This document shows, one piece after another, positions 1 through 64,000 of a stretch of DNA of 64,000 nucleotides (the stretch's first letter is position 1; each line of letters opens with the position of its first letter). The position numbers were made by a program, and so were the translations under genes. The notes beneath the pieces are model-generated. The model saw nothing but the letters and a program-made list of their open reading frames with translations. It did no database searches and was not told the origin of the DNA. Source of the stretch: Psychroserpens algicola (GTDB taxonomy: Bacteria; Bacteroidota; Bacteroidia; Flavobacteriales; Flavobacteriaceae); the NCBI RefSeq assembly GCF_014526325.1, contig NZ_JACNMJ010000001.1, positions 992,001-1,056,000 of the forward strand, written 5' to 3'.

Positions 1-435
1 AAAGGACTTGAACCCAAAATGATAGATGCACAACAAGATATTGTAGCAGCGGTTAAATATTTAAACAAAAGATATGATAAAAAAGTAATTGTTTTTGGAA
101 GTTCTTATTCATCGAGTTTAGCGCTTCTTGAAAGTGTAAATAATACTAAAATAAAAGCAGTTATCGGATGTAGTCCAGGAGATTATTTCCAAAATGACGC
201 ACCATCATTAGCAACCGTTTTTTCTAAAATTAAAACACCTTACTTAGTGACTTCATCTAAACAAGAAGCATCAACATTAAGTGGTTTAATTAATGGATCA
301 AAATTACATATACATCAATATCAGTTTATACCAAAATCTGATGGTTTTCATGGTTCTAAAGCACTTTGGAACGGTCAAAAAGGCGCCGAAGATTACTGGA
401 AAGCCGTAACAGAGTTTTTAACTAACATTAAGTAA
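1..435 (+). CDS. alpha/beta hydrolase, 5' end cut off by the window
   Basis: The reading frame is open from base 1, so the gene starts outside the window and 144 residues are visible. A nucleophile elbow G-S-S-Y-S lies at visible residues 33-37 after a short beta strand (KKVIVF), and a late SDGFHGS segment could supply the catalytic histidine, as in dienelactone-hydrolase-like or peptidase S9-like folds. An in-frame ATG at base 19 is probably internal, because the preceding codons (KGLEPK) read as normal coding sequence. The substrate cannot be inferred. The gene converges on the CMD-family gene that follows; only a 14-bp palindrome (440-453) without a T-run lies between them. Confidence 0.75.
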   Translation, partial: KGLEPKMIDAQQDIVAAVKYLNKRYDKKVIVFGSSYSSSLALLESVNNTKIKAVIGCSPGDYFQNDAPSLATVFSKIKTPYLVTSSKQEASTLSGLINGSKLHIHQYQFIPKSDGFHGSKALWNGQKGAEDYWKAVTEFLTNIK

Positions 436-475
436 TATATAGGATTAATCCTAATGCGATACTGTTTAAGCTATC

Positions 476-1078
476 TTAATACTGCGAGCCATCATGTTTC
501 CCAACCTCATAGCCATGCTTGCCTAAATACTTATTACCACTTTCTACAGCACCTTCTTCGATATCGGTTCCCATAGAATCATTCCAGCGGTTGAGGTAGC
601 CAAATAGTGAAATAACACCTAACATTTCTACAATCTCACCTTCATCCCAATGCTCATATAAGCGTCTTTTAATATCGGCATTTACGGCATTCGGAACTTG
701 AGAGGCAGCTAAGCTAAAGTCAAGAGCAGCACGTTCGGCATCCGAAAACGCTGCATGTGTTCTATATTCCCAGATGTTATCGAGTTGTTCTTGCTCAGCA
801 CCATAACGTTCCGCAGCACGAATAGCATGTGCCTGGCAATAGCGACAGCCGGTTGCATTACTAGAAACCCAGGCAATCATCCGTTTTAAAGCAGAAGTTA
901 CGCGGCCTTCATTAGCCATGACTGCTTTGTTTAAATTGATAAATGCTTTCGAAATCGCTGGGCGACGTTGCATCGTTAATACCGAATTTGGGCAAAACCC
1001 AAGCGTTTCATTAAAAAACTCAGCGAGTTGTTTTGTTTCTGGATCGTGTTCTGCAGATAAAGGAGTTACTAATGCCAT
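476..1078 (-). CDS. carboxymuconolactone decarboxylase / AhpD-like peroxidase-related protein
   Basis: 200 residues. The motif C78-R-Y-C81-Q-A-H84 is the redox CxxCxxxH signature of the AhpD/CMD fold, in which the cysteine pair reduces peroxides or acts as a thiol disulfide reductant. The length and the double-domain appearance match the uncharacterised peroxidase-related (YciW-like) branch rather than the short decarboxylases. No signal peptide is visible, so it should be cytoplasmic. It is divergently transcribed from the osmC-like gene with 57 bp between start codons. Shared control of two thiol-peroxide genes is plausible but unproven. The physiological substrate is unknown. Confidence 0.85.
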   Translation of the reverse strand: MALVTPLSAEHDPETKQLAEFFNETLGFCPNSVLTMQRRPAISKAFINLNKAVMANEGRVTSALKRMIAWVSSNATGCRYCQAHAIRAAERYGAEQEQLDNIWEYRTHAAFSDAERAALDFSLAASQVPNAVNADIKRRLYEHWDEGEIVEMLGVISLFGYLNRWNDSMGTDIEEGAVESGNKYLGKHGYEVGKHDGSQY

Positions 1079-1135
1079 ATATTGTGATTTTTAGTGGTAT
1101 TTTTGAGTTAACAATAAACGAAAAATTCTTTAGAT

Positions 1136-1558
1136 ATGTCTCATAAAGTAGTCACACATTGGAAAGGAAACTTACAATTTGAATCTGATAATCCGAGTGG
1201 AAAATTACTCACTATGGATACGTCGTCAGAACATGGAGGCCACAACTCAGGATTAAGACCCAAAGCAATGATGTTATCATCTCTTGCTGGTTGTTCAGGG
1301 TTGGATGTCGTGTCTATTCTTAAAAAAATGAAAGTTCCTTTTTCAGATTTTAGAATTGATACCTATGGTGAGTTAACCGATGAGCATCCAAAATACTATC
1401 ACACTGTTTCGATTGAATATCATTTCTATGGCGCAAACCTCGATGAAACTAAAATTAAAAAAGCAGTCGATTTGTCTATTGATACCTATTGTGGTGTTAT
1501 GGAAATGTTCCGAAGATTTGCAGATGTAAAAACATCGATTCATTATCATAATGTATAG
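1136..1558 (+). CDS. OsmC family protein
   Basis: 140 residues, the normal length for OsmC/Ohr proteins. The two redox cysteines expected for this family are present: C53 in the helix-start motif AGCSGLDVVSIL and C119 in DTYCGVMEMF. Such proteins reduce organic hydroperoxides in the cytoplasm, although many OsmC-like members have no proven substrate. The start ATG is preceded by an AT-rich leader without a Shine-Dalgarno sequence. Its divergent neighbour is a CMD-family thiol peroxidase-like gene, which supports a role in oxidative stress. recJ follows after 22 bp on the same strand and may be co-transcribed. Confidence 0.9.
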   Translation: MSHKVVTHWKGNLQFESDNPSGKLLTMDTSSEHGGHNSGLRPKAMMLSSLAGCSGLDVVSILKKMKVPFSDFRIDTYGELTDEHPKYYHTVSIEYHFYGANLDETKIKKAVDLSIDTYCGVMEMFRRFADVKTSIHYHNV

Positions 1559-1580
1559 CGAAAATTTTCTATATTAGTAC

Positions 1581-3269
1581 ATGCGTTGGACACTCAAACC
1601 AAAACCAGACTCTAAAACTGTTGAAGCTTTACAAAAGGCACTTCAGGTTGATGCAAGTGTTGCTACCTTATTGGTTCAAAGAGGTATCGAAACTTTCGAA
1701 GATGCTAAAACATTTTTTCGTCCGAGTTTTAAAGATTTACACGACCCGTATTTGATGAAAGACATGGACCTTGCTGTTCAACGTATTGAACAAGCAATGG
1801 CAAACGATGAAAATATATTAGTGTATGGTGATTATGATGTTGATGGTACAACCTCTGTGGCCTTAATGTCTTCCTATTTAAAAACAAAATCAAACCGTAT
1901 TGCGACTTATATTCCTGATCGTTATGACGAAGGGTATGGTGTCTCTTTTAAAGGTATCGACTTTGCCCACGATAACGATTTCACCTTAATAATTGCTCTA
2001 GATTGTGGTGTAAAAGCTATTGATAAAGTAAACTATGCTTCGGAAAAAGGTATCGATTTTATCATTTGTGATCACCATAGACCTGGAGACGAACTTCCCA
2101 AAGCAGTGGCGGTTTTAGACCCTAAACGCGAGGAATGTGAATATCCGTTTAAAGAATTATGTGGTTGTGGTGTTGGGTTTAAACTCATTCAGGCTTTAGC
2201 ATTAAAAGACCATAAAACAGTTGAAGATTTAGGGGAGTATTTAGATTTAGTCGCCACAGCTATAGGTGCTGATATCGTTCCAATTATTGGTGAAAATAGA
2301 GCATTGGCTTATTTCGGGTTACAAGTCATTAACAACAATCCTCGTCCCGGAATTAAAGCTATTATAGAGCAAACCAAAAAACCAGAACTCACCATTACTG
2401 ACGTTGTTTTTATAGTGGCACCACGAATTAATGCCGCAGGTCGAATGAAACATGGTAATTATGCTGTGACCTTACTTACTGAAACAGACGATTATTTAGC
2501 TGAAACATACGCTAAAGAGATTAATGAATTTAATCTCGACCGACGAGAAGCAGATCAACAAATTACTAAAGAAGCCTTAGCCCAAATTGAAGACAATAAC
2601 GAGCAAGACCGGTTAACTTCGGTGGTATATCATGAGTCGTGGCACAAAGGAGTTATAGGTATTGTGGCTTCACGACTAACCGAGACTTACTATAGACCAA
2701 CGTTAGTATTTACCAAAAGTGGTGATATGTTAGCGGCTTCGGCACGATCGGTAAAAGGTTTTGATGTTTATAATGCGCTGCAAGCATGTAGTGAACATAT
2801 TGAACAGTTTGGTGGCCATAAATATGCAGCAGGCTTAACTTTAAAAGCAGAGAATTATGAGGCTTTTAAGCAAGCATTCGAAGATGAGGTGTCAAATACC
2901 ATTGACAGAAGTTTGCTAATTCCAGAAATTAAAATTGATGCTCAAATAGAAATAAGTGATATTACGCCTAAATTTTACAGGATTATTAGACAGTTTGCAC
3001 CTTTTGGACCTAGAAATATGACACCAATATTTATGAGTCAAAACTTACAAGATACTGGGTATAGTAAATGCGTTGGAGAAGATGATAAACATTTACGACT
3101 ATCAGTGAAACAAGGTGATAGTAAAATTTCAGGAATAGGGTTTAACTTAGGTGATAAATTAGAGATGATTAAAAACTCTAAGCCATTTGATGCGGTTTAT
3201 TCAATTGATGAAAATCATTGGCAAGGACAAGTGAGTTTACAATTAAGATTACGAGACATTAAAGCTTAG
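1581..3269 (+). CDS. recJ: single-stranded-DNA-specific exonuclease RecJ
   Basis: 562 residues, close to the 577 of E. coli RecJ. The DHH phosphoesterase core shows D84-Y-D86-V-D88, D141 and D164-H165-H166, the manganese ligands of the 5'-3' ssDNA exonuclease. A DHHA1 part follows with GGHKYAAG near residue 417, then an OB-fold C-terminus. RecJ degrades the 5' strand in mismatch repair, base-excision repair and RecF-type recombination. The start MRWTLKPKPD fits the family N-terminus. The gene is 22 bp downstream of the OsmC gene and ends 2 bp before the MFS gene, so the three may form one transcript. Confidence 0.97.
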   Translation: MRWTLKPKPDSKTVEALQKALQVDASVATLLVQRGIETFEDAKTFFRPSFKDLHDPYLMKDMDLAVQRIEQAMANDENILVYGDYDVDGTTSVALMSSYLKTKSNRIATYIPDRYDEGYGVSFKGIDFAHDNDFTLIIALDCGVKAIDKVNYASEKGIDFIICDHHRPGDELPKAVAVLDPKREECEYPFKELCGCGVGFKLIQALALKDHKTVEDLGEYLDLVATAIGADIVPIIGENRALAYFGLQVINNNPRPGIKAIIEQTKKPELTITDVVFIVAPRINAAGRMKHGNYAVTLLTETDDYLAETYAKEINEFNLDRREADQQITKEALAQIEDNNEQDRLTSVVYHESWHKGVIGIVASRLTETYYRPTLVFTKSGDMLAASARSVKGFDVYNALQACSEHIEQFGGHKYAAGLTLKAENYEAFKQAFEDEVSNTIDRSLLIPEIKIDAQIEISDITPKFYRIIRQFAPFGPRNMTPIFMSQNLQDTGYSKCVGEDDKHLRLSVKQGDSKISGIGFNLGDKLEMIKNSKPFDAVYSIDENHWQGQVSLQLRLRDIKA

Positions 3270-3271
3270 AT

Positions 3272-4570
3272 ATGGAAAAGAAAGATCCCTACGCTGCATT
3301 GCGATATCGAGAATTTAATATGTTTCTGGTGGTGCGCTTTGCATTAATTTTTGGATGGTCTATGCAATTTGTCATTATTGAATGGCAAGTCTATAAGTTA
3401 ACAAGCGATCCTTTATATATTGGATTAATTGGTTTGATGGAAATCATTCCTGCGTTAACAATGGCACTGTTTGCAGGTCATATTGTCGATCAAAAAGAAA
3501 AACGGAACCTCTTAGCAATTTGTATTGCTGCATTTTCATTAATTAGTTTTGGCTTGTTTTGGTTGACGTCAGAAAGCATCTCACAAAGTTGGTCTGTTAA
3601 AACCATTTTATACTGCATCTATGCACTCGTATTTTTTGGAGGCTTACTGCGTTCTTTTTTTAGTCCGACCATATTTTCATTAGTTGCCCTTATTGTTCCC
3701 AAAAAAATATATCCTAACGCAGCCACATGGAACAGTTCAACCTGGCAAATGGCTCGTGTTTTAGGTGTTGCTTTTGCAGGATTTTCAATTAGCTGGCTAG
3801 GTGGAGGCGTCGATGATCAGAGAGGTGTACATTGGTCCTTGTGTATTGTTTTTGGATTAGTTTTGTTTTCGTTACTTATGCTTTTTCAAATAAAACGAAA
3901 GCCTATTTTGAACCCTAAAATTGGCGAACCTGTCATGGAAAGTTTAAAAGAAGGTATCAATTTTGTGATTAAAACCAAAGCCATTTTAGGCGCATTAACT
4001 TTAGATATGGTGTCGGTATTATTTGGTGGTGCGATTGCTTTAGCAGCTGTTTTTGCTGAAGATATCCTAAAAGTAGGATCTCAAGGTTTTGGTCTTATCG
4101 TTGCTGCGCCTTCGGTTGGTGCATTTTTAACCATGTTGGTTACGGCTTATATTCCGATTAGTAAAAAGGCTGGTTTAAAACTTTTGGTTGCCATTTTTGG
4201 CTTCGGTCTGTGTATTATCATTTTTGGACTTTCTTCTGTGTTTTGGATTTCTGTAACGGCACTATTCTTTAGTGGTGTGTTTGATGGCGTGTCTATGGTG
4301 ATTCGTCAAACCATTCTTCAGCTAAAAACACCAGATCATATGAGAGGTCGTGTGTCGTCTGTAAATTCTATGTTTGTTGGATCGTCTAACGAATTGGGTG
4401 CTTTTGAGAGCGGTGTTACAGCTAAATATATGGGAACTGTTAGTGCTGTTGTTTTTGGAGGAACTATGACTTTGTATACCGTTTTAATGACAGGAGTGGT
4501 TATTCCATCCTTTCCAAAATTAGACTTAACAAAGGATATCGAAGAACATGAAAAGGAAGATGAGGTTTAG
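3272..4570 (+). CDS. MFS transporter (EntS/exporter-like)
   Basis: 432 residues with about 10-12 hydrophobic segments spread along the whole length. The sequence AGHIVDQKEKR after the second segment resembles the conserved loop 2-3 motif of major facilitator proteins, and the overall pattern fits the DHA3/enterobactin-exporter (EntS-like) group. It would sit in the inner membrane; the substrate is unknown. It starts 2 bp after recJ, probably by translational coupling. Its stop codon interlocks with that of convergent lpxH over bases 4567-4570, so there is no separate terminator between them. Confidence 0.9.
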   Translation: MEKKDPYAALRYREFNMFLVVRFALIFGWSMQFVIIEWQVYKLTSDPLYIGLIGLMEIIPALTMALFAGHIVDQKEKRNLLAICIAAFSLISFGLFWLTSESISQSWSVKTILYCIYALVFFGGLLRSFFSPTIFSLVALIVPKKIYPNAATWNSSTWQMARVLGVAFAGFSISWLGGGVDDQRGVHWSLCIVFGLVLFSLLMLFQIKRKPILNPKIGEPVMESLKEGINFVIKTKAILGALTLDMVSVLFGGAIALAAVFAEDILKVGSQGFGLIVAAPSVGAFLTMLVTAYIPISKKAGLKLLVAIFGFGLCIIIFGLSSVFWISVTALFFSGVFDGVSMVIRQTILQLKTPDHMRGRVSSVNSMFVGSSNELGAFESGVTAKYMGTVSAVVFGGTMTLYTVLMTGVVIPSFPKLDLTKDIEEHEKEDEV

Positions 4571-5340
4571 TAGGTTTTTAATTCAAAACGCTCACCGTCA
4601 AACACACCATAGGTATAATATTGAATCCAGTCGCCCAGATTGATATAACGCGACCTGTCATTGAGGTCAATTTCCATCGGTAAATGCCTGTGACCAAACA
4701 CAAAAAAATCGCGATGCTTGGTTTCTAGCTTTCGTTTACAATACTGTACCAGCCACTCGTTGTCTTCACCTAAAAATTTAGCATCTTCGTCACCAGAAAT
4801 CATTTTGTTTTTTACCGACATATAATGTCCAATACGCATCCCAAAATCAGGATGTATCAAGCGTCTAAATAACCATTTACAAACAGGGTTTGTAAACACT
4901 TTTTTCATGCGTTTATAGCCTTTATCTCCAGGCCCTAAGCCATCGCCATGTCCAATAAAAAAAGTTTTGTTGTTAAATGTAAATTCTTTTGGCTTATGAT
5001 ATACCGGAATGTTGAGTTCTTCTTCAAAATAGCCATTCATCCATAAATCATGATTGCCAACAAAGTAGTAAATAGGAATTCCTGAATCTGAAATTTCGGC
5101 TAACTTTCCGAGGGTTCTTGTAAAGCCTTTCGGAACCACACGTCTGTATTCCATCCAGAAATCAAACAAATCGCCTAACAAAAAAATAGCAGCAGCATCT
5201 GTCTTAATTGCATCAAGCCAGGCAACAAATTTCTTTTCACGAGGTAATGACGCTTCTTTTGTTGGTGCACCTAAATGATTGTCTGAAGAAAAATAAATTT
5301 TCTTTCCCTTCGGAATGGTTATGTTGGTAGGACTAGTCAT
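4567..5340 (-). CDS. lpxH: UDP-2,3-diacylglucosamine diphosphatase (LpxH-type metallophosphoesterase)
   Basis: 257 residues from the ATG at 5340. A longer frame from 5364 would lie inside queD and adds residues unlike the family. Calcineurin-type metal ligands are visible: D20-x-H22 (SSDNHLG), G56-D57, G95-N-H-D98, G130-H-G-D and a late GHRH. The FDFWMEY segment after the second motif is typical of LpxH, which hydrolyses UDP-2,3-diacyl-GlcN to lipid X at the inner face of the inner membrane in lipid A synthesis. It overlaps the end of queD by 8 bp and is the last gene of a minus-strand operon. Its stop interlocks with that of the convergent MFS gene. Confidence 0.88.
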   Translation of the reverse strand: MTSPTNITIPKGKKIYFSSDNHLGAPTKEASLPREKKFVAWLDAIKTDAAAIFLLGDLFDFWMEYRRVVPKGFTRTLGKLAEISDSGIPIYYFVGNHDLWMNGYFEEELNIPVYHKPKEFTFNNKTFFIGHGDGLGPGDKGYKRMKKVFTNPVCKWLFRRLIHPDFGMRIGHYMSVKNKMISGDEDAKFLGEDNEWLVQYCKRKLETKHRDFFVFGHRHLPMEIDLNDRSRYINLGDWIQYYTYGVFDGERFELKTY

Positions 5341-5785
5341 TATCTGAAGCAAACCACTGTGCATAAGAGGTTGCTGTTTCCTGTAACTTTAATGAATGTA
5401 ATTTGATATTATGGGGTAAGCGTTGTTTTATTTTTTCAGCAAAATCAATCACCATCATTTCACTCGTTGGCTGATAATTTACCAAAAGCACATTATGGCC
5501 TCGATCTTCCAGTTCTTTGGCTAATTCAACATGAGGTGTATTTTTATTAAATACAGTAGCATGGTCAAAAACATCGACGATTTCTTCTTTCACGATTTTT
5601 TTTAGATCGCTAAAGTCAATCACCATCCCAAATTTCACATTAGAATGATCGCTTATAGGTTGTCCAATAACAGTAACATCCAATCTGTAGCTATGACCAT
5701 GAACGTTTTTACATTTTCCGTCATAACCGTAAAGCGCATGACCAGTTTCAAAAGAAAACTGCTTTGTGATACGAATATTGCTCAT
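5333..5785 (-). CDS. queD: 6-carboxytetrahydropterin synthase (QueD family)
   Basis: 150 residues. The zinc ligands H16, H29 and H31 and the catalytic C25 lie in the motif CKNVHGH, diagnostic of the PTPS/QueD family. QueD converts dihydroneopterin triphosphate to 6-carboxytetrahydropterin in queuosine and 7-deazaguanine synthesis. The protein is somewhat longer than E. coli QueD (121 residues), common for this phylum. The start ATG shares its first base with the stop of a small upstream ORF (TAATG), and its end overlaps lpxH by 8 bp, so translation of all three should be coupled. A tetrahydrobiopterin-type role is less likely but not excluded by sequence. Confidence 0.93.
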   Translation of the reverse strand: MSNIRITKQFSFETGHALYGYDGKCKNVHGHSYRLDVTVIGQPISDHSNVKFGMVIDFSDLKKIVKEEIVDVFDHATVFNKNTPHVELAKELEDRGHNVLLVNYQPTSEMMVIDFAEKIKQRLPHNIKLHSLKLQETATSYAQWFASDND

Positions 5786-5883
5786 TAGCGTCTTTTATTG
5801 CGGTTGTAGAAATAAACAATAACTAAAACGATTCCTAAAATAAGAAATAAACCGTTTCCACTTACAAATGACATGATGTCCAT
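5785..5883 (-). CDS. 32-residue single-pass membrane peptide upstream of queD
   Basis: This ORF reads M-D-I-M-S-F-V, then a hydrophobic stretch of about 16 residues (GLFLILGIVLVIVYFY), then a strongly basic end NRNKRR, a classic single transmembrane helix with a positive-inside C-terminus. Its TAA shares an A with the queD start codon (TAATG), and the MATE gene ends 34 bp upstream, so it sits in the operon at a translationally coupled position. An internal ATG at codon 4 is an alternative start. The composition and topology argue against a random frame. The function is unknown; it could be a small regulator or partner of the MATE pump or of membrane lipid enzymes. Confidence 0.7.
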   Translation of the reverse strand: MDIMSFVSGNGLFLILGIVLVIVYFYNRNKRR

Positions 5884-5917
5884 AGTACTAATTTTTAAAG
5901 TCGAATTTAGACCAAAG

Positions 5918-7270
5918 TTACGTCTTTTGTGAAAGGGACAAAAATAGTTGTCTGAATTTTATAATTAGTGGCACACCTCTGGCGATTATCCATATAGTTA
6001 AAGCAATAAAGACAGCATATAATTTCAGCTCAAAATAGTCTAGTAGAAATAAGATAGGTATAAACACCAAGCCTGTAGAGAGCAGCAGTAAGTTTCTTAA
6101 AAATTTCATTTTACCCATGCCTTTAAACATGCCGTCAAAAATAAAGGCGAGCGCACATAGAGGTTGCATGAGTAATACAATCCAGAATACCTTATAAAAC
6201 TGTTCTAAAACAGCCTGTTCTTTAGTGAAAACACCTCCAATGCTATTATAAAAAAGGAAGCCAGTAATGGCCAGAAGGACTCCAACGCCAATACCACATT
6301 TAGTTAAAAACCGGCTTAATTCTATAAGTTTTGAATAGTTTTTTGCACCTAAAAGTTTTCCAGAGAGGATATTACCAGCACTGGCATAACCGTCGATAAT
6401 AAAAGCGCCTAAAAACCATAAATTGATTGCAATGGTGTAGGCTGCAATATATTCTGTTCCGTAGGATGTTGCGAATCTGGTCGCAAAATAAAGTGTTGCA
6501 TTAAGTGCTAAGGTTCTAACAAAAAGATTAAGAATCATGATAATGAAATTCTTAATTTCTGTATTAAACGGAAATGTAATACATAATGAAATATCTGTTT
6601 TTTTTAGCAAATAATAAGCAGAACATAATGCCATAACGATTTGAGCAATGACACTTGCCCAAGCGGCTCCTTTGATGTGCATCGGACTTACAATACCTTC
6701 AATTCCATAAACAAAAGCAAAATCCAGAACAATATTAACGACTGTACCAATGATGGCTATAATCATAGGATAAAAGGTATTTTGGAGCCCTCTGAATGTT
6801 CCGAAAATCGCAATCGTAAATAAGGTAAACGGAAATCCGAAAACACGAATACCATAATAATCAACACTATAATCCAAAATTAAACCTGAAGCATTGTAGA
6901 GTTTAAAAATTCCAGAAGCAAAAGGTAAGGTTGCTATAATGATTAAAATGCTAATTGATGTAATGATAAAAATGGCCTGAGCAGGAAGGTTTTTTACCTT
7001 ATCTAATTGATTGGCACCTAAATGTTGAGACACGATTGAGGATATGGCGCTTCTGGTTTGCCCTAACACCCAAATGAGCATCGAAATAAAGGTTCCAACA
7101 ATACCAACAGCAGCCAAAGATTCGGCAGCATTATAATCGACATTTCCAATAATAGCGGTATCGGTAAGCGACAAGATTGGTTCGGCGACTCCCGAAATTA
7201 ATGCAGGAATGGCCAGTTTATTGATATTTTTTAACGTGATGTCTGTTTTCAAATGATTAATTCGTAGCAA
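5918..7270 (-). CDS. MATE family efflux transporter
   Basis: 450 residues and about 12 hydrophobic segments, the standard size and topology for multidrug and toxic-compound extrusion proteins. The N-terminal half contains PALISGVAEPILSLTDTAIIG, the expected MATE beginning, where a proline-bearing first helix leads into the D-T-A-I-I-G segment. It would act in the inner membrane as a cation-coupled drug or metabolite exporter (DinF/NorM type). The first 7 codons overlap the end of the GNAT gene by 22 bp, so the two are probably coupled. The exported compound cannot be predicted. Confidence 0.92.
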   Translation of the reverse strand: MLRINHLKTDITLKNINKLAIPALISGVAEPILSLTDTAIIGNVDYNAAESLAAVGIVGTFISMLIWVLGQTRSAISSIVSQHLGANQLDKVKNLPAQAIFIITSISILIIIATLPFASGIFKLYNASGLILDYSVDYYGIRVFGFPFTLFTIAIFGTFRGLQNTFYPMIIAIIGTVVNIVLDFAFVYGIEGIVSPMHIKGAAWASVIAQIVMALCSAYYLLKKTDISLCITFPFNTEIKNFIIMILNLFVRTLALNATLYFATRFATSYGTEYIAAYTIAINLWFLGAFIIDGYASAGNILSGKLLGAKNYSKLIELSRFLTKCGIGVGVLLAITGFLFYNSIGGVFTKEQAVLEQFYKVFWIVLLMQPLCALAFIFDGMFKGMGKMKFLRNLLLLSTGLVFIPILFLLDYFELKLYAVFIALTIWIIARGVPLIIKFRQLFLSLSQKT

Positions 7271-7749
7271 TAAAAAGGATGTTCACTTTGCTTCGGAAAA
7301 TAAATATTTCCCAGGCGTTGATATCCTCGAAGTTCATAAAATATTTGGTTGCGTTTGTTTTGAGAAAATGTATCTAAACGAATAGAAGTCGCTTTTTGTT
7401 TTTTAGCAAGTCCTTCAGCAAAATCCATAAGCTTTTGAGCATAGCCTTGTCTTTGAAATTCAGGATGAATAGCTAAGCGATGGATGTACATATTATGCTC
7501 ATTAGGCGTTAGCCATCTCACAGGACTATATTCTTCGTCCATTAAAGTTGACACAACCACACAACCTCTAATGGTGTCTTCTATATTTAGAACATAAAGT
7601 TCGTTTCTCTGAATATCATTTTCAAAAGCAGTCGGATTTGGATAGTGTTCGTTCCATTGAAAAATACCATTGCTTATCATATGTTTCGCACACGCTTTGG
7701 TCATATTTATAATATTCTCTACATCATTAAAAGTTGCTTTACGAATCAT
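7249..7749 (-). CDS. GNAT family N-acetyltransferase
   Basis: 166 residues. The acetyl-CoA binding motif A is visible as LAIHPEFQRQGYAQKLMDFA (R/Q-x-x-G-x-A/G), followed by a strand ending in SIRLDTFSQN and a C-terminal FYELRGYQRLG that matches the tail of many GNAT enzymes. It should acetylate an amine substrate in the cytoplasm; which one is unknown. It is the first gene of the minus-strand operon that runs through MATE, a small peptide, queD and lpxH. The promoter must lie in the 74 bp shared with the divergent universal stress gene. Confidence 0.9.
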   Translation of the reverse strand: MIRKATFNDVENIINMTKACAKHMISNGIFQWNEHYPNPTAFENDIQRNELYVLNIEDTIRGCVVVSTLMDEEYSPVRWLTPNEHNMYIHRLAIHPEFQRQGYAQKLMDFAEGLAKKQKATSIRLDTFSQNKRNQIFYELRGYQRLGNIYFPKQSEHPFYCYELII

Positions 7750-7777
7750 TTACAATTATAATAAAGTCATAATTAGT

Positions 7778-7785
7778 TACCTTTG
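7778..7785 (+). promoter_or_regulatory. -7 promoter element of the usp gene
   Basis: TACCTTTG matches the Bacteroidota -7 consensus TAnnTTTG. It would start transcription near 7790 and give a leader of about 34 nt. No convincing TTG -33 element is seen at 19-20 bp upstream, so the call is tentative. Confidence 0.4.
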
Positions 7786-7823
7786 CCCAATATTTATACA
7801 AAGTTACTTTTAAATATTTTATT

Positions 7824-8618
7824 ATGAAGTCTATTCTTGTTCCTGTTGGTTCCTCTAAAAATGCCGAAAGTCATTTACAATATGCTGTTGATTTTGCTAG
7901 AGCTTTTGGTGCTAAATTATATGTTGTGCAGATATATAATGTTTATACTAAAGCTGGTACCATGATTAAGGTAGATCATATTTTAGAGCGTGAAAGTCTT
8001 GCCTTTTTAAAAGGACATGTTTCTAAAATAGACACCAAAGGCGTTGATGTTATTATTAAAACATTTAAAGGAAAACTTGTAGATACTATAGAATTGGCTT
8101 GTAAAGCTTTAAACGTAGACCTAATTATATTAGAGCCTAGAACCAACTCGATTAAAGATGAAGTGTATTTAGGTAAAACATCTGGAAAGATTGTAAAGCA
8201 AACTAATATACCTGCATTGATTGTTCCGGAAGGGTATGTTTATAAACCTATTGTTAAAATATTATTAGCGGTTAAATCGGCAGTTATAAAAAAAGAAAAT
8301 GCTTTAGATCCGCTGAAAGCTATTAAAAATCAATTTAAAGCGGTTTTAAATTTACTATTAGTAAAGACACCATATCACAATGAAGGTGATTTTGATATTA
8401 ACGACGACTTGTCCCGTTTAATCACGAATACTACTATTGCTGAAAATGCCACAACCTATCAAGGTGTTCTAGAACACTATAAAAATAATAACCCAGATTT
8501 ATTATGTGTAGTGAGGCGAAAACGTGGGTTTTTCGTAAAAAAATGGGAAAAGAACACCATCTTAAAAAAAGATTTTAGTAGCGCTTTACCCGTTTTAGTT
8601 TTAGGCGGGTTAAAATAA
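7824..8618 (+). CDS. universal stress protein (UspA) family
   Basis: 264 residues. The N-terminal half is a typical Usp fold: it opens KSILVPVGSSKNAESHLQYA, then DLIILEPR, then a GKTSGKIVKQTNIPALIVP segment close to the ATP-binding G-x2-G-x9-G-S/T signature. The second half is a weaker, degenerate Usp repeat (YKPIVKILLAVKS... to ALPVLVLGG), which makes this a tandem-domain protein. Such proteins bind ATP and help survival under starvation or oxidative stress, but exact roles vary. The tRNA-Ala gene follows after 8 bp on the same strand and could be read from the same promoter. Confidence 0.85.
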   Translation: MKSILVPVGSSKNAESHLQYAVDFARAFGAKLYVVQIYNVYTKAGTMIKVDHILERESLAFLKGHVSKIDTKGVDVIIKTFKGKLVDTIELACKALNVDLIILEPRTNSIKDEVYLGKTSGKIVKQTNIPALIVPEGYVYKPIVKILLAVKSAVIKKENALDPLKAIKNQFKAVLNLLLVKTPYHNEGDFDINDDLSRLITNTTIAENATTYQGVLEHYKNNNPDLLCVVRRKRGFFVKKWEKNTILKKDFSSALPVLVLGGLK

Positions 8619-8626
8619 TATAAATT

Positions 8627-8700
8627 GGGGCATTAGCTCATTTGGCTAGAGCGCTACGCTGGCAGCGTAGAGGCGATCGGTTCGAATCCGATATGCTCCA
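8627..8700 (+). tRNA. tRNA-Ala (anticodon GGC)
   Basis: A complete cloverleaf can be folded by eye. The acceptor stem is GGGGCAT with ATGCTCC (one G-U pair), the D arm is GCTC...GAGC, the anticodon arm is CTACG/CGTAG around the loop CTGGCAG (anticodon GGC), and the T arm is ATCGG/CCGAT around TTCGAAT. The discriminator base is A at 8700. CCA is not encoded, so it must be added after transcription. The gene lies 8 bp behind usp. Confidence 0.96.
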
Positions 8701-9036
8701 CAGTAAACAGATCACCTGAACATTTGTTCTAGTCTTTTTCATTTTGAAACGTTACTAGTATCATTTTATACAAGATGTTCTCCTTTCAGAAGCAAACAAT
8801 TTCAAAACAACAATTATTATGTTGTGCTTTACAACAATTAAAATCAGCATGTCCAAGCTTGGTTTTGTATTCTTAAATCAAATACTTTTAAAGGTATTAG
8901 GGAGTAATTATTGTGTTTTTTTGCAGCAAGAAAATGAATTACATCCCATAAATAGGTGATTTGTCGATTTTTAGCCTATTAAAAAAGCTTAACTGTTTTT
9001 TTTCTCGTATGTTGTTCACAGTTAAATGCCCCAAAC
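8701..9036 (+). other. 336-bp intergenic region ahead of the hybrid kinase
   Basis: No ORF of note is seen. It holds a small inverted repeat TGTTGT-gcttt-ACAACA (8820-8836) and an AT-rich stretch leading to the kinase start. No clear intrinsic terminator follows the tRNA, and no perfect TTG/TAnnTTTG promoter was found. The last bases before the kinase start match the candidate small RNAs (see 9027-9035). Confidence 0.5.
9027..9035 (+). promoter_or_regulatory. possible sRNA pairing site over the hybrid-kinase start region
   Basis: TGCCCCAAA, one base before the start codon at 9037, is an exact reverse complement of the segment TTTGGGGCA present in both candidate small RNAs at 21.7-22.1 kb. 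Downstream bases CATGAA and CTACT also match the antisense of the same RNA with small gaps. The complementarity is seen directly; regulation is inferred. Confidence 0.4.
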
Positions 9037-11397
9037 ATGAAACTAACACTACTATTTACCTATTTATTAGGTCTTAGCGTTTATGCTCAAGACTTACCAT
9101 TCAATCCGCAAAACAGTAAAGGTCAACTTTACGAGTACGCCGAATTTATTAACATCCAGGATCGTGAACTTAGTATCGATGAATTAATCGAAGATAGATC
9201 ATTAGAATTTGCTACACTTCAGTCAGAAAATCAAAGTGTCGGATTTACATCTGATAATTTCTGGGTTCGATTTCAACTCGAAAATACGTCTGATGAACAA
9301 GAAACGTATTATTTAGAGACGGCAAGACCAATTACAGATATTGCAAATTTGTATCATGTTTCAGAATCTGAAATTGAAGTATTTAAAAGTGGCGATCAAA
9401 TTAATTTTTCTGAACGCCAAGTAGCACACAGACTTACCGTTTTTAAAATTACGCTGCAACCCAATGCGGTACAAGAGTATTATTTGCATTTTAAAAGTGA
9501 TGGAGAAACTATTAATATGCCTTTAAACCTTTATGACGAATCGTCTTTTTGGATGATGAATTATAAACAACAATTGTTTTTAGGACTGTTTTATGGACTA
9601 CTCTTTTTGGCTAGTATTATTTACTTATTCTTTTATTCAAGCCTCAGAGAAAAAACCTTTTTATACTATGGTATTTATGTGTTTTCTATTGGATTAATGC
9701 AGGCAGCACTAGATGGTTTTATTTTTCAATACATATTACCAGAAGGCGGGTTTTTAAATAGTAGAGCTGTTCTGATTACAGCATTATCATCTAATTTTTT
9801 CCTATTAAAATACTGTGAGTATTTCTTAAAAATAGATATGCAACTGGCATCATTTAAAAGAGCCTATAATGTTATTTATGTCGTTTTAGCCGTTCTATTT
9901 GTAATGGTATTTATAAGTCCGAAAACATTAGAATTAGTTTACCCAATAAGTAATGTGAATGGTTTATTTAGCTTAATTCTAATTTTAGCAACAGTATTAA
10001 AAATGCGTTTTAAACGTATGTCTATTGATCCTTACTTTTCTGTTGGAATATTTTTCTTAGTACTTGGTTTATTAGGGTTTGTGATGAATAATTTAAGTTT
10101 AATTCCTAATAATTTCTACACTTTAAACAGTGCTAAATTTGGTTCTGGTTTTGAGGTCATTTTCTTATCCTTATCCATGACAAATTTACTGAGAAGATTA
10201 CGGGAAGAAAAAGAGCATTCACAAGAAGAAGCTCTTCGGAAATCTGAAGAAATAAGTGAGTTAAAAACTTACTTTATGTCTAATATTAGTCATGAATTAC
10301 GTACGCCTATAAATGCAATTATGGGCATTGCCGAATTAGAACTAAAAAGCCCCAAACATGCTTTAGAAGACAGAGAGCAATATCAAGTTATTAAAAATGC
10401 CTCATTAAGTTTATTGAGCAATGTTAATGATATTTTAGACTTTGAAAAGATAGAAAAGAATGAACTTAAGCTTAAACATGAAGTGTTTAACCCGTCGTTA
10501 TTAGTGAATCAAATTAGTAATAACTGGAAATCTGAAGCAGAGAAAAAAGGCCTAAGTTATAAGTTTGATATCGATTATGAAATTCCTACTACAATTATTG
10601 GAGATGCTGAGCGCTTTATACAAATTATTAATAATGTGTTGAGTAATGCTGTAAAGTTTACTGAAAAAGGGCATATTAAGTTTAAATTAAAATGCTCTAC
10701 CCAACCCAATCAGATCTCTCGTTTTTCAATTCAAATATCTGACACAGGAATTGGTATGGACGACAACAGTAAAAAGAACGTTTTTGATAGTTTCAATCAA
10801 ATGCGTTTAAATCACAAGCGTCAATTTGGTGGTATAGGTCTGGGATTAACAATCGTTAAACATTTAGTTGAATTATTTGAGGGTTCCATTCAAATTGAAA
10901 GTAAATTAGAACAAGGAACCAATGTGTTTATTGAGTTACCATTACAGTATATAGAAGACGTTGAAGCACCTAATGCACAGATTAGTCAAAACGCTAAACT
11001 AAAGCAACATGTTTTAGTGGTTGAAGACAATAAGATGAATCAAATGGTGATAAAAAAGTTGTTGGCGACCAATTCTCAAATGAGCTTTTTTGTTGTAAAT
11101 AATGGTCAGGAAGCATTAGAAGCATTAAAAAATGATGTTTTTGATATCGTATTAATGGATCTTCAAATGCCTGTAATGGATGGCTATGAAGCCACTAAAA
11201 TTATTAGAAGCGGACAATTAGGTCTTACTATTAGTGAGATACCAATCATAGCTGTTACTGCTGATGCTACGGAAGAAACTCAGCAAAAAGTCATGGCTTT
11301 AGGTATGAATGATTATATGACCAAACCTATCAATAAAGACGTGTTATTTAAAAAGATGGAAGCCTGTCATGTACAACCGAAGCTTAAAATTGCTTAA
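9037..11397 (+). CDS. 7TMR-DISM hybrid sensor histidine kinase / response regulator
   Basis: 786 residues. Order of parts: signal peptide (1-17, ending YA-Q), periplasmic 7TMR-DISMED2 beta domain (about 20-160, with FWVRFQLENTS), seven hydrophobic helices (about 180-385), a coiled-coil linker, a HisKA domain with phospho-acceptor H419 in SHELRTPINAIMG, an HATPase domain with N box NNVLSNAVKF and G boxes DTGIGM and GGIGLGLTIV, and a C-terminal receiver with acceptor D708 in VLMDLQMPVMDGYEA. It would sense an extracytoplasmic, perhaps carbohydrate-like, signal and relay phosphate internally. No DNA-binding output is fused, so a partner regulator is needed. Its TAA interlocks with that of the convergent hydrolase. 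The bases just before its ATG match the candidate sRNAs. Confidence 0.95.
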   Translation: MKLTLLFTYLLGLSVYAQDLPFNPQNSKGQLYEYAEFINIQDRELSIDELIEDRSLEFATLQSENQSVGFTSDNFWVRFQLENTSDEQETYYLETARPITDIANLYHVSESEIEVFKSGDQINFSERQVAHRLTVFKITLQPNAVQEYYLHFKSDGETINMPLNLYDESSFWMMNYKQQLFLGLFYGLLFLASIIYLFFYSSLREKTFLYYGIYVFSIGLMQAALDGFIFQYILPEGGFLNSRAVLITALSSNFFLLKYCEYFLKIDMQLASFKRAYNVIYVVLAVLFVMVFISPKTLELVYPISNVNGLFSLILILATVLKMRFKRMSIDPYFSVGIFFLVLGLLGFVMNNLSLIPNNFYTLNSAKFGSGFEVIFLSLSMTNLLRRLREEKEHSQEEALRKSEEISELKTYFMSNISHELRTPINAIMGIAELELKSPKHALEDREQYQVIKNASLSLLSNVNDILDFEKIEKNELKLKHEVFNPSLLVNQISNNWKSEAEKKGLSYKFDIDYEIPTTIIGDAERFIQIINNVLSNAVKFTEKGHIKFKLKCSTQPNQISRFSIQISDTGIGMDDNSKKNVFDSFNQMRLNHKRQFGGIGLGLTIVKHLVELFEGSIQIESKLEQGTNVFIELPLQYIEDVEAPNAQISQNAKLKQHVLVVEDNKMNQMVIKKLLATNSQMSFFVVNNGQEALEALKNDVFDIVLMDLQMPVMDGYEATKIIRSGQLGLTISEIPIIAVTADATEETQQKVMALGMNDYMTKPINKDVLFKKMEACHVQPKLKIA

Positions 11398-12239
11398 TTT
11401 TTAATAAAGCTGATACTTTCTTCAACCACGAGTTGTAAGGCTTCCGGCAGCTTATCTTGTGTCCATGGATGTCTAGCATCAAAGACGTGATTTGAACCTT
11501 CAATAGGAAAAAGGTTATGGTTAGAGTTACAGGCTTTTAAAATTTCAGCTTCGTCAAATGCTACCGTAGGATCCCCTTTTGCATGAATGATAAGCACTGG
11601 AGTTGTAATGCGTTTAACCGCTGCTTCTATATCCAAACGCTGTTCATTAGCTTTAAAATCTTCATAAAATTGATAGTTATGCGGCATGTGTTGTTTTGTC
11701 CTTCCGTTTAAAACGTACTTGACACCATCTTTTTTCCACTGTTCTAAACCTTCTGTTGTTGAGATTCGTTTTCCAAAGCTGCTGACACTTGCCCAAGTGA
11801 TTAATCTAGTAATGCGTTGGTCTTCGGAAGTTTTTAATATCGCTATTCCGCCACCTCTGGAGTGTCCGATCAGTGTTATATCATTAATATTTATTTCATG
11901 ATTAAATTCAAATGCTTCAGAAGCGATAAAGTTTAGCATGTCATCTAAGTCATCAAGTTCTTTTGAATAATTATTTTCAGCAAAAGCTTCTAAATCTGGA
12001 AAATCAATAGGATTGTCGACTGTTCCTCCATTATGAGAAAAGTTAAATTTTACAAAGAAAAAATCATGTTCACTAAAGCATTTAGCAACTAAGTCCCAGG
12101 CGCCCCAATCTTTGAAACCTTTATAACCATGACAAAATATAACAATGGGTTTTGGTGTTCCGTTAGATTTAAAAAATGCATCCCATACAATGGGCTTTTT
12201 ATGGTCTCGATATAGAACTTGATTTTTTGTTTTCATCAT
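11394..12239 (-). CDS. alpha/beta hydrolase (dienelactone hydrolase-like)
   Basis: 281 residues. An oxyanion-hole strand VIFCHGYKGFKDWG precedes the nucleophile elbow G-H-S-R-G-G, and late segments VLIIHAKGDPTV (acid) and SNHVFDARHPW (histidine) complete the triad. This matches cytoplasmic DLH/BAAT-type serine hydrolases; the substrate is unknown. The ATG overlaps the AddB-like TGA in an ATGA junction, so it is translationally coupled to the nuclease gene. Its stop codon lies within the TTAA shared with the convergent hybrid kinase. The coupling to a DNA repair gene looks positional rather than functional. Confidence 0.88.
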   Translation of the reverse strand: MMKTKNQVLYRDHKKPIVWDAFFKSNGTPKPIVIFCHGYKGFKDWGAWDLVAKCFSEHDFFFVKFNFSHNGGTVDNPIDFPDLEAFAENNYSKELDDLDDMLNFIASEAFEFNHEININDITLIGHSRGGGIAILKTSEDQRITRLITWASVSSFGKRISTTEGLEQWKKDGVKYVLNGRTKQHMPHNYQFYEDFKANEQRLDIEAAVKRITTPVLIIHAKGDPTVAFDEAEILKACNSNHNLFPIEGSNHVFDARHPWTQDKLPEALQLVVEESISFIKN

Positions 12240-14995
12240 ACCTCTTTTTCAATAAAATCTATATCAGGATTATAAAGCTCTGAAATTAGTCTTTTGAGTT
12301 CTATTTCAAAAGCATCTAATGTTTCAGAAGTAATGGCATAATCTTTAGAATTACTTTGAGGAATCTTTTTAGCAAATTTTAATACTCCAGAACTTAAGCT
12401 TTTAAAAGAAATTATACCTGCTTCAACAGGTAAGGAAATGAAGTTACTTTTATACATCATATAAGCGTACATCAATACCTGAAAACTTTTACTGTATTTA
12501 TCATAATCTGTAGTGATATCTTCCCAATTAGTGACATGAACTTTGCTTGGCTCAACCCGTCCTGTTTTGTAATCTATAATTCTTAAGGTGCCATCATATT
12601 CATCTACGCGGTCAACTTTGCCAGTTAGAGATACAGTTGTTGTGATATCATCTATATGTATAGCTACTTTGTTATTAGTTTCAATCGCTATAATTTTAAT
12701 CGTATGACCTTGTTTGAGGTCATCAATTTCAAGGTTTAAAAAGTTCGAAATATAACGCTGAGCAATTTCAAAAATGATGAGGTTTTTGCCTCTTGTAATA
12801 TCACCTTCTTTAAATTCGGCTTTGAAATGATGAGACACAGTTGCCGAAATTTTCGATTTCATACCTTTTATCAATTCTATACTGAGAAATTGTCCTTCTA
12901 ATGGTTTATAGAAATCCTCAAGTGTATTATGAATAACAGTACCTAAAGTGTTGTAAGCGACATTTTCTTCAACCTCTTCATACTGCTTAATTCCTAAAAT
13001 TTTATCGTAATAAAAATCGATTGGATTACGAATATAATTGGTTAATGACGATGGCGAAAATCCTTTTTCAGCCACTTTTTTTAGCGTGTTGATTATTTCA
13101 GGTGTTTTCTTAATTTGTCGCAATTTTTGTTCTATGGAAGGCACATGTGCTGAAATTATATAAGATTTTATATTGTGAATGTCTTCAACCTCTAATTGTG
13201 TTATAAATCTACTTTTTTCACCTCCATTTAGAACGTCAGGTTCGGTATTATATAGAATATAAGCTGTTTTAGCACGTTGTAAAAGATGATAAAAGTGATA
13301 CGTATAAACAGCATCTTTTTCTTTATAAGTTGGCAATTTTTTTTCTAGTTTAACATCAAAAGGGATGAACGAATTATGACTTTTACCAGCAGGTAACACG
13401 CCTTCATTTACCGAGGTGATTATTACCGTTTCGAAATCTAAAACCCGAGATTCAAGCATCCCCATGATTTGTAAACCTTTAAGTGGTTCACCTTTAAAGT
13501 CTAAGGTTTCGCTTTTAAGGAGTTCACGGTAAATACTAAATAGTGTAGCAATTGTTGTTACATGAGAAAATGAGGCATTTAAAGTTTCTAATGTATTAAA
13601 CACTTGCTGAAATCGGTATAAATACTCTAGTGGTAATAGATTATCAGATTTATTTTTATCCAGATTTGTTTTGAGTATAGCAATAAGCCTGATACAGTTT
13701 TGAATTGCTAATTTGGGTTGATTTTGCCATGAACCAAATAGTATTTCAATTAGTAATTTATAATTGGGAGATAATGATTTTAACTCTTCAAGTGTGAGGT
13801 AAACTTTATTTTGTTGTTGAATATGGTTTATAATATGTTCTGCCTCATTTGAGGTTTCAGTTTCAAAGACAGCATTGATATATTGGTTTGAAAGCACATC
13901 AATGACATTTTTGTAATACACTGTTGAAGATACTGACTTATGAATGTCAAATAAGGATTCAAATAAGGATGCTAAAGGAATTACTTTTAGCGGTAATCCC
14001 ATGGTTATGTTGATAGCTCCTACATGTTTTGGTATTGAATTGAGTAGCGGTAATAAAAGCGTCTCATCGCCTAAAACAACAGCTGTATTTTGTAGCGTGT
14101 TTTTTTGTTTATAAATAGTACCAATGAGTTCTCCAATATATTTGACCTGACTTATATTTTTTGGTGCTCCAATGACATGGATGTCTTTATTTTCTGAATA
14201 ATAATCAGTGATCCAGTTAAAATTTTGCTTTTCAAAGTATTTCCAATTAGATTTATGATACCTTGTAAAAAGTCCGGCATCATGAAACGAACTATCAATA
14301 AAGTGTTGGTCTATGTCCCAGTAAATGTGAGCCATATCCTGATGTAATAACTCTTGAATAATTAGTTCTTCAGCTTTATTTAAGGCGTTAAAACCAACAA
14401 ATACAAATGTTGTATCCGCGTTGAGCGCTATGTATTGTTCTATAGCGTTGACGGCTTCTCTGTAAACCAGTCCTTGATATGCTTTTTTCTTAGTAGTTAA
14501 TTGCTTTTGAAACTCGGTATAATAGACTTTTAAACGATTCCAGAATTGTAAATAATTTTTGATGTATTGGGTTGGTTCATCATCTAAAGACCAGTGATGA
14601 TGTTCTATTTCTTTAATTGCAGTGAGATAATCAAACACCTCATTGGGAGGTATGAGATATCGATCTATTTCATTAAAGTCTTGTAATAGCAATTGTGCCC
14701 ATTTAGAAAACTGATCAAATGATTCAATATGTTGTTTGGGTGTATGTTTGAGATAAACATCATAAAATTCAAAAAGTAATTCGGCATTTGTAGCATATTG
14801 AAAATCAGAAAGTGTTTCAACGAATTCTTCAATAGAGATTATTTCAGGAGAAAATAATGTTTTTTTAACGTGTTTAGGAATGGCATATTTAAGAAAAGTT
14901 CCTGCTCGTTTGCTGGGTAATACAAAGGTAAGTTGAGAAAGGTCGTGGTTCTTTTTTATTAAATCTAAAATGACGTCATCTATGAAAGTTCTCAT
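12236..14995 (-). CDS. AddB-like PD-(D/E)XK nuclease / inactive helicase subunit
   Basis: 919 residues. The N-terminus (FVLPSKRAGTFLKYA) resembles the degenerate helicase start of AddB, with no Walker A lysine motif. The C-terminal quarter carries a RecB-type nuclease: RVDEYDGTLRIIDYKTG gives the D and D-x-K catalytic triad. Paired with the AddA-like protein at 17769-20921 it should form an AddAB/RecBCD-type double-strand-break resection enzyme. The two subunit genes are split here by ompA and kbl, all on the same strand. The start at 14995 is directly behind the ompA terminator, so promoter elements must overlap that hairpin. The ATGA junction couples it to the next hydrolase. Confidence 0.88.
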   Translation of the reverse strand: MRTFIDDVILDLIKKNHDLSQLTFVLPSKRAGTFLKYAIPKHVKKTLFSPEIISIEEFVETLSDFQYATNAELLFEFYDVYLKHTPKQHIESFDQFSKWAQLLLQDFNEIDRYLIPPNEVFDYLTAIKEIEHHHWSLDDEPTQYIKNYLQFWNRLKVYYTEFQKQLTTKKKAYQGLVYREAVNAIEQYIALNADTTFVFVGFNALNKAEELIIQELLHQDMAHIYWDIDQHFIDSSFHDAGLFTRYHKSNWKYFEKQNFNWITDYYSENKDIHVIGAPKNISQVKYIGELIGTIYKQKNTLQNTAVVLGDETLLLPLLNSIPKHVGAINITMGLPLKVIPLASLFESLFDIHKSVSSTVYYKNVIDVLSNQYINAVFETETSNEAEHIINHIQQQNKVYLTLEELKSLSPNYKLLIEILFGSWQNQPKLAIQNCIRLIAILKTNLDKNKSDNLLPLEYLYRFQQVFNTLETLNASFSHVTTIATLFSIYRELLKSETLDFKGEPLKGLQIMGMLESRVLDFETVIITSVNEGVLPAGKSHNSFIPFDVKLEKKLPTYKEKDAVYTYHFYHLLQRAKTAYILYNTEPDVLNGGEKSRFITQLEVEDIHNIKSYIISAHVPSIEQKLRQIKKTPEIINTLKKVAEKGFSPSSLTNYIRNPIDFYYDKILGIKQYEEVEENVAYNTLGTVIHNTLEDFYKPLEGQFLSIELIKGMKSKISATVSHHFKAEFKEGDITRGKNLIIFEIAQRYISNFLNLEIDDLKQGHTIKIIAIETNNKVAIHIDDITTTVSLTGKVDRVDEYDGTLRIIDYKTGRVEPSKVHVTNWEDITTDYDKYSKSFQVLMYAYMMYKSNFISLPVEAGIISFKSLSSGVLKFAKKIPQSNSKDYAITSETLDAFEIELKRLISELYNPDIDFIEKEV

Positions 14996-15003
14996 AGTAT
15001 AAA

Positions 15004-15033
15004 AATAAAAAACGCTCCGATAATTCGGAGCGT
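15004..15033 (-). terminator. intrinsic terminator of ompA
   Basis: ACGCTCCGA (15012-15020) pairs perfectly with TCGGAGCGT (15025-15033) around a TAAT loop, with an A-rich stretch at 15001-15011 that reads as a T-run on the minus strand. It ends the ompA transcript about 35 bp past the stop codon. T residues on the other side also make it potentially bidirectional. Confidence 0.93.
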
Positions 15034-15068
15034 TTTTTTAGTTATTTATGTTTGAGAGTGAAACTTAA

Positions 15069-16427
15069 TTATTTAAGTTTTACTTCTACACGTCTGTTGT
15101 TTTTTCTACCGTTTCTAGTTTTGTTAGAAGCGATTGGATAATCTTCACCGTAACCGTTAGCAGTTAATCTATCAGCGTTGATTCCGTTAGCAATTAAGTA
15201 ATCTCTAACAGCGTTAGCTCTTCTTTCAGATAATAACTGGTTAGTAGATTTAGAACCTACACTATCAGTGTGACCATCGATAGAGAAATCAGCTTGTGGA
15301 TATTCTTTGAAGATAGCAGTCATTGCAGCTAATACTTCCATAGACTCTTCTTTGAAAGATGCTTTACCAGTATCAAATAAGATAGTTCTAGCGTACTCAT
15401 TTAATTGCTTCATTACTTCTTCAGTTGGAGCAACTTCTGGGCAACCATTGTTAGCAACAGTACCAGCTTCTTCTGGACATTGATCATCTTTGTCTAAGAT
15501 TCCGTCACCATCAGTATCAGGCCAAGGACATCCTTTGTTAGCAGCAGGACCTTTTTCGTTAGGACAGTTATCATCTTTATCAGCAACACCATCGCTATCA
15601 GCATCTGGACAACCGTTTAAAGCTTTTAAACCAGCAACTGTAGGACAATCATCATCTTTATCAGCAACACCATCACTATCAGAATCTGGGCAACCGTTAA
15701 ATTCAGCTAAACCAGCATCGTTAGGACAGTCATCTTTTGAATCTTCGATACCATCGTTATCAGAATCTGGACATCCGTTGAATGCTTCTAAACCAGGAAC
15801 ATCTGGACAAGCATCGTTTTTATCATAGATACCATCACCATCTGTGTCTTTTCCACCAAATTTGATAGAAACACCAATAGAGTGTTGCCAGTGCTTAGGT
15901 AAGTAATCTTCAAATGAGTGCTTGTATGAAGACTGAGCTGTTAAACCAACATTTTCAGAGAACCAGTAGTTAACTCCTACTGTTCCGTTTAATGTTCCAG
16001 CACCAATTTCATCAACCCAAGTGTAACCACCACCAACACCTAAGTAAGGGTCGATTGTTTTAGAGTTGATTAAATTCATCAATCCATAAGAAATAGTACC
16101 ATCTAATCCATAGTAAGATAAATCATCAGCTGAAGAATCTCCAACTTTGTCAATTCTGTTAATTGTACCTGCAGCAGAAATAGTAAAACCATCGCTTAAG
16201 TATCTAGATACAGAAACTTTTGACAATGATGGTAAAAAATTCCAATGGTCAGTTACGTTATAGAATTCATCGAAGTACTCACCTAATGGAGCGTCTTCAC
16301 CAACAGGATAGAGATCAACTGCATTAGCTCCAATCTCAATTTTCCATGGGTTGTTTTCGTCTTGTGCATTAACATTGAAGCTTACTACTAGCAACAAAGC
16401 GAAAAATAATCTGCTAAGATTTTTCAT
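15069..16427 (-). CDS. OmpA family outer-membrane protein with thrombospondin type 3 repeats
   Basis: 452 residues. Signal peptide 1-21 (ending NVNA-Q), then an N-terminal beta-barrel of about 170 residues, then five calcium-binding TSP3 repeats of the DxDxDGxxDxxDxCP type (about residues 194-331), then a peptidoglycan-binding OmpA domain with [11 protein letters not shown] and [13 protein letters not shown]. The barrel sits in the outer membrane, the acidic repeats form a rigid calcium-loaded spacer, and the C-terminal domain anchors to the cell wall. It is likely one of the most abundant proteins here: it has a strong promoter (TTG, 19 bp, TACTTTTG) and its own terminator, so it is transcribed alone. 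Confidence 0.96.
15433..15848 (-). repeat. TSP3 coding repeats inside ompA
   Basis: The DNA repeats with a period of about 70-80 bp because it encodes successive TSP3 units, each with GGNTGYCC-like CP codons and Asp-rich loops. This is protein-driven repetition, not a mobile or CRISPR-type array. Two adjacent units (around 15545-15690) are nearly identical at the DNA level, suggesting recent unit duplication. Confidence 0.8.
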
Positions 16428-16464
16428 ATTCTAAATAATTTTAATTTTAAGTGTTAATTAAAGG

Positions 16465-16494
16465 CAAAAGTAAGTTGTTAAATTTTATTAACAA
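16465..16494 (-). promoter_or_regulatory. promoter of ompA
   Basis: On the minus strand TTG (16494-16492), a 19-bp spacer and TACTTTTG (16472-16465) form a full Bacteroidota -33/-7 promoter. It gives a leader of about 33 nt. A second -7-like TATATTTG lies at 16505-16498 without a matching -33. Confidence 0.8.
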
Positions 16495-16552
16495 AGACAA
16501 ATATATAAAAATATTGATTACTTGTACTAAAAATAGGGAGTTTGGACTGATT

Positions 16553-17746
16553 TTAAATAACCTCCAGTGTTTTCCCTACCTTAATAAACGCAGCAATAGC
16601 TTTATCTAAATGGCTTTTCGTGTGAGCAGCAGATAGTTGTACTCGTATTCTGGCCTTTTCTCTCGGCACCACAGGAAAAAAGAAACCAATGACATAAATA
16701 CCTTCATTAAGTAGCATTTTAGCCATAGTTTGCGATAGTTTTGCATCATATAACATTACAGGGACTATTGCAGAGTCTCCATCAATAATATCAAAACCTG
16801 CCTCTTTCATTCCTTTTTTGAAATAGGCTGTATTACTTTCTAAAGTATCTCTGAGTGCTGTGTCATTTGCTAGCATATCAAAAACCTTAATTGAAGCACC
16901 GACGATTGCTGGAGCTAAAGAATTAGAAAATAAATATGGCCTAGAACGTTGGCGTAAAATTTCAATAACTTCCTTTTTTGCCGTGGTGTAGCCACCCATA
17001 GCGCCACCCATAGCTTTACCTAAGGTTCCTGTAATAATATCTATGCGCCCTAATACACCTTTTTCTTCAAGTGTGCCTCGACCAGTTTCTCCTATAAAAC
17101 CAGTAGCATGACACTCATCAATCATCACTAAGGCATCATATGTATCTGCTAAGTCACAAATTTTATCTAAAGGCGCTACTAATCCGTCCATTGAAAACAC
17201 ACCGTCGGTTACTATAATTTTGAATCGCGCACCGTTTTCATTGGCAGCAATAAGTTGCTGCTCTAAATCATTCATGTCATTATTTGCATAGCGGTAACGT
17301 GCTGCTTTACACAAACGAACGCCATCAATAATTGAAGCATGATTTAAAGAGTCTGAAATAATAGCATCTTCTTTTCCTAAGAGCGGTTCAAAAACACCAC
17401 CATTAGCGTCAAAAGCTGCAGCATATAAAATAGTGTCTTCAGTGCCATAGAAATCAGCAATTTTTTGTTCTAATGTTTTGTGTATGTCCTGTGTTCCACA
17501 GATAAAACGTACAGACGACATCCCAAATCCATGGGTGTCCATCGTGTCTTTTGCTGCCTGAATCACATCTGGATGAGACGATAAGCCCAAATAATTATTA
17601 GCGCAAAAGTTTAAAACGGTTTCACCTGTATTTAAAGTGATTTCAGCACCTTGAGGAGACGTTATTATTCGCTCTTCTTTAAAGAGACCATCATTTTTGA
17701 TAGTGTTAATTTCGTTTTGTAAGTGTTCTTTTATTTTTCCGTACAT
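16553..17746 (-). CDS. kbl: glycine C-acetyltransferase (2-amino-3-ketobutyrate CoA ligase)
   Basis: 397 residues, the same length as E. coli Kbl (398). It is a fold-type I PLP enzyme with the Schiff-base lysine in [13 protein letters not shown], an aspartate in [10 protein letters not shown] and the conserved [10 protein letters not shown]-like start ([15 protein letters not shown]). It cleaves 2-amino-3-ketobutyrate with CoA to glycine and acetyl-CoA in threonine breakdown. A serine palmitoyltransferase-like role is less likely, given the closer match to Kbl. No tdh gene is adjacent. It starts 22 bp after the AddA-like gene; a -7-like TAAATTTG overlaps the AddA stop (17771-17764), so it may have its own start site. 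Confidence 0.95.
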
Positions 17747-17768
17747 AGTTGGTTTCGTTTATACAAAT

Positions 17769-20700
17769 TTAAAATTCTTTTATCACAATGTCATCATTGA
17801 TATAAATAAGAACTTTTTTAACCACATCAAATCCCATCTCTTCTAAAACGTATTGATAATCGAAGAGTTGTTCTTTGTGTTTAGAATCTTTAAGTCCTGT
17901 TTTATAATCTATAATAGTAGCTTCGTTGTTGGTGTTTATAACAACACGATCTGGTCTTAATATTTTACCTTCTTTGGTAATGATATCCTTTTCGTTATAA
18001 ACTTTAAGATTGGTAGCAAAATAGGGCCTAAGATTTTTATGAGTGATCAGATCGTTAATTATTGGTTGTAATGCTTCAAATTGAGTTGCATTGATATGCC
18101 CAGCACTTAAAAAGTGTTCTAAAGCAAAATCTATATCGTTTTCAGTTTTTATAAATGACATTATATGATGAACCAAATTACCTTGAGCTATCGCTTTCTC
18201 TTGAGCGGTATCCCATAAATACCCAGAACTTGTTAAAATATTGAGGTTGTGATCTTCTTTTTGTGTAGAAATAAAATCAACTTGCTCGATAGTTTGAATG
18301 GTATCTTTTTTGTCTTCGGAAGGCGCAGCGGCAGTCCCAAAACTATATACCATGTTTTGCTCATCCCATTTCCCTAGAAACTTTAAATGATTGATAAATA
18401 AATCGGAATAATGAGTTGAAGTATCTTTTTGATTTTTAGTATTGTCATATTCTGAAATGATATACAACTGTTCTACAGCTCTAGTCAATACTACATAGAG
18501 TAAATTAAGACTGTCTAACTCTAATTGCGAACGATAGTCACCATAAATTTGAGTTCCTAAATCATTAAGTTCTTCTAAATCCTTATTCATATTAAGATAG
18601 AGGTTTGAAAACCCATTAAACACTGCTTTATCGACAGGAAACCAGACTTTAGGAGTTATATCAGAGTAAATGTCTTGATTAGCATAAGGAAATATAACGA
18701 CTGGGAATTCTAAGCCTTTAGATTTATGTATGGTCATGATTTGAATAGCATCTTTCCCTAAAGGAGATACGATACTCAGTTTGTCTTTTTTACGATCCCA
18801 GAATTCTAAAAACCCAGAAAAGCTGGCATTGTACTTTTGAGAGTAATCAAACACTTCATCCAAATAAAATTGAATGTAAGCATTAGAATGTTCATTTAAA
18901 TGAAATGCTCTAATCACACTTTCAACTGCTTCGTAAATTGGTAAGTGCAAAAACAAATCAAAATTAAAATCGAAACCAAACGTACGTAAAGCTTCAAATA
19001 AAGCTTTTGGTTTCAAATGAATCATACGTTCTAAAAAATTGTGGGTATCGTCTAATTGTAATTTCTCTTCCGCTAAAAAACTTAGAAGTTGCACTTTAAT
19101 TTCATCATTTAAAGGCTGTAAGCTTAAGGTTATAAGTTGATTGATAAACTGCACCTCTGGAGCGTTTTTGAGCAGTAAGGTTTCCGAAGAAATAATAGCT
19201 ATACCTTGATCGCTAAGGTATTCTGCAATAGCAATACCTTCTTTTGTTTTTCTTACAATAATACATATGTCTTTTTTCTTAAAACCATTGGCTTCAGCTT
19301 TGACAATGGTATCAAAAACAGCTCTGCTATACAATTCGTTTTTATCTTCATCTTTAGTGTTTAAAAACGACAATTCTACATAGCCTTCCTCTTCAAAAAA
19401 AACATTTTGTTTGGCGTTTTTATAAATATATTGATGCTTCGGATTGGACAATGCAAAATCGGCAATATGATCAAAAAACTGATTATTAAATTCTACTATG
19501 GTTTTATGACTCCTATAATTTGTAGGAAGGTTTTCAATTTTCTGACGTATAGTAAATGGCTTTGCAGTTTCAGAATATAAATCGATAAACTGTTCGGCAC
19601 GTCCACCTCGCCATCTGTAAATGGCTTGTTTTGCATCACCAACAAGCATTAAGGATCCTGTTTCTCCTTTTAGGTTTTCACCAGAAAGAGCATTATCTAT
19701 TAACGGTATTAAGTTACACCACTGTAAGCCAGACGTATCTTGAAATTCGTCAATGAAATAGTGCTTAAACTTTTCACCAATACGTTCGTAGATAAAAGGC
19801 GCAGGTTGTTCTTTAATTTCCTCACTGATTAAGTTATTAAACTCAGAAATCAGTAAAATGTCGTCCTCGTCTTTAAGGTCTTGAAGCGTCTGTTTTATAG
19901 CGCTCAAAACAGATAAAGGTGTGATGTTCTTTAAAGCATTACTCAAAAACTTTGAGGTGTAAACTAATTGTTTTATAGCGAGATAGTTGGTTTCAATTTG
20001 AGGCAATAAATCTTCAATAGCTGCAGCTTTTTCGGCGTCTAACTTTTTGCTGTAAATTTTGGTTCTTTCGGCTAAATTCTCTTGTAATTTGTTGCTGTAG
20101 AGTCCGCTAAAATTTAAGTCACTTGCTTTTTTAAAATGATTAGGAAGTGTTCTATAATTAAAATCTGAAAATTCTAAATTATGTCTCCCGATGAGGTCTA
20201 GAGTACTTTTTGCCAAGTCTATAATTTGCTGCTCAACCTCTTTTTGCTGTTTTTGAAGATTTGTTTTTAAGGCTTTAAAATCTGATAACGTTTTGCCTTT
20301 TAGCTGGTCTAGAAACGGAATTTCATTTTCGTTAACTAGTAATTTTGCAATACTATTAAAATCATAAGTAATATCCCAGCTTCGGTCGTCATCTGTTTTT
20401 TCAATTGCAAAATCTACCAATACTTTTGTAAGCTCTTCGTCATTTCCTGCTTGATCTATAAGCCTGTCTACAGCTTTTCCTAGTATGGTCGTCGTATCTA
20501 ATTCTACTTCAAAATTTACTGGAAGTTTAAGATCATAGGCAAATGTTCGAATGAGTTTATGATTAAACTTGTCAATAGTAGAAATGTCAAAAGCAGCATA
20601 ATTATGAATAATAGTTTGTAATAAAATCTTTGAACGTTCATGAAGGAGTTGAGGTTTTATATCAAGCTCTTCAGTTAATACCTTAAACATACTATTTGGT

Positions 20701-20921
20701 GTATCTAGTATGTGTTCTTCAGAAAACATCTTAAGCATTAGGATAACACGCTCTTTCATTTCGCCAACGGCTTTATTAGTAAACGTGAGAGCCAAACTAT
20801 TTCTAAAAGCCAGTTTGCTTTTTGATTCAAATAAAATTTTAAGATATTCTTTTACTAATGTGAAGGTTTTCCCACTTCCAGCAGAGGCATTGTAAATTGT
20901 AAAAGGTGATTGTTTTTGCAC
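17769..20921 (-). CDS. AddA-like UvrD-family helicase/nuclease (RecB/AddA homologue)
   Basis: 1050 residues. Walker A NASAGSGKT at residues 11-19, Walker B/motif II FIDEFQDTS, motif III GDAKQAIYRWRGG, motif V IMTIHKSKGLEFPVVIFP and motif VI LYVVLTRAVEQLYI give a complete SF1A helicase. A C-terminal nuclease is present (RPDRVVINTN then IIDYKTG: D and D-x-K). This is the active helicase-nuclease subunit of a bacteroidetal AddAB/RecBCD system for double-strand-break repair and phage DNA degradation. The partner AddB-like gene lies 2.8 kb downstream, beyond kbl and ompA. It is divergent from sodA. Confidence 0.93.
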   Translation of the reverse strand: MQKQSPFTIYNASAGSGKTFTLVKEYLKILFESKSKLAFRNSLALTFTNKAVGEMKERVILMLKMFSEEHILDTPNSMFKVLTEELDIKPQLLHERSKILLQTIIHNYAAFDISTIDKFNHKLIRTFAYDLKLPVNFEVELDTTTILGKAVDRLIDQAGNDEELTKVLVDFAIEKTDDDRSWDITYDFNSIAKLLVNENEIPFLDQLKGKTLSDFKALKTNLQKQQKEVEQQIIDLAKSTLDLIGRHNLEFSDFNYRTLPNHFKKASDLNFSGLYSNKLQENLAERTKIYSKKLDAEKAAAIEDLLPQIETNYLAIKQLVYTSKFLSNALKNITPLSVLSAIKQTLQDLKDEDDILLISEFNNLISEEIKEQPAPFIYERIGEKFKHYFIDEFQDTSGLQWCNLIPLIDNALSGENLKGETGSLMLVGDAKQAIYRWRGGRAEQFIDLYSETAKPFTIRQKIENLPTNYRSHKTIVEFNNQFFDHIADFALSNPKHQYIYKNAKQNVFFEEEGYVELSFLNTKDEDKNELYSRAVFDTIVKAEANGFKKKDICIIVRKTKEGIAIAEYLSDQGIAIISSETLLLKNAPEVQFINQLITLSLQPLNDEIKVQLLSFLAEEKLQLDDTHNFLERMIHLKPKALFEALRTFGFDFNFDLFLHLPIYEAVESVIRAFHLNEHSNAYIQFYLDEVFDYSQKYNASFSGFLEFWDRKKDKLSIVSPLGKDAIQIMTIHKSKGLEFPVVIFPYANQDIYSDITPKVWFPVDKAVFNGFSNLYLNMNKDLEELNDLGTQIYGDYRSQLELDSLNLLYVVLTRAVEQLYIISEYDNTKNQKDTSTHYSDLFINHLKFLGKWDEQNMVYSFGTAAAPSEDKKDTIQTIEQVDFISTQKEDHNLNILTSSGYLWDTAQEKAIAQGNLVHHIMSFIKTENDIDFALEHFLSAGHINATQFEALQPIINDLITHKNLRPYFATNLKVYNEKDIITKEGKILRPDRVVINTNNEATIIDYKTGLKDSKHKEQLFDYQYVLEEMGFDVVKKVLIYINDDIVIKEF

Positions 20922-20990
20922 GCTTAAAATTATAAAAACTATCTATGAGTTCATAGGTATTTAATATTTTTAATTGCGCAGTTTTATCCT

Positions 20991-20998
20991 TAAATTTG
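20991..20998 (+). promoter_or_regulatory. -7 promoter element of sodA
   Basis: TAAATTTG fits TAnnTTTG. A TTG lies at 20974-20976 but only 14 bp away, shorter than the usual 19-20, so the -33 element is uncertain. The predicted leader is about 33 nt. Confidence 0.45.
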
Positions 20999-21034
20999 GT
21001 ATCATTAATTATTAACATTAAAAAACTAAATATT

Positions 21035-21643
21035 ATGGCTTTCGAATTACCGAAATTAAAATACGCATACGACGCATTAGAACCACATATCGATGCGCGC
21101 ACAATGGAAATACATCACACAAAACATCATAATGGTTACACAACAAAACTAAATGCTGCTATTGAAGGTACCGATTTAGAAGGGAAATCTATAGAAGATA
21201 TTTTAGGAAACCTTGATATGAATAATAAAGGTGTGCGAAATAATGGAGGTGGTTTTTATAATCATTCATTGTTTTGGGAGGTGATGAATCCTGAAGATAA
21301 AGGTTACCTTTCTGGAGATTTAAAAGATGCTATTGAAGCAGAATTTGGATCAAAAGATGCTTTTGTAGAAGCATTTAGTAAAGCTGCTGCAACTCAATTT
21401 GGATCGGGATGGGCATGGTTATGTGTTCACAAAGGTGGAAAAGTAGAGGTTTGTTCTACGCCAAATCAAGATAATCCATTAATGCCTGGTGTAACTTGTG
21501 GAGGAACACCAATATTAGGATTAGATGTTTGGGAGCATGCTTATTATTTAAACTATCAAAACAGAAGACCAGATTATATAGACGCTTTCTTTAAGGTTGT
21601 TAACTGGAATGAAGTAGAACGTCGTTACGCTGAAGCGAAATAA
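21035..21643 (+). CDS. superoxide dismutase (Fe/Mn type)
   Basis: 202 residues from the ATG at 21035, which begins [17 protein letters not shown] as Fe/Mn superoxide dismutases do; an earlier in-frame start at 20996 overlaps the promoter. Metal ligands: H27 in [12 protein letters not shown], the H of NHSLFWE, and D and H in [12 protein letters not shown]. The second-sphere FGSGWAWL is present. It converts superoxide to peroxide and oxygen in the cytoplasm. Metal preference cannot be settled by eye. It is monocistronic, with its own -7 element and a terminator 27 bp after the stop. Confidence 0.96.
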
Positions 21644-21669
21644 AAAATACGTCTAAGATTTAAATTTAG

Positions 21670-21700
21670 AAAGCAAACTCATTTGGGTTTGCTTTTTTTT
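21670..21700 (+). terminator. intrinsic terminator of the superoxide dismutase gene
   Basis: AAAGCAAAC (21670-21678) pairs with GTTTGCTTT (21687-21695), loop of 8, followed by a run of eight T. It ends the sod transcript. Confidence 0.9.
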
Positions 21701-21741
21701 GCTTCGGAAATTTTAGAATTTTATAGGGTGAGCCAAAAATG

Positions 21742-21812
21742 AAAAAAGCCGGACGAGAGTCCGACTTTTTTGCCCCAAATCTACCATAAACTTAACCTAC
21801 TTATGTTATGGT
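21742..21812 (-). ncRNA. candidate small RNA, copy 1 (about 71 nt)
   Basis: Read on the minus strand, a -7 box (21824-21817) is followed by a unit that begins ACCATAAC, contains AGTAGGTTAAG and AGATTTGGGGC, and ends in a hairpin GTCGGAC-TCTC-GTCCGGC plus T6. The 5' part can fold as ACCATAA/TTATGGT with a 16-nt loop. The hairpin has a U-G wobble in this orientation but a C-A mismatch in the other, which supports minus-strand transcription. The 43-nt core differs from copy 2 at one base, while the terminators differ completely in sequence but keep the structure. I do not recognise the family with certainty; Flavo-1 and other Bacteroidota sRNA families should be compared. Confidence 0.72.
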
Positions 21813-21816
21813 GAAA

Positions 21817-21824
21817 CAAATATA
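21817..21824 (-). promoter_or_regulatory. -7 element of sRNA copy 1
   Basis: TATATTTG on the minus strand is a perfect TAnnTTTG, placed 4 bp before the conserved sRNA start. No exact TTG -33 element is seen upstream. Confidence 0.6.
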
Positions 21825-22027
21825 ACAGCACTTTTATTTAATAGTTTAATTTTTTAGACCAACGACGAATAAATTGGCTTAAACGGAAAAAACACAGATT
21901 CATGGGCTTAAAGAAGAGCAAATAAACTTTAACTACAAGTAAGGATGTAAAAGAATTGATTAACAACTCCTTATAATAAACTTAAAAGATAAACTGACTA
22001 TTAGAAAAGAAGAGACCTTATTATAAT

Positions 22028-22100
22028 AAAAAAGAGTGAACAGAAGTTCACTCTTTTTTGCCCCAAATCTACCATGAACTTAACCTACTTATGTTATGGT
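22028..22100 (-). ncRNA. candidate small RNA, copy 2 (about 73 nt)
   Basis: Same architecture as copy 1: conserved start ACCATAAC, loop with AGTAGGTTAAG, linker AGATTTGGGGC, then a perfect terminator GAGTGAAC-TTCT-GTTCACTC flanked by A6 and T6. Relative to copy 1 the 43-nt core has a single change in the 3' arm of the first stem, leaving ACCAT/ATGGT plus AAC/GTT with a one-base bulge. The different terminator with equal structure indicates that the duplication is old or that the core alone is under selection. Transcription toward lower coordinates places it downstream of purF, but it carries its own promoter-like box. Confidence 0.72.
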
Positions 22101-22104
22101 GATA

Positions 22105-22112
22105 CCAATGTA
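22105..22112 (-). promoter_or_regulatory. -7 element of sRNA copy 2
   Basis: TACATTGG on the minus strand differs from TAnnTTTG at one base and sits at exactly the same distance from the conserved sRNA start as the box of copy 1. Confidence 0.5.
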
Positions 22113-22213
22113 TGCGTTTATTATCTAAGGTTTGTTAAATATTAGATGAAATGCATTTTTATCGGATTAAAAGCACTTTTTTTAGGATAAAGTGCCAAAA
22201 ATCAACCGTTTAT

Positions 22214-24112
22214 CTAGTAAGCTCTGGCTTTATTTCCTTCATAAAAATTAACGAATGCCCTGTTAACCACTCGGTTACCACCATCGGTAGGATAATTTCC
22301 AGTGAAATACCAATCTCCTAAATTTTTCGGACAGGCTTTATGTAGATTTTCTATAGGTTGAAAGATTGTTTTTACTTTAGCCTTAACAGTATCATCAGAA
22401 ATTAATTCAGCAATCTTATCAGAAATTTCATCTGCTGTAAATTCACTGTATAAGTCTTTGACAAAGTTTTTAACCTCACTATCTTTTAATTCTAGTTGAG
22501 CTTTACATTTATGATAGACCTCTTCAACTAAATGGTATTTGTCACGCTCTTTTAAAAGTTCCAGCATGGCTCTAAAAGCGATAAGGCTTTCAAGGTTAGC
22601 CATATCGATTCCGTAGCAATCAGGATATCTAATTTGTGGTGCCGAGGAGACTACAACGATTTGTTTTGGGTTCAAACGATCCATCATTTTAATGATACTC
22701 TTTTTGAGCGTGGTTCCTCTTACAATACTATCATCGATAATGACTAAATTGTCTGTTGATTTGATGACACCATAGGTTACATCATAAACGTGAGCAACTA
22801 AGTCGTCACGACTACTGTCTTCGGTAATAAACGTACGAAGCTTAACATCTTTAATTGCAATCTTTTCAATGCGTGGTCGTTCTGAAAGAATTTCAGTGAC
22901 ACGTTCTGCGGAGAGTTTACCATTACCATCTAAAATCGCTTGTGTTTTCTTTTCGTTCAAATGCTCTTCAACGGTTTCTATCATTCCAAAGAAGGATGTT
23001 TCCGCAGTATTTGGAATATAAGAAAATACGGTATTCTTAGTGTCGTTATCGATCGCCTCTAATACTTTTGGCATTAATAATTTACCAAGGTTTTTACGTT
23101 CCTGATATATTTCGGCATCACTTCCGCGGGAAAAATAAATACGTTCGAAGGAACAGGCTTTTCGTTCTAAAGGCGTTATGATTTCTTCAATATAGACCTC
23201 CCCAGATTTTTTAGTAATGATGGCATGGCCAGGAGTAAGTTCTTTAACGTCATCAAAACTGACATTAAAAACGGTTTGTATGACTGGTCGCTCTGAGGCG
23301 ACAACAACAATCTCCTCATCTTCATAATAATAAGCAGGTCTAATGCCAGCCGGATCTCTTAATACAAACGAATCGCCATGACCTAAAAGTCCTGCCATAG
23401 CATAACCACCATCCCAGTTTTTTGATGATTTTTTTAATATTTTAGCAACATTAAGGCGCTCGGCAATTAGTGGCGAACACTCATTTTTATTATAGCCTTC
23501 TTTTTTAAGCTTTTTATAAATCTTAGCAACAGCATCGTCCAAAAAATGACCAATTTTTTCCATTATAGTAATGGTATCAGCCTTTTCTTTTGGGTGCTGA
23601 CCTAATTGTACCAAACCATCAAATAGCTGATTTACATTTGTCATATTAAAATTACCAGCTACGATAAGATTTCTATGCATCCAGTTATTTTGTCTTAAAA
23701 AGGGGTGAACGCTTTCAACACTGTTTTTTCCAAACGTTCCATAGCGTACATGTCCTAAAAGTAATTCGCCAACATAAGGGATGTGTCTTTTTTGTAAGGC
23801 TACATCGTTTTGATATTCGGGATGTTCGGTAAGTTCATCATTTATACGCTCATTAATTTGAGCAAAAATATCTTGTATAGGTTGCTGCGCAATAGAGCGT
23901 ACACGACTTATATAACGCTCTCCAGGTTTGGTGTCTAATTTTATGCTTGCAAATCCAGCACCATCTTGTCCGCGATTGTGCTGTTTTTCCATCATGAGAT
24001 ACATTTTATTAACGCCGTAAAATGCACTGCCATATTTTTCTTTATAATACTCTAATGGTTTTTTAAGTCTTATGAGTGCAATTCCGCATTCATGTTTTAA
24101 AGCATCGCTCAT
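22214..24112 (-). CDS. purF: amidophosphoribosyltransferase-like class II glutamine amidotransferase (PurF family)
   Basis: 632 residues. An N-terminal class II glutaminase domain begins after a short propeptide: C9 in HECGIALIRL would become the N-terminal nucleophile once MSDALKHE is removed. HNRGQDGAG, the RYGTFG loop and GNFNMTN follow as expected. The phosphoribosyltransferase domain has the PRPP loop VIIDDSIVRGTTL. PurF makes phosphoribosylamine, the first step of purine synthesis. It is about 130 residues longer than E. coli PurF because of insertions in the glutaminase domain and a C-terminal extension, a bacteroidetal variant. The gene has a -7-like box upstream and lies downstream of purN, rnhA and pfkB on the same strand. 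Confidence 0.88.
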   Translation of the reverse strand: MSDALKHECGIALIRLKKPLEYYKEKYGSAFYGVNKMYLMMEKQHNRGQDGAGFASIKLDTKPGERYISRVRSIAQQPIQDIFAQINERINDELTEHPEYQNDVALQKRHIPYVGELLLGHVRYGTFGKNSVESVHPFLRQNNWMHRNLIVAGNFNMTNVNQLFDGLVQLGQHPKEKADTITIMEKIGHFLDDAVAKIYKKLKKEGYNKNECSPLIAERLNVAKILKKSSKNWDGGYAMAGLLGHGDSFVLRDPAGIRPAYYYEDEEIVVVASERPVIQTVFNVSFDDVKELTPGHAIITKKSGEVYIEEIITPLERKACSFERIYFSRGSDAEIYQERKNLGKLLMPKVLEAIDNDTKNTVFSYIPNTAETSFFGMIETVEEHLNEKKTQAILDGNGKLSAERVTEILSERPRIEKIAIKDVKLRTFITEDSSRDDLVAHVYDVTYGVIKSTDNLVIIDDSIVRGTTLKKSIIKMMDRLNPKQIVVVSSAPQIRYPDCYGIDMANLESLIAFRAMLELLKERDKYHLVEEVYHKCKAQLELKDSEVKNFVKDLYSEFTADEISDKIAELISDDTVKAKVKTIFQPIENLHKACPKNLGDWYFTGNYPTDGGNRVVNRAFVNFYEGNKARAY

Positions 24113-24138
24113 TGTTGTGTTGTTGTTTTTGCGTGTAC

Positions 24139-24146
24139 CAAAATTA
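24139..24146 (-). promoter_or_regulatory. -7 promoter element of purF
   Basis: TAATTTTG on the minus strand matches TAnnTTTG, 26 bp before the start codon. No TTG at the expected distance. It lies between the pfkB terminator and purF, so purF is probably separately transcribed. Confidence 0.45.
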
Positions 24147-24165
24147 TAAAATTTCGGATTTAGTA

Positions 24166-24199
24166 TTAATTAAAAAACGCGCTCGATGTTGAGCGCGTT
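24166..24199 (-). terminator. intrinsic terminator of the pfkB-family gene
   Basis: AACGCGCTC (24176-24184) pairs with GAGCGCGTT (24191-24199), loop GATGTT, followed on the minus strand by a T-rich stretch (24175-24166). It separates the pfkB gene from purF. Confidence 0.92.
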
Positions 24200-24202
24200 G
24201 GT

Positions 24203-25129
24203 TTATGATAATTCAATATTAAACTGTGTAAGTCGTTTGAACTCTTTTAATCGGTATTCGACATCATCTTTAGATATGTTTTGCATACGCTCTGTGCCAA
24301 ATTTCTCGACACAGAATGAGGCTAATGTGGAGCCATAAATGACAGCGTTTTTCATGTTTTCAAACGAATAGTCTTCTGTTTTTGCTAAATAACCCGCAAA
24401 TCCACCAGCAAAAGTATCTCCTGCACCTGTTGGGTCAAATACTTCTTCTAACGGTAAGGCTGGAGCATAAAACATATGGTCATTATGAAATAATAAAGCA
24501 CCATGCTCCCCTTTTTTAATCACGACATATTTTGGTCCCATATCATGAATTTTACGTGCAGCAACCACCAAAGAGTATTCTCCTGTAAGTTGTCTGGCTT
24601 CTTCATCGTTAATGGTAATCACATCAATATTTTTTATAACCGCATGTAAATCGTCAAGCGCAATATCCATCCAGAAATTCATCGTGTCTAAAATAGTAAG
24701 CTTAGGCTTCTTGGTCATTTGATCAAGTACACTTTGTTGTGTAAGCGGATGTAAGTTTCCGAGCATTACTACTTCAGCATCTTGATAAGCTTCTGGAACG
24801 ACAGGATTAAAATGCTCTAAAACATTCAACTCGGTAGCTAGCGTATCTCTCGAGTTCATATCGTTATGATATTTCCCACTCCAGAAGAAGGTTTTGCCGT
24901 CTTTTACGATTTCAACACCTTCAATATTAATGTTTTTGTTTACTAATAAATCTAAATATTCCTGAGGAAAATCACCACCAACAACTGAAACTGCTGCTGC
25001 ATCTACATCAAAATGAGAAGCCGCTAAACCAATAAAGGTTGCAGCACCACCAAGAATTTTGTCTGTTTTTCCAAAAGGGGTTTCGATAGCGTCAAAAGCG
25101 ACCGTACCTACTATAACTAATTTGCTCAT
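24203..25129 (-). CDS. PfkB family carbohydrate/nucleoside kinase
   Basis: 308 residues with both family signatures: an N-terminal GGAATFIGLAASHF (substrate glycine pair region) and the C-terminal DPTGAGDTFAGGFAGYL, where GAGD supplies the anion hole and the catalytic aspartate. It phosphorylates a sugar or nucleoside with ATP in the cytoplasm. The context of purN and purF suggests a purine nucleoside or ribose substrate, but PfkB sequences do not allow the substrate to be read by eye. The predicted protein ends with its own terminator, 4 bp past the stop. Confidence 0.9.
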   Translation of the reverse strand: MSKLVIVGTVAFDAIETPFGKTDKILGGAATFIGLAASHFDVDAAAVSVVGGDFPQEYLDLLVNKNINIEGVEIVKDGKTFFWSGKYHNDMNSRDTLATELNVLEHFNPVVPEAYQDAEVVMLGNLHPLTQQSVLDQMTKKPKLTILDTMNFWMDIALDDLHAVIKNIDVITINDEEARQLTGEYSLVVAARKIHDMGPKYVVIKKGEHGALLFHNDHMFYAPALPLEEVFDPTGAGDTFAGGFAGYLAKTEDYSFENMKNAVIYGSTLASFCVEKFGTERMQNISKDDVEYRLKEFKRLTQFNIELS

Positions 25130-25183
25130 AAAGCGTTTAAAATTTGCTGCAAATATACATTTTTTAAGGACTAAAAAACGAAT

Positions 25184-25825
25184 TTATTTTCGACCAAAAT
25201 CTGCAGGAATTTCACCCCAAGCTTTGGTTTCCCATTTTACAATGGTTGTGTTGTATGTATTGTTTTTTAACCAATCTACGGCACGATCAACTAAATCGAA
25301 TAAGGTTTTATTTTTTGCATTACGCTCTAGTTTGGTATTGCAGGTTTTTTTCCGCACCCAACTCATCGCAGTTTTTGAGTCGGTATAAATGATATAGTCA
25401 CTGTTTTTCTTTTTCAAAAAAGCCAATCCATGTACAATAGCTAAAAATTCACCAATATTATTAGTGCCTTCTTCAAAAGGGCCTTGAATAAATAACTGTT
25501 TTTTTGATTTCGTTTCTACGCCACGATATTCCATTTTACCAGGATTACCTGAAGAGGCAGCATCAACTGAGATAGATTTATAATTAGGCTGACCAATTTT
25601 TTTGAGTTGAGCTTCGGAAAGTTCGCTGGTAAACTTTTTATGTTTCCCAATATAATCTTTATAGCTGCCTTTTAAGGCTTTTTTTGCAGCGTCAAAAGTG
25701 GCAAAGGATTTGTACTGTGCTCCTTGAAAATCCTTGATTTGTGCTTTACAATCCTCCCAAGATTCAAAAACACCAGTGTGGTGTCCTTTCCAAACCGTAT
25801 AATATTTTTTCTTTTTTTTACTCAT
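25184..25825 (-). CDS. rnhA: ribonuclease HI with N-terminal viroplasmin/RNHCP domain
   Basis: 213 residues from the ATG at 25825 (MSKKKKKYYTVWKG); the longer frame starts at a GTG. Residues 5-50 form the caulimovirus viroplasmin-like hybrid-binding domain (YYTVWKGHHTGVFESW...). The RNase H core follows with the catalytic acids D in SVDAASSGNPG, E in NNIGEFLAI, D in YIIYTDSKTAM and a late D in IPADFG. It degrades RNA in RNA-DNA hybrids. The fused hybrid-binding domain is the arrangement seen in RNases H1 with processive activity. It lies 83 bp downstream of purN on the same strand. Confidence 0.95.
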   Translation of the reverse strand: MSKKKKKYYTVWKGHHTGVFESWEDCKAQIKDFQGAQYKSFATFDAAKKALKGSYKDYIGKHKKFTSELSEAQLKKIGQPNYKSISVDAASSGNPGKMEYRGVETKSKKQLFIQGPFEEGTNNIGEFLAIVHGLAFLKKKNSDYIIYTDSKTAMSWVRKKTCNTKLERNAKNKTLFDLVDRAVDWLKNNTYNTTIVKWETKAWGEIPADFGRK

Positions 25826-25907
25826 CTTTAGCACTCACGAAAGTGGGTGTCTCTTTATATTATTTTGGACTTCATAGCATCTCGACTCTGCTTGATATGA
25901 CAGTCAT

Positions 25908-26471
25908 TTATTTTAAAAGCTTTTCCACAACCTTCGGAAAATGCTCCATCTCCAATTCATGAATTTTATCAGCGACATCTTCAGCAGTATCCGTTGCATT
26001 TACTTTACATTTCGACTGAAAAATAATCGCTCCTTCATCATAATGTTCATTTACATAATGAATGGTAATTCCGGTTTCAGACTCGTTGTTAGCAACAATA
26101 GCCTTGTGAACATGCATGCCATACATGCCTTTTCCGCCATATTTTGGAAGTAACGCTGGGTGAATGTTAATCACTTTATTAGGAAACTCTGCCAAAATGC
26201 TTTCAGGAAATTTCCAGAGAAAACCGGCTAAGACAATTAAATCAGGCTGTGCAGCTTTCAGAATATTAAGGACATCACTAGTTTCGGTAAATGCTATTTT
26301 GTTGAATGACAGTGCGCTAACCTTTAGTTTTTTGGCGCGATCTAAAACTTTGGCATGAGGATTGTTAGTGAGTACCTGAATAACAGAAGCATTTTCTCTG
26401 TTGTGAAAAAACTTAATTAAATTTTCAGCATTGGTTCCACTTCCGGACGCAAAGATTACAATACGTTTCAT
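25908..26471 (-). CDS. purN: phosphoribosylglycinamide formyltransferase 1 (PurN)
   Basis: 187 residues, slightly shorter than E. coli PurN (212). The start MKRIVIFASGSGTNAENLIKFF is the phosphate-binding loop. NIHPALLPKYGGKGMYG contains the catalytic N-x-H, and HYVNEHYDEGAIIFQ includes the conserved acid D that completes the N10-formyl-THF transfer site. It formylates GAR in purine synthesis. It is first in the minus-strand series purN, rnhA, pfkB, purF and divergent from acpP across 185 bp. Confidence 0.96.
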   Translation of the reverse strand: MKRIVIFASGSGTNAENLIKFFHNRENASVIQVLTNNPHAKVLDRAKKLKVSALSFNKIAFTETSDVLNILKAAQPDLIVLAGFLWKFPESILAEFPNKVINIHPALLPKYGGKGMYGMHVHKAIVANNESETGITIHYVNEHYDEGAIIFQSKCKVNATDTAEDVADKIHELEMEHFPKVVEKLLK

Positions 26472-26617
26472 TTACAGACAATCAGTTACTATTATTCAGA
26501 ACAAAAAAAAGAATAATAATTAACAATTAGAACGCAAAAGATAAAATCTTCAAAGTAATTTTAGTAAATTACAGACACATTTTTAAACTAAAGGTGTGTA
26601 TTGAAATAAAGTTTTTT

Positions 26618-26625
26618 TATTTTTG
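26618..26625 (+). promoter_or_regulatory. -7 promoter element of the acpP-fabF-rnc operon
   Basis: TATTTTTG matches TAnnTTTG, giving a leader of about 27 nt before acpP. A TTG at 26601-26603 is only 14 bp away, so the -33 element is unclear. Confidence 0.5.
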
Positions 26626-26656
26626 CGACCTAATTAAAACTTAAAATTAAAAAATT

Positions 26657-26890
26657 ATGTCAGACATTGCATCAAGAGTAAAAGCGATTATCGTAGACAA
26701 ATTAGGAGTTGATGAAAACGAAGTTGTAACTGAAGCTAGTTTCACTAACGACTTAGGAGCAGATTCATTAGACACTGTTGAATTAATCATGGAATTTGAA
26801 AAAGAATTCGATATTCAAATCCCAGACGATCAAGCTGAAAATATCGCAACAGTTGGTCAAGCTGTATCTTATATAGAAGAAGCAAAATAA
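26657..26890 (+). CDS. acpP: acyl carrier protein
   Basis: 77 residues, highly acidic, with the phosphopantetheine attachment serine S37 in [15 protein letters not shown]. It carries growing acyl chains as thioesters during type II fatty acid synthesis. The next gene, fabF, starts 12 bp later, the conserved bacterial pairing, and rnc follows. Expression should be high; the leader carries a clear -7 box. Confidence 0.98.
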
Positions 26891-26902
26891 GAACTTTATT
26901 TT

Positions 26903-28153
26903 ATGGAATTAAAGCGAGTAGTAGTTACCGGTTTAGGCGCACTTACACCTATAGGCAATACCAAAGATGAATATTGGAATGGACTTGTTAGTGGAAAAAG
27001 TGGTGCTGCGCCTGTGACGCATTTTGATGCTGAAAAGTTCAAAACGCAGTTCGCTTGTGAAGTAAAAAACTTTGAAGTTACTGACTTTATTGATAGAAAG
27101 TTAGCTAAGCGAATGGATAAGTTTTCGCAGTATGCGATGGTGGCTTCAGATGAAGCTATTGTAGACTCAAAACTAGATCTTGACGCAGTAGACAAATTAA
27201 GAGTAGGTGTCATTTGGGGAGCAGGTATTGGTGGCTTAGAAACATTTCAGGAAGAAGTGTTAAACTATGCTGCTGGTGATGGTACTCCTCGTTTTAACCC
27301 ATTCTTTATCCCAAAAATGATTGCAGATATAGCACCAGGAAACATATCAATTAAATACGGTTTCATGGGTCCTAATTACACAACAGTATCTGCTTGTGCA
27401 TCTTCAGCCAATTCAATGATTGATGCCTTAAACAATATACGTTTAGGACATTGTGATGTCATTATTACTGGAGGAAGTGAAGCAGCAGTTACTATTGCAG
27501 GAATGGGAGGCTTTAATGCTATGCACGCTATGTCAACTCGTAATGATAGCCCAGAAACAGCTTCAAGGCCTTTTGATGCAAACCGAGATGGTTTTGTATT
27601 AGGTGAAGGTGCGGGAGCTATTGTTCTAGAAGAGTATGAGCATGCTAAAGCAAGAGGTGCTAAAATTTATGCTGAAGTTGTAGGTGGCGGATTATCATCT
27701 GACGCTTACCACATGACAGCGCCACATCCTGATGGAATTGGTGTTGTTGCAGTTATGAAAAATTGTTTGCAAAATGCTGGGCTAAATCCTGAAGATGTAG
27801 ATCATATAAATACACACGGAACATCAACCCCTTTAGGTGATGTTGCAGAGTTAAAAGCTATATCTGAAGTATTTGGTAGTCATGCTAAAAACATAAATAT
27901 TAATTCTACTAAATCTATGACTGGTCACTTGTTGGGAGCTGCTGGAGCTATTGAAGCGATTGCTTCAATTTTAGCAATGGAGCATGGGATTATTCCTCCA
28001 ACAATCAATCATGAGACGGTTGACGAAAACATAGATCCAGAATTAAATTTAACACTCAATAAAGCTCAAAAAAGAGATATTAAAGTTGCTATGAGTAATA
28101 CCTTTGGATTTGGCGGTCACAACGCTTGCGTATTATTCAAAAAAATAGACTAA
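26903..28153 (+). CDS. fabF: beta-ketoacyl-ACP synthase II
   Basis: 416 residues (E. coli FabF 413). The catalytic triad is present: C165 in TVSACASSANS, H in NTHGTSTPLGD and H in SMTGHLLGAAGAIEA, which is the Cys-His-His set of elongating condensing enzymes. It extends acyl-ACP with malonyl-ACP in the cytoplasm. The position 12 bp after acpP and 7 bp before rnc implies one operon. Confidence 0.98.
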   Translation: MELKRVVVTGLGALTPIGNTKDEYWNGLVSGKSGAAPVTHFDAEKFKTQFACEVKNFEVTDFIDRKLAKRMDKFSQYAMVASDEAIVDSKLDLDAVDKLRVGVIWGAGIGGLETFQEEVLNYAAGDGTPRFNPFFIPKMIADIAPGNISIKYGFMGPNYTTVSACASSANSMIDALNNIRLGHCDVIITGGSEAAVTIAGMGGFNAMHAMSTRNDSPETASRPFDANRDGFVLGEGAGAIVLEEYEHAKARGAKIYAEVVGGGLSSDAYHMTAPHPDGIGVVAVMKNCLQNAGLNPEDVDHINTHGTSTPLGDVAELKAISEVFGSHAKNININSTKSMTGHLLGAAGAIEAIASILAMEHGIIPPTINHETVDENIDPELNLTLNKAQKRDIKVAMSNTFGFGGHNACVLFKKID

Positions 28154-28160
28154 ATCCCGA

Positions 28161-28904
28161 ATGAGCTTCATTCGTAACATATTAAATAATTCCCGTTCTG
28201 ATCAAGACGGGAATTTTTTTTTATTACTCAACGATATTTTAGGCTACAAGGTCAAAGATAAATCCCTTTATATTAAAGCATTCACGCATCGTTCTATGAA
28301 TATTAAGGACAAAAAAGGAAATGCGATAAATTATGAAAGGCTTGAGTTTGTCGGTGACGCTATGCTAAGTGCAGTGATTGCTGCCTATCTATTTGAAAAA
28401 GTACCTCATGGCGATGAGGGCTACCTTACCAAAATGCGTTCGAAAGTTGTAAGTAGAGAACATCTTAATGAATTAGGTAGAGAGTTAAACCTTATTGATC
28501 TGGTAGAAAGTAAAATCCCTAAATCTAATTTTGGAAATAATATTCATGGCAATTTATTTGAAGCCTTAGTCGGTGCAATTTATTTAGATAAAGGCTTTAA
28601 ATACTGTGATAAATTTATCTACAAACGTGTTATTAAGCCACATGTCGATATTGAGACTTTAGAAGGCCGCGTTATTAGTTATAAGAGTTTATTAATTGAA
28701 TGGTGCCAAAAGGAAAAGAAGACCTTCGATTACAATGTGTATGAAGACACCGGAAATGATGATTTAAAGCATTTTTCAGTTAAATTGTCTATTGATGAAA
28801 AAGTAATAGCTAAAGCAAGAGCAACATCTAAGAAAAAGGCTGAAGAAAAAGCGTCAAAGCGCGCATTTTTTGCGTTTCAAAAACAAATAAGTAAAGCCTT
28901 TTAA
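28161..28904 (+). CDS. rnc: ribonuclease III
   Basis: 247 residues. The RNase III signature NYERLEFVGDAMLSAVIA supplies the catalytic E and D, with a second acidic pair in GNLFEALVGAIYLDKG. A double-stranded RNA binding domain forms the C-terminal 70 residues and ends in KKKAEEKASKRAF. It processes rRNA precursors and cleaves antisense duplexes, the latter relevant to the candidate sRNAs in this window. It follows fabF by 7 bp. Confidence 0.97.
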   Translation: MSFIRNILNNSRSDQDGNFFLLLNDILGYKVKDKSLYIKAFTHRSMNIKDKKGNAINYERLEFVGDAMLSAVIAAYLFEKVPHGDEGYLTKMRSKVVSREHLNELGRELNLIDLVESKIPKSNFGNNIHGNLFEALVGAIYLDKGFKYCDKFIYKRVIKPHVDIETLEGRVISYKSLLIEWCQKEKKTFDYNVYEDTGNDDLKHFSVKLSIDEKVIAKARATSKKKAEEKASKRAFFAFQKQISKAF

Positions 28905-29037
28905 ACCTGCCTGACACATTTCATTTTAAAACTTACGAACTACAACGTTTTCGTTAAAATAGTGTCCTAAGATTAACCAAAACTTCACAATTTTATAGCT
29001 TTTATATGTTATATTTACAACTTGTAGTTGATTAATT

Positions 29038-29520
29038 ATGGCATTACACAAGTTACTTGTTGACGATTTTTATGATGCTTCTTTTTCGCTTATAGCTATT
29101 CATTGTAGGCTAGAGGATTATCGATTGGCTTATCTTCTCAATAAACATTTAGGACTAAATTTAGAACGTAAACCACAAGATTTAGATTACAATTATTTTG
29201 CAGCGTCGTTTTCTATTTACGAATGGGAAAATACAAAATTTGATACCATTTGGAATCTGGTTTCAAATATTTGTAAAAAAGAAGAAGCCTCATTACAAAG
29301 CTCAGGATCGTTATTTGAAAATTCAACAACAGTAACAAGGACGCATAATTTGCTCCCAGAATTAAAAACAGTTGATTATCTACTAAAAGTTTCAAATGAG
29401 CATCGACATTTTAACGAGAAACATATACTTAATACAATTCAATCGATACCACAGGTTATTACAAGTTATACCGTAGATATCGATCAAATAAAATATAAAG
29501 ACCACCTAATTTTTGACTAA
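29038..29520 (+). CDS. IPExxxVDY family protein
   Basis: 160 residues, named after a motif that appears here as L106-P-E-L-K-T-V-D-Y114. The family is restricted to Bacteroidota and usually sits between rnc and pyk, as here. No enzyme signature, signal peptide or membrane segment is visible, and the biochemical role is unknown. The TAA overlaps the start of pyk in a TAATG junction, so pyk translation depends on it. It is separated from rnc by 133 bp, which may hold a promoter (TATATTTA near 29015). Confidence 0.9.
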   Translation: MALHKLLVDDFYDASFSLIAIHCRLEDYRLAYLLNKHLGLNLERKPQDLDYNYFAASFSIYEWENTKFDTIWNLVSNICKKEEASLQSSGSLFENSTTVTRTHNLLPELKTVDYLLKVSNEHRHFNEKHILNTIQSIPQVITSYTVDIDQIKYKDHLIFD

Positions 29521-30962
29521 TGTTAAGAACTAAGAAAACCAAAATTGTAGCCACATTAGGACCCGCTACAAGTACAAAAGAAGTCCTCAAAGGCATGCTT
29601 GAGGAAGGCGTAAACGTATTTAGGATTAATTTTTCACACGCCGATTATAAAGATGTCGAAGCTCGTGTTAAAATGATTAGAGACCTTAATAAGGAATTTG
29701 GCTTCAATGCTGCAATCTTAGGAGATCTTCAAGGACCAAAATTAAGAGTTGGTGTCATGAAAGGTGAAGTTGTGGTTAATGAAGGTGATGAAATTATATT
29801 TGCTACTGGCGAACGTTTTGAAGGCACAAAGGAGCGCGTATATATGACTTACGATAACTTTCCTCAAGATGCTAAACCAGGAGAACGCATTCTTTTAGAC
29901 GATGGAAAATTAATTTTTGAAGTTGTTTCTACCGATAAAAAATCTGAAGTAAAAGCACGTGTCATTCAAGGAGGACCACTGCGTTCAAAAAAAGGTGTGA
30001 ATCTTCCAAATACGAATATCTCACAACCAGCATTAACTGAAAAAGACATTGAGGATGCTATTTTCGCTTGTAGTTTACAAGTCGATTGGATTGCCTTATC
30101 CTTTGTAAGACATGCAGAAGATTTAATGCAACTTGAAGAATTAATTAAAGAACATAGCGATCATAAAATCCCGATTATTGCCAAAATTGAAAAACCTGAA
30201 GCTGTAGAAAACATCGATAAGATTGTTGCCTATTGTGATGGTTTGATGGTTGCCCGTGGAGATTTAGGTGTTGAAATTCCGGCAGAAGAAGTACCGCTTA
30301 TTCAGAAAAAATTAGTGTTACGAGCTAAGCGTGCCAGAATTCCTGTCATCATTGCTACTCAAATGATGGAAACTATGATTACCAGTTTAACACCAACACG
30401 TGCTGAGGTCAATGATGTTGCCAATTCGGTAATGGATGGTGCCGATGCTGTGATGCTTTCTGGAGAAACATCTGTAGGAAATTATCCTGTACAGGTTATA
30501 CGTCAAATGGCTAATATTATTAGAAGTGTAGAAGATTCTGAATTAATTAAAGTGCCACAATCGCCTCCACACATTCGTACAAAACGATATATCACGAAAT
30601 CTATTTGTTATCATGCCGCCAACATGGCAAATGAAATTAGTGCCAAAGCGATTTCAACACTAACCAATTCAGGTTATACGGCATTTCAAATTTCGGCATG
30701 GCGACCAAGTGCACATATTTTAGTGTTTACTTCTAATAAGCGAATTTTAACGCAATTAAGTATGCTTTGGGGTGTTGAAGCATTTTACTATGACAAGTTT
30801 GTAAGTACAGATGAAACCATAGAAGATGTTAATGCTATAGCATGTAAAAAAGGCTATCTCGATGTTGGCGACATGCTTATCAGCTTAGCAGCAATGCCTA
30901 TTCAAGATAAAGGAATGGTGAATACCTTAAGAGTCACTGAAATTACGAGTTGTAGTTTTTAG
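29520..30962 (+). CDS. pyk: pyruvate kinase
   Basis: 480 residues. The signature IPIIAKIEKPEAVENID contains the catalytic lysine and metal glutamate. GLMVARGDLGVEIP, IIATQMMETM and the N-terminal KTKIVATLGPATST complete the barrel domain. A C-terminal allosteric domain is present, though shortened. It makes ATP and pyruvate from phosphoenolpyruvate. It begins within the stop of the IPExxxVDY gene and ends before a dispersed repeat and a terminator. Confidence 0.98.
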   Translation: MLRTKKTKIVATLGPATSTKEVLKGMLEEGVNVFRINFSHADYKDVEARVKMIRDLNKEFGFNAAILGDLQGPKLRVGVMKGEVVVNEGDEIIFATGERFEGTKERVYMTYDNFPQDAKPGERILLDDGKLIFEVVSTDKKSEVKARVIQGGPLRSKKGVNLPNTNISQPALTEKDIEDAIFACSLQVDWIALSFVRHAEDLMQLEELIKEHSDHKIPIIAKIEKPEAVENIDKIVAYCDGLMVARGDLGVEIPAEEVPLIQKKLVLRAKRARIPVIIATQMMETMITSLTPTRAEVNDVANSVMDGADAVMLSGETSVGNYPVQVIRQMANIIRSVEDSELIKVPQSPPHIRTKRYITKSICYHAANMANEISAKAISTLTNSGYTAFQISAWRPSAHILVFTSNKRILTQLSMLWGVEAFYYDKFVSTDETIEDVNAIACKKGYLDVGDMLISLAAMPIQDKGMVNTLRVTEITSCSF

Positions 30963-30967
30963 AATTT

Positions 30968-31043
30968 GGGCGTTACCCAAGGGGTCGCGCTTTCAGTAGT
31001 CGCTCTCTTTGAGGAGCTCCAACAATACTTTAATCGCTAACGC
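30968..31043 (+). repeat. dispersed flavobacterial intergenic repeat (about 76 bp)
   Basis: The segment from GGGCGTTACCC to TAACGC has 6-bp inverted ends (GCGTTA at 30970-30975 and TAACGC at 31038-31043) and inner blocks GTCGCGCTTTC and TCGCTCTC. I recognise this layout from intergenic repeats in other Flavobacteriia genomes, typically just after genes. Only one copy lies in this window, so repetition cannot be shown here. Confidence 0.55.
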
Positions 31044-31044
31044 A

Positions 31045-31081
31045 AAAAAACCTTGCTAATTAATTTTAGTGAGGTTTTTTT
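31045..31081 (+). terminator. intrinsic terminator after pyk
   Basis: AACCTTGCTAA (31049-31059) pairs with TTAGTGAGGTT (31066-31076), including two G-U pairs, and is followed by a T-run. It lies directly behind the dispersed repeat. Confidence 0.85.
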
Positions 31082-31098
31082 ATTGAAATTAATCATAT

Positions 31099-31122
31099 AA
31101 AACAAATGTTTAAATTTGTTTT
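31099..31122 (+). promoter_or_regulatory. operator-like inverted repeat over the HET-C promoter
   Basis: AAAACAAAT and ATTTGTTTT are perfect 9-bp inverted repeats separated by GTTTAA. The right arm runs into the -33 element, an ideal place for a repressor or activator. Confidence 0.55.
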
Positions 31123-31150
31123 GTTATATTACAAAATATTTATATTTTTG
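31121..31150 (+). promoter_or_regulatory. promoter of the HET-C gene
   Basis: TTG (31121-31123), a 19-bp spacer and TATTTTTG (31143-31150) form a full Bacteroidota promoter. Transcription from about 31155 would leave an unusually long leader of about 165 nt. Confidence 0.72.
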
Positions 31151-31192
31151 TATTCCTATTGAAATGTTCTAGACGTTTTAATTCTTTCCGTG

Positions 31193-31228
31193 TGATGAAT
31201 AAATACTTTATGTATTTGGTATTCATCA
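31193..31228 (+). promoter_or_regulatory. hairpin in the HET-C mRNA leader
   Basis: TGATGAATA (31193-31201) pairs with TATTCATCA (31220-31228). Inside, AATAC (31202-31206) pairs with GTATT (31212-31216) around the loop TTTAT, with TGG bulged. No T-run follows, so it is not an intrinsic terminator. It may affect mRNA stability or bind a regulator. Confidence 0.55.
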
Positions 31229-31320
31229 AAAATTCAAATCAAACATAATCATAAGTTGCATTTAGTAATATGTTATTGTTACAGACATACTTATGCTTAA
31301 AATTTAAAATCCATAATATA

Positions 31321-33591
31321 ATGACACAAGAAGAATACAATAAATTGATAGAGCAATGTCAACCTCATCCAGTTTTTAATAGAACATGGAAAAGTTATAG
31401 TTCTGTAGATTATGCCGCTACTTTTTTATTTAAAGTAAAGGGTCAAATTGATGAAAGCACATATGTTTTTGATGGTGCAAATTTGTTTACAAAAATATCT
31501 AGAACAAAAAACAAAGTTTTAACTTTTGGAAATTTTCCTGAAGTACTTAATGTGAAGTTCTATTCATATCCAAAAGGGGTTGATGCTGATATAAAGAGCA
31601 ACCTAGTAATACCTTCTAAAAATGAAATATGTGCATTCATGATTGCTAATATTGATGATAGCATTTCTTTCAAACTTAAGTTTGGAGACTATTTTAGGAT
31701 GTTTTTAAATGATAAAAAGTACAACACCAATACTATTGAAAATTCAAGTTTTCCATTTACGATAAACGAAGTACAAGAGAACTTAGAGCCAGAGTTATCA
31801 CATGATTCTCTAATGCGATTTGTATTAAAAGCGATAGGTGTTAAAGAGACTTATAATTTAAAAGAAAAACTATTACAAGGGCTAAGAGATGCTTTTGATG
31901 TAATAAAATTAAAATTCCCAGCAGGTTTTAATCATAGTAAAAAGCATCCCAATGCATTTGGTCATGGCGATATAGAACTAAAAGCATTAACCCAAGCAGG
32001 TTATAGTAAAAAGCAAATCTACCAGATCTATTATGGTAATTGGTTACGTGACTATTCTCAAGTTATAGTTCCCGAAACAGTTGGTTTCAATGAAAGAGAT
32101 TATAAATATTTTAAAGCTCCAGCTTTTTCAAGAAATAAAGTTATCCAAAAATTTTTACCATCAATGAGAAATAAGCCATCTCAAGAAAAATGGGTGGAAG
32201 TTTTGCATATTTTGGCCGTAAAAGAATTTGTCTACAATCTTAAGATGAAGAAAGGTAAGGTTCTTTCTCAAAAATTTAGCACTTATAAAGACGAATTTAA
32301 AAGACTTTATGGTGATTTTAATAAAAATGTTTTAGGACTTTACCGTCCAGAAGAACACCTAGATAATCCAAAAGGACTCAATGATTATAGAATTTTTAGT
32401 GATGAAAACTTAGAGAATCCTATTGTTTATAAGTACGAATACCCAAAAGGAAAATTCACTACTAAAAAATTGTATGCGGGAACAAACCCTGCATCCTTGC
32501 AGATAGATGACATGAGTCAAATGAAGCGTTACCTTTTAGAGGATTTAGATGATGGCTTGCGACCATCGGCTTTTACCTATTTTGAGCAACAACTACGTTT
32601 GGCAAGACAAAAAGGTACAAATAGAGAGGGCTTTCGTCATTTTGGAGCAGCTTTACATGTATTAGAAGATTATTTTGCACATAGTAACTTTATTGAAATT
32701 GCATTAATTAAAAATGGTTATACTAAAGTATTTCCTTGGGTGCAATTGCCTCAAGAGATTGTCGATATAGAAAAAGGAAAAGATAGAGCTCCTAAAATAC
32801 CTGTAGTTACAGGATTATTCGGAACAGATGATACTTTGGCTAGTATTGCGCCCAAATTAGCAGACGAATTATTTCCAAAAGATTTTGAAGCTTATTATAG
32901 TATAAAGCCTTTAGAGCGTACTTTTTTTGATGCCTTATTTACAACATTGTTAGAGGGTGTTGCCGAAAATCAAAAGAATGTCCCAGAAAAAGATAAGTTA
33001 AGATATTTAGGATTGAGTGTTCAAAATATTTTAGATATGTATAACAACTATTTAGGATGGCGAGATGAATGGGCGAAACAAAAAGAGAATCCATATTACG
33101 GTTGGATTATAGAGGGAATTAGTCGCGCACTTCATTTTCTTGGTCAGTCGATTCAATTCTATAATAATATTTTATTTAATATTATTTTAAGTACAGTTGA
33201 AGATGGAATAAAGGAAGAACAAACAAGAACGAATCAAAATTTTGGGACAGATCCAACACATACGCAAATCGCAAAAGATGCTTTTGACCACCCTTTAAAC
33301 CCATTAGCAGGTAACTTGGCTGTAATGGCTGTTTATGATATTGGAAGAAGAATGAAAACGGGAATGCCAATAGATAGCTTAGTAAAATATGCAAAAAAAA
33401 CGTATTTTAACCATCCAAGCCGAGTAACATGGATGGATTCAACAATAGAGTCTTGGGCAAAACAAAATGTTGAAGCTGTCAAAGAAGCACAAAGTAAGAC
33501 CAAAGTATATCATCATGAAAAACAGGTTAAACGAACTCTTGAACAATTCGAGAAAGAACTTGAAGAGCTTAAAAACCCTCCTAAGAATTAG
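31321..33591 (+). CDS. HET-C domain-containing protein (predicted lipase/nuclease-fold effector)
   Basis: 756 residues from ATG 31321; an earlier in-frame ATG at 31270 lies in the leader. The HET-C core is recognisable: FGHGDIELKALTQAG (about 212-226), NWLRDYSQ (W241, D244), FGAALHVLEDYFAHSNFIE (441-459, with H446, D450, H454, E459) and FGTDPTHTQIAKDAFDH (641-657). The H-x3-D-x3-H-x4-E pattern resembles zinc-dependent phospholipase C/P1-nuclease folds, so metal-dependent attack on lipids or nucleic acids is an inference. HET-C proteins act in fungal self/non-self killing, and bacterial homologues occur in conflict loci. No signal peptide is seen. The N-terminal 150 residues are unassigned. 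The end overlaps the first ankyrin-type lipoprotein gene. Confidence 0.82.
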   Translation: MTQEEYNKLIEQCQPHPVFNRTWKSYSSVDYAATFLFKVKGQIDESTYVFDGANLFTKISRTKNKVLTFGNFPEVLNVKFYSYPKGVDADIKSNLVIPSKNEICAFMIANIDDSISFKLKFGDYFRMFLNDKKYNTNTIENSSFPFTINEVQENLEPELSHDSLMRFVLKAIGVKETYNLKEKLLQGLRDAFDVIKLKFPAGFNHSKKHPNAFGHGDIELKALTQAGYSKKQIYQIYYGNWLRDYSQVIVPETVGFNERDYKYFKAPAFSRNKVIQKFLPSMRNKPSQEKWVEVLHILAVKEFVYNLKMKKGKVLSQKFSTYKDEFKRLYGDFNKNVLGLYRPEEHLDNPKGLNDYRIFSDENLENPIVYKYEYPKGKFTTKKLYAGTNPASLQIDDMSQMKRYLLEDLDDGLRPSAFTYFEQQLRLARQKGTNREGFRHFGAALHVLEDYFAHSNFIEIALIKNGYTKVFPWVQLPQEIVDIEKGKDRAPKIPVVTGLFGTDDTLASIAPKLADELFPKDFEAYYSIKPLERTFFDALFTTLLEGVAENQKNVPEKDKLRYLGLSVQNILDMYNNYLGWRDEWAKQKENPYYGWIIEGISRALHFLGQSIQFYNNILFNIILSTVEDGIKEEQTRTNQNFGTDPTHTQIAKDAFDHPLNPLAGNLAVMAVYDIGRRMKTGMPIDSLVKYAKKTYFNHPSRVTWMDSTIESWAKQNVEAVKEAQSKTKVYHHEKQVKRTLEQFEKELEELKNPPKN

Positions 33592-34228
33592 TATTGTATT
33601 TACAGTATTATGTTTTTATTCATGTGAGGAACGTTGTAGTTCTGAAGAATTACAAGTTTTAAGTGCTGCTGAAAATGCAGATATTAATGCTATTAAATCT
33701 TATTTTGAAAATGGAGGTGATGTGCTTTTGGAGTGTTTAGATGCTTCTTCTGAAGGAGGACGATATGGTTCTGCTAAAGCTTTGATGTTTGCTGTTTGTA
33801 GATCAAAATCTAAAGAACTTATAACCTATTTTTTAGAACAAAATCCACCTCAATATATAAAAAACGATATGCTTCATTTTTTTCTTGCAGAACAAAATGA
33901 AGCATTATTTAGATTTATGATAAAAAACAATGGCCATATTACTTATGGAAAAGACTGTTTTGGAATAGATGTATCTGATAATTTAGAATTATTTAAAAAA
34001 GCAGATTATAATTTTAATTGGATAAATCCTGTTGATGGAAATACTATCTTAATAGATTATGCTTTATGTGAAGCAACATATGAAGGCGCAGATGATGAGA
34101 TTTTAAAAACAATTAAGTTTTTGGTTGAAGAGGTTGGTGTACGAACAGATATAAAAAACAAAGATGGTAAAACGGCTAAAGAGCTTGCTGTAAATCCTAA
34201 GATTAAAGCCTATTTGGAAAGTTTATAA
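33515..34228 (+). CDS. ankyrin-like lipoprotein, copy 1 (possible immunity protein)
   Basis: 237 residues from ATG 33515. A TTG at 33560 (222 residues) is the likelier true start, because it gives a compact signal (KSLKTLLRISIVFTVLCFYSC). The ATG used by copy 2 is AAG here. Lipobox FYSC then ERC indicates a lipid-anchored protein. Ankyrin-like units follow: AAENADINAIKSYFENGGD and, at the end, VRTDIKNKDGKTAKELAV. The gene starts inside the 3' end of the HET-C gene, implying coupling. Overall it is roughly half identical to copy 2, but the last 29 residues are the same. The ankyrin fold and gene order fit an immunity partner of the HET-C effector; this is inference. Confidence 0.75.
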   Translation: MKNRLNELLNNSRKNLKSLKTLLRISIVFTVLCFYSCEERCSSEELQVLSAAENADINAIKSYFENGGDVLLECLDASSEGGRYGSAKALMFAVCRSKSKELITYFLEQNPPQYIKNDMLHFFLAEQNEALFRFMIKNNGHITYGKDCFGIDVSDNLELFKKADYNFNWINPVDGNTILIDYALCEATYEGADDEILKTIKFLVEEVGVRTDIKNKDGKTAKELAVNPKIKAYLESL

Positions 34229-34262
34229 TCTATAAATAATTAAAATAATTTTAAAAAAACTC

Positions 34263-34292
34263 GATGAACTTAAAAACCCTCCTAAAAATTAG
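34263..34292 (+). pseudogene. fossil of the HET-C C-terminus in front of ankyrin copy 2
   Basis: In the HET-C frame these bases read D-E-L-K-N-P-P-K-N-stop, the same as the real HET-C end E-E-L-K-N-P-P-K-N-stop at 33562-33591. The sequence now doubles as the signal-peptide start of copy 2. It shows that the duplication unit began inside the HET-C gene. Confidence 0.7.
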
Positions 34293-34923
34293 TCCTGTAA
34301 TTATTGTATTGTTTTTTTCTTCTTGCGATAAAAGGTGTAATAGAGAAGAATTAAAAGTTTATAAAGCAGCTGAAGAAGGTAATTTGGAAGTCGTGAAAAA
34401 TTATCTTGAAAATGGAGGAGATCTACTTTTAGATTGTTATGATGGTACTTCCGGAGGAAAGTTTAATGTTTATGGCGTAGAATTATATATTCCAATATGT
34501 AAATCGGGTTCAAAGGAATTAGTTACTTATTATTTAGAACAAGATATACCTCAACATATAAAAAATGATATGCTTCATATTTTTCTAGCGGATAAGAATG
34601 AAGTATTATTAAGAGTAATGATAGAAAATGAAGGACGGTTAGTCTATGGTAAAGAATGTTATGCCATGAGCCTGTCGGAGGAATTATTACCTCTTACTAA
34701 AACAGATTATGACTTCAATTGGATAGATTCAAATGGAAATACTATTCTTATGAATTATGCTTTATGTGAAAAGGTTTTTGAAGGAAATGATGCATTTTTA
34801 GAAACGATAAGGTTTTTAGTTGAAAATGCTGGAGTAAGAACAGATATAAAAAACAAAGATGGTAAAACAGCTAAAGAGCTTGCTGTTAATCCTAAGATAA
34901 AAGCGTACTTAGAAAGTCTTTAA
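34264..34923 (+). CDS. ankyrin-like lipoprotein, copy 2 (possible immunity protein)
   Basis: 219 residues. Signal peptide MNLKTLLKISPVIIVLFFSSC with lipidation at C21, followed by DKRC. Ankyrin-like units: YKAAEEGNLEVVKNYLENGGD near the start, KSGSKELVTYYLEQ in the middle and VRTDIKNKDGKTAKELAV at the end. It is a tandem paralogue of copy 1, 35 bp downstream. Both ends are nearly identical at the DNA level while the middle has diverged. Its stop interlocks with that of convergent dinB (TTAA, 34920-34923). The role is probably the same as copy 1, perhaps with altered specificity. Confidence 0.78.
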   Translation: MNLKTLLKISPVIIVLFFSSCDKRCNREELKVYKAAEEGNLEVVKNYLENGGDLLLDCYDGTSGGKFNVYGVELYIPICKSGSKELVTYYLEQDIPQHIKNDMLHIFLADKNEVLLRVMIENEGRLVYGKECYAMSLSEELLPLTKTDYDFNWIDSNGNTILMNYALCEKVFEGNDAFLETIRFLVENAGVRTDIKNKDGKTAKELAVNPKIKAYLESL

Positions 34924-36029
34924 AACTCAAATTTCAATTGTACGCTCACAGGTTTTTCTTTAATTTTTTGTGCTTTGTTTTTTGAAATTTCCGTGTTTAA
35001 ATTTGATAATGAAATACCTAATAATCGAACCGAATTATTAAGCTTTTCCTGATACAATAAGTCTTTAGCTGTGTCTAGAATGATATGTTTATCACTTATA
35101 AAATAAGGTAAAGTTTTGCTTCGGGTTTGAAGTGTGAAATCACTATACTTAATTTTAAGTGTTACTGTTTTTCCGGCGACCTTACTTTTATAAAGTCGTT
35201 TTGCAACTTCATCTGCAATATGATCTAGCTTTTCGAGCATAAAAATTTCCGAGGATAAGTTTTTACTAAAGGTACGTTCGGCAGCTAGTGATTTTCTAAT
35301 GCGATTGGGTTTTACTTCACTATTATGAATCCCTCTGACAATATAATAGTAGTAGCGTCCCGATTTTCCGAAATTTTCATCGAGGTATTCTAGCGACTTT
35401 GCTTTTAAATCTTTACCAGTAAAAATGCCTTTTTGATACATTTTTTCGGCGGTCACTTTTCCTACACCATAAAATTTTCTAATATCTAAGTCCTCTAAAA
35501 ACTGAAGGACTTCTTCAGGGTTAACTGTTTTTTGTCCGTTAGGTTTATTGTAGTCACTGGCAACTTTTGCTATAAATTTATTAATAGATATTCCGGCAGA
35601 AGCTGTTAAACCAATCTCATTAAAAATGCGAGTTCTTATCTCTTGAGCAATTAATGATGCGCTCGGATTTCCTTTTTTATTTTCGGTAACGTCGAGATAA
35701 GCTTCGTCAAGAGACAAGGGCTCTACCAAATCGGTATAGTCATAAAATATGTGACGTACCTTTTTAGATATTTCAGTATAACGTGCAAAATCAGTTCGAA
35801 CAAAAATGAGTTCCGGACATAATTTTATCGCTAACCGTCCAGACATAGCGCTTTTGACTCCAAATTTCCGAGCCTCATAACTAGCAGCGCTAATGACTCC
35901 ACGTGTCCCACCACCACCTACAGCAATAGGTTTACCTTTTAATTCGGGATTATCCATTTGCGCAACAGACGCATAAAAGGCGTCCATATCGACATGAATA
36001 ATTTTTCTTATTGGTAAATCGTCTAGCAT
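34920..36029 (-). CDS. dinB: DNA polymerase IV (Y-family)
   Basis: 369 residues (E. coli 351). Catalytic motifs: HVDMDAFYASVAQ (first aspartate and steric gate region) and PLSLDEAYLDV (S-L-D-E). A helix-hairpin-helix part (FYGVGKVTAEKMYQKGI) and the little-finger domain follow, and the C-terminus ends with LKFEF, which resembles a beta-clamp binding peptide. It performs translesion synthesis. A 7-bp dyad (36041-36055) lies directly upstream, next to a -7-like TAAATTTA, suggesting damage-dependent control. Confidence 0.96.
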   Translation of the reverse strand: MLDDLPIRKIIHVDMDAFYASVAQMDNPELKGKPIAVGGGGTRGVISAASYEARKFGVKSAMSGRLAIKLCPELIFVRTDFARYTEISKKVRHIFYDYTDLVEPLSLDEAYLDVTENKKGNPSASLIAQEIRTRIFNEIGLTASAGISINKFIAKVASDYNKPNGQKTVNPEEVLQFLEDLDIRKFYGVGKVTAEKMYQKGIFTGKDLKAKSLEYLDENFGKSGRYYYYIVRGIHNSEVKPNRIRKSLAAERTFSKNLSSEIFMLEKLDHIADEVAKRLYKSKVAGKTVTLKIKYSDFTLQTRSKTLPYFISDKHIILDTAKDLLYQEKLNNSVRLLGISLSNLNTEISKNKAQKIKEKPVSVQLKFEF

Positions 36030-36040
36030 AGTGTAAATTT

Positions 36041-36055
36041 AGACATTAAATGTCT
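36041..36055. promoter_or_regulatory. operator-like dyad between dinB and the CYTH gene
   Basis: AGACATT-A-AATGTCT is a perfect inverted repeat with a 1-bp centre, in the 33-bp divergent gap. For dinB it lies just upstream of a -7-like box TAAATTTA (36043-36036), between the -7 and -33 positions, as expected for a repressor site. The dyad and this box share three bases. Confidence 0.45.
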
Positions 36056-36062
36056 TTTTTTC

Positions 36063-36533
36063 ATGATAGAAATAGAACGTAAATTTTTAGTTATTTCAGA
36101 AGATTTTAAAAAAGAGTCTCACTCTAAAACCAGAATTATTCAAGGGTTTTTAAATACAAATCCTGAACGAACAGTGAGAGTGCGATTAAGAGGTGATACA
36201 GGGTTTTTAACTGTAAAAGGTAAGTCAACAGACGATGGACTTAAACGTTTTGAGTGGGAAAAGGAAATTTCAAAACGTGATGCTGAAGCGCTATTACTAT
36301 TGTGTGAAAAAGGTGTTATTGATAAAGTTAGATACGACATTAACGTTGGCGAGCATACATTTGAAGTCGATGTGTTTTCTGAAGACAATAAAGGATTAAT
36401 TCTTGCTGAGGTTGAATTATCACATCAAGATGAGATGTTTGAAAAACCTGAATGGTTAGGTATAGAAGTTACAGGAGATAAACGCTATTACAATTCGACA
36501 TTAAGTAAAAACCCATTTACCACCTGGATATAA
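36063..36533 (+). CDS. CYTH domain protein (triphosphate tunnel metalloenzyme)
   Basis: 156 residues. The N-terminal E3-I-E5-R-K7 (ExExK) is the hallmark of the CYTH superfamily, and alternating charged strands (RVRLRGDTGFLTVKG, FEVDVFSEDNKGLILAEVEL) build the eight-strand tunnel. Bacterial homologues of this length hydrolyse inorganic triphosphate or act on thiamine triphosphate; adenylate cyclase activity is less likely. It is divergent from dinB. A bidirectional terminator follows at once. Confidence 0.9.
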   Translation: MIEIERKFLVISEDFKKESHSKTRIIQGFLNTNPERTVRVRLRGDTGFLTVKGKSTDDGLKRFEWEKEISKRDAEALLLLCEKGVIDKVRYDINVGEHTFEVDVFSEDNKGLILAEVELSHQDEMFEKPEWLGIEVTGDKRYYNSTLSKNPFTTWI

Positions 36534-36534
36534 A

Positions 36535-36560
36535 AAAACCACTTGATTTAAGTGGTTTTG
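36535..36560. terminator. bidirectional intrinsic terminator
   Basis: AACCACTT (36537-36544) pairs with AAGTGGTT (36550-36557), loop GATTT, with an A-run on the left and T residues on the right. It can serve both the CYTH gene (+) and the metal-binding lipoprotein gene (-). Confidence 0.85.
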
Positions 36561-36580
36561 TATAAGTATGTGTTTAAAAC

Positions 36581-37093
36581 TTATGCTTTTTTAGCACAAC
36601 ATTCTTTTTTACAGTCATCTGCACAAGCCATTTTCTTAGCATCCTCTGTTTTAGCTGCACAACAAGCTTTAGTACAGTTGGCTTCGCAATCATGTTTTTC
36701 ATCAGAAAACGATGTTACTGTTTTCATGTCTTTTACCTTGTAAGTCTCACCAGCTTTTGCCACAGCCTCTTCTAAAGTTTGTGGTGTTACCATAGCTTCA
36801 TCATATTCGACCATAGCTAATTCTTTGTCAAAGTCTACCTTAGCAGATTTTACACCATCCATTTTAGCGATTTTCTTTTCGATTGTTTTTGCACAACCCA
36901 TAGCACATGTCATACCTTCAATACCAAATTCTGCTTTAGCATATGTAGCATTTGGATCTAGCTTTTTTGCAGCGTTTGTATTAATTTCAGTTTTAGATTC
37001 TACCGTTTTTACTTCTGGCTCTTTATCAGTTTTACAAGCAATCATTGCAACAGAGATAAACACTATAGCTAATAAATTTTGTAATGTCTTCAT
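36581..37093 (-). CDS. heavy-metal-associated (HMA) domain lipoprotein with Cys-rich tail
   Basis: 170 residues from ATG 37093 (MKTLQNLLAIVF); the longer frame from 37120 lacks a proper signal start. Lipidation at C20 (MIACK). Residues about 50-125 are an HMA fold, but the metal loop reads GMTC63-A-M-G-C67, C-x3-C instead of the usual C-x2-C. The last 37 residues contain two copies of C-x3-C-x3-C-C (CEANCTKACC and CADDCKKECC), eight cysteines in all. It is likely a periplasmic copper or other soft-metal sequestering or delivery protein. No P-type ATPase is adjacent. The Cys-rich tail could also be redox sensing. Confidence 0.87.
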   Translation of the reverse strand: MKTLQNLLAIVFISVAMIACKTDKEPEVKTVESKTEINTNAAKKLDPNATYAKAEFGIEGMTCAMGCAKTIEKKIAKMDGVKSAKVDFDKELAMVEYDEAMVTPQTLEEAVAKAGETYKVKDMKTVTSFSDEKHDCEANCTKACCAAKTEDAKKMACADDCKKECCAKKA

Positions 37094-37186
37094 AGTTATT
37101 TTAAATATAAATTTGAACAAACTTAATAAATATTGATGTTCCTTGTATGAAAATTAACGAATTTTGTGAATTAGTTTAGAAGCTAT

Positions 37187-38065
37187 ATGGGGAAAACTGA
37201 TATTAAATGGATATACTTACTTGCTTTATCAATTATATGGGGAAGTTCGTTCATTTTAATTAAAAAATCATTACTCGGTCTCACACCTTACCAATTGGGT
37301 GCCTTACGAACCATCATCACAGGAATCTTTTTATTTTCGGTAGGCTTAAATAGTCTAAAATCTATAAAGAAAAGAGAATGGAAATGGGTGATACTGTCTG
37401 GGTTTTTAGGATCATTTATTCCTGCTTTTTTCTTTGCTATAGCTGAAACAGAAATTGACAGTGCTATTACGTCTGTTTTAAATTCTTTGGTCCCGTTGAA
37501 TGCTATTTTATTAGGATTTGCAATCTTTAAAATAGGCTTTACCAGACGACAGCTATTAGGAGTTATTATTGGATTTATAGGAACAAGTATTTTGATTTTT
37601 AAAGGAGCAGATTTAAACCCAAATCAAAACTACCTCTATGCAGGTTTTGTAATTGCTTCAACCGTAATGTATGCGCTTAATGTAAACATTATTAAAAAGT
37701 ATCTTCAAAATGTCAAACCCTTAAGTATAGCGACAGGAAATTATGTCGCCATTATACTTCCGGCTATAATCATTTTGGTGTTTACAGATTTTTTTTCAGA
37801 AAGTACTTATAGCCATCCAGATTTTAAGATGTCAGTAGTATATGTTACTATTCTTTCTTTTTTTGGGACAGCACTTGCCAAAGTGTTATTTAATACTTTG
37901 GTTCAAATTTCTACACCTGTATTTGCGTCATCAGTAACCTATTTAATGCCTGTTGTGGCTCTAGTTTGGGGTTTGTTAGATGGTGAAGAATTTGGATTTT
38001 TACAAATCTTTGCTAGTGTTATAATTCTGATTGGTGTGTATCTTGCCAATAAGAAAAAAGCATAA
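37187..38065 (+). CDS. EamA/DMT family transporter
   Basis: 292 residues with ten hydrophobic segments in two homologous halves, each an EamA domain. The start ALSIIWGSSFILIKKSLLGLTPYQLGALR is typical of the drug/metabolite transporter family, and the second half contains VTYLMPVVALVWGLLDGE as the matching repeat motif. It is an inner-membrane exporter of unknown metabolites. It is divergent from the HMA lipoprotein gene across 93 bp and followed by a terminator. Confidence 0.92.
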   Translation: MGKTDIKWIYLLALSIIWGSSFILIKKSLLGLTPYQLGALRTIITGIFLFSVGLNSLKSIKKREWKWVILSGFLGSFIPAFFFAIAETEIDSAITSVLNSLVPLNAILLGFAIFKIGFTRRQLLGVIIGFIGTSILIFKGADLNPNQNYLYAGFVIASTVMYALNVNIIKKYLQNVKPLSIATGNYVAIILPAIIILVFTDFFSESTYSHPDFKMSVVYVTILSFFGTALAKVLFNTLVQISTPVFASSVTYLMPVVALVWGLLDGEEFGFLQIFASVIILIGVYLANKKKA

Positions 38066-38068
38066 AAA

Positions 38069-38100
38069 AATCCGAAGCAATTGTACTTCGGATTCTTTTA
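38069..38100. terminator. bidirectional intrinsic terminator
   Basis: AATCCGAAG (38069-38077) pairs with CTTCGGATT (38086-38094), loop CAATTGTA, with an A-run to the left and T residues to the right. It separates convergent DMT and M16 genes. Confidence 0.9.
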
Positions 38101-38117
38101 ATTAAACTCTTATTAAT

Positions 38118-40172
38118 TTAGTCAAAATCGGCATCACTAACACCTTCATTAACTTTAATTTCTTTAACGTTAAAATCAAAACGACGAGGACCAGCAGTTT
38201 GCGATAATTTAAATGGAAATTTAATTCCTCCTACGTCTTTATATTCTGAATAAAACATAGATTGTGCGCCTTGAGGAGTCGTTTCAACTTGTTTAATTTT
38301 TAAACCAGTTTCAACACTATAGTACAACGACTTATTATCTCCAACATTAATTTTATAAGCATTTTGTCCTTCAATGTTTTCAATTTTTTCTAGAGTTGCA
38401 CCACCATTTAAGTAGTTTACTTCTGGGAATGGCGATGATTCTACTACAGCGTCTTTAAGTTCCTCTGGAGTCATATCTTTACGTTGCCCTTGTACAACAA
38501 CATATCCACCTTCACCATCGACAACAGATTTCATAAAAGATTGTCCCATTGCAGTAACCTCAGACATTGATTGGTTTTTAGATGTTTTCTTCAATTCTAG
38601 ATTCATCATCACACCAGGTTGTAATTCGGCTTCAGCAGTCATATAAACAGAGTTAACCTTGTCTAAAGCTGCTTTTCCTCCAATAGCATCGATATAGGAC
38701 TGCATTACTTTTGTAGCATCCATATCTGCTGGCATTTCTATCTCATAGCTAGGTTTTTCAGTTTCAGTTGCATACTTGTCGTAGTATTTAATTGGAATAC
38801 CTGTTTTTTCTAAGTTCTCTAAAACTTCACTTCCTTTACCAACAACAACGATACGTGCATTTTCAGTTTTAAAGTACTTATTAGCGACACGGTTAACGTC
38901 ATCTGCAGTAACTGCATTTATTTTTTGTAAATACGTTGTATAGAAATCATCTGGAAGATCATTTAATTTAATATTTAATGCATATCTGGCAATCGTTTGC
39001 GGACTTTCTAAAGCGAGTACAAAGTCACCAACATATTTTGCTTTTGCATTTTTAAGAGCATCTTGCTCTACAGGTTCTGTTTTAATTCGGTTAACTTCTT
39101 TTAAGGTTTGAACCACAGCACTATCAGTTACCATATTTCTTACAGCTGCACCAGCTCTAAAACGAGACGCATATTTATCTGTACCAATACTAGAACGAGC
39201 ACCATATGTATAACCGTGTGCTTCACGAAGATTCATGTTTAAGTAACTGTTAAAACCACCACCTAATATTTTATTGGCGATTAATACAGAATGGTAATCA
39301 TCATCTTTCATTTCTAAATCTACATTATTAGTTAATGAGATATTAGACTGTACAGCATTAGGCATATCTACAAAATTGATTTGCGTATACTGAGCATTTG
39401 GAGCTTCATTAGGAACGGTGTAATCAATTCCTACCGATTTTTCCCATGCACCAAAATGCTTTTCAATTTGTTTTTTCACGTCTTTATATTCTACATCACC
39501 AACAACTACTAGATATGCATTGTTAGGGTTGAAATATTTTTCATAAAAGGCAACAGCATCTCCAAAAGAAACATTTTGAACAGTTTCTTCAGTTGTAAAT
39601 TCGCCATAAGGATGCTTTTTTCCGTAAGCTAAAGCAGAACCAACACGACCTGCAACGGCATCTACACTTTTTTCTTCAGTTTTTAAACCATCGATAAGTT
39701 TGGCTTTTTCTTTTTCGAATTCTTCTTCTGTTAATAAAGGATTGATCGCTGCATCAGCCATTAATTCTAAAATACGATCTGAGTATTTTGATAATGAACT
39801 AGCAAAACCACCACTAAATCCAAAGTTGAGTCGTGCACCAAGGAAGTCAACTTCTTCGTTAAACTCATCTTTTGAAATATTCTTTGTCCCGTTACCTAAC
39901 ATTGCACCAATTAAACTTTCAACACCTGCTTTTTCACCAACAGTCATTGGTTTGTTGTCAATAGTAAGAGAGTAAGATACACGAGGTAATTTATGGTTTT
40001 CAACCACTAATACGGTTAGTCCATTTTTTAATTTAAACTCTTCAGGTTTTTCTAAAGAGATTTTTGGAGCTGGTCCAGGTTCAGGCATTTGTGATCGGTC
40101 AAGCTGTGCAAATGTTGTTGCCGACATTAAAAATGCTACTATTAATACTGATATTTTTAATTTCATTTTCAT
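38118..40172 (-). CDS. M16 family peptidase-like protein, non-catalytic partner
   Basis: 684 residues, signal peptide 1-22 (ending TFA-Q). Two M16 half-domains follow, but the zinc motif HxxEH is missing: the matching region reads GVESLIGAMLGNGTKN. The second half keeps LREAHGYTYGARS, the R/Y substrate-binding pair of the non-catalytic partner in M16B peptidases. A C-terminal extension of about 200 residues resembles a lipoprotein-carrier-type beta domain. It should form a periplasmic heterodimer with the catalytic 444-residue protein encoded 7 bp upstream. Confidence 0.9.
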   Translation of the reverse strand: MKMKLKISVLIVAFLMSATTFAQLDRSQMPEPGPAPKISLEKPEEFKLKNGLTVLVVENHKLPRVSYSLTIDNKPMTVGEKAGVESLIGAMLGNGTKNISKDEFNEEVDFLGARLNFGFSGGFASSLSKYSDRILELMADAAINPLLTEEEFEKEKAKLIDGLKTEEKSVDAVAGRVGSALAYGKKHPYGEFTTEETVQNVSFGDAVAFYEKYFNPNNAYLVVVGDVEYKDVKKQIEKHFGAWEKSVGIDYTVPNEAPNAQYTQINFVDMPNAVQSNISLTNNVDLEMKDDDYHSVLIANKILGGGFNSYLNMNLREAHGYTYGARSSIGTDKYASRFRAGAAVRNMVTDSAVVQTLKEVNRIKTEPVEQDALKNAKAKYVGDFVLALESPQTIARYALNIKLNDLPDDFYTTYLQKINAVTADDVNRVANKYFKTENARIVVVGKGSEVLENLEKTGIPIKYYDKYATETEKPSYEIEMPADMDATKVMQSYIDAIGGKAALDKVNSVYMTAEAELQPGVMMNLELKKTSKNQSMSEVTAMGQSFMKSVVDGEGGYVVVQGQRKDMTPEELKDAVVESSPFPEVNYLNGGATLEKIENIEGQNAYKINVGDNKSLYYSVETGLKIKQVETTPQGAQSMFYSEYKDVGGIKFPFKLSQTAGPRRFDFNVKEIKVNEGVSDADFD

Positions 40173-40179
40173 TTAATTT

Positions 40180-41514
40180 TTAGTTGTCACTTTTCTCTTT
40201 AGGTAAGTATTCTAATTCAACACGTTGGTTAGGATTCAAGTATTTTTTTACAACATCCTGAATTTCTTGTCTTGTGATTGACCTATAGATTTCTATTTCA
40301 TTATTAATTAAATTAATATCATCATATAACATATAGTTTCTTACCAAAGAGTTCGCAATACCTTGAACACTAGAATTTGAGTTTACAAATCTGTTTTCAA
40401 ACTTGTTTTGAAGTTTTTGATAATCTTTTTCTGAAATTAATTCGTTTTGCATTTTTACAATTTCTTCATCAATTTCTGAAAGTAAATCTTCTAATGAAGT
40501 GTCTCCTAACGGAAGTCCGTAAACGGCATAAATACTATAGTCCATTTGATCGATATTGATAGCTCCAACCTGAAGAGCCATTTTTTTATCATCAACAATT
40601 TTCTTGTATAACTTAGATGTTTTTCCATCACTTAAATACGCTGAAACCATACTCAGTACATAGGCGTCTCTATCTTTAAATCCAGGAGTTCGGTAAGCAG
40701 TAATGATTGCTGGTATTTGAATGTTAGGATCGTAAAATTTTGCTTTAATAGTTTCAGTGATCGGCTCTTCTTTTGGAAAACTTCTTGTAGGAACTGGTCG
40801 ACTAGGAATGTCTTTAAAGTACTTTTCTACTAATGCTTTAGCTTCAGCACTATCAATATCTCCAGCAACAACTAAAGCTGCATTATTTGGACCATACCAA
40901 TCTTTAAAATACTGTTGAAATTCTTCTAGAGTAGAAGCATCTAAATCAGCCATTTCACCAATGTTTTTGTTTTTATAAGGGTGAGCTTTAAATAGATTTT
41001 CACTTACAGCAAATAAAAACTGACCATAAGGTGAATTATCATAACGCAGGCGTTTTTCTTCTTTTACAACTTCGTTTTGAGTATCAACACCAACTTGATC
41101 AATCACTGGGTGTAACATACGCTCAGACTCCATCCATAGTCCTAATTCTAAATTATTAGATGGGAACACTTCGTAGTAGTACGTTCTGTCTAAAGAGGTG
41201 TTAGCGTTATTGCTTCCACCGTTAGAAGATACAATAGTAAACCATTCTCCTCTGTCTATATTTTTAGTGCCTTCAAATAATAGGTGCTCAAAAAAGTGAG
41301 CAAAACCTGTGCGAGGCGCTTCAGAGCTACCTCCTAAATCTTTTCCTCCAACATCATACATAACACCAACAGTAACTACTGGAGCAGTATTGTCTTGGTG
41401 TAGGATAACATGAAGTCCGTTATCTAAATCAAATTCTTCAAATTCAACTTTTTGGGCATTGGCAGTAAAGCCAAAAAACACCAAAGAAGCTAAAAGAAAT
41501 AAGCATTTTTTCAT
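40180..41514 (-). CDS. M16 family zinc peptidase, catalytic subunit
   Basis: 444 residues, signal peptide 1-20 (ending NA-Q). The inverted zinc motif H73-F-F-E76-H77 is intact and the third ligand glutamate lies in NEVVKEEKRLRYDN. This is the catalytic half of an M16B-type pair that degrades peptides in the periplasm; the next gene, 7 bp downstream, is the inactive partner. Two 18-bp direct repeats sit over its leader and start codon (41513-41552). Confidence 0.93.
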   Translation of the reverse strand: MKKCLFLLASLVFFGFTANAQKVEFEEFDLDNGLHVILHQDNTAPVVTVGVMYDVGGKDLGGSSEAPRTGFAHFFEHLLFEGTKNIDRGEWFTIVSSNGGSNNANTSLDRTYYYEVFPSNNLELGLWMESERMLHPVIDQVGVDTQNEVVKEEKRLRYDNSPYGQFLFAVSENLFKAHPYKNKNIGEMADLDASTLEEFQQYFKDWYGPNNAALVVAGDIDSAEAKALVEKYFKDIPSRPVPTRSFPKEEPITETIKAKFYDPNIQIPAIITAYRTPGFKDRDAYVLSMVSAYLSDGKTSKLYKKIVDDKKMALQVGAINIDQMDYSIYAVYGLPLGDTSLEDLLSEIDEEIVKMQNELISEKDYQKLQNKFENRFVNSNSSVQGIANSLVRNYMLYDDINLINNEIEIYRSITRQEIQDVVKKYLNPNQRVELEYLPKEKSDN

Positions 41515-41552
41515 TGTGAGTTCGTTTTAAATTAATTGTGAGTTTGTTTTAA
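41513..41552 (-). repeat. tandem 18-bp direct repeat over the M16 start region
   Basis: ATTGTGAGTTYGTTTTAA occurs twice on the plus strand (41513-41530 and 41535-41552), one mismatch, 22-bp period, about two helical turns. The copy nearer the gene includes part of the start codon. It may be a protein-binding site or a duplicated translation-start region. Confidence 0.6.
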
Positions 41553-41734
41553 TTGTATTCAACTTGTGACATTAGTGTAATATTTATACCAAATGTTACA
41601 CGCAATTTCCACAAAAATAGCGAATAGCATTACTTTTTTAATGGTTTTTGATGTAAAAAAAATCTTAAATAGTGCGAATATGACTTTTTTTTTCACGAAC
41701 TTTAGTAATCTTTCAAATTATAATACAGTAAGTT

Positions 41735-42190
41735 ATGAATACTTCATTTTCGGTTGCATTAAAATACGGACTGTTTATCGCCATAAGTTTAATAGCCTAT
41801 TTTTTAATTTTGAGATTATTTAACCTACACGAAAATCCATGGCTACGTTTGCTTAATGGCGTAGCAATGTGTGCAGGAATTTACTATGCTATAAAGTACT
41901 ATAAACTTATCTCAGGAACTAATTTCTCATATATAAATGGGATGAAAACTGCCCTAATCACAGGGTTTATTGCGACAGTAATATTTACAGCTTTTATGTC
42001 TATTTACATGTTTCATTTAGATCCAGCATTCACAGAAAAGATTCTCGGTGAATGGTTTGAAAACTATGGTACTGGTGCAGGAATTCTGGTTTTTATAATT
42101 CTAATTGAAGGACTAGCATCTACCGTCGTACTGTCATTAGCGTTTATGCAACTCTTCAAAAAAAGCTATAATATCTCTCAAAAAGCATAA
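41735..42190 (+). CDS. DUF4199 family membrane protein
   Basis: 151 residues with four hydrophobic segments (about 8-28, 38-58, 72-95 and 115-140) and the loop ISGTNFSYINGMKTALITGF, which is characteristic of DUF4199, a small bacteroidetal inner-membrane family without known function. A basic C-terminus (LFKKSYNISQKA) suggests a cytoplasmic tail. It stands alone, 77 bp before rplU, which has its own promoter, and is divergent from the M16 operon. Confidence 0.8.
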   Translation: MNTSFSVALKYGLFIAISLIAYFLILRLFNLHENPWLRLLNGVAMCAGIYYAIKYYKLISGTNFSYINGMKTALITGFIATVIFTAFMSIYMFHLDPAFTEKILGEWFENYGTGAGILVFIILIEGLASTVVLSLAFMQLFKKSYNISQKA

Positions 42191-42195
42191 ATCGT

Positions 42196-42225
42196 TTGTA
42201 GATTAAGAATTTAGACGTATATTTG
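42196..42225 (+). promoter_or_regulatory. promoter of rplU-rpmA
   Basis: TTG (42196-42198), a 19-bp spacer and TATATTTG (42218-42225) make a consensus Bacteroidota promoter. The leader is about 38 nt. Confidence 0.85.
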
Positions 42226-42267
42226 CACTCATTTTTTGAACAAATTAATTAATAAAAACGTTACGCT

Positions 42268-42960
42268 ATGTACGCAATTGTAGAGATAGCAGGGCATCAA
42301 TTTAAAGTTGAAAAAGACCAAAAAGTTTTTGTTAACCGTTTAGCAACAGAAGAAGGTAAGAAAGTTTCTTTCGATAACGTTCTTTTAATAGGCGATGGTA
42401 ACAATGTAACTTTAGGCGCCCCAGCTATAGACGGAGCACAAGTAAGTGCAAAAGTCTTAAAGCACCTAAAAGGTGATAAAGTGATAGTTTTCAAAAAGAA
42501 AAGAAGAAAAGGTTACCGTGTAAAAAATGGACACAGACAATCTTTATCTGAAATCGTAATTGAATCTATCGTTTCTTCAGGAGCTAAGCCAGCAAAGGAA
42601 GCTGCTCCAAAGAAAGAAACTAAAAAAGCTGAACCAAAAGTAGAAGCAAAAACTGAAGCTAAAAAGGCCGCACCAAAAGCTGCAGCTAAAAAAGCGACAG
42701 GAAAGGCCGACGATTTAAAGAAAATTGAAGGTGCTGGACCAAAAGCTGCTGAAGCATTGGTAAATGCTGGATATGAAACTTTTGCTAAAGTTGCAAAAGC
42801 AAAACCAGAAGAATTAAGCGCTGTGTTATCTGAAGCAAGTTCAAGATTAGCACACATCGTTACTGATACTTGGCCAAAGCAAGCTAAATTAGCTGCTGAT
42901 GGTAAGTGGGACGAGCTTAAAGAATTACAAGACAGATTAGATGGTGGTATTGAAAAATAA
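42268..42960 (+). CDS. rplU: 50S ribosomal protein L21 with C-terminal helix-hairpin-helix extension
   Basis: 230 residues, more than twice the usual 103. Residues 1-102 are ordinary L21 (MYAIVEIAGHQFKVEKDQ, FKKKRRKGYRVKNGHRQ). A Lys/Ala/Glu-rich linker (about 107-148) leads to a helix-hairpin-helix type domain (DDLKKIEGAGPKAAEALVNAG, then a second helical unit). Such extensions occur in Flavobacteriia; their role on the ribosome is unknown, perhaps rRNA binding. A strong promoter precedes the gene and rpmA follows after 43 bp. Confidence 0.95.
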   Translation: MYAIVEIAGHQFKVEKDQKVFVNRLATEEGKKVSFDNVLLIGDGNNVTLGAPAIDGAQVSAKVLKHLKGDKVIVFKKKRRKGYRVKNGHRQSLSEIVIESIVSSGAKPAKEAAPKKETKKAEPKVEAKTEAKKAAPKAAAKKATGKADDLKKIEGAGPKAAEALVNAGYETFAKVAKAKPEELSAVLSEASSRLAHIVTDTWPKQAKLAADGKWDELKELQDRLDGGIEK

Positions 42961-43003
42961 ATTTCAATAACACTTAAGTATAACAATATAAAACCTTAAG
43001 ACA

Positions 43004-43264
43004 ATGGCTCATAAAAAAGGAGTAGGTAGTTCTAAAAACGGTAGAGAATCAGAATCGAAACGCTTAGGTGTTAAGATTTTTGGAGGACAAGCAGCAATCG
43101 CTGGAAACATTATCGTAAGACAAAGAGGTAATACACATCACCCAGGTGAAAATGTGTATGGCGGAAAAGACCACACTTTACATGCTAAAGTTGATGGTGT
43201 AGTAAAATTCACTAAGAAAAAAGATGGTAAGTCTTTTGTTTCTATTGAGCCTTTTGAAGCTTAA
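43004..43264 (+). CDS. rpmA: 50S ribosomal protein L27
   Basis: 86 residues (E. coli 85). It starts [22 protein letters not shown], so the N-terminus reaches the peptidyl transferase centre directly with no cleavable leader as in Firmicutes. The core [18 protein letters not shown] is intact. It is the second gene of the rplU-rpmA operon and is followed by a strong terminator. Confidence 0.98.
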
Positions 43265-43290
43265 TCGAATTTTATCTCTAAAATTTTTAA

Positions 43291-43319
43291 AACCCATTCT
43301 GAAAAGGATGGGTTTTTTG
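43291..43319. terminator. intrinsic terminator after rpmA, also usable by the convergent mutS-like gene
   Basis: AACCCATTCT (43291-43300) pairs with AGGATGGGTT (43305-43314) with one G-T pair and a GAAA tetraloop, followed by T residues. A residues on the left allow use on the minus strand. Confidence 0.92.
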
Positions 43320-43321
43320 TT

Positions 43322-45091
43322 TTATACAATCTCCATTTTCTTCAGTAGAAAACTTGCATTCATATTTTGGCAGATGCCTTTTTTTAGCCTATAGTCAAAA
43401 TAGAGTTCATCATTAACAATTTCGGCATCAAAATAATAGTTTTTAACCTCCTGGAGTTCTTCAGAAATTTCACAAAGACTCAAATCATGTGTTGCAATAA
43501 TTCCTGTAGTATGGCCTGCAACCAGTTTTTCAACAAATTTTCGTGAACCTATGGCCTTATCTGTGCTATTGGTGCCTTTTAGTATTTCATCCAGTATAAT
43601 AAAATAAGGTTCTGTTTCAATAGCATCTACTATAAATTTTAATCGTGTTAACTCAGAAAAGAAGTAACTACTGTCATCAGTTAGTGAATCACTAGTACGC
43701 ATACTTGTAATTAACTTAACAGGTGAATATGTACTGGATGAAGCGCAAACAGGTAAACCTACATTTGCCATGACAATATGCAAAGACACTGTTCTTAAAA
43801 AGGTACTTTTTCCTGCCATATTTGCGCCAGTAACAATAAAGAATTCTTGATTATTTATCGTCATATCGCTGTCAATCCGTTTGGCAGGCTTAAGTAAAGG
43901 GTGACCTAACGATGTTGCTTTGATTACCGAATTGCCTTCTGATATTTCAGGAAAAACATGCTCAGGATGATTATATGCATAAACCCCTAAACTGTTATAA
44001 GCATCAAAAAAGGAAACGACTTCAAACCAGTCTTCAACTTTATGACCATATTGGGCAATCCATTGCTCGACCTTAAACGCATTTTTAATATCTGATAAGA
44101 GATATCCGTTTCCAAATATGGCTCCTATCAAGTTATTCCTGTTATCTAAAGCGTCCAGATGCTTTGAGAATTCAGAAAATATTTCGGATGCTTTTTTGTC
44201 TTCAGATTGAATTTGCTGTTGTTTTTCTAAAAGTAATGCAGATTCAAACGTTTGATTTTCAATTTGAAGTAAAAGCGAGGCATACTGTTTAAAGGTCTCT
44301 TTTGTTTTATCTGAATTTGTTGCTAAAGTATTGATGGGTTTTAAATACGATCCAGTAATCATCAAACCTGCAAATAACCAATAACCAAAAAAGCTAATAT
44401 CAAGTAACTTAAAAAGTGCTAATACCAATAAGCTTGCAGAAACCAAAGTGAACAGCCAAGGTAGCCATTTCATACGTTTTGGGAGTTTGGATTTGTGTTC
44501 TTTTAACCATTGGATAATCGTTGGTGCTGGTGTTTCAGTTTCTATCAAACTCGCAGTAGCAGCATAACGTTGCGCCCACTTGATATTTTTAGACAGTTCT
44601 CTGGTACAGTTCTGACGATCTTCAATATGTGTAATTTGATTGGATTTCAGTGCTTTGCTAAGTTGTTCTTGACCTTCGGCAGTACTGGTTCGGTTGATGT
44701 ATTGAAAGAAGGATCCTTTTCCGAAGAGATCGATATCTAAACTATAAAAGTGATTTGGGTCTTGATAGTGTAAACCTGTATCTCTGTCATGAAAATCGCC
44801 ATCAGCAATTTTCAACTCATCTTGATTAATTTGAAAAAGGGCTTGATGTAGTTTTCGTTTAGCTTTAATGTCGGTATATCTGGATAATAAGAATAGAAAT
44901 ACAATACATCCAGTAATGCCAATAACAGTAGCGATTTGCCAATTTGTACGTGTTAAATATATGCCTGTTACGGTTGCAATAAATATTGATAAGCGCAACG
45001 TACTTAATAGTAGAATTCTTTTCTGAAGTGTGTTTACTTCGGTTTGGTGCTTTGTTATTTCGGATTTATAAAATGATAAGGGAGTATCCAT
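43322..45091 (-). CDS. membrane-anchored MutS-like ATPase
   Basis: 589 residues from ATG 45091 (MDTPLSFYKSEITKHQ). The C-terminal part is a MutS-type ATPase: Walker A TGANMAGKSTFLRT near residue 420, the loop TSMRTSDSLTDDSSYFFSEL, Walker B YFIILDEILKGTNSTDK and the histidine switch GIIATHDLSL. The mismatch-recognition domain is absent. Instead there are two hydrophobic segments near residues 32-70 and two more near 205-250, so the protein appears to be in the inner membrane with the ATPase in the cytoplasm. It is known as a bacteroidetal MutS-related family of unknown role; it is not classical MutS or MutS2 (no Smr domain). Confidence 0.85.
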   Translation of the reverse strand: MDTPLSFYKSEITKHQTEVNTLQKRILLLSTLRLSIFIATVTGIYLTRTNWQIATVIGITGCIVFLFLLSRYTDIKAKRKLHQALFQINQDELKIADGDFHDRDTGLHYQDPNHFYSLDIDLFGKGSFFQYINRTSTAEGQEQLSKALKSNQITHIEDRQNCTRELSKNIKWAQRYAATASLIETETPAPTIIQWLKEHKSKLPKRMKWLPWLFTLVSASLLVLALFKLLDISFFGYWLFAGLMITGSYLKPINTLATNSDKTKETFKQYASLLLQIENQTFESALLLEKQQQIQSEDKKASEIFSEFSKHLDALDNRNNLIGAIFGNGYLLSDIKNAFKVEQWIAQYGHKVEDWFEVVSFFDAYNSLGVYAYNHPEHVFPEISEGNSVIKATSLGHPLLKPAKRIDSDMTINNQEFFIVTGANMAGKSTFLRTVSLHIVMANVGLPVCASSSTYSPVKLITSMRTSDSLTDDSSYFFSELTRLKFIVDAIETEPYFIILDEILKGTNSTDKAIGSRKFVEKLVAGHTTGIIATHDLSLCEISEELQEVKNYYFDAEIVNDELYFDYRLKKGICQNMNASFLLKKMEIV

Positions 45092-45111
45092 GTTCTTGTT
45101 TGAAGTATAAA

Positions 45112-45144
45112 GAAACGAAAAAACCCAAGTCACTACAACTTGGG
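45112..45144 (-). terminator. intrinsic terminator of the sdh operon
   Basis: CCCAAGT (45124-45130) pairs with ACTTGGG (45138-45144), loop of 7, and the A-run at 45117-45123 gives the T-run on the minus strand. It follows the sdhB stop by about 30 bp. Confidence 0.88.
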
Positions 45145-45172
45145 CTTAAAATATATTTAGAATTTGGTTAGA

Positions 45173-45919
45173 TTAGCCTTTTAGAGAAGCTTTTAAATAC
45201 TCTTGATTCATACGAGCAATGTTTTCTAAAGAAATGCCTTTAGGGCATTCTACTTCACAGGCGCCAGTATTTGTACAGTTACCAAAACCTTCTTCATCCA
45301 TTTGCTTAACCATATTTAAAACACGATCAGTAGCTTCGACTTGTCCTTGTGGTAACAATGCAAATTGAGATACTTTTGCTCCAACAAATAGCATAGCACT
45401 AGAGTTTTTACAACTCGCTACACAAGCACCACAACCAATACAAGTGGCAGCACTAAAAGCATCATCTGCATCATGTTTGTTGACAGGAATAGCGTTAGCA
45501 TCAATGGTGTTTCCTGAAGTGTTAACAGAGATAAATCCACCAGCATGCTGGATGCGATCAAAAGAACTTCTGTCTACAACTAAATCTTTAATGACAGGAA
45601 AGGCCTTAGCTCTAAACGGTTCAATATAAATGGTGTCGCCATCCTTAAATTTACGCATGTGTAACTGGCAGGTTGTGACACCTCTATCAGGTCCATGAGC
45701 TTCTCCATTAATATATAATGAGCACATTCCGCAAATACCTTCACGACAATCGTGATCAAAAGCAACAGGATCGTCTCCGTTAGTAATTAGCTGACTATTT
45801 AAAACGTCTAACATTTCTAAAAAAGACATATCAGGAGAGACATCACTAATTTGATAGTCTACCATGTTACCTTTATCGTTAGCATTTTTTTGTCGCCAGA
45901 TTTTCAATGTTAAATTCAT
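45173..45919 (-). CDS. sdhB: succinate dehydrogenase/fumarate reductase iron-sulfur subunit
   Basis: 248 residues. The 2Fe-2S ligands are in [27 protein letters not shown] without the usual shift, and the 4Fe-4S and 3Fe-4S ligands in [11 protein letters not shown] and [15 protein letters not shown]. It passes electrons from the flavoprotein SdhA to quinone through SdhC. It is last in the operon sdhC-sdhA-(DUF3566-like)-sdhB, 13 bp after the small membrane protein gene, and precedes the operon terminator. Confidence 0.97.
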
Positions 45920-45932
45920 AACAAATGTTTTT

Positions 45933-46289
45933 TTAAGATTCTATTCTATGATCTTGACCAATTTGAGAAATTTCTAGACCGGTTTTCTCAAAATCGATAT
46001 CAATACCACCAGTTTTCTTTAAAATAAAGTTTAAGATAGAACAAGCAATTAGCGTAATTATAAAAACAAATACACCAACAATTATCAGCATAAAAATAAT
46101 TCCGATAATTCCTCCACCTAACATTGCAGCACCTGCAGCGATGTCATTTGTTCCACCAACTAAAGACGCTAGAAGAATTAGAGGTACATAAACTATAAGT
46201 AATATGAGAAGGTAAACTAATGTTGCTACTGTAGCATATTTTACAGGATCTATTCTTTTTAATTTTAATTTTAAAATATTATTATTCAT
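45933..46289 (-). CDS. DUF3566-like small membrane protein inside the sdh operon
   Basis: 118 residues. It starts with a basic stretch then [17 protein letters not shown], has two or three hydrophobic segments with a glycine-rich middle ([15 protein letters not shown]), and ends [20 protein letters not shown]. The RIDP start and GG-plus-acidic end resemble DUF3566 transmembrane proteins, a weak match recalled from memory. It lies 26 bp after sdhA and 13 bp before sdhB, so it is co-transcribed with succinate dehydrogenase. An assembly or anchoring role is possible. It does not look like a missing SdhD, because the single five-helix SdhC of type B enzymes is already present. Confidence 0.7.
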
Positions 46290-46315
46290 AATTCAGTTGA
46301 TTAGGTTAGTTAATA

Positions 46316-48313
46316 TTATTTATAACTTCGTTCTTTGACTTCAATATTTTCATAAATAAGGTCTTCTTTATGTAATACTGCGTCTTTTGGTTCGCCTTTG
46401 TATTCCCAAGCCGATACGTATTGAAATTCTTTGCGACGCATAGCTTCACCTTCAGCAGTTTGGTATTCGTCTCTAAAGTGACCTCCAGCAGATTCTTCTC
46501 TTTGTAAAGCATCTTTAGCAAATAGTTCTCCGAGTTCAAGGAAATCGGCAACACGAGCAGCTTTCGCTAATTCTTCATTAAATTCATTTGCAGTGCCGGG
46601 AACACGAACATCTTTCCAGAATTCGGCTCTCAATTCAGCGATTTCAGTAATAGCCGATTTTAAATCTTCAGCATTACGAGCCATACCACATTTGTTCCAC
46701 ATGATTTTTCCAAGTTTTTTATGGAAATAATCAACAGGATGTGTTCCGTTATTGTTGATCAAATGATTGATATTATCAACAACGCTCTTTTCAGCTTCGT
46801 CAAATTCTTTACTATCAGTTGAAATAGGACCAGTACGAATATCATTTGCAAGATAGTCTCCAATAGTGTATGGCAATACAAAATAACCATCGGCTAAACC
46901 TTGCATTAAGGCAGATGCTCCAAGTCGGTTAGCTCCATGATCAGAGAAGTTAGCTTCACCAATGCAATATAAGCCAGGAACAGTTGTTTGTAAATTATAA
47001 TCTACCCAAATGCCTCCCATAGTGTAATGTACAGCAGGATAAATCATCATTGGCGTTTCATATGGATTTTGATCTACAATTTTTTCGTACATCTGGAAAA
47101 GGTTTCCATATTTTTCTCTCACAATCTCTTGTCCGAGTTTTTTCACTAGAGCCTCATCGTTTTCATCCAGACCTCTAACATGAGCTTGTTCTTTTCCGTA
47201 GCGCATAAATGCAGAAGCAAAATCTAAGTAAACCGCTTCACCAGTTGCATTAACACCATAACCAGCATCACAACGTTCTTTTGCAGCTCGAGAGGCTACA
47301 TCACGAGGAACCAGGTTACCAAATGCAGGATAACGACGTTCTAAGTAGTAATCTCTATCTTCTTCGGCTAATTGTGTTGGTTTTAAATTTCCTGCACGTA
47401 TAGCTTCAACATCCTTTTTATGTTTAGGAACCCAAATTCGTCCATCGTTTCGAAGTGATTCAGACATCAAAGTCAATTTAGATTGATGGTCACCAGATAC
47501 AGGAATACATGTTGGGTGAATTTGAGTATAGCAAGGGTTTGCAAAAAAAGCACCACGTTTATGAGCTTTCCATGCTGCAGTAACATTAGATCCCATAGCA
47601 TTTGTAGACAAGAAGAATACATTTCCGTAACCTCCTGTTCCTAATACAACAGCATGTGCTGAATGTCTTTCAATTTCACCTGTAACTAAGTTACGCGCTA
47701 TAATTCCTCTGGCTTTTCCGTCAACGATAACAACATCCAACATTTCATGACGGTTATACATTTTTATCTTACCACGACCAATTTGGCGATTCATAGCAGA
47801 GTATGCACCTAATAAGAGTTGCTGACCTGTTTGCCCAGCAGCATAAAAGGTTCTTGATACCAAAACCCCTCCAAACGAACGGTTGTCTAACAAACCACCA
47901 TATTCACGTGCAAACGGAACACCTTGTGCAACACATTGGTCAATAATATTTGCTGAAACTTCGGCTAAACGGTAGACATTGGCTTCGCGTGAGCGATAAT
48001 CACCTCCTTTTACTGTGTCATAAAATAAGCGATAGGTAGAATCACCATCACCTTGATAATTTTTTGCAGCATTGATTCCTCCTTGTGCAGCGATAGAATG
48101 TGCTCGTCTAGGAGAATCCTGAAAACAAAAAGCCTTGACATTATAACCTAACTCTGCTAATGTAGCAGCAGCAGAGCCACCAGCTAAACCTGTTCCAACA
48201 ACTATAACGTCTATATTACGTTTGTTTGCTGGGTTAACAAGGTTAATTGAATTTTTATGATTCGTCCACTTATCAGCAAGTGGTCCTTTAGGTATTTTAG
48301 AATCTAAAGCCAT
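46316..48313 (-). CDS. sdhA: succinate dehydrogenase/fumarate reductase flavoprotein subunit
   Basis: 665 residues. The FAD-binding Rossmann motif is [21 protein letters not shown], the covalent-FAD histidine region is [14 protein letters not shown], and the active-site segment [20 protein letters not shown] plus the arginine loop are present. It oxidises succinate to fumarate in the citric acid cycle. The length and the pairing with a single SdhC fit the type B succinate:menaquinone oxidoreductase of Bacteroidota. It starts 14 bp after sdhC. Confidence 0.97.
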
Positions 48314-48327
48314 ATTTAGATGTGTTT

Positions 48328-49014
48328 TTAGTGATTAAAATGATGAAATAATGCAATAAAAATAAAACCTAGCGGAATACCAATTGCATAAACTTTTGAA
48401 AACCCTTTTAATCCTTTCGTGTATTTGTTGTTTGCTCCAATCGACTGAAATGCTGAGTTAAACCCATGTAATAAGTGGAGCGCTAAGAAAATAAATCCGA
48501 TACAATACAGAGCAACTCTCCATATCGGTTCAAATTTATGAACTAATTCTTCATAGTATCTGTAACCACTATCAGCAACATTAGGATCTACCAATCCAGA
48601 CATATCGCCTGCAATGTATTTTGTATTGATTTCTGGAATCCAAAAATCAATAAAATGAATCACTAAGAACACTAAAATAAAACCGCCACTCCAAATCATA
48701 TTTCTACTCATCCAAGTGGAATTTGCCGCACCATTATTTTTAGCATAACTGATTGCTCGGGCTCTGTTATTTCTAATTTCTAAAATAAAGCCCATCACAA
48801 AATGAAAAATAACACCAAATATAAGTACAGGCTGTAAGAGGTATTGTACAGCCCAAAATGTGCCCATAAAATGTGATGCTTCGTTAAACGCGTTTTCACT
48901 AAAAACTGAAAGAACGTTTATTGCAAAATGTTGTAAAATGAAAAACATGAGGAAGAGTGCCGAAAGTGCCATGGCAAACTTTCTTCCGATCGACGAACTA
49001 AAAATTCCGCTCAT
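48328..49014 (-). CDS. sdhC: succinate dehydrogenase cytochrome b subunit (type B)
   Basis: 228 residues with five hydrophobic helices. Histidines placed for two hemes are visible: H29 in LQHFAINV, others in [17 protein letters not shown] and [10 protein letters not shown] single five-helix diheme anchor is the hallmark of type B succinate:menaquinone oxidoreductases. It is first in the operon, behind a good promoter and a perfect 16-bp palindrome over the start site. Confidence 0.94.
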
Positions 49015-49032
49015 TATAATTGTAGTTAATTA

Positions 49033-49048
49033 TTTGTTGTACAACAAA
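49033..49048. promoter_or_regulatory. perfect 16-bp palindrome at the sdhC transcription start
   Basis: TTTGTTGTACAACAAA is its own reverse complement. It covers the last bases of the -7 element and the predicted start site of sdhC, a strong operator candidate. Confidence 0.65.
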
Positions 49049-49075
49049 GATAAGACTCAGAGAGATGCGTAACAA
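49045..49075 (-). promoter_or_regulatory. promoter of the sdhCAB operon
   Basis: On the minus strand TTG (49075-49073), a 20-bp spacer and TATCTTTG (49052-49045) match the Bacteroidota consensus. The leader is about 27 nt. Confidence 0.78.
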
Positions 49076-49109
49076 ATTTTAGCTTTTATTTTAGCTATTT
49101 AGAATGGGT

Positions 49110-49979
49110 TTAATTAGACACGCTTGGAATTAAGCCTCGAAGTCCCATATCTACAACCTGTTCACCAATTTCTGGCTCATACTTGCCATCGGTAGTAACT
49201 TCTGTCCATTCAAAACTATTATTTATTGAAAACGAAAGTGTTACGACGATGTTTTCAGTTTCATCACCAGTAACCGTTAATCCATTTTCAAATTGTCCGG
49301 TCACAACACAGGATCCTTGAGGAATAGGTGATGAATTAAATAATGGATTAGGAACTGTAGTAGCCCCTTCAGGAGCTTGACCTTGTGTAGTAAAGCCTAA
49401 AGCTTCAAACGCCCAAAATCCTTGCGCCTGGTTACCGTTTACTTCTATAGTACTTCCATTAAGGTCAAATGAGGTAATGTAAGAGTTGTATCCAACAAAA
49501 CTGGCTAAGGTTCCTGTAATATCTTGACCATTGGATAAGATGTCGATCGTACCTTCTTGATAAGCTAAAGATACCCTAACCCATTCATAATTTCCAGATG
49601 ACACCTGACTGAGAGGAATCGTTAAAAACGTTTCATCATGTCCTGCAAAATTGGCGTTTTGAAAATTAATAGCTTGTGCACCTCCAGTTGTGGTTTCATC
49701 GCCTTCAAAAATAATTTCACCAGTTCCTAATGCGGTTGTTGCTGTTGGAGCAAATTCAATATAATTGGCACTCATTCTATTTATCGAAGGTGATTGTGCG
49801 GCATTTCCGGTAGCAACAGATACAGGTTCCCCAAGGTTTCCTAAGCGTTCTTGGGTAGCATCAAATTTAAATTTGATAATTAAGTTAGGGCTGTCAGGCT
49901 GAGGTGAATCGTCTTGATCTTCACTACAACTCAGTACAAATACAAAGCTCAAAAGAGCAATTAGTTTGATTACTTTCAT
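49110..49979 (-). CDS. surface-type lipoprotein of unknown function
   Basis: 289 residues from ATG 49979 (MKVIKLIALLSFVFVLSC); a longer frame adds an implausible N-terminus. Lipidation is expected at C18, followed by SEDQDD, an acidic stretch like the export signal that sends Bacteroidota lipoproteins to the cell surface. The rest is beta-rich, with many Thr, Gly and Asn and no catalytic motif I recognise. The gene begins 38 bp after the BNR-repeat protein gene on the same strand, so the two are likely co-expressed. The function is unknown. Confidence 0.78.
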   Translation of the reverse strand: MKVIKLIALLSFVFVLSCSEDQDDSPQPDSPNLIIKFKFDATQERLGNLGEPVSVATGNAAQSPSINRMSANYIEFAPTATTALGTGEIIFEGDETTTGGAQAINFQNANFAGHDETFLTIPLSQVSSGNYEWVRVSLAYQEGTIDILSNGQDITGTLASFVGYNSYITSFDLNGSTIEVNGNQAQGFWAFEALGFTTQGQAPEGATTVPNPLFNSSPIPQGSCVVTGQFENGLTVTGDETENIVVTLSFSINNSFEWTEVTTDGKYEPEIGEQVVDMGLRGLIPSVSN

Positions 49980-50017
49980 AGGTTTAGAGTTTATATTATA
50001 ACTCATAAAACAGTAAG

Positions 50018-52858
50018 TTATTTTACTTCAAAAGAGGTTGTTTCATCACCTATTTGGACAGTATAAGTTCCTTTTGGGATGTAATATTTTCCATTTTCAG
50101 ATGCATTAATCTCTATGCTAGTATTTTCTTTTAATAAAGCTTTTCGTCCTTTTTCTGTAAGTGTCAGATCATACGATGCATAATTAAATCCCTTATCACT
50201 TTCAACGTTCATTTCATTTAATACAGCACCTTTTTCAGATACAACTTTAATTGTTTTTTTTCCTGAAGTGTTAGAATAAAAAGGAATGTCTACACTAGGT
50301 TCAAAAGCATTACTCCATTTGCTCCAAGAACGTCCCCAGCGAGGCGAAAACCTTGTGTTTTTAATATCAAAAAGTGTTATAGCTTTTGAAGTCATAGTCG
50401 CATCCATTTGTTGTAGTGGCGCAATATTAGTTTTATAGATACTTCGTCCGTGTGTGCCCAACAATAGGTCTTTAGCATCAGGTTGAATCACAATATCATG
50501 ATAGGCTACATTAGGCAATCCATGACTAAATACGTCCCAGTTTTGACCCTTATTAAATGAGACATAAGCTCCATTGTCTGTTCCCAAATACAAAATATTT
50601 TCATTTTCAGGATCTTCCTTAATCACGTTAACAGGTGAGGCTGGAATATTAGAACTAATAGATGTCCATGTATTTCCGTAGTCATTACTCATATAGGCAT
50701 AAGCTTTAAAATCATCCCATCGGTAACCATTAAGAGTTACATAGACACGTTCTTTTTTATGTTGAGAGGCAATAACACGACTAACCCATAAATCGTTTGG
50801 TAAAGTTGCTGAAATATTTGTCCAGCTCCCTCCTGAATTCTTTGTCACATGAATAAGTCCGTCGTCGCTTCCAGCATAGATTAGCCCAAATTGAAATGGG
50901 GATTCACTAATTGAAGTTAGTGTGCCATAGGCAACATTTCCTTTTTTCCCGCCTTTCGTCAAGTCATCACTAATGGCTGTCCAATCGTCCCCTTGATTCA
51001 TAGATCGCATAAGTTTATTTCCGCCTAAATACAAAATATCTTGATTGTGAGGTGACAGAAGAATAGGTGTTTGCCAATTAAAGCGGTAGGGATTTTCTCC
51101 TAATTCATGTTTGATATCGAATCGTTTAAATTCGTCGGTACTCCTGTTAATTCTGTAATAATTTCCAAATTGAAACCCAGTATATACGATGTTGTGATCC
51201 CGACTATCAATCTGGATTTGCATACCATCGCCTCCCATGATACTTTCCCAAGCGTACTGACCACTTTGATGCCATGATTTGTCTTCTCGAGCGTTGTTTG
51301 GACCAACCCAAACACCATTATCTTGTAAACCACCATAGACGTTATACGGTTGAGCATTGTCTACATTAATAGCATAAAATTGACCAACTGAAGGTGAATT
51401 GTTTTTGATCCAATTCTCACCATCATCATAAGTAATATTTACACCGCCATCATTTCCATTAATAAGGTGGTTTGGATTTTTTGGATTGATCCAAAGGGCA
51501 TGATGATCGGCATGAACATTTTCAGCACTAATAGAGGTGAATGTTTTCCCGCCATCTTTTGATTTAACAATTGGCACACCATAGATATAGATATTATTTT
51601 CGTTATCTGGAGCGACATAAATGTGTCCAAAATAATAACCATAACTGTAATAAATATCATCGAGATAGTCTTCATGTGTTTTTTCCCAAGTCATTCCTCC
51701 ATCGGTGCTTTTGTAGACTTCAGCACCAATAACAGGTGTGTCAAATAGCATTGAATTGGCATCCTCCAAATATTTTGCAAGATCAATTGGTTTTACATTT
51801 CCGCTTCTAACCATTTGTTTAACGTTATCTGCTCTGTATTTTTCCTGAAAACCATTTGTTTTTAGATATGCGTTTAATCTCTTGTTATCAAGTTTTAGAA
51901 AATCGTCTTTCGACATGGATTTAAAATCATCTTTTGACAACATGTTTGAGCCACTATTTGATTTGCCTTCGGAAGGTCTACGAAACTGGCTGTCATGTAT
52001 AGCATAAATGATATTATCGTCAAATATGGCTAGACCAATTCTTCCAACGCCATTTCCTGTTGGGAAACCACTTTTTTCGGTAGACACCTTAGTCCAGGTA
52101 TTACCAGCATCAGTACTTTTGAAAATTGCCGAATTTGCTCCACTACCATTAAAATTCCAAGCTTTTCTGTCTTTACTCCAAGACGATGCAAACATGATAT
52201 TGAAATTATTTGGATTGGTTTGAACATCAATTATTCCGCTACTATCATCTACAAATAGTTTTTGGGACCAAGTTGTTCCTCCGTCTGTGGTTTTGTAGAT
52301 GCCTCGTTCTTGGTTTGGAGAATATAAGTGACCAGTAACACCAACAACAACTTCATCCGGATTATTAGGATTAATCAAAATGCGACCAATATGATGCGAA
52401 TCTTTCAATCCCATATTTTGCCATGTGTTACCATTATCTGTCGATTTTAAAATACCAATTCCAGCGTAGCTAGATCGCGAAGCGTTATTTTCTCCAGTTC
52501 CGACCCAAATAGTGTTGTTTTTCCAATCGACAGCGATGTCTCCAACATTTTGAGTTTCCGAAGCATCTAAAATTGGAGTAAATGTTGTCCCATTATTTTT
52601 GGTGTGCCATACGCCTCCAGAAGCATAACCTACATAAAACTCAGTGGGATTTTCAGGATTGACAGCCAAATCAGTAACTCGACCACTCATTACGGTTGGT
52701 CCAATGTTTTCAAATATTACATTTTTGACTAAAGATGATTTTGCTAATTCTGTTTTTTTGATGAGTGCATTTTCAACAACCTGAGGAGTCGTTGAGGGTT
52801 GTTGTGCCTGAATTAAAAGCGTAGCTGTAAAGCATAGAAAACATATTTTTTTTAACAT
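50018..52858 (-). CDS. secreted BNR/sortilin-like repeat protein (VPS10-type beta-propeller)
   Basis: 946 residues, signal peptide 1-18 (ending LIQA-Q). At least six Asp-box/BNR repeats of the S/T-x-D-G/N-G-x-T-W type are visible, for example STDNGNTW, TTDGGTTW, STDAGNTW, STDGGMTW and SNDYGNTW, which build a seven- or ten-bladed propeller as in sialidases and VPS10 proteins. No glycosidase catalytic residues could be assigned, so the frequent label glycosyl hydrolase is unproven. No type IX secretion tail is recognisable. The gene is upstream of a surface lipoprotein gene and may act with it in polymer binding. Confidence 0.85.
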   Translation of the reverse strand: MLKKICFLCFTATLLIQAQQPSTTPQVVENALIKKTELAKSSLVKNVIFENIGPTVMSGRVTDLAVNPENPTEFYVGYASGGVWHTKNNGTTFTPILDASETQNVGDIAVDWKNNTIWVGTGENNASRSSYAGIGILKSTDNGNTWQNMGLKDSHHIGRILINPNNPDEVVVGVTGHLYSPNQERGIYKTTDGGTTWSQKLFVDDSSGIIDVQTNPNNFNIMFASSWSKDRKAWNFNGSGANSAIFKSTDAGNTWTKVSTEKSGFPTGNGVGRIGLAIFDDNIIYAIHDSQFRRPSEGKSNSGSNMLSKDDFKSMSKDDFLKLDNKRLNAYLKTNGFQEKYRADNVKQMVRSGNVKPIDLAKYLEDANSMLFDTPVIGAEVYKSTDGGMTWEKTHEDYLDDIYYSYGYYFGHIYVAPDNENNIYIYGVPIVKSKDGGKTFTSISAENVHADHHALWINPKNPNHLINGNDGGVNITYDDGENWIKNNSPSVGQFYAINVDNAQPYNVYGGLQDNGVWVGPNNAREDKSWHQSGQYAWESIMGGDGMQIQIDSRDHNIVYTGFQFGNYYRINRSTDEFKRFDIKHELGENPYRFNWQTPILLSPHNQDILYLGGNKLMRSMNQGDDWTAISDDLTKGGKKGNVAYGTLTSISESPFQFGLIYAGSDDGLIHVTKNSGGSWTNISATLPNDLWVSRVIASQHKKERVYVTLNGYRWDDFKAYAYMSNDYGNTWTSISSNIPASPVNVIKEDPENENILYLGTDNGAYVSFNKGQNWDVFSHGLPNVAYHDIVIQPDAKDLLLGTHGRSIYKTNIAPLQQMDATMTSKAITLFDIKNTRFSPRWGRSWSKWSNAFEPSVDIPFYSNTSGKKTIKVVSEKGAVLNEMNVESDKGFNYASYDLTLTEKGRKALLKENTSIEINASENGKYYIPKGTYTVQIGDETTSFEVK

Positions 52859-53044
52859 GATGAGTTGGTTTAATAATGTGGTCTAAAGGTAATAAATATT
52901 GGTGATGGATATACTGCCATAATTAAACAAGGCTAAAGCACAATTACATTAATCTTAGTAAATGTTAATTAAAATACATTATTTGTATTTTTTTAACTAA
53001 AAAATTTACTACTTTTCAAAATATTAACTAATAACTATATTAAA

Positions 53045-53344
53045 ATGGAAGAGTATTTACCCTTAATTATTCAGTTAGTTAGTGGTGCCGTAGGTGGAAA
53101 TATTGCGGGATCATTAATGAAGAAGTTTTCCTTAGGAACACTTGGAAATTCAATTTTAGGAATTTTAGGAGGAGGCCTAGGTGGTCAGCTTCTAGGAATG
53201 TTAGGATTGGGAGGTGCTGAAGCTGCTGAAGCATCAACGAGCATGGACTTATCAAGTATCCTATCTAGCGTTGCAGGTGGTGGTGTTGGAGGAGGCGTTG
53301 TCATGGCTATTGTAGGTATGATAAAGAATGCTATGAGTAAATAA
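53045..53344 (+). CDS. glycine-zipper hydrophobic peptide
   Basis: 99 residues, rich in Gly, Leu and Ala. Repeated G-x3-G spacing (GAVGGNIAGS, GGGLGGQLLG, GGGVGGGVV) gives at least two glycine-zipper helices, which suggests membrane insertion or oligomer formation. No signal peptide or known domain is seen, and no cognate processing genes are nearby to support a bacteriocin. It is monocistronic, with a terminator 27 bp behind. It is probably a real gene given the clean composition bias and isolated position; the role is unknown. Confidence 0.7.
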   Translation: MEEYLPLIIQLVSGAVGGNIAGSLMKKFSLGTLGNSILGILGGGLGGQLLGMLGLGGAEAAEASTSMDLSSILSSVAGGGVGGGVVMAIVGMIKNAMSK

Positions 53345-53363
53345 TTAAGATAGCAATCACATT

Positions 53364-53400
53364 AAAAAAAGGCGTTCTAATATGTAGAACGCCTTTTTTA
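53364..53400 (+). terminator. intrinsic terminator after the glycine-zipper gene
   Basis: GGCGTTCTA (53371-53379) pairs perfectly with TAGAACGCC (53385-53393), loop ATATG, with A7 before and T7 after. Confidence 0.93.
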
Positions 53401-53430
53401 TTTTTAACTTTACATTTCAAAATTATACAG

Positions 53431-54720
53431 ATGAAATACCATAAAATAGATTCTAAGCTTTTTATAAAAAACCGAAAAAATTTCATGTCAAAAATGAAAC
53501 CAAGTAGTCTTGCGGTTTTCAATTCTAATGACATTTATCCTATAAGTGCAGACAGTACGATGCCTTTTGAACAACATCGTGATATCTTTTATTTAAGTGG
53601 TGTAGATCAAGAAGAAAGTATACTCGTTTTATTTCCTGATTGTCCAAAAGAAAAGCATAGAGAAATCTTGTTCTTAAAAGAAACAAACGAACATATTGCA
53701 GTTTGGGAAGGTGAAAAGTTAACTAAAAAAGCTGCTTTCGAAACTTCTGGAATTAAAACGGTGTATTGGCTTCAGGATATGGAAAAAATCATGTTTGAAC
53801 TGATGACACAATGCGATACGGTTTATATTAATACAAATGAACATTATCGAGCATCTGTTGAAACTGAAACTCGAGAAGATCGATTTACCAAATGGCTAAA
53901 AGACAAATATCCTGCTCACTCGGTAGCTAAAAGCAACCCTATATTGCAACGTTTACGCTCAGTTAAAGATCAAATTGAGATTGATTTAATGCAGAAAGCC
54001 TGTGATATTACAGAGAAAGGGTTTAGGCGTATTTTAAACTTCGTTAAACCCGATGTTTGGGAATTTAATATTGAAGCCGAATTTATGCACGAGTTTTTAA
54101 ACAATCGCTCCAAAGGGTTTGCTTATACTCCAATTATAGCATCTGGAAATAATGCTAATGTATTGCACTATATTGAAAATAACCAGCAATGTAAAGCAGG
54201 TGATTTAATTCTATTTGATGTCGCTGCAGAATACGCCAATTATTCGAGTGATATGTCTAGAACGATACCTGTTTCTGGAAAATTTACCGATAGACAAAAA
54301 GCAGTTTATAATGCTGTAAACCGTGTAAAAAATGAAGCGACTAAGCTTTTGGTTCCAGGAACAATTTGGGCAGACTATCATGTTGAGGTAGGAAAATTAA
54401 TGACCTCTGAGTTATTAGGTTTGGGCTTATTAGATAAAGCAGATGTTCAAAATGAAAATAAAGACTGGCCTGCCTATAAGAAGTACTTTATGCATGGTAC
54501 CTCTCATCATATTGGATTAGACACACATGACTACGGAATTTTAACCGAACCAATGCAAGCTAATATGGTATTTACAGTTGAACCAGGTATTTACATTCCT
54601 AAAGAAGGTTTTGGTATTCGTCTTGAAGATGATGTGGTTATTCAAGAAAAAGGAGAGCCATTTAACCTGATGCGTAACATCCCTATTGAAGCTGATGAAA
54701 TTGAAGATTTGATGAATTAA
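53431..54720 (+). CDS. aminopeptidase P family (Xaa-Pro aminopeptidase)
   Basis: 429 residues, close to E. coli PepP (440). The pita-bread metal ligands are visible: D in LILFDVAAEY, D in SSDMSRTIPV, H in FMHGTSHHIGLDTHD, E in FTVEPGIYIP and E in GIRLEDDVVI. The N-terminal aminopeptidase-P domain is present (DSTMPFEQHRDIFYLSGV). It removes N-terminal residues preceding proline. The start codon lies 30 bp behind a terminator, so the promoter must be compressed into that gap or overlap the hairpin. Confidence 0.96.
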   Translation: MKYHKIDSKLFIKNRKNFMSKMKPSSLAVFNSNDIYPISADSTMPFEQHRDIFYLSGVDQEESILVLFPDCPKEKHREILFLKETNEHIAVWEGEKLTKKAAFETSGIKTVYWLQDMEKIMFELMTQCDTVYINTNEHYRASVETETREDRFTKWLKDKYPAHSVAKSNPILQRLRSVKDQIEIDLMQKACDITEKGFRRILNFVKPDVWEFNIEAEFMHEFLNNRSKGFAYTPIIASGNNANVLHYIENNQQCKAGDLILFDVAAEYANYSSDMSRTIPVSGKFTDRQKAVYNAVNRVKNEATKLLVPGTIWADYHVEVGKLMTSELLGLGLLDKADVQNENKDWPAYKKYFMHGTSHHIGLDTHDYGILTEPMQANMVFTVEPGIYIPKEGFGIRLEDDVVIQEKGEPFNLMRNIPIEADEIEDLMN

Positions 54721-54784
54721 CCGCTTTCTTGTTACAAATTTAGGGGTTCGTCGTTATATAATATAAACCTTCAAAACATAAATT

Positions 54785-55267
54785 ATGAAAAACGTAATTA
54801 TATTATGCCTGACCGTAGTGTGTTCAATACTAAGTTTAAAGGCTCAAGAACAACATGTAGAAGCAGCAACTCATTCTAACTGGGAAGTTAAAGTTATTAC
54901 AAGTGTAGAGTCCATTGTGCCCAATGGTCTTGGTCGTTCGAGATTGATTTCTGCAAATGAAGATAGAGATTTTAAAGAGTTTACTTCTGAACAAACTGAA
55001 GATGATAATACCAGAAACAAATCTAAACGAAAAGATATTCGAGTTAAAGATTTTGAAGAAACTAAACTATTAAACTTCTATAATCTTGGCGGTATTAGGT
55101 TTCAGAATATCGCGGCAAATGATGCGGTTATTTCATCAAAACTTACAGCTATGCTGGCCGAAGGATGGGATTTGGCTTTTGTTACCAGTGCTGTCGAAAG
55201 CGATGCTGGAGGCGATGATGGTCAAGGCATTTTTATTACGCGTTATATCTTTAAAAGAAAACTATAA
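54785..55267 (+). CDS. secreted protein, DUF4177-like
   Basis: 160 residues with signal peptide 1-20 (ending LKA-Q). The body NWEVKVITSVESI... LTAMLAEGWDLAFVTSAVES resembles DUF4177-type proteins, where a strand is followed by L-n-x2-a-x2-GW-e/d-L-v. This is a tentative recall. A charged region (TEDDNTRNKSKRKD) separates the two halves. It is likely periplasmic. Its terminator hairpin falls inside the end of the convergent brnQ gene. No functional clue from neighbours. Confidence 0.72.
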   Translation: MKNVIILCLTVVCSILSLKAQEQHVEAATHSNWEVKVITSVESIVPNGLGRSRLISANEDRDFKEFTSEQTEDDNTRNKSKRKDIRVKDFEETKLLNFYNLGGIRFQNIAANDAVISSKLTAMLAEGWDLAFVTSAVESDAGGDDGQGIFITRYIFKRKL

Positions 55268-55273
55268 AAAAAC

Positions 55274-56602
55274 TTAAGCGTCGCAATGTTTATCATTGCG
55301 ACTTTTTTTTATTCTATGCTTGATGCTTTTTTTGAAGATGGAAATGACCAACGTTAGTAGTGCAGGTATTACCCAACCTAAATTATGCTTTGCTAAGGGG
55401 ATGTGACTAATAAGTTTGCTTAAGCTGTCTGAAGGACTTATAAATCCTAAAACATCTGGAATGCTAAATAAAAATGTCACAATAACTACGGCTCTAAATA
55501 CAAAAGGAGTTGAATATTGCTTTGGTAGCACATTGAGTAAAATCAGTACAATAGTGATAGGATATATAAAGTATAAAACCGGTATGGCAATAATAATGAT
55601 TGAATGAAAATCCAGTTGACCTACAATAACTCCAAAAACACAGGCAATAATAGCAGTACATATATATACAAGTTGCGAGTTGCCCAGTAAGCCTTTAAAG
55701 TAATCTGCTGTTCCGGCAATAATTCCAATTGCAGTAGTAAAACATGCCAGTGAAATTAAAATACTCAACACTGTATTGCCAAAGTTGCCCAAAGCGGCAA
55801 TACTAATTCCGCGAAGTAAATTTGCACGTTGCATATCACTGCTTAAATTCTCGTTGATATTTATTTCAGAACCATAATATGCACCAACTGAGATAAGTCC
55901 GGCATAAATAATAAATAGTCCTAAACCAGCAATCCAGCCCGACTTAGCAATTAAAGTTTTCTTATCCTCAAAACTCCCTTTATGTCTTAGGTTAATTGAA
56001 ATTATAATCACAGCTCCAACAACTACGGCACCAATAGCATCAAAGGTTTGATAGCCTTCTAAAATCCCAGCAACCATCGGTGTTTCAAATTGAGATATGC
56101 TTGTGCTCATTTCAGAAGAAAATAAACCAATACCAATAACCATTAACAGCATTATTACAATTAAAGGAGTTAAGAATTTACCAATAAAACTTAGGATTTT
56201 TGAACGATTGAGTACAAAAACTAGGACCAATGCAAAATAAATGGTACTTGTTAATAATGGGCTAGTTTCAAAAACAGGATGTATGGCAATTTCATGAGTT
56301 GCTGCAGCAGTTCGTGGCGAAGGAATTGCTACTGCAATGATGTAAATAAGTATGCAATAGATCAAACTGAATTTAGGAGATACCTTTTTACCAAAATCAT
56401 ATAAAGTACCTTGTAATTTAGCATGTGCTAAAATGCCAATGATAGGAATAACTACAGCAGTAATCATAAAACCAATTGCGACCCAAAACCAATTGTCTCC
56501 AGCATTATAACCTAAAAGAGGAGGTAGCAATAAGTTTCCAGCACCAAAAAAGAGTGAAAAAAGAGCGAAACTCGTTATAAATAGGTCTTTAGTTTTATTC
56601 AT
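55274..56602 (-). CDS. brnQ: branched-chain amino acid transport system II carrier protein
   Basis: 442 residues, about 12 hydrophobic segments, with the family start LFITSFALFSLFFGAGNLLLPP, which is almost diagnostic for BrnQ/LivK-type sodium- or proton-coupled carriers of leucine, isoleucine and valine. It acts in the inner membrane. The C-terminus is basic (RIKKSRNDKHCDA) and its codons are shared with a terminator used by the convergent upstream gene. It is divergent from a hydrolase gene across 36 bp. Confidence 0.95.
   Translation of the reverse strand: MNKTKDLFITSFALFSLFFGAGNLLLPPLLGYNAGDNWFWVAIGFMITAVVIPIIGILAHAKLQGTLYDFGKKVSPKFSLIYCILIYIIAVAIPSPRTAAATHEIAIHPVFETSPLLTSTIYFALVLVFVLNRSKILSFIGKFLTPLIVIMLLMVIGIGLFSSEMSTSISQFETPMVAGILEGYQTFDAIGAVVVGAVIIISINLRHKGSFEDKKTLIAKSGWIAGLGLFIIYAGLISVGAYYGSEININENLSSDMQRANLLRGISIAALGNFGNTVLSILISLACFTTAIGIIAGTADYFKGLLGNSQLVYICTAIIACVFGVIVGQLDFHSIIIIAIPVLYFIYPITIVLILLNVLPKQYSTPFVFRAVVIVTFLFSIPDVLGFISPSDSLSKLISHIPLAKHNLGWVIPALLTLVISIFKKSIKHRIKKSRNDKHCDA
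55280..55310 (+). terminator. intrinsic terminator overlapping the brnQ 3' end
   Basis: GTCGCAATG (55280-55288) pairs perfectly with CATTGCGAC (55294-55302), loop TTTAT, then T8. The same bases encode the last residues of BrnQ on the other strand. Confidence 0.92.
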
Positions 56603-56613
56603 TATATGATTTT

Positions 56614-56621
56614 TATATTTG
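56614..56621 (+). promoter_or_regulatory. -7 promoter element of the 56639 hydrolase gene
   Basis: TATATTTG is a perfect TAnnTTTG, giving a leader of about 13 nt. The region expected for -33 lies in the first codons of brnQ and shows only TTT. Confidence 0.5.
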
Positions 56622-56638
56622 TCTAATATAGTATAATT

Positions 56639-57412
56639 ATGATTTTACAATACAAAGACATCCCTGTTTTTTATGAAGATGAAGGAAAAGGAAAAGCTAT
56701 AATATTGCTTCATGGGTTTCTTGAAAATTCTACAATGTGGACAGACATTAAATCTATGCTGGTTGTAAATCACAGGGTAATCTGTATCGATTTGCTTGGG
56801 CATGGTAAAACGGGTTGTCTGGGTTATATGCACTCAATGCGTATGATGGCAGATACGGTTTTAGCTGTTTTATCTCATTTAAAAATACAAAGTTATAGTG
56901 TTATTGGTCACTCAATGGGAGGTTATGTAGCCTTAGAGCTTGCTGAAAAACAGCCTAAACAAATATTAGGATTGTGCTTGATGAATTCTACTTATGAAGC
57001 AGATGATGATGAACGTAAAACCCTTCGGAAAAGAGCTAATAAAATAGCAAAAACGAGTTATGAAAATTTAGTGCGACTTTCGTTTACTAATTTGTTTTCT
57101 GATGACAGTAGAGTACTCTATAAAAAAGCACTAGAAGACGCTTTGGCTCAAGCGTTGAAAACACCGTTACAAGGCTATTTAGCTGCACAAGAAGGGATGA
57201 TGAGCAGAAAGAATAAATTGGAGTTCTTTAAAACTTGGAATGCAAAAAAACTTATAATAATTGGAAAAAAAGATCCAGTTGTAAATGGTGAACGTATACT
57301 AAATGAGACTAAAGAGACGTCTATTGTTTGCGAGCAATTGTCTTTAGGACATATGAGTTATATTGAAAATAAGAAGGAATTATCTTACTTAATTAAACAT
57401 TTCGTCGAATAA
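56639..57412 (+). CDS. alpha/beta hydrolase
   Basis: 257 residues. The oxyanion segment LLHGFLENSTMWTDI, the nucleophile elbow GHSMGGYVALELA, an acid in LIIIGKKDPVV and the histidine in LGHMSYIEN give a full triad with the spacing of the MenH/BioH/haloperoxidase group. It is a cytoplasmic serine hydrolase. MenH-like activity in menaquinone synthesis is possible but no men gene is near. It is divergent from brnQ. Confidence 0.9.
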   Translation: MILQYKDIPVFYEDEGKGKAIILLHGFLENSTMWTDIKSMLVVNHRVICIDLLGHGKTGCLGYMHSMRMMADTVLAVLSHLKIQSYSVIGHSMGGYVALELAEKQPKQILGLCLMNSTYEADDDERKTLRKRANKIAKTSYENLVRLSFTNLFSDDSRVLYKKALEDALAQALKTPLQGYLAAQEGMMSRKNKLEFFKTWNAKKLIIIGKKDPVVNGERILNETKETSIVCEQLSLGHMSYIENKKELSYLIKHFVE

Positions 57413-57459
57413 AAATACTTTTAAACCTAATTATTAACTTTTTTTTCTAAGTTTACTAT

Positions 57460-57470
57460 CCCCAAATCTA
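57460..57470 (+). promoter_or_regulatory. possible sRNA pairing site in the leader of the 57477 gene
   Basis: CCCCAAATCTA, six bases before the start codon, is an exact 11-nt reverse complement of TAGATTTGGGG in both candidate small RNAs. CCATGAA at the start codon and CTACT just inside the gene also fit the antisense of the RNA. Confidence 0.45.
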
Positions 57471-57476
57471 AGAGCC

Positions 57477-57743
57477 ATGAAAAAAGCTACTACAAAGACA
57501 TCCAGTCCGTTAAGAATTTACTGCGACATTTTTGGTCATAAATACGAAATGACTAAAAAAGTAACATCTCACGTAAAAGAGTACACTTGTAAGTGTTGTA
57601 AACGCCAACTAACTACAAATGGGAACGGAAAACTTACCGAGTTAACACCTAAATATCAAGAAATAAATGCCATTTTAGAAGACATTTATACACGCAGAAT
57701 GATGCGTTTAAAGAGTAAAACGCTCAGTTCGTCGATATATTAG
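57477..57743 (+). CDS. small zinc-ribbon-like protein A
   Basis: 88 residues. After a basic N-terminus it has Y-C-D-I-F-G-H-K-Y, then a histidine (SHVKEY), then C-K-C-C-K: a C-x3-GH...C-x2-C arrangement that could bind one zinc ion. The second half is NGNGKLTELTPKYQEINAILEDIYTRRMMRLKSK, a predicted helix with a basic end. It is a paralogue of the next gene and, more distantly, of the one at 59281. Similar short C-x3-GH proteins are known as DUF1660-like or hypothetical; I do not know a function. The leader matches the candidate sRNAs. Confidence 0.75.
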   Translation: MKKATTKTSSPLRIYCDIFGHKYEMTKKVTSHVKEYTCKCCKRQLTTNGNGKLTELTPKYQEINAILEDIYTRRMMRLKSKTLSSSIY

Positions 57744-57817
57744 TGTAAAATTCTCACCTTATTAGATGATTTTTTATATTTAAGCATCCTCTAATTTAAT
57801 ATCTAAAACCATAAAAG

Positions 57818-58084
57818 GTGAAAAGTCTCTATTGTTCAATTTTTGGGCATCAGTACGAAGTCTCAAAAAATATAACGTATCACGTTAAAGAATACAAATG
57901 CTCACACTGCAAATCACAAGCAACCACGAGCGGAAATGGTGGTCTAACCCTCTTGACACCTAAATACAAAGAAATTAATTCAGTTTTAGAGCGCATTCAC
58001 AATAAGCGCATATCCAGAATTAAACGACAGGCATCAGAAAAATCGACAGAAAATTTGCTGGATTTTACGCCTCATTTTTCATAG
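57818..58084 (+). CDS. small zinc-ribbon-like protein B
   Basis: 88 residues from a GTG start (GTG-AAA-AGT); no upstream in-frame ATG exists, and the position matching the start codon of protein A reads ATA and is out of frame. YCSIFGHQYEVSKNITYHVKEYKCSHCKSQ keeps the C-x3-GH...H...C-x2-C pattern, followed by SGNGGLTLLTPKYKEINSVLERIHNKR, closely similar to protein A. The last 20 bases overlap the 3' end of convergent thiL. The function is unknown; the basic tail and single zinc site might bind nucleic acid. Confidence 0.72.
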   Translation: MKSLYCSIFGHQYEVSKNITYHVKEYKCSHCKSQATTSGNGGLTLLTPKYKEINSVLERIHNKRISRIKRQASEKSTENLLDFTPHFS

Positions 58085-59117
58085 CATTCCAACCTTTTGC
58101 AATGATAGGAACAACTTGTTCGCCTCTGGTGATTAGGTGCATTCCTCTTTCTTTTTCAGTTATATACCCAATTACAGTTAAGTTAGGGTTGCCCTTTATT
58201 TTTGGAAAATCTTGTTGAGAAATAGTCATCAATAACTCATAATCTTCTCCACCATTTAAAGCTATTGTAGTACTATCGATATTAAATTCTTCACAAGTAG
58301 AAATAACCTGCGGATCTAACGGAATTTTATTTTCATAAATTTCAACACCTACATCACTTTGCTTACAAAGATGAATGGCCTCAGACGACAATCCGTCACT
58401 AATATCAATCATTGCTGTTGGTTTGACCTCTAATTGTTTTAGAAGTGCGACAATATCTTTTCGGGCTTCAGGTTTCAATTGGCGCTCAATAATATAGGTA
58501 TAAGGATCTAAATCCGGCTGATTTTGAGGGTTGACCTTAAACACTTCTTTTTCTCGTTCTAGTACTTGTAATCCCATATAGGCAGCGCCAATATCTCCAG
58601 TAACAACTAATAAATCATTAGGCTTGGCACCACTGCGATACACCACGTCTTTTTTATTTACTTCTCCAATGGCTGTAACAGAAATAATTAATCCAGTTGT
58701 TGATGAGGTTGTGTCACCACCAATCACATCTATGTTATAAATTTTTGCTACGGTTTCAATTCCAGCGTATAATTCTTCAAGAGCTTCAAGCGGGAAACGA
58801 TTAGAAACAGCGATTGATACTGTAATTTGAGTTGCCTCAGCATTCATAGCATACACATCACTCAAATTAACAACTACAGCTTTGTAACCTAAATGTTTTA
58901 GTGGTACATAGCTCAAGTCAAAATGAACATTTTCAACCAGTAAATCGGTAGTGACAACTATCTGTTTAGATTTGTGGTCTAAAACTGCGGCGTCATCACC
59001 TATGCTTTTAACTGTAGATTTGTGTTTAATGTCAAAATTCTTGGTTAAATGCTCTATGAGACCAAATTCTCCTAATTGCTCTAATGAGGTGCGCGATTGA
59101 TTTTTATCTTCTATCAT
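58065..59117 (-). CDS. thiL: thiamine-monophosphate kinase
   Basis: 350 residues (E. coli 325). Signature segments: IGDDAAVLD (metal and ATP), VIGGDTTSS, LLVVTGDIGAAYMG, MIDISDGLSSEAIHLC and NGGEDYELLMT, all typical of ThiL in the PurM/ThiL fold. It phosphorylates thiamine monophosphate to the diphosphate cofactor. The start ATG lies 4 bp after a -7 box, so the mRNA may be leaderless. No other thiamine gene is near; its neighbours are small zinc-ribbon genes on the opposite strand. Confidence 0.97.
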   Translation of the reverse strand: MIEDKNQSRTSLEQLGEFGLIEHLTKNFDIKHKSTVKSIGDDAAVLDHKSKQIVVTTDLLVENVHFDLSYVPLKHLGYKAVVVNLSDVYAMNAEATQITVSIAVSNRFPLEALEELYAGIETVAKIYNIDVIGGDTTSSTTGLIISVTAIGEVNKKDVVYRSGAKPNDLLVVTGDIGAAYMGLQVLEREKEVFKVNPQNQPDLDPYTYIIERQLKPEARKDIVALLKQLEVKPTAMIDISDGLSSEAIHLCKQSDVGVEIYENKIPLDPQVISTCEEFNIDSTTIALNGGEDYELLMTISQQDFPKIKGNPNLTVIGYITEKERGMHLITRGEQVVPIIAKGWNAMKNEA

Positions 59118-59121
59118 TCTG

Positions 59122-59129
59122 CAAAAATA
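59122..59129 (-). promoter_or_regulatory. -7 promoter element of thiL
   Basis: TATTTTTG on the minus strand ends four bases before the thiL ATG. Given the normal spacing from -7 to start site, transcription would begin at or next to the start codon. Confidence 0.5.
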
Positions 59130-59258
59130 GTAGCTTTTTTTAAAGCAATGTATGGATTTAAGGTATTTTTAAGGGCTTCGGAAATCTTAAAAGATGTATT
59201 TCATCGAAAATACATGTATTTTATCGGTACTAACGACAATAATGATTAAGTTAGGCGT

Positions 59259-59283
59259 CCCAAATCTTATTAAACCTACTATG
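59259..59283 (+). promoter_or_regulatory. possible sRNA pairing site in the leader of the 59281 gene
   Basis: CCCAAATCT (59259-59267) is the exact complement of AGATTTGGG in the candidate sRNAs, and TTAAACCTACTATG (59270-59283) fits the antisense of their loop (CATAAGTAGGTTAA) with two single-base gaps, reaching into the start codon. Confidence 0.4.
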
Positions 59284-59520
59284 CAAACCAACAGAACTAA
59301 CGAACTGTCGTGTTCCGTCTTTGGACACAATTTAGAACGTTCATCAGTGGCATCTCATACGAATCGTCAATTGGTGTGTAAAACCTGTAACTCAAATGTT
59401 TCGGTTACTGAAGATGGTGACTTCAATATGCTTCCTTTTAAAAACCGTGATATTAAAACAGCTTTAAGACAGCTTTTTATTTTAAAAAACCAGAATTCAA
59501 ATCGGCAATTTTCAGTTTAA
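59281..59520 (+). CDS. small zinc-ribbon-like protein C
   Basis: 79 residues from ATG 59281; a longer frame from 59194 starts inside the leader. S-C-S-V-F-G-H-N-L, then H (SHTNRQL), then C-K-T-C gives the same C-x3-GH...H...C-x2-C pattern as proteins A and B, with a diverged C-terminal helix (LPFKNRDIKTALRQLFILKN). It is the most distant of the three paralogues that surround thiL. The function is unknown. Its leader, like that of protein A, matches the candidate sRNAs. Confidence 0.7.
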   Translation: MQTNRTNELSCSVFGHNLERSSVASHTNRQLVCKTCNSNVSVTEDGDFNMLPFKNRDIKTALRQLFILKNQNSNRQFSV

Positions 59521-59641
59521 AAAACCTGTAAATTAACCCTCGCGTTTTTTTTATTCCTTATTCTCTATCTCCATAATGGGAATCAATGCCATTATTTACT
59601 AATATAATGTTAGGAAATATGGATAAACCCTACTTATGTCT

Positions 59642-59671
59642 TATATTTGCACTCTATTTAGATAAAATCTA
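59642..59671 (+). promoter_or_regulatory. promoter -7 element and operator-like dyad of the suf operon
   Basis: TATATTTG (59642-59649) is a perfect -7 box. The transcribed leader then holds TAGAT-AAA-ATCTA (59659-59671), a small dyad placed where an iron or Fe-S responsive repressor could bind. No exact TTG -33 is seen. Confidence 0.5.
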
Positions 59672-59679
59672 TTTAAGAC

Positions 59680-60009
59680 ATGATTAAAGTATCAGATACA
59701 GCTAAAAAGAAAGTTATTGAGCTTATGAGTGATGATGGCTTTAGCGCTACTACCGACTTTATTAGAGTAGGCGTTAAAAGTGGAGGATGCTCTGGTCTAT
59801 CCTATGACTTAAAGTTTGATAAAGAACAAAAAGAAGACGATAAAATCTTTGAAGACAATGGTGTTAAAATTATTGTAGACAAAAAGAGCTTTTTATATTT
59901 AATTGGAACAACCTTAGAATATTCTGGAGGTTTAAATGGTGCTGGATTTGTATTTAATAATCCTAATGCCAACAGAACCTGTGGTTGTGGAGAATCATTT
60001 TCACTTTAA
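59680..60009 (+). CDS. sufA: iron-sulfur cluster assembly accessory protein (A-type carrier)
   Basis: 109 residues, the normal length for SufA/IscA/ErpA. The three cluster-binding cysteines are in SGGCSGLSYDLKF and RTCGCGESFSL near the C-terminus (C-x-C). It accepts clusters from the SufBCD scaffold and hands them to apoproteins. It is first in the suf operon, 9 bp before sufB. Assignment to SufA rather than ErpA is by gene context. Confidence 0.93.
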   Translation: MIKVSDTAKKKVIELMSDDGFSATTDFIRVGVKSGGCSGLSYDLKFDKEQKEDDKIFEDNGVKIIVDKKSFLYLIGTTLEYSGGLNGAGFVFNNPNANRTCGCGESFSL

Positions 60010-60018
60010 AAACAATTT

Positions 60019-61470
60019 ATGAGCAATAAATATACAGAAGACGATCTACGCGAAGAGTTAAAAACCAAAGAATACGAATATGGTTTTTATACTGATATTG
60101 AGTCTGAAACCTTTCCCAATGGTTTAAACGAAGATATCGTACGCGCTATTTCAAAGAAAAAGGAAGAACCAGAATGGATGACCGAATGGCGTTTGGAAGC
60201 GTTCAAGGTGTGGAAAGAAATGACTGAGCCAGAATGGGCAAATGTACATTATAAAAAACCAGATTTTCAGGGGATTTCTTATTATTCTGCTCCTAATAGC
60301 AAACCAAAATACGATAGTATTGATGAGGTTGATCCAGAGCTTTTAGCCACATTTGAAAAACTGGGAATTTCTCTTGATGAACAGAAAAAACTAGCTGGTG
60401 TAGCTATGGATGTTGTTGTAGATTCTGTTTCGGTTGCAACAACTTTCAAAAAGACCTTAGGCGAAAAAGGAATCATCTTTATGAGTATTTCTGAAGCGAT
60501 CAAAGAACATCCAGAACTTGTTAGAAAATATATCGGAACCGTTGTTCCGCAGAAAGACAATTTTTATGCAGCACTTAATAGTGCCGTGTTTAGTGATGGT
60601 AGTTTTTGCTACATCCCTAAAGGAGTTCGTTGCCCAATGGAACTCTCAACATATTTTAGAATTAACCAGGCAGGAACAGGTCAATTTGAAAGAACTCTGG
60701 TTGTTGCCGATGAAGGGAGTTATGTGAGTTATCTTGAAGGGTGTACTGCTCCTAGTCGAGATGAAAATCAATTGCATGCCGCTGTTGTAGAGCTAATCGC
60801 ATTAGATGATGCCGAAATTAAGTACTCAACAGTTCAAAACTGGTACCCTGGAAATGCTGAAGGTAAAGGTGGTGTTTACAATTTTGTTACCAAAAGAGGT
60901 TTGTGTGAGAAAAATGCAAAAATTTCTTGGACGCAAGTTGAAACCGGAAGTGCCGTGACTTGGAAATATCCTTCATGTGTACTAAAGGGTGATAATTCGG
61001 TAGGTGAGTTTTATTCTATTGCTGTGACCAATAATTACCAACAAGCAGATACGGGAACCAAGATGATTCACTTAGGTAAGAATACAAAGTCGACCATTAT
61101 CTCTAAAGGTATTTCTGCTGGGAAGTCTCAAAATTCATATCGCGGATTGGTGCAAATTAGTTCACGAGCTGATAATGCTCGAAATTTTTCCCAATGTGAT
61201 AGTTTATTAATGGGTAACGAATGTGGTGCACATACCTTTCCGTATATCGAAGCAAAAAATAAAACGGCTCAAATAGAACACGAAGCCACCACAAGTAAAA
61301 TTGGTGAAGATCAAATTTTTTATTGCAACCAACGTGGCATTGATACCGAAAAAGCAATTGCACTTATCGTTAATGGGTTTAGTAAAGAGGTACTCAATAA
61401 ATTACCAATGGAATTTGCTGTAGAAGCTCAAAAATTATTAGAAATAAGTCTCGAAGGTTCTGTAGGATAA
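60019..61470 (+). CDS. sufB: Fe-S cluster assembly protein SufB
   Basis: 483 residues (E. coli 495). The conserved segments [40 protein letters not shown] and the C-terminal beta-helix ([21 protein letters not shown]) are present; the last includes the cysteine and histidine region that builds the nascent cluster. It forms the SufBC2D scaffold in the cytoplasm. A lipoprotein gene follows after 9 bp instead of sufC directly. Confidence 0.98.
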
Positions 61471-61479
61471 ACGTATACT

Positions 61480-61917
61480 ATGAAAAAAGCACTTGTATTA
61501 ATGATGATATTTACAGCGTTTATGAGTTGTAAAGACGATCAGAAAAAAGAAGCAGATATAACATCAGAAGAAAAAACTGTAGTTGCTAAAGAGGGTAAAA
61601 CCATAAAGCAAAGTGATGGTAATATAGCAATTCACGGTAAATTTCTATTTGATAAAGCAAACAATGCAGCTGTGTTATTAACCCCAAATCAAATGTATGG
61701 GATAGTTATAAACGATCAAGCAGAAGCATTAAACGCTCAGGTTGAACCTTATAAAGAAGATCAGTATACAATGGTGCCAGTTACTATTCGTGGACGAATT
61801 TTTAAAAATGAAGGGTCTAAAGATGAGTGGGAACATAAAATTGAAATTAAAGAGATATTAAAAGTTTCTGAGCCAGAATCAGAAGACAAGGACGTTATAA
61901 AATTAGGAAGTAAATAG
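61480..61917 (+). CDS. lipoprotein of unknown function inside the suf operon
   Basis: 145 residues. Signal peptide [17 protein letters not shown] with lipidation at C17 followed by KDDQKKE, an acidic/lysine stretch like a surface-export signal. The body ([31 protein letters not shown]... [12 protein letters not shown]) is a short beta-rich domain that might be an OB-like fold; no cysteine besides the lipid anchor, so it does not carry a cluster itself. It sits 9 bp after sufB and 1 bp before sufC, so it is co-translated with cytoplasmic Fe-S assembly proteins although it must be in the envelope. The role is unknown. Confidence 0.8.
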
Positions 61918-61918
61918 G

Positions 61919-62671
61919 ATGTTAAAAATAAATAATTTACACGCAAGTGTTGAAGATAAAGCCATTTTAAGAGGTATTAATCTAGAAGTAAAACCAGGTG
62001 AAGTACATGCTATCATGGGACCAAATGGTTCTGGAAAAAGTACATTGGCTTCGGTTATTGCAGGAAAAGAAGAGTATGAAGTTACTAAAGGAGAAATTCT
62101 TTTAGATAACGAAGATATTGATGAACTCGCTGCAGAAGAACGCGCTCACAAAGGCGTATTTCTATCGTTTCAATATCCTGTTGAAATTCCGGGTGTTAGT
62201 GTGACTAACTTCATGAAAACAGCAATCAATGAAACGAGAAAAGCTAAAGGCTTAGAAGATATGCCAGCAAAGGATATGCTGAAGTTGATTCGTGAAAAAT
62301 CTGAGCTTTTAGAAATAGACCGAAAGTTTTTATCACGTTCTCTTAATGAAGGGTTTTCTGGTGGAGAAAAGAAGCGTAATGAGATTTTTCAAATGGCCAT
62401 GTTAGAACCTAAACTTGCAATCTTAGACGAAACAGATTCTGGACTTGATATTGATGCCTTACGTATTGTTGCCAATGGTGTCAATAAACTTAAGAGTAAG
62501 GATAATGCAGTTATTGTCATTACACATTACCAGCGATTATTAGATTATATCGTACCAGACTTTGTTCACGTATTGTACGATGGACGCATAGTGAAATCTG
62601 GCACAAAAGAACTGGCTCATGAGTTAGAAGAAAAGGGCTATGATTGGATTAAAGAAGAAGTGAACGCATAA
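61919..62671 (+). CDS. sufC: Fe-S cluster assembly ATPase SufC
   Basis: 250 residues. ABC-type ATPase with Walker [10 protein letters not shown] (34-42), signature [18 protein letters not shown], Walker [17 protein letters not shown] and switch histidine [11 protein letters not shown]. The form [10 protein letters not shown] is specific to SufC. It drives the SufB-SufD scaffold. It starts 1 bp after the lipoprotein gene and ends 1 bp before sufD. Confidence 0.98.
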
Positions 62672-62672
62672 C

Positions 62673-63986
62673 ATGGAATTAAAAGATAAATTAGTATCGT
62701 CATTTATGGCATTTGAGAATATGGTAGATATTGATGCTCCTGTTCACGATGTTCGTAGTGAAGCGATAAAGTCATTTGAAGATTTAGGGTTTCCAACTAA
62801 GCGTGATGAAGCATGGAAGTATACCTCGTTAAACAGTTTGCTTAAACACGACTACAGCGTGTTTCCAAAGCAAGAAAACAGCTTAGAGTTTAGCGATGTA
62901 AAACGATATTTTATCCACGATATAGATTCGTATAAAATTGTTTTTATCGACGGAAAATATGCTTCAAATTTATCTCAGACAACACACGATGGCATAGATG
63001 TTTGCTTAATGTCTTCGGCTTTATCAAAGCCAAAGTACAGACTTATTATTGAAAATTATTTTAATAAGGCGGCAACCAAAGATAGTTTGTCTTCTCTCAA
63101 TACAGCATTTTCTCAGGAAGGTGCCTATATTCATATTCCAAAGAATAAAATTGTTGAGAAACCTATTCAAATCATTCATTTTTCCTCAGGTAAAGAATCA
63201 GCATTATTATTACAACCACGTAACCTGATTGTTGTTGAAGAAAACGCTCATGTTCAAATTATGGAGCGCCATCAGAGCTTAACAGATAATGCCGTGTTAA
63301 CCAATAGTGTTACCGAAATATTCGCCAACAAACGTGCTATTGTAGATTATTACAAACTACAAAACGATAAGCCAACAGCATCCTTGATTGATAATACATT
63401 TATCAAGCAAAAACGTGAGAGTCATGCTTCTGTACATACCTTTTCTTTTGGAGGACAACTCACACGTAACAATCTTAACTTTTATCAAGAAGGCGAACGT
63501 ATTGATTCAACGCTAAAAGGTGTGACGATAATTGGTGATAAACAACATGTCGATCACAATACATTAGTGCATCATATACAGCCTAATTGCGAAAGTCATC
63601 AGGATTATAAAGGTATTTTTTCTGATAGGTCGACAGGTGTTTTCAACGGAAAAGTCGTCGTTGATAAAATTGCTCAAAAAACCAATGCGTTTCAGGCAAA
63701 CAATAATATATTATTAAGTGATAAAGCTTCTATCAATACGAAACCACAATTAGAAATTTTTGCTGATGACGTGAAATGTTCTCATGGTTGTACTATTGGT
63801 CAATTAGATGATAGCGCAATGTTTTATATGCGCTCTCGCGGAATTCCTGAAAAAGAAGCCAAAGCCCTATTAATGTTTGCGTTTAGTAATAATGTATTAG
63901 ATTCAGTTAAAATCCCTGAAATTAAACAACGTATTACAAAAATTATTGCAACAAAACTGGGTGTAGATATAGGATTTGATTTATAA
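62673..63986 (+). CDS. sufD: Fe-S cluster assembly protein SufD
   Basis: 437 residues (E. coli 423). The SufBD beta-helix is clear, with DHNTLVHHIQPNCESHQDYKG and the C-terminal DVKCSHGCTIGQLDDSAMFYMRSRGI, the conserved cysteine-histidine region of the SufD half of the scaffold. It is paralogous to SufB. The stop overlaps the next start codon (TAATG), so translation of the following gene is coupled. Confidence 0.97.
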   Translation: MELKDKLVSSFMAFENMVDIDAPVHDVRSEAIKSFEDLGFPTKRDEAWKYTSLNSLLKHDYSVFPKQENSLEFSDVKRYFIHDIDSYKIVFIDGKYASNLSQTTHDGIDVCLMSSALSKPKYRLIIENYFNKAATKDSLSSLNTAFSQEGAYIHIPKNKIVEKPIQIIHFSSGKESALLLQPRNLIVVEENAHVQIMERHQSLTDNAVLTNSVTEIFANKRAIVDYYKLQNDKPTASLIDNTFIKQKRESHASVHTFSFGGQLTRNNLNFYQEGERIDSTLKGVTIIGDKQHVDHNTLVHHIQPNCESHQDYKGIFSDRSTGVFNGKVVVDKIAQKTNAFQANNNILLSDKASINTKPQLEIFADDVKCSHGCTIGQLDDSAMFYMRSRGIPEKEAKALLMFAFSNNVLDSVKIPEIKQRITKIIATKLGVDIGFDL

Positions 63987-64000
63987 TGAATACTACTGTA
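63986..64000 (+). CDS. start of the next suf-operon gene, cut off by the window
   Basis: An ATG that shares its A with the sufD stop begins M-N-T-T-V before the window ends. By operon order this is probably the cysteine desulfurase SufS, but five codons cannot identify it. Confidence 0.45.

What the first reader, a model, noticed from the sequence alone, without database searches (positions are those of the whole stretch)
21742..22112. Two tandem small RNA genes with promoter boxes and separate terminators
Two units 288 bp apart on the minus strand share a 43-nt core with one difference. Each core is preceded at the same distance by a TAnnTTTG-like box (TATATTTG, TACATTGG) and followed by an intrinsic terminator. 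The terminator sequences differ completely while the structure is kept, which indicates selection on an RNA. Copy 1 has a U-G pair on the minus strand that would be a C-A mismatch on the plus strand, fixing the direction. Transcripts would be about 71 and 73 nt with a 5' hairpin and a single-stranded linker AGATTTGGGGC. They may belong to a known Bacteroidota family such as Flavo-1, or be new.
Basis: partly seen in the sequence, partly recalled or inferred. Interest (0 to 1): 0.78.

Follow-up and report, generated by a model that had tools for sequence, protein, structure and literature searches.

The report
Conserved tandem small RNAs of flavobacteria
Two neighbouring genes in this bacterium would make almost identical 70-letter RNAs that belong to a very strongly conserved flavobacterial family with no entry found in the RNA family database, and their conserved parts match the start regions of a few messenger RNAs, most of all those of a small unstudied zinc-binding protein, as if to switch them off.

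Summary
Two minus-strand units between purF and a superoxide dismutase gene share a 42-nt core with one difference, equal box spacing and separate terminators. No Rfam family matches at its gathering score. A covariance model of the units matches 282 of 349 Flavobacteriaceae genomes sampled (five of them weakly) and, outside the family, only chance-level sites. The core hardly changes across genera; terminators change with compensation. Upstream lies a direct repeat (TGCATTTCATCTAA-like, 20-bp period) with the layout of LytTR-regulator sites. In 864 kb of the genome the leaders most complementary to the core are those of two small zinc-ribbon genes (window 57477, 59281), a lipoprotein-like gene and a hybrid histidine kinase (9037). 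In 89 genomes, leaders of the zinc-ribbon gene match the RNA's loop (GUAGGUU) and linker (UUUGGG) more than shuffled RNAs do, beside the start codon; 56 of 89 carry the same repeat. RNA and zinc-ribbon gene co-occur (105 of 122 against 2 of 27 genomes). Best reading: a LytTR-type regulator drives both, and the RNAs repress translation start. Expression, regulator and sign of regulation are untested; samples of two other genera showed no further targets. It resembles Bacteroides FopS but fails its membership tests.

The parts
22060..22101 (-). 42-nt core of copy A (C type), nearer purF: 5' hairpin with loop AUAAGUAGGUUAAG, segment GUUCAUGG, linker AGAUUUGGGGC
21772..21813 (-). 42-nt core of copy B (T type)
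22028..22059 (-). intrinsic terminator of copy A
21742..21771 (-). intrinsic terminator of copy B
22105..22112 (-). -7 box of copy A, TACATTGG
   Evidence: TAnnTTTG consensus read in PMC9723704
21817..21824 (-). -7 box of copy B, TATATTTG
22142..22196 (-). three LytTR-like direct repeats upstream of copy A (GGCACTTTATCC, TGCTTTTAATCCGA, TGCATTTCATCTAA; periods 21 and 20 bp)
21854..21887 (-). two LytTR-like direct repeats upstream of copy B (TCCGTTTAAGCCAA, CGTCGTTGGTCTAA; period 20 bp)
22214..24112 (-). purF, flanking gene (conserved neighbour)
20996..21643 (+). superoxide dismutase, flanking gene (conserved neighbour)
57477..57743 (+). predicted target P1, small zinc-ribbon-like protein (88 aa)
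57460..57481 (+). site in the P1 leader complementary to linker and GUUCAUGG segment of the sRNA (CCCCAAATCT...CCATGAA)
57396..57429 (+). LytTR-like direct repeat in front of P1
59281..59520 (+). predicted target P3, distant member of the P1 protein family (27% identity)
59259..59280 (+). site in the P3 leader complementary to linker and loop of the sRNA (CCCAAATCT...AACCTACT)
59195..59228 (+). LytTR-like direct repeat in front of P3
9037..11397 (+). predicted target, hybrid histidine kinase (7TMR-DISM, HisKA, HATPase, receiver)
9028..9041 (+). site at the kinase start codon complementary to the sRNA (GCCCCAAA...CATGAA)

Best explanation
The two units are genes for members of a Flavobacteriaceae-wide family of trans-acting, base-pairing small RNAs of about 71-73 nt. 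Each is transcribed from its own sigma-A-type promoter, probably activated by a LytTR-type response regulator bound to the 20-bp-period direct repeats. The 5' hairpin displays GUAGGUUAAG and half-hides the segment GUUCAUGG; the linker AGAUUUGGGG is single-stranded. These segments pair with complementary sites at or just before the start codon of a small set of mRNAs: chiefly those of a conserved small zinc-ribbon protein, in this genus also a hybrid histidine kinase, and in this genome also a lipoprotein-like gene. They thereby block translation start. Because 56 of 89 P1-type target promoters tested carry the same repeat, the circuit looks like an incoherent feed-forward loop. Shown: sequence, conservation, synteny, repeat layout, excess complementarity, co-occurrence. 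Inferred: transcription, identity of the regulator, pairing in the cell, repression rather than activation.
For: sRNA family: 282 of 349 family genomes; core nearly invariant while terminators covary; PurF and SOD both within the fetched DNA of 85 of 118 loci. Regulator layout: a weight matrix learned on one unit of 379 promoters scores +4.1 on average exactly 20 nt upstream and -15 to -30 at every other offset from 10 to 59; LytTR layout and the YpdB motif GGCATTTCAT are in passages of PMC4847170 and PMC11347149. Targets: the four best of 686 leaders in 864 kb; five leaders score 11 or more, against 0.39 on average (max 2) for 100 shuffled RNAs. Test in P1 homologues of 89 genomes, 87 outside the genus: mean 7.44 against 4.30 (sd 0.78, max 6.31, 300 shuffles); repeat pairs above 15 before 56 of 89 against 8 of 686 leaders of the own genome. 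Complementary blocks peak on GUAGGUU and UUUGGG, up to 29 of 89 leaders each. AACCTAC within 30 nt of the start in 16 of 89 P1 leaders against 2 of 686 leaders of the own genome. Genera differ in which segment is matched, e.g. a 15-nt perfect match to the loop in L378. Co-occurrence 105 of 122 against 2 of 27, p 4e-15 without phylogenetic correction.
Against: No expression data. 34 of 89 P1 leaders have no exact block of 7 nt, and the best of 200 shuffled RNAs reached 52 such leaders against 55 observed. Without the start codon the P1 excess is smaller (6.07 against 4.03) and the best of 300 shuffles (6.21) exceeds it. In 400-kb samples of two other genera the number of highly complementary leaders does not differ from chance; those samples held only one gene with a repeat pair above 15, and its leader is not complementary. 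A plain duplex-energy scan of leaders showed no clear excess over shuffles. Many P1 promoters of more distant genera have no recognisable repeat pair, and the kinase promoter scores only 8.2. The repeat scan over 464 kb found 26 pairs against 18 in random sequence; seven clearly exceed the control maximum, three of them the sRNAs' own. The regulator was not identified among the 12 LytTR genes. Leaders are related by descent, so the 89 are not independent.
Confidence: 0.6

Rival explanations
1. Same sRNA and same pairing, but it activates its targets, for example by opening a leader hairpin that in some genera holds CCCAAA in its loop, or by stabilising the mRNA.
For: In a group of genera the leaders can fold a hairpin with CCCAA in its loop, so pairing could remodel it. 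Rfp18 of F. psychrophilum is needed for full levels of two of its target mRNAs (PMC9723704).
Against: The AACCTAC and CCATGAA sites lie directly against or over the start codon, where pairing usually blocks initiation, as FopS does (PMC11697453, passages). The hairpins are weak one by one (z from +0.2 to -2.7 in 13 folded).
Confidence: 0.15
2. The RNAs work mainly as decoys for an RNA-binding protein; complementarity to a few leaders is secondary.
For: Near-invariance of the whole core, paired and unpaired parts alike, and several tandem copies per genome are what a protein ligand would show.
Against: No RRM protein was found in 60 family genomes and no Hfq in 41, with positive controls ringing; other binding proteins were not sought. 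Complementarity peaks on the loop and linker.
Confidence: 0.12
3. It is a distant homologue of Bacteroides FopS and acts on SusC-type transporter mRNAs.
For: UUCAUGG and AGAUUU occur in the same order in the FopS consensus; local alignment p 0.013 for the window core and 0.0018 for a variant by shuffling, not corrected for FopS having been picked from a list. One SusC-like gene of G443 (by eye) carries TTAACCTA before its start.
Against: 18.2 bits against a gathering score of 56; 0 of 199 family genomes reach E 0.001 with the FopS model; no RbpB-type RRM protein found. No SusC-like gene was seen among the 26 best leaders printed for the own genome (by eye).
Confidence: 0.08
4. The conserved stretch is a DNA element or encodes a short peptide (MVDLGQK...), not an RNA gene.
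For: An ORF starting MVDLGQK is open in both copies, 24 aa each.
Against: Over 380 copies the peptide diverges after the core, with lengths from 5 to 161 aa; variants with one inserted base shift the frame. Promoter boxes and covarying terminators flank the core.
Confidence: 0.03

Closest known systems
FopS, family of paralogous sRNAs of Bacteroides (Rfam RF04319; PMC11697453, passages and section 8 seen)
   Same: About 65-70 nt, several paralogues per genome, sigma-A-type promoter, conserved pairing segment with UUCAUGG and AGAUUU, intrinsic terminator, sites near the start codon of targets.
   Different: FopS has a single-stranded 5' part, SusC-type targets and the RRM partner RbpB; this family has a 5' hairpin, a tandem array beside purF, zinc-ribbon and kinase targets, LytTR-like repeats, and no RRM protein found.
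Rfp18 and the other Rfp RNAs of Flavobacterium psychrophilum (PMC9723704, abstract, passages, sections 15 and 20 seen)
   Same: sRNA conserved among flavobacteria.
   Different: Rfp18 is said to pair through a third stem-loop and targets metalloprotease mRNAs; the sRNA here has one hairpin plus terminator.
LytTR response-regulator sites (E. coli YpdB GGCATTTCAT; PMC4847170 and PMC11347149, passages seen)
   Same: Direct repeats of about 9-11 nt; nearly the same letters as the YpdB site; upstream of the promoter.
   Different: The period here is 20 bp, so a 10-nt unit leaves a 10-nt spacer, at the short end of the reported 10-13; the regulator is not identified.
Flavo-1 RNA
   Same: Found in the same group of bacteria (recalled).
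   Different: Not among Rfam matches of the region even at E up to 10.

Membership tests
FopS (RF04319) | match to the covariance model at the gathering score of 56 bits | tested here: not met
   18.2 bits; 0 of 199 family genomes at E 0.001, control rings in Bacteroides
FopS (RF04319) | single-stranded 5' seed followed by a terminator only | tested here: not met
   a 5' hairpin is predicted; arm variants can still pair by inspection
FopS (RF04319) | partner protein RbpB (RRM) | tested here: not met
   PF00076 in 0 of 60 family genomes; control rings in Bacteroides
FopS (RF04319) | pairing at the start codon of targets | tested here: inconclusive
   complementarity at start codons; pairing itself not tested
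Flavo-1 | match to the Rfam model | tested here: not met
LytTR-regulated promoter | two direct repeats of about 10 nt, 10-13 nt apart, upstream of the promoter | tested here: met
   (379 promoters, period 20); layout read
LytTR-regulated promoter | bound by a LytTR-domain protein | not testable with these tools
   12 LytTR genes in the genome, none assigned
trans-acting base-pairing sRNA | own promoter and terminator, no conserved peptide | tested here: met
   (by sequence; transcription not seen)
trans-acting base-pairing sRNA | conserved complementarity to mRNAs encoded elsewhere | tested here: met
   no excess in samples of two other genera
trans-acting base-pairing sRNA | regulates target protein output | not testable with these tools
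   needs an experiment
Rfp18 | sequence identity with Rfp18 | not testable with these tools

The most novel reading that the evidence does not exclude
A hyperconserved two-seed sRNA family forms, together with a LytTR regulator, a feed-forward circuit across Flavobacteriaceae that works without Hfq or RRM chaperones. It is closely coupled to an undescribed zinc-ribbon protein whose leaders have switched between loop and linker pairing during evolution, so that one nearly invariant RNA is read in different ways by different genera.
Probability: 0.4. Interest if true: 0.82.

Novelty: new member of a known kind. Interest (0 to 1): 0.68.

Why it matters
Flavobacteriaceae are important polysaccharide degraders in sea and soil, and little is known of their sRNAs or of how sRNAs act without Hfq (both recalled). 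This family matches about four of five family genomes sampled, has a nearly invariant core and comes with named, testable targets and a candidate regulator class. It could give the family a model sRNA, and the way target sites change their partner segment would be a natural experiment on how pairing sites evolve under a frozen sRNA.

Tried and rejected
Flavo-1 and every other Rfam family: no match of the region at gathering score; the sub-threshold lists are largely terminator-like matches. FopS membership: rejected, kept as an analogy. Rfp18: structure and targets as described differ. Peptide: rejected. Phage carriage: no exact match of a 21-nt pattern in viral contigs. Duplex-energy target scan: no clear excess over shuffles; replaced by a two-block exact-complementarity score with shuffles. 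That score was devised after I had seen the P1, P3, 803185 and kinase leaders, so the P1 homologues outside the genus (87 of the 89) are the fair test. Targets in the G169 and G443 samples: nothing beyond chance. Three model matches outside the family (34-36 bits) are at the level of antisense terminator matches (up to 42 bits, in 89 of the 227 loci then held) and were not counted. Structure of P1: mean pLDDT 83.7, no PDB match at E 0.001, so no function from it. Pfam and NCBIfam give nothing above cut-off for P1, P2 or P3; DUF1660 is below its cut-off.

Full report
Observation. On the minus strand between purF and a superoxide dismutase gene lie two units 288 bp apart. Each has a -7-like box, a 42-nt core with a single C/T difference and an intrinsic terminator. 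Folding alone would not have proved much: the whole RNAs fold better than all 200 shuffles because of the terminator, while the core alone does not (z -0.95). Comparison is the real evidence.

Distribution. A 42-nt pattern with up to 3 mismatches is found in all 23 genomes of the genus, each with at least two copies, and in 5 of the 34 further genomes of that search. A covariance model built from 32 distinct units matches 282 of 349 family genomes, 196 of 237 genera; five of the 282 are weak (33-43 bits), one of them cut by a contig end. In 247 genomes of the phylum 26 match: 23 are of the same family and 3 are at noise level. In 296 genomes of the order 40 match at E 1e-6, all of the same family. 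Of those 118 loci, 85 hold both PurF and SOD within the fetched DNA, 17 PurF only, 8 SOD only, 8 neither. A 21-nt pattern of the core has no exact match in viral contigs.

Anatomy. In 32 distinct copies 44 of the first 47 columns are invariant, while the terminator stem changes with compensation: 99.1% of cells paired over the whole structure, 5 pairs with changes on both sides, 1 of 500 shuffles as high. The 5' helix hardly varies there, so says next to nothing for or against it. In more distant members the 3' arm GUU(C/U)AUGG mostly stays, while the 5' arm reads CCAUAAC, CCAUAGC, CCUGAAC or CCAGAAC; by inspection each can still pair with it with a shifted bulge. The order C then T, read along the sRNA strand, is the commonest two-copy pattern in fetched loci (83 CT, 28 CC, 4 TT; identical copies in overlapping loci had been dropped). 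No peptide is conserved beyond the core.

Promoter. In 308 of 383 distinct copies a box with at least 5 of 6 TAnnTTTG letters lies at one distance. Upstream there is a direct repeat. The best 14-nt unit lies at one of three adjacent positions in 358 of 379 promoters, and the weight matrix learned on it finds a second unit exactly 20 nt upstream (mean +4.1; every other offset from 10 to 59 is between -15 and -30). The unit (TGCCGTTCGTCTAA in one consensus; TGCATTTTATCTAA in another) resembles the YpdB motif GGCATTTCAT, and the layout is that reported for LytTR response regulators: 9-11 nt repeats 11-13 nt apart in one paper, 9 bp repeats 10-13 apart in another (PMC4847170 and PMC11347149, passages). 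Its likeness to the AlgR box is recalled, not looked up. The genome has 12 LytTR genes; which one acts is unknown. Over 464 kb the pair scan gives 26 hits above 13 against 18 per random copy; seven clearly exceed the control maximum, three of them the sRNAs' own.

Targets, discovery. Looking at other genes behind such repeats I saw leaders complementary to the sRNA. I then scored all leaders in 864 kb of the genome by two-block exact complementarity. The best four of 686 are window 57477 (14.5), 59281 (13.5), a gene at C8:803099 whose product looks like a lipoprotein by eye (11.8) and the hybrid kinase at 9037 (11.4). Five leaders reach 11, against a mean of 0.39 and a maximum of 2 for 100 shuffled RNAs; in the first run with 40 shuffles the mean was 0.7 and the maximum 3. 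Of the four, the first two have repeat pairs above 15, the third 14.3, the kinase only 8.2. Genes with a pair above 15 have complementarity of 9 or more in 3 of 8 cases, others in 17 of 678. Predicted net pairing energies with the full sRNA are -23.1 (57477), -20.6 (59281), -14.1 (803099) and -17.9 kcal/mol (9037). In the genus, CCCAAAT is kept in 17 of 22 P1 leaders (counted by eye), and GCCCC(C)AA before the kinase start in 7 of 8 sequences including the window (13 of the 20 regions fetched gave no kinase).

Targets, test in other genera. The P1 protein (C-x3-GH-x16-C-x2-C, no Pfam or NCBIfam family above cut-off) is found in 107 of 149 family genomes. Leaders were usable in 89 of 90 loci, two of them from the own genus. 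Mean complementarity is 7.44, against 4.30 with sd 0.78 and maximum 6.31 for 300 shuffled RNAs; 20 of 89 reach 10 (0.67 expected) and 13 reach 11 (0.1 expected). Without the start codon the excess shrinks (6.07 against 4.03) and the best shuffle, 6.21, exceeds it. Repeat pairs above 15 precede 56 of 89, against 8 of 686, 0 of 330 and 1 of 334 leaders in three genome samples. Blocks of 7 nt or more fall on sRNA positions 14-20 (loop) and 35-40 (linker), up to 29 of 89 leaders each; 55 of 89 have one, shuffled mean 12.8, sd 7.9, best shuffle 52. AACCTAC within 30 nt of the start is in 16 of 89 P1 leaders against 2 of 686, 1 of 330 and 1 of 334; CCCAAAT within 70 nt in 17 of 89 against 6, 1 and 1; permuted words reach at most 9 and 11 of 89. 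Genera differ in which segment is matched: linker plus start codon (L373, L380), loop alone (L378, 15 nt perfect; L397), or both with a possible hairpin between (L433, L434, L439). The 17 leaders aligned were picked for the CCTAC motif, so its invariance there is by selection; of 13 folded, the hairpins are weak singly.

Co-occurrence. Over the 149 genomes taken to be common: both present 105, sRNA only 17, P1 only 2, neither 25; Fisher p 4e-15, without correction for relatedness or genome completeness.

Results against. Two 400-kb samples of other genera show no excess of complementary leaders. The energy-only scan shows none in the own genome. Over a third of P1 leaders (34 of 89) have no block of 7 nt. 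Nothing shows that the RNA is made.

Mechanism. Most likely the RNAs pair at the start codon region and block initiation. Hfq and RRM proteins were not found (0 of 41 and 0 of 60 genomes), so pairing would be unaided or helped by another protein. As repeats precede both the sRNAs and many P1 promoters, one regulator would switch on both: an incoherent feed-forward loop that gives a pulse or a ceiling of target protein. This last step is inference.

Known or not. FopS of Bacteroides is the nearest in logic (passages and section 8 of PMC11697453) but fails by score, structure and partner. The F. psychrophilum map describes 85 Rfp RNAs (PMC9723704, sections 15 and 20); one could be this RNA, and I could not open the tables. 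An F. columnare study reports candidate sRNAs without Rfam matches (PMC5395568, passages). Searches for FopS, Rfp18, purF with tandem sRNAs, flavobacterial sRNAs, LytTR with flavobacteria, and four stretches of the core itself gave no paper on it. The library holds open-licence papers only.

Verdict.

Noticed in passing
window 57477-58084 and 59281-59520: Three genes of one small zinc-ribbon-like protein family without a Pfam or NCBIfam model above cut-off, found in 107 of 149 family genomes searched; function unknown.
   Followed up: partly
window 22105-22112 and 21817-21824: The box of copy A (TACATTGG) has its TTG one base closer than copy B (TATATTTG), recalling the SM5 promoter class of F. 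psychrophilum; the difference is mostly kept between the two paralogues in the genus, so the copies may be expressed under different conditions.
   Followed up: no
G000:C8 631237 (+), 585070 (-), 1226432 (+), 775173 (-): Further promoters with the LytTR-like double repeat; the leaders behind 585070 and 1226432 carry AACCTAC shortly before the start codon.
   Followed up: partly
L221:1501-1579, L223:235-306, L224:1501-1572: Weak model matches (33-43 bits) whose hairpin differs but whose linker ATTTGGGGC is kept; possibly diverged members.
   Followed up: no
G000:C8:948461-948963: A LytTR-domain gene directly in front of a repeat pair of a somewhat different type (GCATTTCGTCGATTTTTTTTGCGTTTTATGGA), suggesting several regulators with similar sites.
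   Followed up: no
L079, L081, L202, L205, L213: Arrays of five to seven tandem copies of the sRNA at one locus in some genera.
   Followed up: partly
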